Shown here: positions 1-22,762 of the stretch, piece by piece | How the letters are laid out: the number at the start of each line of letters is the position of its first letter | Position numbering within the stretch: position 1 is the first letter of the stretch | From: a virus | IMG/VR virus record: IMGVR_UViG_3300034374_000881 | Span: 1-22,762 of that record | Length of the DNA stretch: 22,762 bases | Direction: 5' to 3' (one strand) | Notes under the pieces: generated by a model | Told to the model about the DNA's origin: nothing | Seen by the model: only the letters and a program-made list of their open reading frames with translations | The model's database searches: none | Position numbers and translations under genes: made by a program

Positions 1-798
1 CATTACCTCCATTTCAGGCGGACGCATAAGCGGTTCAACCACGCCGTAGCCAGCTAGATAAGGAGCAGCTTTTTGAGCAATACCACCGGGGAGACCTTGG
101 CGTGAAAAAGCGCTAAACTTATCAAAAATACCCGGACCTTTGGCTGCGTCTTCCGCCGCTTTTTGAAACGCCTGCATAGCCACACTAGGTGTAGTAGAGG
201 TGGCGGTAGACGCAGCGGTTTGGCCAAATTGCGCAGCCGGTACAATTTGAGCATTATAAAGGTTTTGCGCTCCTTCGACCCAGCTGCCGCTGCCGTCTAA
301 AACACCTTGCGAAAGAGTAGAACCAACGCCTGAATCTCCTAGGGCGCTAGCAAACTCACTGGCGGGTACCTTATCGGCCAGTGTCAAAACCTTATCAGCC
401 TGCGCTGCTTTTGCTGCTTGGAGTGCCTGTTCGCCCGCTTTACCTATCCCAAGGCCGCCAGCAAGAGATGCGCCGCCGAATGCGCCGAGACCCGCCATAA
501 GCCCCTTGCCGAGATCGCCAGTAACCGCCGTAGCGCCAGCACCCACGATGCCCGCAGCAAGAGGCGCACCTACACCCGTAGCAGCAAGACCCAGACCGAG
601 AACGGTCGGCAAGATGTTAGACAGGAAGCCCGCTTCAGGGAGGCCCGTTTCCGGGTTGATTGAGAGTGAACCGCCGCTCGCCATGGCCAGTGCCTGTAGG
701 CCGCCAACCTCGCCGGGGGTCATATGGATGAGCATGGAGTCATCGCCCCTGCCCTGAGACCGGACTGCCTGCGCCATGGGTGCGTACATGTTCTGCAT
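1..798 (-). CDS. Glycine-rich hydrophobic virion protein, N-terminal part
   Basis: An open frame of 266 codons running off the left edge; the start is the ATG at 798-796 with AGGGAAA upstream. It opens with several Met (MQNMYAPMAQAV), then SMLIHMTPGEVGGLQALAMA, SINPETGLPEAGFLSNIL, and a Gly/Ala-rich stretch (residues about 59-118: PTVLGLGLAATGVGAPLAAG, DLGKGLMAGLGAFGGA) resembling glycine-zipper membrane segments. The rest has Ala-rich helices with KAAQADKV and QKAAEDAAKG. Proteins with the MTPGEVxGLQALA start occur in environmental phages; I take this as a virion internal or channel-forming protein, possibly ejected into the host membrane. The C-terminus is outside the window. Confidence 0.6.
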   Translation of the reverse strand, partial: MQNMYAPMAQAVRSQGRGDDSMLIHMTPGEVGGLQALAMASGGSLSINPETGLPEAGFLSNILPTVLGLGLAATGVGAPLAAGIVGAGATAVTGDLGKGLMAGLGAFGGASLAGGLGIGKAGEQALQAAKAAQADKVLTLADKVPASEFASALGDSGVGSTLSQGVLDGSGSWVEGAQNLYNAQIVPAAQFGQTAASTATSTTPSVAMQAFQKAAEDAAKGPGIFDKFSAFSRQGLPGGIAQKAAPYLAGYGVVEPLMRPPEMEVM

Positions 799-836
799 CG
801 TAGTATTTCCCTAGTACTAAGCGCTTACTAACACAA

Positions 837-1487
837 TTACGGTATGATGCCTACTGTGACATCTTCTAAACTTGAAACGAAACTAACGGCTAATACCGTA
901 GAAGCAACCTCTGGATACGGCGCAGACGCAGCTTTTGCCGCTAGTGTTACTGTAGTATCTGGCGAAGCCCACTTTAATTCTATGTACTGCCCAGCCTGTA
1001 AGTCTATATTAAAGTTAAAACTGAACGTTCTTTCTGTACCGCTGCCGCTAATAGTATAGGGCCTAGCAGAATACCCGACATCCGTACCATTACGGTTAAT
1101 CCATATATAGACATCTTTAGCGCTGGAGTTTGTACTTTCTATTGTAGCCGTAAACTGGAAGTTATAAATACCGGCTTTAGCAACAGTGATCTGAGAGTTA
1201 TTTGCGCCTGCTATAGATATATCATGGTTAATATACGTAGTGCCAAACTCAACTGGCGTAGCTGTGTCGGCAGTAGCAAGTGTTTGCGTAGTAGTGTCGT
1301 AGAACAAACCACATGGATTTATAATATATTCGCCGTGCCCTTGGAAGTATTCTGCCGTTATTGGCGTTTGTGAGTCCATCTGCGAGAAGTATAGTTCCAA
1401 CGACCGCACTAGCTGCCGAAACTGCTCTTGACTATAGTTAGCCATAGGTGCCGGTAGGTTAGCGGCACGGAAGAACTTCATAGCCAT
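837..1487 (-). CDS. Structural protein with C1q/TNF-like jelly-roll domain
   Basis: A 216-residue protein. Residues 5-45 have RAANLPAPMANYSQEQFRQL followed by VRSLELYFSQMDSQ, a helix that probably trimerises. Residues 70-205 form a jelly-roll with AGIYNFQFTATIES, VYIWINRNGTDVGYSARPYT, FNFNIDLQAGQYIELKW and STVLAVSFV, the pattern of C1q/TNF-like domains often found at fibre tips and capsid surfaces. The start at 1487 overlaps the upstream stop (TAATG); a second ATG two codons in is possible. It probably forms a trimeric surface knob for receptor binding. Confidence 0.65.
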   Translation of the reverse strand: MAMKFFRAANLPAPMANYSQEQFRQLVRSLELYFSQMDSQTPITAEYFQGHGEYIINPCGLFYDTTTQTLATADTATPVEFGTTYINHDISIAGANNSQITVAKAGIYNFQFTATIESTNSSAKDVYIWINRNGTDVGYSARPYTISGSGTERTFSFNFNIDLQAGQYIELKWASPDTTVTLAAKAASAPYPEVASTVLAVSFVSSLEDVTVGIIP

Positions 1488-3406
1488 TAGCGTCGCCCGT
1501 CCGGCCTAGCATCAAGACGAGGTACGCCCAGTCGCCAGTCAACGCCTAGACCTTCAGACACTACCTTTAACGCCATCTGTCTTGCGCGAGCGCGGACAAA
1601 TATCTGGTCCGTATACTGCCCCACAGCGGTGCGAATTACCCGGGCGTTATCTTCCTCTTCAGTATCTAGCGGGCTACCGGGGAAATTGCGGTGCCTTAGC
1701 TCTAGAGTAACTTCGGGCTGCTCAGCGGTTGATACACCAAAACTTATGTCAGGGACAATTCGCTTACTAAGCATGAACTGGTCACCGTCGCCCATGTCAA
1801 AGTCGTTTGAGCGGATATAAGAGACCATAGCGGAGCCGTCGTCATCCATACCATACTCGTGGTTATATAGGTTTCCGGTTGTCGTGCCGCCTACGGTATT
1901 CATTGCTTGTGGGTACGGGCGCAGCGGGCTGTCGAGCCATGCAGTGCGCGGTAGGGTGCCGTAGTACCATATCTGTTGCACGTAGTTATAAACCACGTAG
2001 GCATTATTGTAGTCGGAATCTTCAGTCGGATAGAACCACCAAATCTCGTCCCATTCCTCGTTGTTACCGCAGACCACTTGGTCAGCCTGCGTGAAGTTAA
2101 AGTTGTCAAACACGTGGCTTGTTAGCGTGCAGGGTAGGGTCTCGATACGCCCTGTGTAGGCATAGAACTTGTCCTTACCCATCCAGAAAGTAATGTTAGA
2201 CGCGGTGGTCATGCTCCTTGGCGAGATGACCGAAATATTATCGCCGTATTCCTGAATACCAAATACGTCCAACGTGCCCAAAAACTGCATCGTGTAGAGA
2301 TGCGTATCAGTCCAGATCAAGATTTCCTGCCGAGTTGGCAGTGCCCGAACTATTCGCGATCCACGGGAAAGGCGCAAGTCACCCGCAGTATTGGTAGAGG
2401 ACGGAGTCCAGTCGCCGGGGGTATCTTGGTCAGCCCAACGAATAAGCAGCGGATCAAAGTCGGCAGCGCTAGTAGAGCCAAAAGGTACCGCGCCAAAAGC
2501 AATCAGGTGCTTATCCTGCTGCGATACCAAAATCTGCATAATCTCTACGGGGACAGAACTAGCAGTATATCCCTCATTAGTAGCGTAATCGACTAGCCGG
2601 ATGGCGCGTGTGGCAAGAGAAGGCGCAGGGTCAGCATTTGCGCCGCGCTCCCAGATATACCCTTCTCCGTTACGCACGTTCATCACAAGGTCGTTATCGA
2701 AGTTATCAAACCACCAATCTTGCTGGTACTCGACTATACCACCGGTAGTGGTACCCAGACCCCATTCGTCGCGGCCCCAAGAACCTGCGCCCCAGCCCAG
2801 ACCAAGTGTGTTTATCTCGTTGCCCGGAAGCAAACCAAAATCTATGTCGATAGCGGTGCCGCCCCCACCAGCTACAGTGGAAGTAGCAGTGGCGCTAGTT
2901 TGGATAAAAAACGCGGTCGCGCTCTCAACCGATGTAATTGTGTGCTTAGCGTTTATTACGCTATCCGCGATACCACCTACGGTGCCCGTCACCCCAGAAA
3001 TAGTTATAGAGTTGCCGACACCGGCATTGTGCGAGGCACCTAAGTCGATTCGGATCGTGCCTGACCCTATAAAAGTTGTAATGCAGTTATCGGTATCTGG
3101 CGAAGACAGGGTGGGGGTGGTGGTACGCAGCGGGGTAATGTCGTTGAAATACCCGCCATCTTCGATGTACGCTTGCGCGTTGGTGCCAACTGCAAGGTAG
3201 TTATTACTAAACGTAGTAATCCAGTTAAACATCTGCCGGGCGTAGCCTACGACAGTATTAGGAGTGTACTTCTCCCAGCCGCCAATCTTCTGTGGCAGCC
3301 CGTTTTTAAACCGTATCTTTTCCGACTCCCACCAGCCGCCTTCGCCAGAATAATTAGTCTGGTCGCGATTAATGCCGGGTCTGGCTTGGAGTTTAATAAA
3401 AGGCAT
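1487..3406 (-). CDS. Tail hub or nozzle-like protein (P22 gp10-like)
   Basis: A 639-residue protein, beta- and Trp-rich. It opens INRDQTNYSGEGGWWESEKI, RFKNGLPQKIGGWEKY, a start layout I associate with podoviral tail hub proteins such as P22 gp10 (packaged DNA stabilisation). A segment with DFGLLPGNEINTLGLGWGAG, then SWGRDEWG (about 190-215), is followed by blade-like repeats with EILIWTDTHLYTMQF and ITFWMGKDKFYAYTG, and EWDEIWWFYPTEDSDYNNAY, consistent with a beta-propeller. The end is basic (RLDARPDGRR). The start codon overlaps the previous stop. The role as nozzle sealing the DNA channel is inferred from layout; family match is uncertain. Confidence 0.55.
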   Translation of the reverse strand: MPFIKLQARPGINRDQTNYSGEGGWWESEKIRFKNGLPQKIGGWEKYTPNTVVGYARQMFNWITTFSNNYLAVGTNAQAYIEDGGYFNDITPLRTTTPTLSSPDTDNCITTFIGSGTIRIDLGASHNAGVGNSITISGVTGTVGGIADSVINAKHTITSVESATAFFIQTSATATSTVAGGGGTAIDIDFGLLPGNEINTLGLGWGAGSWGRDEWGLGTTTGGIVEYQQDWWFDNFDNDLVMNVRNGEGYIWERGANADPAPSLATRAIRLVDYATNEGYTASSVPVEIMQILVSQQDKHLIAFGAVPFGSTSAADFDPLLIRWADQDTPGDWTPSSTNTAGDLRLSRGSRIVRALPTRQEILIWTDTHLYTMQFLGTLDVFGIQEYGDNISVISPRSMTTASNITFWMGKDKFYAYTGRIETLPCTLTSHVFDNFNFTQADQVVCGNNEEWDEIWWFYPTEDSDYNNAYVVYNYVQQIWYYGTLPRTAWLDSPLRPYPQAMNTVGGTTTGNLYNHEYGMDDDGSAMVSYIRSNDFDMGDGDQFMLSKRIVPDISFGVSTAEQPEVTLELRHRNFPGSPLDTEEEDNARVIRTAVGQYTDQIFVRARARQMALKVVSEGLGVDWRLGVPRLDARPDGRR

Positions 3407-3924
3407 TACGCAGTGCTCACATTCAATGAAATGGTCGCGGACGTTAGGTTAGTAGTCGTACCTACCTCGCGTATGGTTACCGTTAGGGTAGTAAACTTTG
3501 TACCTGCCCCGGTCTCGGCGATACCCCACATGCGGTCACTCGTAAGGGCGAGCCAAGACCCAGTCGTTCCGGTCTCAAGCGCCGAGCCGCTGACGGTGGC
3601 AAAGCACTCATAATTGCTGGCTTCGCTGTTGGGGTCTACCCAGTCCTCGATATACGTAGTCGGGGTTCCGGCAGTGGTTCCGGTGTATTTGTACACTTTG
3701 CCGTCGCTATCCAGTTGGTAGCGGGCGTAGGCATCTTGCGGAGAAACGGCGTTAAAGAAGATGCTCTGGTTAGTGATAGCCACAACCACGCGATTGTATA
3801 TTTCTTCCCATACACCTGAGACTTTAACAAATGCAGCTTGCACGTCTTTCCACACGCCGCCGACGTTGACCTGCGGGTCGTCAATAGTTTCCCAAGTACC
3901 GGATACTTTAGAGTAAATCGTCAT
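3406..3924 (-). CDS. Trp-repeat structural protein
   Basis: A 172-residue protein beginning at the ATG that overlaps the fibre stop (ATGA); a longer frame with six extra residues lies inside the fibre gene. Residues 6-42 are three copies of a 14-residue unit with Trp at 11, 25 and 39 (VSGTWETIDDPQVN, VGGVWKDVQAAFVK, VSGVWEEIYN). The rest is a beta-sandwich-like domain ending in LTVTIREVG and SATISLNVSTA. Such W-repeat N-termini occur in phage tail and fibre proteins. Its stop overlaps the next start (TAATG). A tail or baseplate surface role is inferred. Confidence 0.55.
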   Translation of the reverse strand: MTIYSKVSGTWETIDDPQVNVGGVWKDVQAAFVKVSGVWEEIYNRVVVAITNQSIFFNAVSPQDAYARYQLDSDGKVYKYTGTTAGTPTTYIEDWVDPNSEASNYECFATVSGSALETGTTGSWLALTSDRMWGIAETGAGTKFTTLTVTIREVGTTTNLTSATISLNVSTA

Positions 3925-5846
3925 GCTGTATACTGGAACCAAACATCGCCGTCAGAACCGCCCGACGGAGCACTAGTTGAGATCGTCACATCGCGGGTAG
4001 CCATGGAGCCGATACCTAGGTTAGTCCTAGCGTCAGAGGCTGTAGAAGCGCCCGTGCCCCCATCGGCGACCGCGAGATCGGTGATGCCTGTTACAGAACC
4101 GCCAGTAATAGACACGCTAGCTGCTGACTGAGTAGCAATAGTGCCAAGACCAAGATTAGTCCTAGCGTCAGCGGCTGTAGAAGCGCCTGTACCCCCATCA
4201 GCAATCGCGAGATCAGTAATCCCTGTAATTGAGCCGCCCGTAATAGATACGCTGGCCGCTGACTGAGTAGCAATAGTGCCAAGGCCAAGATTGGTCCGAG
4301 CAGTAGTCGCATCGCTTGCGCCCGTGCCGCCATTGGTAACAGCCAGATCAGTACCTGACCAATTGGAGTTGTTTATGGTATTTGCAGTGGCGAGAGTGCC
4401 TAGGCCAAGGTTGGTCCGCGCACCTGCTGCGTCACTTGCTCCGGTGCCGCCGTTAGCAATGGTTAGGTCAGTCCCACTCCAGTCTGCGTTGCTAATAGCA
4501 AGTGTACCGCCTAGTGTTACAGTCCCCGAGCCGGTTATGGGTCCACCAGTCAGCGTCAGCCCGTTTACTGAGCCTGATGTCCCTACGCTGGTAACTGTAC
4601 CACCCCCGGCAGTTGGGGCCGCAATGGTAATCGATCCGTTGCCGTTGGTGATAGTGATACCTGCACCCGCAGTAAGCGTCGCTTTAGTTAGCGTATTGCC
4701 AGTGGTATTGCCGATAAGCAGCTGGCCATCGGTGAAGGAGGATTGCCCTGTACCGCCGTTAGCAACCGAGAGGTCCGTACCCGACCAGTTGTCGTTATTA
4801 ATAGTGTTGAGGGTCGCCAACGTGCCGAGACCTAGAGCAGAGCGTGCGCCCGAAGCGGTCGTAGAACCAGTACCGCCGTTAGCAATTGCTAGCGTACCTG
4901 TAATTCCGGTAGTTAGGGATACGTTAGTAATGGTATTGTTCGACCCACTAATAGTTTTGTTAGTGAGTGTTTGCGTACCCGTAAGAGTTACAATCGACGC
5001 GCTGTCGGTAAGGTCCGTAGAAGCAACTGAACCGAGGTCAACAGTAGGGTTACCCGATACGCCATTGCCATTGGAGATGCTGATCTTAGCGCTACCTGCG
5101 GTTAGCGTGCGCCCTGCAAATGTATCCGTTGCAGTCTGAGTTAGCAGCCCGTTGGTATTGTACGCGGCGAGTGCCGTCAGGGTTGCGTCGTAAGCTTGGA
5201 CATCTGAACCAATAGCCACCCCAAGATTAGTACGTGCGGCTGAAGCTGTCCCCGCACCCGTGCCGCCATCTGCAATAGCGAGGTCGGTAATCCCGGTGAT
5301 TGAGCCGCCAGTAATAGATACCGAAGTAGAGTTTTGTGTGGCGATAGAACCGAGACCCAGATTGGTCCGTGCACCAGAGGCAGTTGTGTCGCCAGTGCCG
5401 CCAGAGGCTACAGGAAGGGCGGTGCCAAGAGTGAGCGAAGTGAGGTGAGTTACTACATCTACGACGTTGGTGGCGTTATTAAACACCCACATGGTTTTAC
5501 CGGCAGGCACCGCAATGCCCGTGCCCGTCGAGTTCTTTACCGTAACCGCGTCTGCGCACCCGTTGCTGACTATGTACACTTTCTCGATTGCGGGCACGAT
5601 TAGGTTACGTGCGCCGCCCGTAGTGCCGGTCAAGTTAAGACGCATGTGGCGAGCAGCCTGCGTAGTGTTAGCGTCCGTAAGCGTAAGAGTAACGTCTCCG
5701 CTAGAGAACGAAACGTCCGACGAACCGACAATAGCTTCTTCCAGCGTGGTGCCGAGGTTGGTGTTGGTTACACTACCCCAAGCGCCGGAGTTCTCACCGG
5801 TCCCCATCAACTGGATTTTAAGATTAGTGCTGTAGGTGCTCGCCAT
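3921..5846 (-). CDS. Long tail fibre with GGTG repeats
   Basis: A 641-residue protein. The N-terminal attachment domain has STNLKIQLMGTGENSGAWGS, VTNTNLGTTLEEAI and NLIVPAIEKVYIVSNG, which is a common phage tail-fibre start. From residue 145 on, GGTG motifs occur at 149, 194, 324, 364, 466, 505, 551 and 596 in units such as ADGGTGASTAADARTNLGLG followed by TIATQSAASVSITGGSITGI. The C-terminus TISTSAPSGGSDGDVWFQYT has the form of a fibre end shared by many fibres. AGGAAACAG precedes the ATG. Expected to form a trimeric fibre binding the host. Its last 4 bases overlap the next gene (ATGA). Confidence 0.72.
   Translation of the reverse strand: MASTYSTNLKIQLMGTGENSGAWGSVTNTNLGTTLEEAIVGSSDVSFSSGDVTLTLTDANTTQAARHMRLNLTGTTGGARNLIVPAIEKVYIVSNGCADAVTVKNSTGTGIAVPAGKTMWVFNNATNVVDVVTHLTSLTLGTALPVASGGTGDTTASGARTNLGLGSIATQNSTSVSITGGSITGITDLAIADGGTGAGTASAARTNLGVAIGSDVQAYDATLTALAAYNTNGLLTQTATDTFAGRTLTAGSAKISISNGNGVSGNPTVDLGSVASTDLTDSASIVTLTGTQTLTNKTISGSNNTITNVSLTTGITGTLAIANGGTGSTTASGARSALGLGTLATLNTINNDNWSGTDLSVANGGTGQSSFTDGQLLIGNTTGNTLTKATLTAGAGITITNGNGSITIAAPTAGGGTVTSVGTSGSVNGLTLTGGPITGSGTVTLGGTLAISNADWSGTDLTIANGGTGASDAAGARTNLGLGTLATANTINNSNWSGTDLAVTNGGTGASDATTARTNLGLGTIATQSAASVSITGGSITGITDLAIADGGTGASTAADARTNLGLGTIATQSAASVSITGGSVTGITDLAVADGGTGASTASDARTNLGIGSMATRDVTISTSAPSGGSDGDVWFQYTA
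4017..4334 (-). repeat. 135-base GGTG coding repeats
   Basis: Three GGTG units at residues 505, 551 and 596 (spacing 46 and 45 residues) are nearly identical at protein level over about 45 residues and share long DNA segments, including TAGTCCTAGCGTC- and AATAGACACG-type stretches on the plus strand. A related single unit lies in the fibre at 12298-13704. Confidence 0.7.
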
Positions 5847-5855
5847 ATCTGTTTC

Positions 5856-6860
5856 CTATGTAGGTATTTCTTCCCAAACGACCGTATTCCCATCGTTTAC
5901 AGCCTGCCAGTTCGGGGTTTGGTTGTCGTTTATCTCGCCCCAAACAAGCGGCCTAGTAATTAGCCCGACCCCTTGTACACCAGTTATAGTAACTTGTGAA
6001 TTACCCGCAGTACTTACCGTACCTATTGCCCCGGTCGCCGATACCGACGTTACAAGTATAAATACTGGTATAGAAGCAGTGACATCGCCGACTTCGCCGG
6101 TACCAGATACGCCGGTTAGCGTTGCGCTGCCGCCTATGGAGAAAGAAGGAGACCCAACTACTGTAGTGGCTTCTACACCCGATACCGTTACAGACGCGTC
6201 TGCCGCCTGTGTCGTTGTACCAAGCTCCCCAGTGCCCGTAACTCCCGTAAGCGTAAATTCAACGAAGATACCGGAATCTACTGTGCCTACCTCGCCCGAT
6301 GCGCTAACACCGGTAAGCGTGACATTGGCGTCTCCGGTAATATCTACCGGCGGGATTGCGCCATCTACTATAGCGGTCGCTTCGACCCCGCTAAGCGTTA
6401 CATCTACATCGATATTAACAGCGGTAGTGCCGACGGCACCCGAAGCGCTGACCCCAGTAAGGGTTACACTGCCGTCTACCGAGAAGGTAACACTACCAAC
6501 TCCGCCAGTTGCTTCTAGCCCGGTAGGTGAGGCGGTCGCTTCTGCGGCAGCGGTGACATTTCCTGTCTCCCCACTTGCCTGCACGCCCGTAACAGTAACC
6601 GGCGTTAAAAGCTCTATAGTTAGCGTACCAAGCTCGCCGCTTGCAGAAACCCCCGTGAGTGAGGCAGATGCTTCAGCGGTTACACTGACTGTGCCTACTG
6701 CGCCGGTAGCTTCTACCCCCGTAGGGAATACACGTTTTGCAGTGTCTACGGTAACCGAAGAAAGTCCTGCACTGGCGGATACACCGGTGACCAAAACCTC
6801 CGCACTCTGCGAACCAAGCGCTGAGAACGGGGCAGTAGAAAACGGTGAAATACCGAACAA
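5856..6860 (-). CDS. Virion protein made of 22-residue beta repeats
   Basis: A 334-residue protein with a TTG start (6860-6858): AGGAGA lies 6 bases before it, and an in-frame stop closes off any earlier start. After MFGISPFSTAPFSALG comes a series of about 13 units of the form TGVSASGEVGTVTV-x8, starting at residues 25, 47, 69, 91, 113, 135, 157, 183, 205, 227, 249, 271 and 293. Spacing is 22 except one 26-residue unit. The end is VWGEINDNQTPNWQAVNDGN and WEEIPT, Trp-rich. This looks like a rigid beta-solenoid or shaft between two end domains. Similar proteins occur in environmental phages; I do not know a characterised one. Confidence 0.6.
   Translation of the reverse strand: MFGISPFSTAPFSALGSQSAEVLVTGVSASAGLSSVTVDTAKRVFPTGVEATGAVGTVSVTAEASASLTGVSASGELGTLTIELLTPVTVTGVQASGETGNVTAAAEATASPTGLEATGGVGSVTFSVDGSVTLTGVSASGAVGTTAVNIDVDVTLSGVEATAIVDGAIPPVDITGDANVTLTGVSASGEVGTVDSGIFVEFTLTGVTGTGELGTTTQAADASVTVSGVEATTVVGSPSFSIGGSATLTGVSGTGEVGDVTASIPVFILVTSVSATGAIGTVSTAGNSQVTITGVQGVGLITRPLVWGEINDNQTPNWQAVNDGNTVVWEEIPT
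5952..6788 (-). repeat. 66-base coding repeats (13 units)
   Basis: Coding repeat of 22 residues with the core TGVxAxGxxGTV (Ser replaces the first Thr in two units). One unit is 26 residues long. DNA copies are diverged, so the array is old or maintained by selection. The zinc-ribbon protein at 15286-15639 ends with one similar copy. Confidence 0.7.
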
Positions 6861-6888
6861 GGAAGTTCTCCTAAGTTATACCGTTATA

Positions 6889-7482
6889 TTATTTGAACGG
6901 CGGCCCCCCTACCCATACCACAATACTCTTGCGTAAGCCATGCGTTACTGGCGTGACTCTATGTAGTCTATAAGACGGGAAGGCGATTACCGTGCCCCTA
7001 GTAGCGTCGGGTTCAGTGTCGTCTTTAGTTGTCTTTACCTGTAACTTACCACCTTTATACTTTTTTGGGTCGGTTAGTGGCAGCACCATACTTAGCTTTC
7101 TGGGCGTGTTAGTGTCGTCGCCCGCGTCAACGTGCCACTCGTAAAAACTTTTGTGGTCACTCTCGTAAACCGTAAACTGCATGTCCTCTACAAACCCGGT
7201 AAGATCGAACCGGTAGAACTGCGCGTTTAACTGCCTAGCTATATATGCCATACGGTCGTAGAACCATTCGGTCTCAGCATCTAGAGTTATCCAGCCGACT
7301 TTGGATTCCCGGACGCCTTCCGTATTCTCGTTGAAGGCTAGCGTGGCAGTAGTCGTAGCTAGCTTGTCGCAATAAGCCTCGATCCTATCCAACTCTTCCT
7401 CGGTGAATCCCCCTTCCCAAGTAACAAAGCTTTGATTTTCACCGTTTTGTGGGGGCATATCTAAGAAATTATATATAGCCAT
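6889..7482 (-). CDS. 2-oxoglutarate/Fe(II)-dependent dioxygenase
   Basis: A 197-residue protein with the double-stranded beta-helix core of 2OG-Fe(II) enzymes. The metal ligands are the HxD of FYEWHVDAG (His117, Asp119) and a distal His174 in RLHRVTPVTHG. Arg184 in LRKSIVVWVGG is placed to bind 2-oxoglutarate. The strand KLSMVLPLTDP, then GGKLQVKT, and RGTVIAFPS before the distal His match prolyl-hydroxylase-like (P4H/PiuC-type) enzymes. The start at 7482 is chosen because it lies 1 base after the previous stop; an extension of 14 residues upstream would overlap the preceding gene. Substrate unknown: it may hydroxylate Pro, Lys or Asn of a virion protein, such as the nearby glycine-triplet protein, or act on a host target. 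Confidence 0.8.
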   Translation of the reverse strand: MAIYNFLDMPPQNGENQSFVTWEGGFTEEELDRIEAYCDKLATTTATLAFNENTEGVRESKVGWITLDAETEWFYDRMAYIARQLNAQFYRFDLTGFVEDMQFTVYESDHKSFYEWHVDAGDDTNTPRKLSMVLPLTDPKKYKGGKLQVKTTKDDTEPDATRGTVIAFPSYRLHRVTPVTHGLRKSIVVWVGGPPFK

Positions 7483-7483
7483 A

Positions 7484-8203
7484 TCACTTACGCCTGTGGA
7501 GGTTGTCGCGGTAAATGCTCTCATGCACCAAGCTGCGGCGCGCTCTAAGCTGTTCGGTGTTAGCTACCTCTATGTCCGTCATTTTACGGCTGCGGGACTT
7601 TGGCAGTAGTTCATCTTTCTTGATAGGTATAACCTGCACAAGCGGGGTTCCCGCAGGGAGTATCTCAGACGTGTTTTCTTGGTGCCAGACGAACGGGAAA
7701 TTTATGTATTCCTGCTCGTAATATGGGTGGTCAACAAAACCAGAAAAACAAGTAAACCGTGGTTCAACGCGGTTAAGTGGGGGTATAAATAGGAGACTAT
7801 ACTCGGGTGGGGTCTTAATCATCCAGTAATTAAGAAACTTCATGGGGGGTTTAGGAAGTAACGGGTTAGGTGATTTCTCTGTGGTTATTTGTTCAAACGT
7901 ATGCGTTTCAACCATATTTTTATGGAACTTCCACTCGAAGTTCACACCAGACGCATCTTCATTTGTTTGAAAGTGCACGTCAGCCGCAAGTGGTATGATG
8001 TAGCCCACGCACAAAGCATCTAAAAATGGCATGCACCGTTTGATCGTAGAGGTGTTAAACCCTTGATTGCCCAGCTTGGGAGGCAGCGCCTTGAACCAAT
8101 CCGGGATATCTTTTTTGGCAGCAAAAGGGGCTGGTATGATCCCCCAGTCTTCCTCCGCGCAAAGGAATTCAATTTCCTTCGCCTTAAATACGCTCTTAAA
8201 CAT
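7484..8203 (-). CDS. Phage hypothetical protein, DUF6065-like
   Basis: A 239-residue protein. It has IIPAPFAAKKDIPDWFKALP near residue 22, TIKRCMPFLDALCVGYIIPL (53-72), FVDHPYYEQEYINFPFVWHQ (about 156-175), then PLVQVIPIKKDEL and a basic C-terminus RSRKMTDIE. The PAPxxxKxIPxWF start and the later GTPLVQVIPI region recall DUF6065 proteins of bacteria and phages, a cupin-like assignment that I hold only from memory. AGGAGC stands 6 bases before the ATG. It overlaps nothing and is followed by the dioxygenase gene, whose start is 1 base past its stop, so the two are probably expressed together. Confidence 0.55.
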   Translation of the reverse strand: MFKSVFKAKEIEFLCAEEDWGIIPAPFAAKKDIPDWFKALPPKLGNQGFNTSTIKRCMPFLDALCVGYIIPLAADVHFQTNEDASGVNFEWKFHKNMVETHTFEQITTEKSPNPLLPKPPMKFLNYWMIKTPPEYSLLFIPPLNRVEPRFTCFSGFVDHPYYEQEYINFPFVWHQENTSEILPAGTPLVQVIPIKKDELLPKSRSRKMTDIEVANTEQLRARRSLVHESIYRDNLHRRK

Positions 8204-8211
8204 GGTAGCTC

Positions 8212-8415
8212 CTAATTTTGGCCGTTGCCTTCCTTATAGACAATGTTGCCTTTTTCGACTTCTACCATACATCTGTCAACTTCTTGCTTGCCTCTTAAGA
8301 TGTGATCGTCATGCAAATTTAATTGCTCGTTGTTGTTGATCCAATCTCTTTGGTATTGCGGCAGTTGGTCAAAGCAAGCCATCACCACTGCTAGTCGGTT
8401 GTGGTCTATCCCCAC
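8212..8415 (-). CDS. Small helical hypothetical protein
   Basis: A 67-residue, polar helical protein: [20 protein letters not shown], then [20 protein letters not shown] and [19 protein letters not shown]. Its GTG start (8415-8413) overlaps the end of the glycine-rich gene by 10 bases; an ATG 11 codons further in (8382) is an alternative, as no convincing ribosome site decides between them. Function unknown. The gene is preserved in a gap with no other coding option and its stop is next to the next gene's AGGAGC site. Confidence 0.45.
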
Positions 8416-11400
8416 GACACAACTACTTGTCCGTCACTACTACCGGTACCCACTGTTACGCTAATCGTTTGGTACGGCCAAACTTTTGCTGCGTTTGTGC
8501 TATTCGTAGCTGCAACAGAGCCAGCGTTTCCAGCATTGCCGGAGTTGAACGAACCCGCATTGCCCGGAGTAGCGCCTGTACCGTTGTTACCCGCAGAGCC
8601 AGCATTGCCCGCCGCGCCAGCATTTCCGGGAGCGCCAGCATTACCGTTTGTTGCACCGGTGCCCGCAGAGCCTGTATTACCGGCATTGCCATTTGCGCCA
8701 TTCTGACCCGGCCACGTATTCGGGGCTGCCCCGCCGCTCGTTGCACCTGTACCGGCAGCGCCTGTATTACCTGCATTTCCGTTCGCGCCATTCTGGCCCG
8801 GCCATGTGTTTGGAGCCGCGCCACCCGAAGTAGCCCCGGTACCTGCACTGCCAGTATTACCTGCATTACCGCTAGCACCATTCTGACCCGGCCATGTATT
8901 TGGTGCCGCACCACCTGCGGTAGCGCCTGTACCAGCAGCGCCGGTGTTACCCGCGTTGCCATTAGCTCCATTTTGACCCGGCCATGTATTTGGTGCGGCA
9001 CCACCTGCGGTAGCGCCGTTACCTGCGGCACCTGTGGTACCTGCGTTGCCGTTCGCGCCAGCATTTCCGGGGCTTCCCGCACCGCCCGAGTTTGCACCCG
9101 TTCCAGCATTACCGTTGGAGCCAGAGTTGCCGTTAGCACCGTTCTGACCGGGCCAAGTGTTTGGAGCAGCGCCACCTGCATTGGCTCCTGTGCCTGCGTT
9201 ACCGCTAGCTCCAGTGTTGCCATTTGCGCCCGCACCGCCCGCATTTCCGGGGTTGCCAGCTACACCTGCACCGCCGCCGCCACCGCCGCTACCTCCGGGT
9301 ATATCCAGTTTGGTGTCACCCGACCCTCCGTTTCCGCCAGCGCCGCCGCCCGGACTACCGCCCGCCCCTCCGTTACCTGCAACGGTGCCTAAAGCAGAGT
9401 TACCTGCACTACCGCCGGGGTTACCGCCAGCACCGCCCGGAATGCCCCCGCTCGTGCCTCCGCCTCCGCCGTTGCCGCCCGCTCCGCCGTTACCCGCATT
9501 GCCTGCTGCCCCATTGTTTCCGGGGTTGCCACTTCCGCCAGCGTTGCCGGGATTACCAGCATTACCGCGTGCCCCGCCGGGGCCTCCTACGCCATTGTTA
9601 CCTGCGTTACCGGGGTTACCGGCATTGCCGGGGTTACCAGCATTACCACGGGCACCGCCAGCGCCGCCGTTACCATTATTTCCGGGGTTACCCGCATTAC
9701 CTTTAGCGCCAGCATTGCCTGCTACACCGGCTGCACCGCCGGGACCGCCCGCACCATTATTTCCGGGGTTACCAGCATTACCTGCCGAGCCTGCATTACC
9801 TGCATTACCACGTGCGCCTCCGGGGCCGCCCACTCCGTTATTGCCCGGGTTACCGTCATTGCCCTTAGTACCTGCATTGCCCGCTGAGCCTGCACTGCCC
9901 CCCGGGCCACCCACCCCGTTATTCCCCGGATTGCCTGAGTTACCTTTAACGCCAGCATTGCCTGCTACACCGGCTGCACCGCCGGGGCCACCTACCCCGT
10001 TATTCCCCGGATTGCCTGAGTTACCTGCGGTGCCATCATTACCTGCGGACCCGCCATTACCTGCTGCGCCGCCCACTCCGTTGTTTCCGGGGTTACCGGC
10101 AGTGCCATCGTTGCCGGGGTTACCTGCTGCGCCTGCTACACCATTTGATCCCGTGCCGCCGTTCCCTGCTGTGCCGCCTGCTCCGCCGGGGCAGGTTATA
10201 TAGGAACCGAAAGAACTTGCATTACCTGCATTGCCATTATTGCCGGGGTTGCCGTTCGCTGCACCAGTACCGTTATTACCCGCTACTCCGGGGTTGCCTG
10301 AACCGCCCGGATTACCGGCGGTGGCTCCAGTGCCGTTTGCTCCAGCATTGCCGGGGTTACCATTCGCTCCAGACTTACCGGGCCAAGTACTTGGAGCAGC
10401 GCCGCCGTTTGTCGCACCCGTACCTGCTGCGCCCGTGTTTCCGGCATTACCGTTTGCACCGTTTTGACCGGGCCAAGTGTTTGGGGCAGCGCCCCCGCTT
10501 GTAGCTCCCGTCCCTGCTGCCCCTGTATTTCCGGCATTGCCGTTCGCGCCGTTTTGGCCGGGCCAAGTGTTCGGTGCGGCACCCCCACTTCCGGCTCCGG
10601 TACCAGCGGCACCTGTAGTGCCCGCATTCCCATTGGCCCCTGCATTGCCGGGACTTCCGGCTGCACCTGAATTAGCACCCGTACCGGCGGCACCTGTATT
10701 ACCTGCGTTTCCGTTGGCCCCGTTTTGTCCGGGCCAAGTGTTCGGCGCGGCCCCACCAGCGTTTGCACCACTCCCCGCATTACCCGTGTTTCCGGGGTTA
10801 CCGTTAGCGCCCGCGCCTCCGGGGTTGCCCGCATTGCCGTTTGTCGCACCGTTACCGTTTGCGCCTGTAGAACCTGCGTTTCCGTTTGCGCCCGCATTGC
10901 CGGGGTTGCCTGCGGCACCTGAGTTAGCACCTGTACCTGCGCTACCGTTATTACCTGCCGCGCCCGCATTACCGGCGTTACCCGCAGTTCCGGGAATACT
11001 GAAATTGGTAGAGCCAGCGCCCCCCGATCCCGCATTGCCTGAATAGCTTGTGCCTGCGCTGCCGGGGTTGCCTACAAAAGTACCCGCACCGCCTCCGCCG
11101 CCTCCGCCGCCGCCTCCACGACCACCAGCATTACCAGCATTGCCGGGGTTGCCCGCACTGCCGCCTGCGCCTCCAGTTCCCCCATTCCCGTTATTTCCGG
11201 GGTTACCATTGTTGCCTTTAGACCCAGCGTTACCTGCACTTCCGCCTGTACCGGCATTGCCTCTAGCCCCATTGTTTCCGGGGTTACCCGCATTGCCTGT
11301 GCCGCCAGCGTTACCGGCGTTGCCTCGGACTCCGCCCGGACCTCCTACCCCATTATTACCGGGGTTGCCGTTGTTGCCTTTAGTGCCTGCGTTACCAGCA

Positions 11401-11942
11401 TTGCCTCGCGCCCCGCCAGCACCACCTGCGCCGTTATTACCGGGGTTACCCGCATTTCCTTTTGCACCGGGGTTCCCTGCGGCCCCCGCATTGCCTCCGG
11501 GACCACCTACGCCATTATTGCCCGCATTACCGGCATTACCCTTGGTGCCCGCATTACCTGCAACGCCCGCCGCACCGCCCGGACCACCAACGCCATTATT
11601 GCCGGGGTTACCTGCGTTACCCTTAGCGCCTGCATTACCGGCAACGCCAGCGGCTCCACCGGGACCCCCAACACCGTTAGTACCTGCATTACCGGGGTTA
11701 CCTGCGCCACCGGTATTCCCTGCGGCACCTCCATTACCGGCTGCCCCCGCAACACCGTTATTACCCGGATTACCTGCGTTACCCGCAGTGCCGGGGTTGC
11801 CAGCATTACCGGGGTTACCTGCGCCACCTTTACCGGATACATTAACGCTATATATGCCAGTCGGTACTATGAATGTCCCGGGCGCATTAAAGGTTATTGT
11901 CCCCGCCGCAGAACCGTCCACATTGAGGTGGCTAAGAGGCAC
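8406..11942 (-). CDS. Giant glycine-triplet repeat virion protein
   Basis: An 1178-residue protein with a GTG start (11942-11940) preceded by GGGGAGG six bases upstream. Residues 1-40 ([20 protein letters not shown]) and the last 25 ([20 protein letters not shown]) are the two ends of a phage glycine-rich domain, and everything between them is glycine-repeat. Residues 57-272 and 616-831 are each eight copies of a 27-residue unit (nine Gly-x-y triplets, e.g. [13 protein letters not shown]). Each array is followed by a poly-Gly patch (275-286 and 884-892) and by 30-residue units carrying [10 protein letters not shown] (Trp at 403, 460, 490, 520, then 930, 987, 1017, 1047, 1077). Likely a long tail or fibre protein folding as collagen-like or polyglycine-II helices. 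It ends just inside the next gene's start. Confidence 0.72.
8643..9179 (-). repeat. 90-base WPGQ coding repeat group 2
   Basis: Units with [10 protein letters not shown] at tryptophan residues 930, 987, 1017, 1047 and 1077, spacing 57, 30, 30 and 30. The 57-30-30 pattern repeats that of group 1, displaced by 527 residues, with one extra unit. Several units are nearly identical in protein sequence. Confidence 0.75.
9450..10097 (-). repeat. 81-base coding repeat array 2 (eight units)
   Basis: Eight more 27-residue units, starting at residues 616, 643, 670, 697, 724, 751, 778 and 805, of the same kind as in array 1. The two arrays have the same number of units and begin 559 residues apart, which indicates duplication of a larger block. 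Confidence 0.75.
10353..10760 (-). repeat. 90-base WPGQ coding repeat group 1
   Basis: Tandem units with [18 protein letters not shown] at tryptophan residues 403, 460, 490 and 520; the last one has PSTWPGKSG. Spacing is 57, 30 and 30 residues. A 30-residue unit is ten triplets, of which those with the Ala-Pro-Asn-Thr-Trp-Pro stretch break the strict Gly-x-y rule. Confidence 0.75.
11127..11774 (-). repeat. 81-base coding repeat array 1 (eight units)
   Basis: Eight tandem 27-residue units in the glycine-rich protein, starting at residues 57, 84, 111, 138, 165, 192, 219 and 246, each opening with a GN-xGxNG-type motif followed by VGGPGG or similar. Spacing is exactly 27 residues (81 bases) throughout. 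The unit is nine Gly-x-y triplets, so reading frame and triplet phase are both kept. Copies are diverged at DNA level but clearly related. Confidence 0.75.
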
Positions 11943-11945
11943 TAC

Positions 11946-12287
11946 CTACCTCCCCAGCTTGTATAGGGTGGCGATACTAGACTGTTTGATAGCGTCTAGC
12001 CCGTAGATGATAACTTTGGGCTGAAACTCTGTGTCGATGTCGTCGTGCACTTCGGTATACACCACAAACGGAAACTCATCGAGGCTGTCCGGCATGCCGA
12101 CCATAGCCCAGTCGCGGAGCGGAGATAGCGCCGCCTCATGCTGCTCTGGGTCAGCATAGTTCATATGCATGTATGGGATGCCTAGGGAGTCCATGTGGTC
12201 CCGAGCCTCTACGCTAGGGCCAGTTTCATCTGGTGCCCAAGTCATTCCGGTATATAGGTAAATGGAGTCTATCTTTTGTATGGCCAT
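11946..12287 (-). CDS. Small protein, possibly thioredoxin-like
   Basis: A 113-residue protein. An alternating strand-helix pattern is visible: IDSIYLYTGMTW, SVEARDHMDSLGIPYMHMNY, then DEFPFVVYTEVHDD and KVIIYGLDAIKQSS. This could be a thioredoxin-like alpha/beta fold without a CxxC redox pair, so a redox role is unlikely. The start at 12287 is chosen because AAGGA, overlapping the previous stop, precedes it; an upstream ATG would lie inside the fibre gene. It sits between a fibre and the glycine-rich repeat protein, so it may help assemble fibres. Low certainty about the fold. Confidence 0.5.
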   Translation of the reverse strand: MAIQKIDSIYLYTGMTWAPDETGPSVEARDHMDSLGIPYMHMNYADPEQHEAALSPLRDWAMVGMPDSLDEFPFVVYTEVHDDIDTEFQPKVIIYGLDAIKQSSIATLYKLGR

Positions 12288-12297
12288 ATCGATGTCC

Positions 12298-13704
12298 TTA
12301 CAGGTTAGCCAGCGATAGAGCACCGTAGTAGGTTGTACCGCCGTCCGTAGTTATAAAGTTCAATATATCCACTTTGTTGGGGGTAGTAGTCAAGGTTGGC
12401 GTAGAAGCATTAGGGAACTTAACTGAAGCAGGCCACGAAATAGTCCGAGAGCCTGTTCCGTCTTGTTTTACTATGACCGTAAAGCTGTACGCCTCGCCCG
12501 AAGAAGGTGGGTTTGAAATTGTCAGCGATGTAATGCTGCTGTTCATGGTCAGCTCAAAAATGTTTGCAGTGGCTAGGTCAAGCGTGTGCGAAGTAGAGCT
12601 AATGGTCGAGGCAGTTACATCCTCGCGGTAGCGTTCAATCTTTGAGTTAGAGAACGTATTGATGCCCGAGATTGTACCCCCGGTAATGGCTACGTTATTA
12701 GCCGCTTGCGTGGCTATTGTCCCGAGACCTAAGTTAGTACGTGCGCCAGAGGCAGTGGTCGAACCAGTACCGCCGTTAGCAAGAGCAACCGGAGTCGTAA
12801 GGCTGAACTGAGTACCAGTTAAAGTTAGCCCTGTACCTACAGAATAAATTTGCGCGGAAGAAATCTGCACAAACGTGATATCCGTGGTACCAAAGACAAT
12901 GGTCCCCTCAGTATTGCAGACATATGTCTCGCCTGCACCCGTGTCGCCCGAAGTAACAAAGAAAGCGTCACCTTGGCCTAGCGCGTCGGGATCGCTTGGG
13001 GCATAACTGTCTGCGTCAGTAGCACGCGTAAGCACCCACTGTGTAGAAGCCGACCCGGTATTAGTTACTGTATATACGCCGTTATGTGCAGCGGTGGATT
13101 CTTGGTATACTAGAATACGGTCATTGACTGCCGGGGTTTGCCCATCTACCGAAAGCGTACCGTTCGCCGTAGCTGTTAGCGTAGCGCCTACCCCGGATGA
13201 GCCGTTGTTATAGGAGTTGCTAGGCAGCGCTACCGGAGTTTCATACTTTACAGGTGAATGGTAGTGGAGAGACGCTGCTGCAACAGTATCAACGTAGGTC
13301 TTGTTTACTAAGTCCGTCCCCGAAGTAGGGGCAGTGCTAATTGTACCAGAAGTGACAGCAAGTGTAGATATGTTTACGGTATCAGAAGCGTCAGCGTTTA
13401 CAGTTTTGTCCGCCGGATAGACGACAAATACCTGCTTCTCACCCGCAGTAAAGTTTACGGCAGAGCCGCCGTTGCTAGAGTCGAGAATGGTATCTCTAGA
13501 TAGCGTAGTACCGGATGCGGTATACGTACCAATCCCAACTTCCCACTCGTTATTATTAGGCCCAGCAATCGTATAGTAAGTAGTGTTTGCATTACCTACA
13601 GCCGCGAACGACTGGAAACCGGTCACCGCCCCATCTAGGGTAAAAGTGCCGGTTCCCGTGGTCGCCGAGGTCTCACGTACACGATCTGCAAGGACTAGAG
13701 CCAT
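12298..13704 (-). CDS. Tail fibre protein with one GGTG repeat
   Basis: A 468-residue fibre. Residues 1-100 form a virion-attachment type domain (VLADRVRETSATTGTGTFTL, TGFQSFAAVGNANTTYYTI, WEVGIGTYTASGTTLSRDTI). A helix NKTYVDTVAAASLHYH follows, then a middle beta domain with VNDRILVYQESTAAHNGVYT. One copy of the GGTG module (ANGGTGSTTASGARTNLGLG, near residue 310) is shared with the long fibre at 3921-5846. The C-terminal 130 residues resemble a receptor-binding or trimer-forming tip with SWPASVKFPNAS. The start overlaps the previous stop. Host adsorption is the expected role. Confidence 0.72.
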   Translation of the reverse strand: MALVLADRVRETSATTGTGTFTLDGAVTGFQSFAAVGNANTTYYTIAGPNNNEWEVGIGTYTASGTTLSRDTILDSSNGGSAVNFTAGEKQVFVVYPADKTVNADASDTVNISTLAVTSGTISTAPTSGTDLVNKTYVDTVAAASLHYHSPVKYETPVALPSNSYNNGSSGVGATLTATANGTLSVDGQTPAVNDRILVYQESTAAHNGVYTVTNTGSASTQWVLTRATDADSYAPSDPDALGQGDAFFVTSGDTGAGETYVCNTEGTIVFGTTDITFVQISSAQIYSVGTGLTLTGTQFSLTTPVALANGGTGSTTASGARTNLGLGTIATQAANNVAITGGTISGINTFSNSKIERYREDVTASTISSTSHTLDLATANIFELTMNSSITSLTISNPPSSGEAYSFTVIVKQDGTGSRTISWPASVKFPNASTPTLTTTPNKVDILNFITTDGGTTYYGALSLANL

Positions 13705-14168
13705 TAAGCAATCCTAATAATAGCTGAGGTGCTGTCGTAAGTTGGGAAGATAATCGTAAAGTCACCGTCAGTAGCAGTCTTGTCTGCACCGAAGTCAAGC
13801 ACTGCAACCGCAGCGTTTGTGTTGGCAGAACCAGCCGGGGTGTTATTGTAAATAAGCGCGCCCCGCGCTGTCAAAGATACCGAGCTAAAAGTAACGTCCG
13901 AGAAATCAGTATACCCGACACCCGCAGATGCAGATGTGTTGGTGCTGGTAACCCCTGTGCGAGTCAGCGTTTCGCCGCCCGCTGTGTAGTTAGTGCCCGA
14001 AGACGAAACTTCATTAGACGTAATGTACGCCAGCGTGTTAGCATCGATGCTAGCTGAAGACGTATAAAGCGCCAGTTTAAAAGTGTCGCCGCCCGAAGCG
14101 CGGAAATCGTGTGCACCTTGCAGAAGTTCTGCTTTGAAACTGGTGCACATAGCTTGCGTAATTGCCAT
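13704..14168 (-). CDS. Putative structural beta-sandwich protein
   Basis: A 154-residue Thr/Ser/Ala-rich protein. An N-terminal helix (TSFKAELLQGAHDF) leads into DTFKLALYTSSASIDANT and YTAGGETLTRTGVTSTNTSA, and ends with DGDFTIIFPTYDSTSAIIRI. It precedes the first tail fibre gene, overlapping its start (TAATG). AGGAGA stands about 7 bases before the ATG. Similar small proteins precede fibre genes in other phages. A baseplate, fibre-attachment or tail-tube-like role is possible; I found no diagnostic motif. Confidence 0.5.
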   Translation of the reverse strand: MAITQAMCTSFKAELLQGAHDFRASGGDTFKLALYTSSASIDANTLAYITSNEVSSSGTNYTAGGETLTRTGVTSTNTSASAGVGYTDFSDVTFSSVSLTARGALIYNNTPAGSANTNAAVAVLDFGADKTATDGDFTIIFPTYDSTSAIIRIA

Positions 14169-14177
14169 TGCAGTCTC

Positions 14178-14465
14178 CTATGAGTCCAAGAGGGAGGCCA
14201 ACTCTGGGTGACCCGCCGATTTAAATTTATTAGCCAGAGTTACTTTGTTAGACCGTACGGCTTCGTGCATATAATACACTAAAACCTGACGAATATCATC
14301 TTTAAACGACTCCGCTTGGTCTCTTATAGCTGGGTGAGTGTTAGAACCTACGTGGATAATCTTGTCCAACGCTCGCTCGGCTATCTCTTCCGGCGTAAAG
14401 CCACGGCCACTCGAAGTGGCTACTGTGACCGATCCGCCTAATACTGTTCCTACTTGGTCTATCAT
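14178..14465 (-). CDS. Small conserved hypothetical (neck region)
   Basis: A 95-residue protein, mostly helical after residue 24: RGFTPEEIAERALDKIIHVG, then HPAIRDQAESFKDDIRQVLV and YYMHEAVRSNKVTLANKF. The first 20 residues are a short hydrophobic beta hairpin (VGTVLGGSVTVATSSG). It lies 3 bases after the adaptor-like gene with GGGG before the ATG. This neighbour pair recurs in environmental phages in my recollection. No function can be named; a minor neck or tail component is a guess. Confidence 0.5.
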   Translation of the reverse strand: MIDQVGTVLGGSVTVATSSGRGFTPEEIAERALDKIIHVGSNTHPAIRDQAESFKDDIRQVLVYYMHEAVRSNKVTLANKFKSAGHPELASLLDS

Positions 14466-14468
14466 TTA

Positions 14469-15128
14469 TTACCCCACCGGATATCTAACTTGAGGGGTAC
14501 GATACATATCTTGACGGTTCTTGCCATCCCCCAGCTGCTTGAGCATACCAAGCGCTTCATCATACCGCTGCTTATACACCGTGATTACATCCGGCTCGCT
14601 CTTCATATAAGTAGCAGCCTCTAACAGCGAACCATAAAGCAGCACGCTATCGAAGTTATCTCCGAGCCACGTGGTATTGGCATCCACAATCGATGCCGGG
14701 TAGTAGAAGTAGTGGAGTTCGACATCATAGTCGTCGTCCGGCGTCGGGCCGAGGATAAAAGAATCTTTATCAAAATACGCGTAGTGCGTCGGCTTGCCCG
14801 TAGCAGATGGGTTCGGGAACGCTTCCCGGATAAAGTTCACGTCTTTATCTAGCAAATACTCATAGCGTCCGTCGCTATCGATGACTGCAATAGAGAAGGT
14901 AGCAAGCCAATCTGCGGGGGCGGATAAGTACTTATTTCCGGAAGTACACGAACCAGTCACGTTTTTACGCAGGTCAAGTAGCTGCACAGAGTTAAACACG
15001 CGCTCTTCCGCCTGACGGATAAACGTGTCCAGCTGCTCTGTTGACGTAAGGCCACCAGAACCTGCGGTATCCGGAAAGTCGTTTTCCGCATACGCCTTAA
15101 TGGTAGAGACTAGTTCGGTATAGTTCAT
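14469..15128 (-). CDS. Head-tail adaptor-like protein (SU10 adaptor type)
   Basis: A 219-residue protein beginning MNYTELVSTIKAYAEND, then QLDTFIRQAEERVFNSVQLL (N-terminal helices), a beta core with YLSAPADWLATFSIAVIDSD and THYAYFDKDSFILGPTPDDD, the segment LHYFYYPASI, and C-terminal helices LLYGSLLEAATYMKSEPDVI and YKQRYDEALGMLKQLG. This order matches adaptor proteins of podoviruses such as SU10 or the head-tail connectors related to gp6. It starts 3 bases after the previous stop. I infer that it rings the portal and connects it to the tail. The family name is from memory of the pattern. Confidence 0.6.
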   Translation of the reverse strand: MNYTELVSTIKAYAENDFPDTAGSGGLTSTEQLDTFIRQAEERVFNSVQLLDLRKNVTGSCTSGNKYLSAPADWLATFSIAVIDSDGRYEYLLDKDVNFIREAFPNPSATGKPTHYAYFDKDSFILGPTPDDDYDVELHYFYYPASIVDANTTWLGDNFDSVLLYGSLLEAATYMKSEPDVITVYKQRYDEALGMLKQLGDGKNRQDMYRTPQVRYPVG

Positions 15129-15131
15129 CCG

Positions 15132-15281
15132 TTAGCCCATTTTCTTGCTAGCGCCACAACCCTTTGTCGCCGCACCGCAACCGCGAATACGTACTGTTTG
15201 AGTATTAGGCACTTTATTTGGGTACCCGTCTACTTTTGGAACGGGTGTCATTTTCATGGTCGAGTGGTTTTTAACGCGCAT
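15132..15281 (-). CDS. 49-residue Cys/Gly-tailed peptide
   Basis: A short frame, easily missed, filling the gap between two larger genes. AAGGAT lies just before the ATG, and it starts 4 bases after the zinc-ribbon gene's stop. The protein is basic, with MKMTPVPKVDGYPNK and the C-terminus RIRGCGAATKGCGASKKMG. The RGxGAATKG motif recurs at the ends of many small phage proteins and echoes the GCGIAKRGLTKG tail encoded at 17051-17353. Length, ribosome site and motif support it as real. Function unknown. Confidence 0.6.
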   Translation of the reverse strand: MRVKNHSTMKMTPVPKVDGYPNKVPNTQTVRIRGCGAATKGCGASKKMG

Positions 15282-15285
15282 ATCC

Positions 15286-15639
15286 TTACTCCGTAGTTAC
15301 GGTTACTGTTCCTAGTGCACCCTGTGCTTCTAACACATCTTCGAGTCCGGACAAACCCAAAGGGTTATTTAGCCCTACAGGACTCCAGCCCCACTGAATG
15401 TCCCGGCTCTGTTGGTAGCTGTTGTCGGGACGTGGGTTGCGTAGTGCTTGGGGGTCTTCAATACGATACATACCCAGTTGAAGTTGGGGCTGATCTTCTT
15501 CCCAGCAAGTTGGGCATACGAGGAGGTTGACCTCTTTGGTCTTAATGACAATGCTTTTCAGCTCTTTGAGTTTGTACCGAAACCCGCATCTATCGCATTC
15601 TGCGATAGCCTTTTTGCCGAGTGCGTAGTTACTAGACAT
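15286..15639 (-). CDS. Zinc-ribbon protein with a C-terminal tail-repeat copy
   Basis: A 117-residue protein. Four cysteines at 15, 18, 42 and 45, as CDRC and CPTC, form a zinc-ribbon in the first 50 residues. The middle part (LGMYRIEDPQALRNPRPDNS, residues 55-74) is Pro-rich. The last 15 residues, LEAQGALGTVTVTTE, look like a single copy of the 22-residue repeat that fills the protein at 5856-6860. AGGGGGTG stands 5 bases before the ATG. The position among neck genes suggests a virion or assembly role; DNA or protein binding by the ribbon is possible but unproven. Confidence 0.6.
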   Translation of the reverse strand: MSSNYALGKKAIAECDRCGFRYKLKELKSIVIKTKEVNLLVCPTCWEEDQPQLQLGMYRIEDPQALRNPRPDNSYQQSRDIQWGWSPVGLNNPLGLSGLEDVLEAQGALGTVTVTTE

Positions 15640-15647
15640 AACACCCC

Positions 15648-16355
15648 CTAGAGATACATCTGCCGAGGCGCTATTCTCAGTGTAGCCTTTTCGCGGTCTT
15701 CATCGGCGGCCTGCTGGAACAACTCTTCGTATTCCATCTTAAGCATTGCGGTACGTTCTAGCGCGCCGGGTACCTTACGGGACAGGTGGTATGCAAGCCC
15801 TGCAACCATGCAGGGGAGAAAGCGAAACGGGATATCCTGAGTGTTAACGCCATCGCCTGCGTCTTGGATGCGGCGCAGTCTCCAATAAACAAACGTATAA
15901 GTGTTAGCGCCATCGGGGGTAGGCCACACATTGATCTGCGGGTTAGCTACGCCGCCCGACTCGGTTGCGCCCGACTGCCGGTTAATCCAGACTTGGATGG
16001 GACGACCCTGAGCGTTTTTGTTCGGGATCGTCGAGTAGGTATCCACGCTGATACGGTTGATATTGATGTCAGACTGGTTTGTGCCTGTGCCGGTGCGGAT
16101 TACGTGGTCGAGAAGGTCAATAGTATCTACCGGAAGGTCGTAAGCAATCTGCCCCTGTACCAGCGGTATGCTGCCTTGCTCGATGGTCCATAGGTTAATC
16201 CCACGGTTAGCCCACTCGATGGTGAGTAGGTTTAGGCTACGGCGAGCCGTACGTAGGTCATATCCCGTACGCAGCTCAGCGCCGCAGCGCTCGAAAGCCT
16301 CTTCGACTAACGAGTTGAGGTCGAGGTTAAATGCAGAAGTGCCGGTAGTGGTCAT
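15648..16355 (-). CDS. Phage neck or tail accessory protein
   Basis: A 235-residue protein with an N-terminal helical region (LNSLVEEAFERCG, YDLRTARRSLNLLTIEWANR), a central beta part with LPVDTIDLLDHVIRTG, RPIQVWINRQ and INVWPTPDGANTYTFVYWRL, then a helical end FLPCMVAGLAYHLSRKVPGA and EDREKATLRIAPRQM. Neck adaptor proteins of podovirus-like phages have this helix-beta-helix layout. Another adaptor-like gene lies 1.2 kb downstream. GAAGGAAG precedes the ATG, which overlaps the previous stop. It probably joins portal and tail, but this is inferred from architecture and location. Confidence 0.6.
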   Translation of the reverse strand: MTTTGTSAFNLDLNSLVEEAFERCGAELRTGYDLRTARRSLNLLTIEWANRGINLWTIEQGSIPLVQGQIAYDLPVDTIDLLDHVIRTGTGTNQSDININRISVDTYSTIPNKNAQGRPIQVWINRQSGATESGGVANPQINVWPTPDGANTYTFVYWRLRRIQDAGDGVNTQDIPFRFLPCMVAGLAYHLSRKVPGALERTAMLKMEYEELFQQAADEDREKATLRIAPRQMYL

Positions 16356-16630
16356 TTCTTCTTCCTTCGAGCCGCTTCTACTCTTCTAGGCTTACCCGCC
16401 GGTTGGCCTAGACGTTTCTTTTGTGCGATACGCTTGCGCTTCTCCGACGTAGTCATCTCAGATGACGTTTTAGGTGTTTTGCTGGACACCCGTTTTGTCG
16501 GTCTGCAATACGGCGTACCGCGTTTTTCACCTTTCTTACGTCCGCAAGCTTTGCCTGTACGTACGTCTTTCCAGTCTTCCTTAAACCAGCGCTTGAGAGC
16601 GGCACCTTTTGCTGTCTTACGAACGGCCAC
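16352..16630 (-). CDS. DUF5872-like small basic protein
   Basis: A 92-residue protein starting at a GTG (16630-16628) that has GGGG upstream and overlaps the previous gene by 14 bases. The frame stays open further upstream, but that part is the shadow of the preceding gene. The motif LKRWFKEDWKDVRTGKACGR, then KKGEKRGTPYCRPTKRVS, is the signature I associate with DUF5872, found in phages and large DNA viruses. The C-terminus is Lys/Arg-rich. With its neighbour it makes a pair of domains often seen together. Molecular function unknown. Its stop overlaps the next start (ATGA). Confidence 0.6.
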   Translation of the reverse strand: MAVRKTAKGAALKRWFKEDWKDVRTGKACGRKKGEKRGTPYCRPTKRVSSKTPKTSSEMTTSEKRKRIAQKKRLGQPAGKPRRVEAARRKKK

Positions 16631-16805
16631 TCTTAGTACCCCAGTTCTTAGCGCCTTTCTTACGGCACTTAGCGATAGCGCCCGAGGCATAGGCGGATGG
16701 GAAGACCTTATACCGAGACTTGACCTTATTGTAGCAGGCATCCTTAACGGAGCCGCCCTTGGCCATGCCCTTCCTAATCTTACCCATGCCACGGCACTTC
16801 ATCAT
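16617..16805 (-). CDS. Small Cys/Lys protein, SRYKVFPSAYASG family
   Basis: A 62-residue protein when started at 16805, 1 base after the previous stop, with AAGAAG upstream; a longer frame begins inside the previous gene but has no advantage. It has the N-terminal module CRGMGKIRKGMAKGG and a distinct C-terminal segment VKSRYKVFPSAYASGAIAKC followed by RKKGAKNWG. The same kind of segment is known to me from environmental phages and giant viruses, without a known function. Its last 14 bases overlap the next gene's GTG start. Confidence 0.6.
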   Translation of the reverse strand: MMKCRGMGKIRKGMAKGGSVKDACYNKVKSRYKVFPSAYASGAIAKCRKKGAKNWGTKSGRS

Positions 16806-16806
16806 A

Positions 16807-17049
16807 TTACTTCTTCCTAAGCTTCGCCAGCGTCTGGGCAAAGCGCGCACGCTGGCCCATCTTGCCGGGAGCCTTAGCGGCCTTGGCCAACTTCTTAGCC
16901 GGAATCTTCTCGCCCTTCTTCACACCGAGGCTCTTGCGGAGCGAACCCGGCTTCTTGATGGCTTTGGAAATATCCAACTTGCCGCCCTTAGCCATACCCT
17001 TCGGCATTTTAGACTTCATCATCTTACCCATGCCACGGCAACCACGCAT
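16807..17049 (-). CDS. Very basic small protein with MAKGGK motif
   Basis: An 80-residue protein with Lys or Arg at roughly one residue in three. It opens MRGCRGMGKMMKSKMPKGMA, then KGGKLDISKAIKKPGSL, and ends ARFAQTLAKLRKK. The opening RGCRGMGK-KGMAKGG is repeated in the next gene (MKCRGMGKIRKGMAKGG), so the two genes share an N-terminal module. It starts 1 base after the previous stop. No known domain was recognised. Its composition resembles nucleic-acid-binding or virion internal peptides. Confidence 0.55.
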   Translation of the reverse strand: MRGCRGMGKMMKSKMPKGMAKGGKLDISKAIKKPGSLRKSLGVKKGEKIPAKKLAKAAKAPGKMGQRARFAQTLAKLRKK

Positions 17050-17050
17050 G

Positions 17051-17353
17051 TTAGACCATCCGACCCTTGGTCAGACCGCGCTTGGCGATACCACAACCCT
17101 TATGGTTAACCTTACCACCCTTGGCCATCTTGTGGACCTTACCGCCGCACTTCATGCCCCTAGGCATACGCTCACGCAGCTTCTTAAGGCTTTCTGCTTC
17201 CCGCTTTTGTTCGCGATTACCGCGTTCAACTGCACCCTTATCGAGTTCCTTCGACTTACGCTCCGCCTCTTTACGGTCAGCGTCGCGCTTTGCAGTGCGT
17301 TTTTCAAGGTCATCTATTTTCAGGGTGACCATTGGTCCACGTTTACCCGGCAT
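17051..17353 (-). CDS. Charged helical protein with KGGK tail module
   Basis: A 100-residue protein. Residues 10-65 are almost entirely Lys, Arg, Glu and Asp in a single long helix (coiled-coil-like), followed by MPRGMKCGGKVHKMAKGGKV and the end GCGIAKRGLTKGRMV. The last 35 residues match the tail of the protein at 17817-18131 in layout (KGG, HKMAKGG, G-x-GI, TKGxM). The start overlaps the holin-like gene by 11 bases, with AAGGA 7 bases before the ATG. Function unknown; a role in packing nucleic acid or in virion assembly is conjecture. Confidence 0.6.
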   Translation of the reverse strand: MPGKRGPMVTLKIDDLEKRTAKRDADRKEAERKSKELDKGAVERGNREQKREAESLKKLRERMPRGMKCGGKVHKMAKGGKVNHKGCGIAKRGLTKGRMV

Positions 17354-17537
17354 CGTTAGTATCCTTACCCAAAAGTTTTTGAACAGTACGTGTTTCGTAA
17401 ATACGAATCCCCGTCCATACGACGGTAAACAACGCGGCGGCAGCGGGGAGAAATTCAGCCAATGTACCTAACACCGTAGCTATAGAAAGCCCGTCCACTA
17501 CGTGCTTTACTGTTTCCGAAGGATGGATAACGCTCAT
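17343..17537 (-). CDS. Small membrane protein, holin candidate
   Basis: A 64-residue protein. A hydrophobic stretch covers residues about 14-46 (DGLSIATVLGTLAEFL, then PAAAALFTVVWTGIRIYE), giving one or two membrane helices, with a short charged tail RTVQKLLGKDTNDAG. Small size, membrane helices and a charged C-terminus are typical of phage holins, and the WxxIRIYET motif recalls holin-like proteins of podoviruses. No endolysin gene is in this window, which weakens the call. The next gene overlaps its end by 11 bases. Confidence 0.5.
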   Translation of the reverse strand: MSVIHPSETVKHVVDGLSIATVLGTLAEFLPAAAALFTVVWTGIRIYETRTVQKLLGKDTNDAG

Positions 17538-17538
17538 T

Positions 17539-17817
17539 TTAACAATCCCAAGCTCTAAGCGATTTATTAATCCGCGAGTTTGGGTCGCGGGCGGTTTTGG
17601 CCGAAGTTAGTTTCTTCTTCATGCCCTTCATGCGTTTGCAGAAGCTCTTACGTCGTGCCGCCGACTTGGGCGACTTTTTGGCCTGCGCCTTTTTTACCGG
17701 CGCTTTGAGGCCCGGCTTCCCCGGATTGGCACGGTTGTAGGAAGCGCGACCCTTTGCGTTGAGTCCGCCTTTAGGGTTCTTGCCCGCCTTACGTGTCCAT
17801 GCCGGAGACTTAGCCAT
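17539..17817 (-). CDS. Lys-rich phage protein, DUF6321-like
   Basis: A 92-residue, strongly basic protein beginning MAKSPAWTRKAGKNPKGGLN and continuing AKGRASYNRANPGKPGLKAP, then KSFCKRMKGMKKKLTSAKTA and RDPNSRINKSLRAWDC. This layout matches a small phage protein family that I recall as DUF6321, common in environmental phages; the name is from memory and unverified. No enzyme motif is present. The charge suggests contact with DNA or acidic virion proteins. Its start overlaps the previous stop (TAATG), and the next gene begins 1 base after its stop. Confidence 0.6.
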   Translation of the reverse strand: MAKSPAWTRKAGKNPKGGLNAKGRASYNRANPGKPGLKAPVKKAQAKKSPKSAARRKSFCKRMKGMKKKLTSAKTARDPNSRINKSLRAWDC

Positions 17818-18131
17818 TATCTCATTTTCCCCTTGGTGTGGCCCTGACGGCAGATACCGTCGCCACGGCGGCAGCTTACTTTACCGCCCTTAGCCATCTT
17901 CTTGACCTTACCGCCCTTGCGCATGGTAGGTTCAGCGCCAGCCGTCATTCCGCCTTCCGGCTCACCCGGTTTTTTCTTCTTTTTCTTGCGGAGAGCTTTA
18001 TGGGCCGCCATACCAGCTAAGCCGAAGCCGCCGTACTTCGCGATATCGCCGAGGCCAATTTTGCCGCTTGCGAGACCGTATCCGAGGCCGCCGCCAAGAA
18101 CGCCCGCCATTGCTTTACCGACTTTACCCAT
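17817..18131 (-). CDS. Basic glycine-rich protein with KGGK tail module
   Basis: A 104-residue protein. Residues 1-46 are Gly/Ala-rich and hydrophobic (GVLGGGLGYGLASG, FGLAGMAAHKA), like a glycine-zipper membrane or packing segment. They are followed by a run of six Lys and a Gly/Pro linker. The C-terminal part has MRKGGKVKKMAKGGKV, a paired-Cys segment CRRGDGIC and the end QGHTKGKMR. That tail is related to the end of the protein encoded at 17051-17353. The start overlaps the glycosyltransferase stop and its own stop overlaps the next start, so translation is coupled. Function unknown. Confidence 0.6.
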   Translation of the reverse strand: MGKVGKAMAGVLGGGLGYGLASGKIGLGDIAKYGGFGLAGMAAHKALRKKKKKKPGEPEGGMTAGAEPTMRKGGKVKKMAKGGKVSCRRGDGICRQGHTKGKMR

Positions 18132-18865
18132 TAAACTAGTCCTTCTTCATGATCTACCATGGGATATAGCACATCTTCGCCGAAATTACCGACATATTCT
18201 TGCACACCCATGTGGCCTAAAGTAATTGTTGGATCGATCCAGACTTCATAGCCTGCTTCTCTTGCGCGATCACAGAATAGAAAGTCTTCGCCGATGTAAC
18301 CCTCAGGGGTTACTTTGAAATCAAACACAGCGTTAAGCTGCTTATCTGCACGTTGATCGTAGTATCCCCACTCCGGGTGAGCGCCAACCAGATCAGTAAA
18401 TACGTTGCGGTTAACCCACATGAAGGCCGTAGCCACACGCTCAGCGCGAACTAGCCCCATACCGTTCATGGTAATATGGCCGTTCTCATCTTGGTCTAGG
18501 TCGGTGATATAGCGCAGTTTCTCGTCGCGCACACGGGGAGGCGCAGCCACGATACCCTTGTCCGGGTCAGAACCCCAAGCCATCAAACGCAGAATAGCAT
18601 CTGGCTCGAAGTTGATGTCGCTATCAATAAAAAGAAGTTCAGTGCACTCAGAGTCAAGGAAGTCACGAACAAGTAGGTTGCGGGCACGCGAAACCACGGA
18701 ACAGCCGCAGATACTTCCGATCTGCAAACTAATCCCGTGGCGAGGCGCGGCCTGTGCAAAACGAGCAAGCGATACGGCCAACTTCAAGGATACCTTAAAG
18801 TCGTACGCGGGAAGCGCGATAAATATACTACGGCCCGCTAGATCGAAGCCCTGTTCGTTTTGCAT
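18131..18865 (-). CDS. Glycosyltransferase, GT-A fold (family 2-like)
   Basis: A 244-residue predicted nucleotide-sugar-dependent transferase. Visible signs are an N-terminal beta strand with IFIALPAYD (14-22), SRARNLLVRDFL (59-70), the metal-binding DSD within LLFIDSDINFEPDAI (81-83), a mid-domain GMGLVRAERVATAFMWVNR (acceptor region), and a C-terminal GEDFLFCDRAREAGYEVWID (192-211) with the probable catalytic acid, then a histidine in LGHMG (218). These match the order of GT-A enzymes. No membrane span is seen, so it should act in the cytoplasm. The gene starts 3 bases after the previous stop, and its stop overlaps the next start (TAATG). Phage enzymes of this sort can modify virion proteins, DNA or host surface sugars; its acceptor cannot be told here. 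Confidence 0.75.
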   Translation of the reverse strand: MQNEQGFDLAGRSIFIALPAYDFKVSLKLAVSLARFAQAAPRHGISLQIGSICGCSVVSRARNLLVRDFLDSECTELLFIDSDINFEPDAILRLMAWGSDPDKGIVAAPPRVRDEKLRYITDLDQDENGHITMNGMGLVRAERVATAFMWVNRNVFTDLVGAHPEWGYYDQRADKQLNAVFDFKVTPEGYIGEDFLFCDRAREAGYEVWIDPTITLGHMGVQEYVGNFGEDVLYPMVDHEEGLV

Positions 18866-18868
18866 AAA

Positions 18869-19177
18869 TCACCCATAAAATACGACTACTGACGCTGTGT
18901 TAGTAATCGTACCATATAGGCCCGTCTTTGCAAGAATACCTTGGTCTGGAATGACGACATCGTAAGCACCGCCATTCGCAACCGTCGGTGTATTAATGGT
19001 AAGCAGCGTGCTGCCCCCACTTCCATCCTTAAGGACCACCGAGCCAGCGCTAGCGCCGCACTCAATGTGGAGACCTTTGATACGTACTCGACCGAGGTCG
19101 TTATTCGCCTGATCTTTGAAGCTTGCCGTACCGGCCCCTAGGGGCTTGGTGGCGAGAACGTCTGTTTGCTGAGCCAT
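18869..19177 (-). CDS. Small beta-rich conserved hypothetical protein
   Basis: A 102-residue protein with many short beta-prone segments (RVRIKGLHIECGAS, GSVVLKDGSGGSTLLTIN, YDVVIPDQGILA) ending in VVVFYG. There is no signal peptide or membrane span. A strong AGGAGGG site 8 bases before the ATG suggests high expression, as for a structural protein. It lies between the 77-residue protein and the glycosyltransferase. I do not recognise a named family; a small virion or decoration protein is plausible from composition and neighbourhood. Confidence 0.5.
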   Translation of the reverse strand: MAQQTDVLATKPLGAGTASFKDQANNDLGRVRIKGLHIECGASAGSVVLKDGSGGSTLLTINTPTVANGGAYDVVIPDQGILAKTGLYGTITNTASVVVFYG

Positions 19178-19192
19178 AGGAAGACCCTCCTA

Positions 19193-19426
19193 TTAAGCAG
19201 CAGTTGTAACGTTAGTCCAAGTAGTACCGCCGTCAGTGTTGATGTAAGCACGTGTGCTTGTGCTCGAACCATCCGAACGCAAATAGAGCGAACCTTGGGC
19301 AGCCGAAATGGTCGGAGCGCCGCTTCCCGAGTAGATGCCGGGGGTAGCAGAAGTTACAGAACCGCTTGCACCAACAAGCATACCGTTTTCTGAAGCGACG
19401 GGACCTGAAAAAGTAGTCTGAGCCAT
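19193..19426 (-). CDS. Small phage structural-like protein with LYLRSDG motif
   Basis: A 77-residue protein rich in Ser, Gly and Thr. It contains GSLYLRSDGSSTSTRAYINT and ends DGGTTWTNVTTAA, a pattern seen in phage fibre and head-surface proteins. The frame extends 8 codons further upstream to an earlier ATG, but the start at MAQTTF is preferred because GGAG lies 8 bases before it and the extension has no such site. It is the first gene after the capsid terminator. Its neighbour 15 bases downstream also starts MAQ and is of similar beta-rich type. Exact role unknown. Confidence 0.55.
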   Translation of the reverse strand: MAQTTFSGPVASENGMLVGASGSVTSATPGIYSGSGAPTISAAQGSLYLRSDGSSTSTRAYINTDGGTTWTNVTTAA

Positions 19427-19440
19427 TATAAATACTCCGT

Positions 19441-19496
19441 GTAGTAGCACATCCTCGTACCGTCTCTACTACGTCTGCTAGGCCAGTCGGTACGAG
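19441..19496 (-). promoter_or_regulatory. Interleaved inverted repeats, possible leader RNA pseudoknot
   Basis: Two inverted repeats interleave. CTCGTACCG (19454-19462 on the plus strand) pairs with CGGTACGAG (19488-19496), and GTAGTAG (19441-19447) pairs with CTACTAC (19466-19472). In the minus-strand transcript the arm order is stem 1, stem 2, stem 1, stem 2, the topology of an H-type pseudoknot with loops of 15, 3 and 6 bases. It ends just before the ACGGAG ribosome-binding site of the next gene (start codon ends at 19426). Structure and function are inference; either repeat alone could be chance. Confidence 0.35.
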
Positions 19497-19517
19497 TTAT
19501 TTACCTAGTAGTTAAGC

Positions 19518-19537
19518 TTTACCACTTATGTGGTAAA
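19518..19537. promoter_or_regulatory. 20-base dyad/hairpin after the terminator
   Basis: Arms TTTACCAC and GTGGTAAA (19518-19525 and 19530-19537) are perfectly complementary around a 4-base centre. The dyad overlaps the end of the terminator T-run. It could be an operator-like DNA site, an RNA hairpin for mRNA processing, or part of a composite terminator. No -35/-10 pair could be placed convincingly beside it. Confidence 0.4.
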
Positions 19538-19566
19538 AAAGAAAGGGGAGGAACTTAATCCTCCCC
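19535..19566 (-). terminator. Rho-independent terminator after the capsid gene
   Basis: Read on the minus strand, an 8-bp perfect stem GGGGAGGA/TCCTCCCC (19566-19559 with 19552-19545) closes a 6-base loop and is followed by TTTCTTTTTT (19544-19535). It lies 15 bases after the capsid stop codon. This is a textbook intrinsic terminator and the only strong one seen in the window. It would end or attenuate transcription of the head genes before the downstream neck and tail genes. Confidence 0.85.
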
Positions 19567-19581
19567 TTCCCCCCTGTTTCC

Positions 19582-20493
19582 TTAGGCAGCGCCTTCGGAA
19601 CCGTACATGCCCAGTGGGTCGCTCCAGCCAAAGCTGTAACGCTCACGAGCCTTATAACGTACGTTACCGGTGTCGAAGTCACCGTCCATGCCCGTAGCCA
19701 TCGGCGTACGAACAAAGTGCTTCAGACCGTTAGGTACGTCGGTCGTCAGGAACCACGCATCTGAGTCGGTGAGGAAGTGGTTAACTGTGTAACCCTCCGG
19801 AATCGCACCGTTTGACTTGATTGCGTTGATGTCGTTGTCAGCAGTGCCAACACGAAGTTCCGTTTCAAGCAGGCGAGTCGCAACGAACTGAAGGTCCGAA
19901 GGAATAACCAGCTTGCGAGGCTTAGCTGCAATCAAGAGACCGCGCTCGTCTGTCCATCCAGCAATTTGGATAACAGCAGCTTCAAGCGAAGTTTCGTTGA
20001 GGTCAGCAGCGACCGACGGAATGTTTGAGTTCGTGCCACCTGAGACCAGTGGGTGTGAAGCCGAGAACAGTGGTACGCCATCGCCGCCGACAAAATCGGA
20101 ATCGAAGCCGTTGTTCAGGACCGCAGCAGCCTTAGTCTGCTTGGTGTACGACATCGCACGGGCAAGCGCCTTAGTATAACGAGCCGAGAGGCTGTCATAC
20201 AGGTTGTCTTCAATCGCTTCTTCCGTGAGCGAGAACCCGAGGGCAATCGTTTCGTGGTTGTAGCGAGCAGTGAAGACTTCCTGAGCGTTGTCGTAGGAAA
20301 TCGCCGAACCTTCGTTCTTAACCGGAGCAGCCGAGAAGCCCGACAGCTTGGTTTCTTCTTCGAAGCTACGCTCTGAAGATTCAGTTTCGAAGATTTCCTT
20401 GTGCTCTTCGCCGTAACGCGAATACTCAAGACCGAACAGGGCGTTCAGTCCCGGCAGAAGCTCCTTGAGGAGTTGTGCGCGTGAAATTGCCAT
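19582..20493 (-). CDS. Major capsid protein, Mu gpT-like (HK97 fold)
   Basis: A 303-residue protein. Features of the Mu gpT-like major head family are visible: an N-terminal region with EYSRYGEEHKEIFETESSE, the segment ARYNHETIALGFSLTEEAIE (about 75-94), LFSASHPLVSGG (about 142-153), a stretch on surface domains PRKLVIPSDLQF, and a C-terminal YKARERYSFGWSDP. Length is normal for this group, and no separate prohead protease or delta domain is evident here. A very strong AAGGAGA site precedes the ATG by about 7 bases, as expected for the most abundant virion protein, and a perfect-stem terminator follows the stop. The order GroES-like, scaffold-like, decoration-like, capsid supports the call. 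Confidence 0.82.
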   Translation of the reverse strand: MAISRAQLLKELLPGLNALFGLEYSRYGEEHKEIFETESSERSFEEETKLSGFSAAPVKNEGSAISYDNAQEVFTARYNHETIALGFSLTEEAIEDNLYDSLSARYTKALARAMSYTKQTKAAAVLNNGFDSDFVGGDGVPLFSASHPLVSGGTNSNIPSVAADLNETSLEAAVIQIAGWTDERGLLIAAKPRKLVIPSDLQFVATRLLETELRVGTADNDINAIKSNGAIPEGYTVNHFLTDSDAWFLTTDVPNGLKHFVRTPMATGMDGDFDTGNVRYKARERYSFGWSDPLGMYGSEGAA

Positions 20494-20505
20494 TGTTCAG
20501 TCTCC

Positions 20506-21105
20506 TTATACGCCAGTAGCGTTGTTGTACTGGTGCATACCGGCATTCCACTTGACGATAACTTCGGTGTAAGAACCGGGGTTACCAGCAGTGTGGGTTT
20601 CAGGCACGACATCAATGATACGCACTGGGAACGTTGCATCCGTGCCAGTGGTGTCGTCGATAGCGACCTTAGAGTTGCCGGTGGCAGTGTTGCCAGCGTT
20701 CTGAGTAAGCACAGCGTTGTTACCAACCGCAGTGCGGTTTACGTAGCCAATAGTCGTGCCCGACGAAGTAACCGCGACTTTGTAGAGTGCGTCAGGGTCA
20801 TCAGATACGACTGCATTGATGTCTGAAGCGACTACATCGCCGGGGTAGTATTGACGGAAAGTCTTTCCGAAGGTTGCGTCTGTGTAAGAACAACCCATGA
20901 AAACACCAACCGGAGTTGCGGCGTCAGTACCAGTGTCTTTCGACAGAGTTCCGTCCGAATTGAGCTTAACCACGTCGCCAAAGAAAATAGCTGTAGCTGA
21001 ACCCGAGTCGATTGGAATCTGGCGAGTAGCACCGGCAAACACCTGTCCACCGATCAAGTTGACCGGCAGAAGCCCGTAAGGGGCGTCTACAGAAGGATAT
21101 GCCAT
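20506..21105 (-). CDS. Putative head decoration or minor capsid protein
   Basis: A 199-residue Ala/Gly/Thr/Val-rich, beta-type protein with a characteristic start region (PYGLLPVNLIGGQVFAGATR) followed by GDVVKLNSDGTLSK and GVFMGCSYT, and no membrane segment. It directly precedes the major capsid gene, 12 bases away, where decoration or head-stabilising proteins often lie. AGGAGC stands about 8 bases before the ATG. The segmented beta pattern (exterior, value, condition) resembles capsid-decoration proteins, but no diagnostic motif proves it. It could equally be another head-surface protein. Confidence 0.5.
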   Translation of the reverse strand: MAYPSVDAPYGLLPVNLIGGQVFAGATRQIPIDSGSATAIFFGDVVKLNSDGTLSKDTGTDAATPVGVFMGCSYTDATFGKTFRQYYPGDVVASDINAVVSDDPDALYKVAVTSSGTTIGYVNRTAVGNNAVLTQNAGNTATGNSKVAIDDTTGTDATFPVRIIDVVPETHTAGNPGSYTEVIVKWNAGMHQYNNATGV

Positions 21106-21122
21106 ATTAATAAGCTCCTAGC

Positions 21123-21572
21123 TTATCTGCCTTTGCCAAATGATGTCGTTGAGCGTTTCTCGTTAAAGAGCGGCATCCGGACATCGTTCTCTCGCATGAA
21201 GTTGTTGTCTACGGAATCCATCTGGGCTTTGTTCTTGCCGGAGAAATAATCCCGGCGTTGATCCATGAACTCAGTCGGAATCTTACAGAGCAACAATCCT
21301 GCGACTTCGATGTTGTCCTTGAAACGGCTGTTCTCATCTCGCAGCAGCTCAAACTTGGGCTGCTCTTCGATTCGAACCGGCTCCCACCCTTCGCGCATCT
21401 TTCTAGATACGTTCTGAGCGTCGGCCTTCCCCAAAGATGAAACTCGAATCCACCGATAGGAGTATCCGGGTTCACGATCTGGCTCGGGCAAAGTAGATGC
21501 CGGTTGCCAGCTTTTGGGACGTTCCCGCGTAGCGCGAGTTTCAGTTTCACGTGAAATTCTAGTCTGTGTCAT
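21123..21572 (-). CDS. Conserved hypothetical phage head-module protein
   Basis: A 149-residue soluble protein with no recognised catalytic motif. The first 35 residues are Arg- and Thr-rich and probably disordered. A compact middle part includes YRWIRVSSLGKADAQNVSRK, REGWEPV and VAGLLLCKIPTEF, followed by a helix and a tail ending SFGKGR. It starts 4 bases after the scaffold-like gene, with an AGGGAAG-type Shine-Dalgarno site inside the end of that gene, so the two are probably co-translated. Proteins of this kind occur between scaffold and capsid genes in environmental phages. A minor head or assembly role is an inference from position only. Confidence 0.5.
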   Translation of the reverse strand: MTQTRISRETETRATRERPKSWQPASTLPEPDREPGYSYRWIRVSSLGKADAQNVSRKMREGWEPVRIEEQPKFELLRDENSRFKDNIEVAGLLLCKIPTEFMDQRRDYFSGKNKAQMDSVDNNFMRENDVRMPLFNEKRSTTSFGKGR

Positions 21573-21576
21573 GTCG

Positions 21577-22530
21577 TTACTTCCCTACCTTCATAAGTTC
21601 CTTAGCGTATTGCTCAGGGGTCAAACCCAACTTTCTAGCGATTGCCAGTTGAGATTGTTTGAGCACGATCTTTTTGGGGGACCGGCTGCGTGAGGCAGAA
21701 GCGACGACAGGAGCAGGCTTGGCTGCACGTGTTCCCGTTTCAAGTGCTTCCCCGAAATATTCAGGAAAGCGACGACGCATCGTTTTGTCGATAGCGTCCC
21801 AGTATTCGTCGGTGCCCGCGTATTGTGGGCCACGTTCTCTAACGAGCTTCTGGTGAAGCCCAAGTGCAGACGCAGTCATCTCGTCATCTGAACCCCACCA
21901 ACTATTACGCTCTTGCCACGCAATAGTTTTCTGGTCCAATTGAGGTTGCTGTACCTGTTGTGGCGATTCTACCTCTTGTTCCGGCTGTTGTAAAGTCGGT
22001 TGGTAGTTATTTATTTGTTGCATTTTATAAGAAGCAGAATTCAGCATTTCTTGAGCTTCAAGAACTTTGTCTGTGTCGCCCGCTTCATATGCTTCACGGT
22101 AAGCCCGTTTTGCTGCTTCTTGTTCATACTCAGCAGCTTTGCGGTAAGTCTCCAACAAGTCCTGCTCGCCCTTAGACAGGGTCTGCTTCAACCTGCGGTT
22201 TTCTTCCAGCAGTTTCTGCGTAGCGGCAACGGCTTCACGCTGCTCACGTAGAACGCGCTCTTTCTCACGGCGCTCGTCATGCCAGACCTTCTTCATCTGC
22301 TTGAGGCGGGTCTTGACCTTATCCGAGTACTCATCGAGTTCGTCAGCTTCGAGTTCTTCTACGATCTCCTTCGGCATAGGCTCGCGCCCACGGTCTTCCT
22401 CTGGAGTATCGTCTTCGATCTCGACTTCCGGGGCATCGACTTCCTGCTCCTGCTCTTCGATTTCGATTTCAGTATCGACCTCGGGCTGGTTGCCCGGCTT
22501 AAATTCTTCCATGTGTTCTTCTTGGGCCAT
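21577..22530 (-). CDS. Scaffold-like acidic coiled-coil head assembly protein
   Basis: A 317-residue protein with three zones. Residues 1-65 are very rich in Glu and Asp. Residues about 68-175 are charged heptad-like helix expected to form a coiled coil. A Gln/Pro-rich linker (about 176-200) leads to a conserved-looking region (about 205-265) with WQERNSWW, DEMTA and RFPEYF, and a basic C-terminal helix (280-317) ending in LTPEQYAKELMKVGK. Phage scaffolding proteins are typically acidic, helical and carry a basic C-terminal capsid-binding helix. The gene lies just upstream of the capsid genes, as scaffolds usually do. AGGAGGCG sits 4 bases before the ATG, supporting this start. No protease motif was recognised. 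The role is inferred from composition and position. Confidence 0.6.
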   Translation of the reverse strand: MAQEEHMEEFKPGNQPEVDTEIEIEEQEQEVDAPEVEIEDDTPEEDRGREPMPKEIVEELEADELDEYSDKVKTRLKQMKKVWHDERREKERVLREQREAVAATQKLLEENRRLKQTLSKGEQDLLETYRKAAEYEQEAAKRAYREAYEAGDTDKVLEAQEMLNSASYKMQQINNYQPTLQQPEQEVESPQQVQQPQLDQKTIAWQERNSWWGSDDEMTASALGLHQKLVRERGPQYAGTDEYWDAIDKTMRRRFPEYFGEALETGTRAAKPAPVVASASRSRSPKKIVLKQSQLAIARKLGLTPEQYAKELMKVGK

Positions 22531-22539
22531 CTTCGCCTC

Positions 22540-22762
22540 CTATGCTCGGGTAATACCGCGTGGGTCTTCCACTACGGCTTCAACAGAATCGTCGTTAATT
22601 ACGCGGAACTCCTGCCCATGTATTCTCACACGGGTACCAGCGTGCGGGCGCACGAGGATAAAATCACCCTCTTTGCACCATGGGCCGCTAGGGAACCTAG
22701 TTTTGTCTGAGTAAGCGTCCGGGCCTAGCTTCAGTACAAACAAGGTCGTGGTCAGGAGTTCT
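22540..22762 (-). CDS. GroES-like co-chaperonin (5' end outside window)
   Basis: Partial gene: the reading frame stays open to the right window edge, and the visible residues before the first possible TTG (codon ending at 22743) read ELLTTT, so the true start lies outside. The visible part has the beta-barrel pattern of phage GroES-like proteins: LGPDAY, FPSGPWCKEGDF, VRPHAGTR, then a C-terminal VEDPRG. Known members of this family, such as T4 gp31, pair with GroEL-type chaperonins to fold capsid protein. Its place directly upstream of the scaffold and capsid genes fits that role. The next gene starts 10 bases downstream. Family assignment is from motif pattern only; the N-terminal mobile loop that would confirm chaperonin binding is not in the window. 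Confidence 0.7.
   Translation of the reverse strand, partial: ELLTTTLFVLKLGPDAYSDKTRFPSGPWCKEGDFILVRPHAGTRVRIHGQEFRVINDDSVEAVVEDPRGITRA

Follow-up and report, generated by a model that had tools for sequence, protein, structure and literature searches.

Why do several small basic proteins, encoded between the capsid and tail-connector genes of an aquatic phage, share short Gly/Lys-rich modules? The question arises in a phage fragment (the window) that makes up an entire IMG/VR virus record and is 22,762 bases long. A sequence-only reading of this DNA had suggested that a short functional tag is shuffled among adjacent small genes, perhaps for DNA or capsid binding, targeting or proteolytic release.

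Layout of the locus

The window spans the structural region of a tailed phage on the minus strand, with the gene order scaffold-like, cement-like, major capsid protein, cassette plus SU10-type adaptor, connector and tail genes. The cassette (15132-18131) lies between the capsid and tail-connector genes, all of its genes are on the minus strand, and it holds the five genes singled out by the sequence-only reading together with a DUF6321 gene, a gene for the C-terminal half of DUF5872, a holin-like gene and one whose product has two CxxC pairs (Table 1). The gene starts quoted in that reading (16617, 16807, 17051 and 17817) are in fact 3' ends, as the genes are on the minus strand. Nor do all of the genes adjoin one another, since the holin-like, DUF6321, DUF5872 C-half, SU10-type adaptor and Cys-rich genes intervene. 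Judged from relatives, the true start of ORF 16617-16850 is 16805 (62 aa), and that of ORF 16352-16792, which mechanically begins at 16792, is about 16690 (112 aa).

Table 1. Features of the cassette and its surroundings in the window.
Feature	Position	Strand	Basis
104-aa cationic protein, C-terminal KGG + TKG tag	17817..18131	-	MAKGGKVSCRRGDGICRQGHTKGKMR fits C-tag profile
Tag of 104-aa protein, residues 79-104	17820-17897	-	C-tag profile
DUF6321 protein, 92 aa, without tag here	17539..17817	-	Pfam PF19846, E=2.1e-22
Holin-like protein, 64 aa, one predicted hydrophobic stretch	17343..17537	-	Weak Pfam holin match, E=0.041
100-aa cationic protein, C-terminal KGG + TKG tag	17051..17353	-	MAKGGKVNHKGCGIAKRGLTKGRMV fits C-tag profile
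Tag of 100-aa protein, residues 76-100	17054-17128	-	C-tag profile
80-aa protein: CRGMGK head (17023-17049), KGMAKGGK (16978-17001), GALR body	16807..17049	-	Module sequence
62-aa protein: CRGMGK head, KGMAKGGS (16749-16772), two-cysteine SAYASG module	16617..16805	-	phrog_727, E=8e-18
DUF5872 C-terminal half, 112 aa	16352..16690	-	PF19197, E=1.4e-14; ortholog in L007
SU10-type adaptor	15648..16355	-	PF24175, E=4.4e-12
117-aa protein, two CxxC pairs	15286..15639	-	Sequence; counterpart in L292; Pfam matches weak only
49-aa protein, RGCGAATKG (15159-15185) near C-end	15132..15281	-	Profile match
Connector (virion structural) protein, search anchor	14469..15128	-	phrog_2941, E=2.9e-20
Major capsid protein	19582..20493	-	phrog_371, E=2.6e-22; PF25209, E=8.6e-13

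Module sharing inside the cassette

The sharing of modules that the sequence-only reading described is real. MAKGG occurs in four genes, 16617-16805 (KGMAKGGS), 16807-17049 (KGMAKGGK), 17051-17353 (HKMAKGGK) and 17817-18131 (KKMAKGGK), and CRGMGK is N-terminal in the first two of these. GxG[AI]..TKG is C-terminal in 17051-17353 (GCGIAKRGLTKG) and 17817-18131 (GDGICRQGHTKG), and RGCGAATKG of the 49-aa protein is a relative of this module. In 100,000 composition-preserving shuffles, MAKGG reached at most 2 proteins (observed in 4 of 5), CRGMGK at most 1 (observed in 2) and GxG..TKG at most 2 (observed in 3). Among seven cassette proteins there were 10 shared 5-mers, compared with a mean of 1.0 and a maximum of 8 in 20,000 shuffles. 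Lys/Gly composition alone, against which the earlier reading had set its claim, thus does not explain the similarity, as the shuffles never reached the observed sharing. Synonymous differences separate the four copies of MAKGG, which therefore do not represent a fresh DNA duplication.

The tag in related phages

Relatives were collected with the connector protein, which matched at least 599 stretches in IMG/VR, and 80 loci were kept. The sequence-only reading had proposed a module profile as a check on its claim. Across the real frames of the 81 sequences (the window plus 80 relatives) profiles built from the relatives gave 104 matches for the C-terminal tag, 78 for the GAATKG module and 39 for the RGMG head, and no match in shuffled frames. 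The C-tag consensus is roughly xKGGxVxSASKRADG[C/I]Ax[R/K]GKTKG[K/R]M[V/I/C], with near-invariant Gly and Thr, a C/I interchange at one fixed position and an end 1-2 residues before the C-terminus. Both C-ends in the window are divergent members of this tag, which is frequent in the small-gene cassettes of the relatives.

A DNA pattern of the tag core matched viral contigs in at least 120 stretches. The prokaryote genomes searched, a larger collection of 257 Gb, had it in 5 contigs. One of the five, from a metagenome bin (L292), carries a whole cassette of the window type between capsid and adaptor genes, in which the holin-like gene keeps its position. Profile matches numbered 1 to 6 per locus. 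Of 12 longer contigs, 11 had tag matches, with 1 to 4 per contig lying a few kb apart. Where measured, the tagged genes terminate 0.8-5.0 kb before the connector gene, on its upstream side, and none is downstream of it.

Within the loci examined there were 261 distinct C-tagged proteins of 32-512 aa (median 127), all of them net positive with a median charge of +12. Their bodies fell into 133 unrelated clusters (blastp, 1e-5). Among terminal tag cases, 264 of 280 were C-terminal and 16 N-terminal, and one family of about 62 aa bears the tag at its N-terminus. Tags of one phage resembled each other more (similarity 0.671) than those of different phages (0.533; maximum of 5000 label permutations 0.654, phage kinship being ignored), and the bodies within one phage included no similar pair. 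Codon agreement at identical tag residues was 46.7% within loci and 39.8% between loci, compared with 38.5% expected from the bodies. As this agreement is little above expectation, selection acts mainly on the tag peptide; the constraint on the tag is mainly at the protein level.

Body families and portability of the tag

The DUF6321 protein (17539-17817) scored 80 bits (Pfam cut-off 28.5) and the C-terminal half of DUF5872 (16352-16792) scored 55.1 bits (cut-off 27.5); the match of 16617-16850 to the N-terminal half of DUF5872, at 15.1 bits, was below the cut-off. A confident AlphaFold2 model predicts DUF6321 to be a small helical domain (pLDDT 86.8). A fold search with this model gave no PDB match, and a BFVD search placed DUF6321 in many cyanophage proteins and in one 1143-aa AAA-annotated phage protein. 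The model of the GALR protein was of low confidence; its body is 78% identical over 54 aa to HTVC027P gp44. The SAYASG module of 16617-16805 is present in 366 phage records, nearly all from cyanophages. A tblastn search of the 104-aa protein against cultured phages returned zero matches.

Among 109 DUF6321 proteins in phage loci, the tag follows the domain in 13 and is absent from 96. Because this folded domain occurs with and without the tag, the tag is portable, and it is shared by unrelated bodies. It also ends 8 of 108 SKKQ-module proteins, and the RGMG head precedes three bodies (RKAQ, 87; GALR, 14; SAYASG, 7). The proposed shuffling of a short functional tag is thus borne out by the 133 unrelated body clusters, by the tagged and untagged forms of DUF6321 and by the three bodies of the RGMG head.

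Several known motifs were tried and rejected. The Pfam KGG stress-induced repeat motif (PF10685) had no match in any cassette protein with an E-value limit of 1. With a limit of 5, neither SAYASG nor the CWxGY module nor the fused protein matched the two-cysteine adaptor of the P64 type (Pfam 2C_adapt). The spacing of the tag fits a Walker A motif (GxxxxGK[ST]), but the Lys is replaced by H, L or R in several tags, both window tags included, and almost nothing lies C-terminal of the tag motif for a nucleotide-binding fold. An ADP-ribosyltransferase, suspected by eye in the tagged L292 protein 4606-5217, was unsupported by any search. A Pfam scan of 168 tagged proteins for a telling enzyme gave only DUF6321, DUF6496 and weak, chance-like matches.

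Homologous bodies in virions and fused modules

Several bodies of the cassette type (the SAYASG module, the C-terminal half of DUF5872, DUF6321 and the SKKQ module) reappear within large proteins of cyanophages and jumbo phages, and mass spectrometry has detected some of these proteins in virions. S-CREM2 ORF137, with DUF6321 at its C-end (i-E 4.8e-17), was detected by 4 unique peptides by MS in CsCl-purified virions (PMC10665884). S-SCSM1 gp029 contains all three modules (SAYASG, DUF6321 and a DUF5872-like stretch, the last one weak, i-E 0.004), with DUF6321 at its C-end; it is called a 'virion protein' by authors with 45 MS-identified virion proteins (PMC9602691). The SKKQ module, which cassette proteins of the relatives carry, shares 77% identity with phiKZ gp165.1 across 43 aa and forms the N-terminus of CBB_322, of which 30 unique peptides were found in virions (PMC5259590). 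None of S-CREM2 ORF137, S-SCSM1 gp029 and CBB_322 bears the tag, so they are evidence on the destination of the bodies and not on the role of the tag. From these homologies we infer a virion location for the cassette proteins in this phage group, for which a search for published virion proteomes found none. Since homologous bodies occur in virion proteins of other phages, DNA or capsid binding, or targeting, is plausible, as had been suggested.

In several cyanomyoviruses (S-E7, S-SM1, Syn9 and S-SCSM1), SAYASG, DUF6321 and the DUF5872-like stretch form one protein of 440-530 aa near the terminase genes; in S-SSM7 the modules are divided between two proteins. Glu stands two residues ahead of the DUF6321 match in 27 of 33 unique contexts (82%; Glu background 7.5%), mostly cyanophage-like contigs, and is followed by G, A or S in 29 of 33, boundaries that hinge on where the profile match starts. 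Comparable Glu-small steps stand ahead of the SAYASG module and of the DUF5872-like one, and this ending is common to linkers of quite different sequence, although its conservation is owed partly to common descent. The T4-type prohead protease cuts after Glu (PMC5694885). The Glu-small steps resemble sites of this protease, and cutting there would free the modules within the head. Inspection of capsid and scaffold proteins of cyanophages for a protease site led to no firm consensus. Proteolytic release through the tags of the window, another of the suggested functions, found no support: a protease-site-like pattern lies only between the fused cyanophage modules, and no cleavage site was seen at the tags.

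What the tag may do

We tentatively favour, with somewhat less than even confidence, the explanation that the cassette encodes small cationic cargo packed in the head, and that the end-tags are a shared docking or packaging signal. Synthesis of the small cationic proteins would accompany that of the head and connector proteins, and they would be packaged into the phage head. Their bodies vary freely between phages; the constant part is a short Gly/Lys end-tag, in the form of a KGG unit plus ADG[CI]Ax[RK]GKTKGxM[V], of RGxGAAxxG, or of an N-terminal RGMG...KGG. This end-tag may be a common docking or packaging signal, as the T4 capsid-targeting sequence (CTS) is for internal proteins; its role as a packaging signal is speculative. 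Once packed, the proteins would lie along the DNA and probably accompany it into the host, ejection being likewise speculative. Fused modules would need no tag each, while separate genes would each bring their own.

The head-cargo explanation is favoured by the 261 C-tagged proteins with their 133 body clusters, all net positive, by the 13 tagged DUF6321 proteins among untagged ones, by the position of the tagged genes upstream of the connector and the tag matches in 11 of 12 longer contigs, by the homologous bodies in the three virion-linked proteins above and by selection mainly on the tag peptide. It is weakened by HTVC027P, whose separate modules are without the RGKTKG tag, so that the tag is not needed everywhere, and by the window, which has only two C-terminal TKG tags. 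In its widest form, that aquatic phages load more than 100 kinds of small proteins via one C-terminal signal, and that cyanophages load some modules pre-joined and possibly protease-cut, we regard the idea as possible but doubtful.

The main rival, which we consider unlikely but worth serious attention, holds that the tags and proteins are protamine-like DNA binders. Through contact with the phosphate backbone, their Gly/Lys/Arg ends would neutralise the packed genome or condense it, without a specific partner. The uniform positive charge of the tagged proteins fits this, as does the ascovirus protein P64, which condenses viral DNA (PMC6163548); the fused modules are also cationic with two conserved cysteines. 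Charge alone, however, would need neither an ordered motif that has almost invariant Gly and Thr and ends 1-2 residues from the C-terminus nor a C/I interchange at a fixed place, and the two-cysteine adaptor family was unmatched.

That the proteins act in the infected cell, on the host nucleoid, ribosomes or membrane, with the tag serving host targeting and with no requirement for presence in the virion, appears improbable to us. Variable bodies are what host-interaction proteins would have, but these genes are surrounded by those for the head and connector, and several bodies have homologues that are virion proteins. Small prospects also remain for the view that the proteins are minor components of neck, tail or capsid structure, attached through the tag, and not internal cargo. 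The genes do adjoin adaptor genes, and the profile detects the GAATKG protein in 78 of 81 sequences; the loci inspected have its gene directly next to the connector gene, on the upstream side. The tagged set nevertheless varies in number per locus and in its unrelated bodies, unlike fixed connector parts. A DNA element or chance repeats without protein function, suggested by the low-complexity, K/G-rich bodies, is very improbable indeed, as the shuffles rule out chance from composition, the codon differences between copies rule out a DNA element or recent duplication, and the tag pattern is so rare in prokaryote genomes compared with the viral collection.

If the tag is a packaging signal, the internal proteins of many uncultured aquatic phages could be listed from sequence alone, more than 100 'hypothetical' families would become testable virion cargo, and the tag may offer a portable C-terminal means of loading proteins into phage capsids.

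Comparison with known systems

A literature search with the tag strings and DUF6321 gave nothing relevant, the tag being undescribed there, and DUF5872 had one mention in the literature searched, in a gene list of a giant algal virus. Like the cassette proteins, ascovirus P64 is a cationic virion protein with two-cysteine motifs and basic repeats (PMC6163548), but it is one large protein of an insect virus. Polyvalent proteins are likewise modular and are predicted to be capsid-packed and injected (PMC5512222); they are large enzyme-rich chains, whereas the genes here are mostly separate and small, without recognised enzymes.

By profile match, the cyanomyovirus T4-GC119 / phrog_727 proteins contain SAYASG, DUF6321 and a DUF5872-like module. 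A single chain carries them there, with Glu-rich linkers between them and without end-tags, while the window encodes each as its own gene. Pelagibacter phages of the HTVC023P type (HTVC023P, HTVC027P) also have the modules as small individual genes, close to those for portal and capsid, and an RGxGAAxxG tag forms the end of HTVC023P gp32 and gp51, but the connector proteins are only about 31% identical and HTVC027P differs in its modules, as noted. The portion of the HTVC027P transcriptome report available to us (PMC12753301) does not give timing for these genes.

The T4 CTS is N-terminal, 10-20 residues long and removed by the prohead protease, whereas the tags here are mostly C-terminal and Gly/Lys-rich. 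By analogy the tag may at most work like the CTS, and we claim no kinship to any known tag family. The likeness lies in a short terminal peptide common to several different small proteins made with the head, of the same kind as the propeptides of giant-phage ejection proteins (PMC5694885), and the tag, as in T4, is found on several unrelated proteins per phage.

Cassette modules: fusion in cyanophages and a possible gene overlap

In the fused-module proteins of cyanophages (L213-L288, L083, L084, L209-L211), a Glu and then G, A or S lie shortly ahead of the DUF6321, SAYASG and DUF5872-like modules, and the linkers that carry this step otherwise differ in sequence. The fused protein may be a polyprotein cut by the prohead protease. 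In the window a single Pfam family, DUF5872, is matched by two separate genes, its N-half, below the cut-off, by the SAYASG gene and its C-half by the DUF5872-C gene. If the gene starts seen in relatives hold, the two share 74 bases (16617-16690, minus strand), each reading them in its own frame.

The AlphaFold2 model of DUF6321 was searched against the BFVD structure collection. It matched A0A6J5R4H4, a 1143-aa phage protein annotated as AAA (E=3.7e-4), and weakly A0A6J5N5R9, a 679-aa phage protein annotated as ferritin/Dps (E=0.17).

Other genes and related phages

The glycosyltransferase-like gene lies immediately upstream of the cassette. Long open frames opposite the collagen-like gene are a by-product of that gene.

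Other genes of the window
Feature	Position	Strand	Remark
Repeat-built tail-region proteins (VANGGTGA..ARTNLGLG; VTGVxASGxxGT)	3921-5846 and 5856-6860	-	
2OG-Fe(II) oxygenase	6889-7524	-	phrog_61, E=2.9e-30
Collagen-like protein, 1178 aa, GNAGNxG repeats	8406-11942	-	among tail genes
Glycosyltransferase-like protein	18131-18865	-	

L292, a metagenome-bin contig with a whole cassette of this kind, encodes a 203-aa protein with the Gly/Lys C-terminal tag (4606-5217); the observation also covers L296 and L297. By its residues (YRNMS...WWS...DVE) the body looks like an ADP-ribosyltransferase; database searches gave no support for this identity.

In Pelagibacter phage HTVC027P a further GG-basic motif, GGRIGY / GGRVGYADG, occurs in single copies in two large proteins, gp41 and gp42 (L082 21952-26083), which are encoded ahead of the portal-like gene. 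In phiKZ the SKKQ module stands alone as gp165.1 (L087 8001-8177), and it is 77% identical over 43 aa to SKKQ in the cassette proteins of the aquatic phages related to the window.
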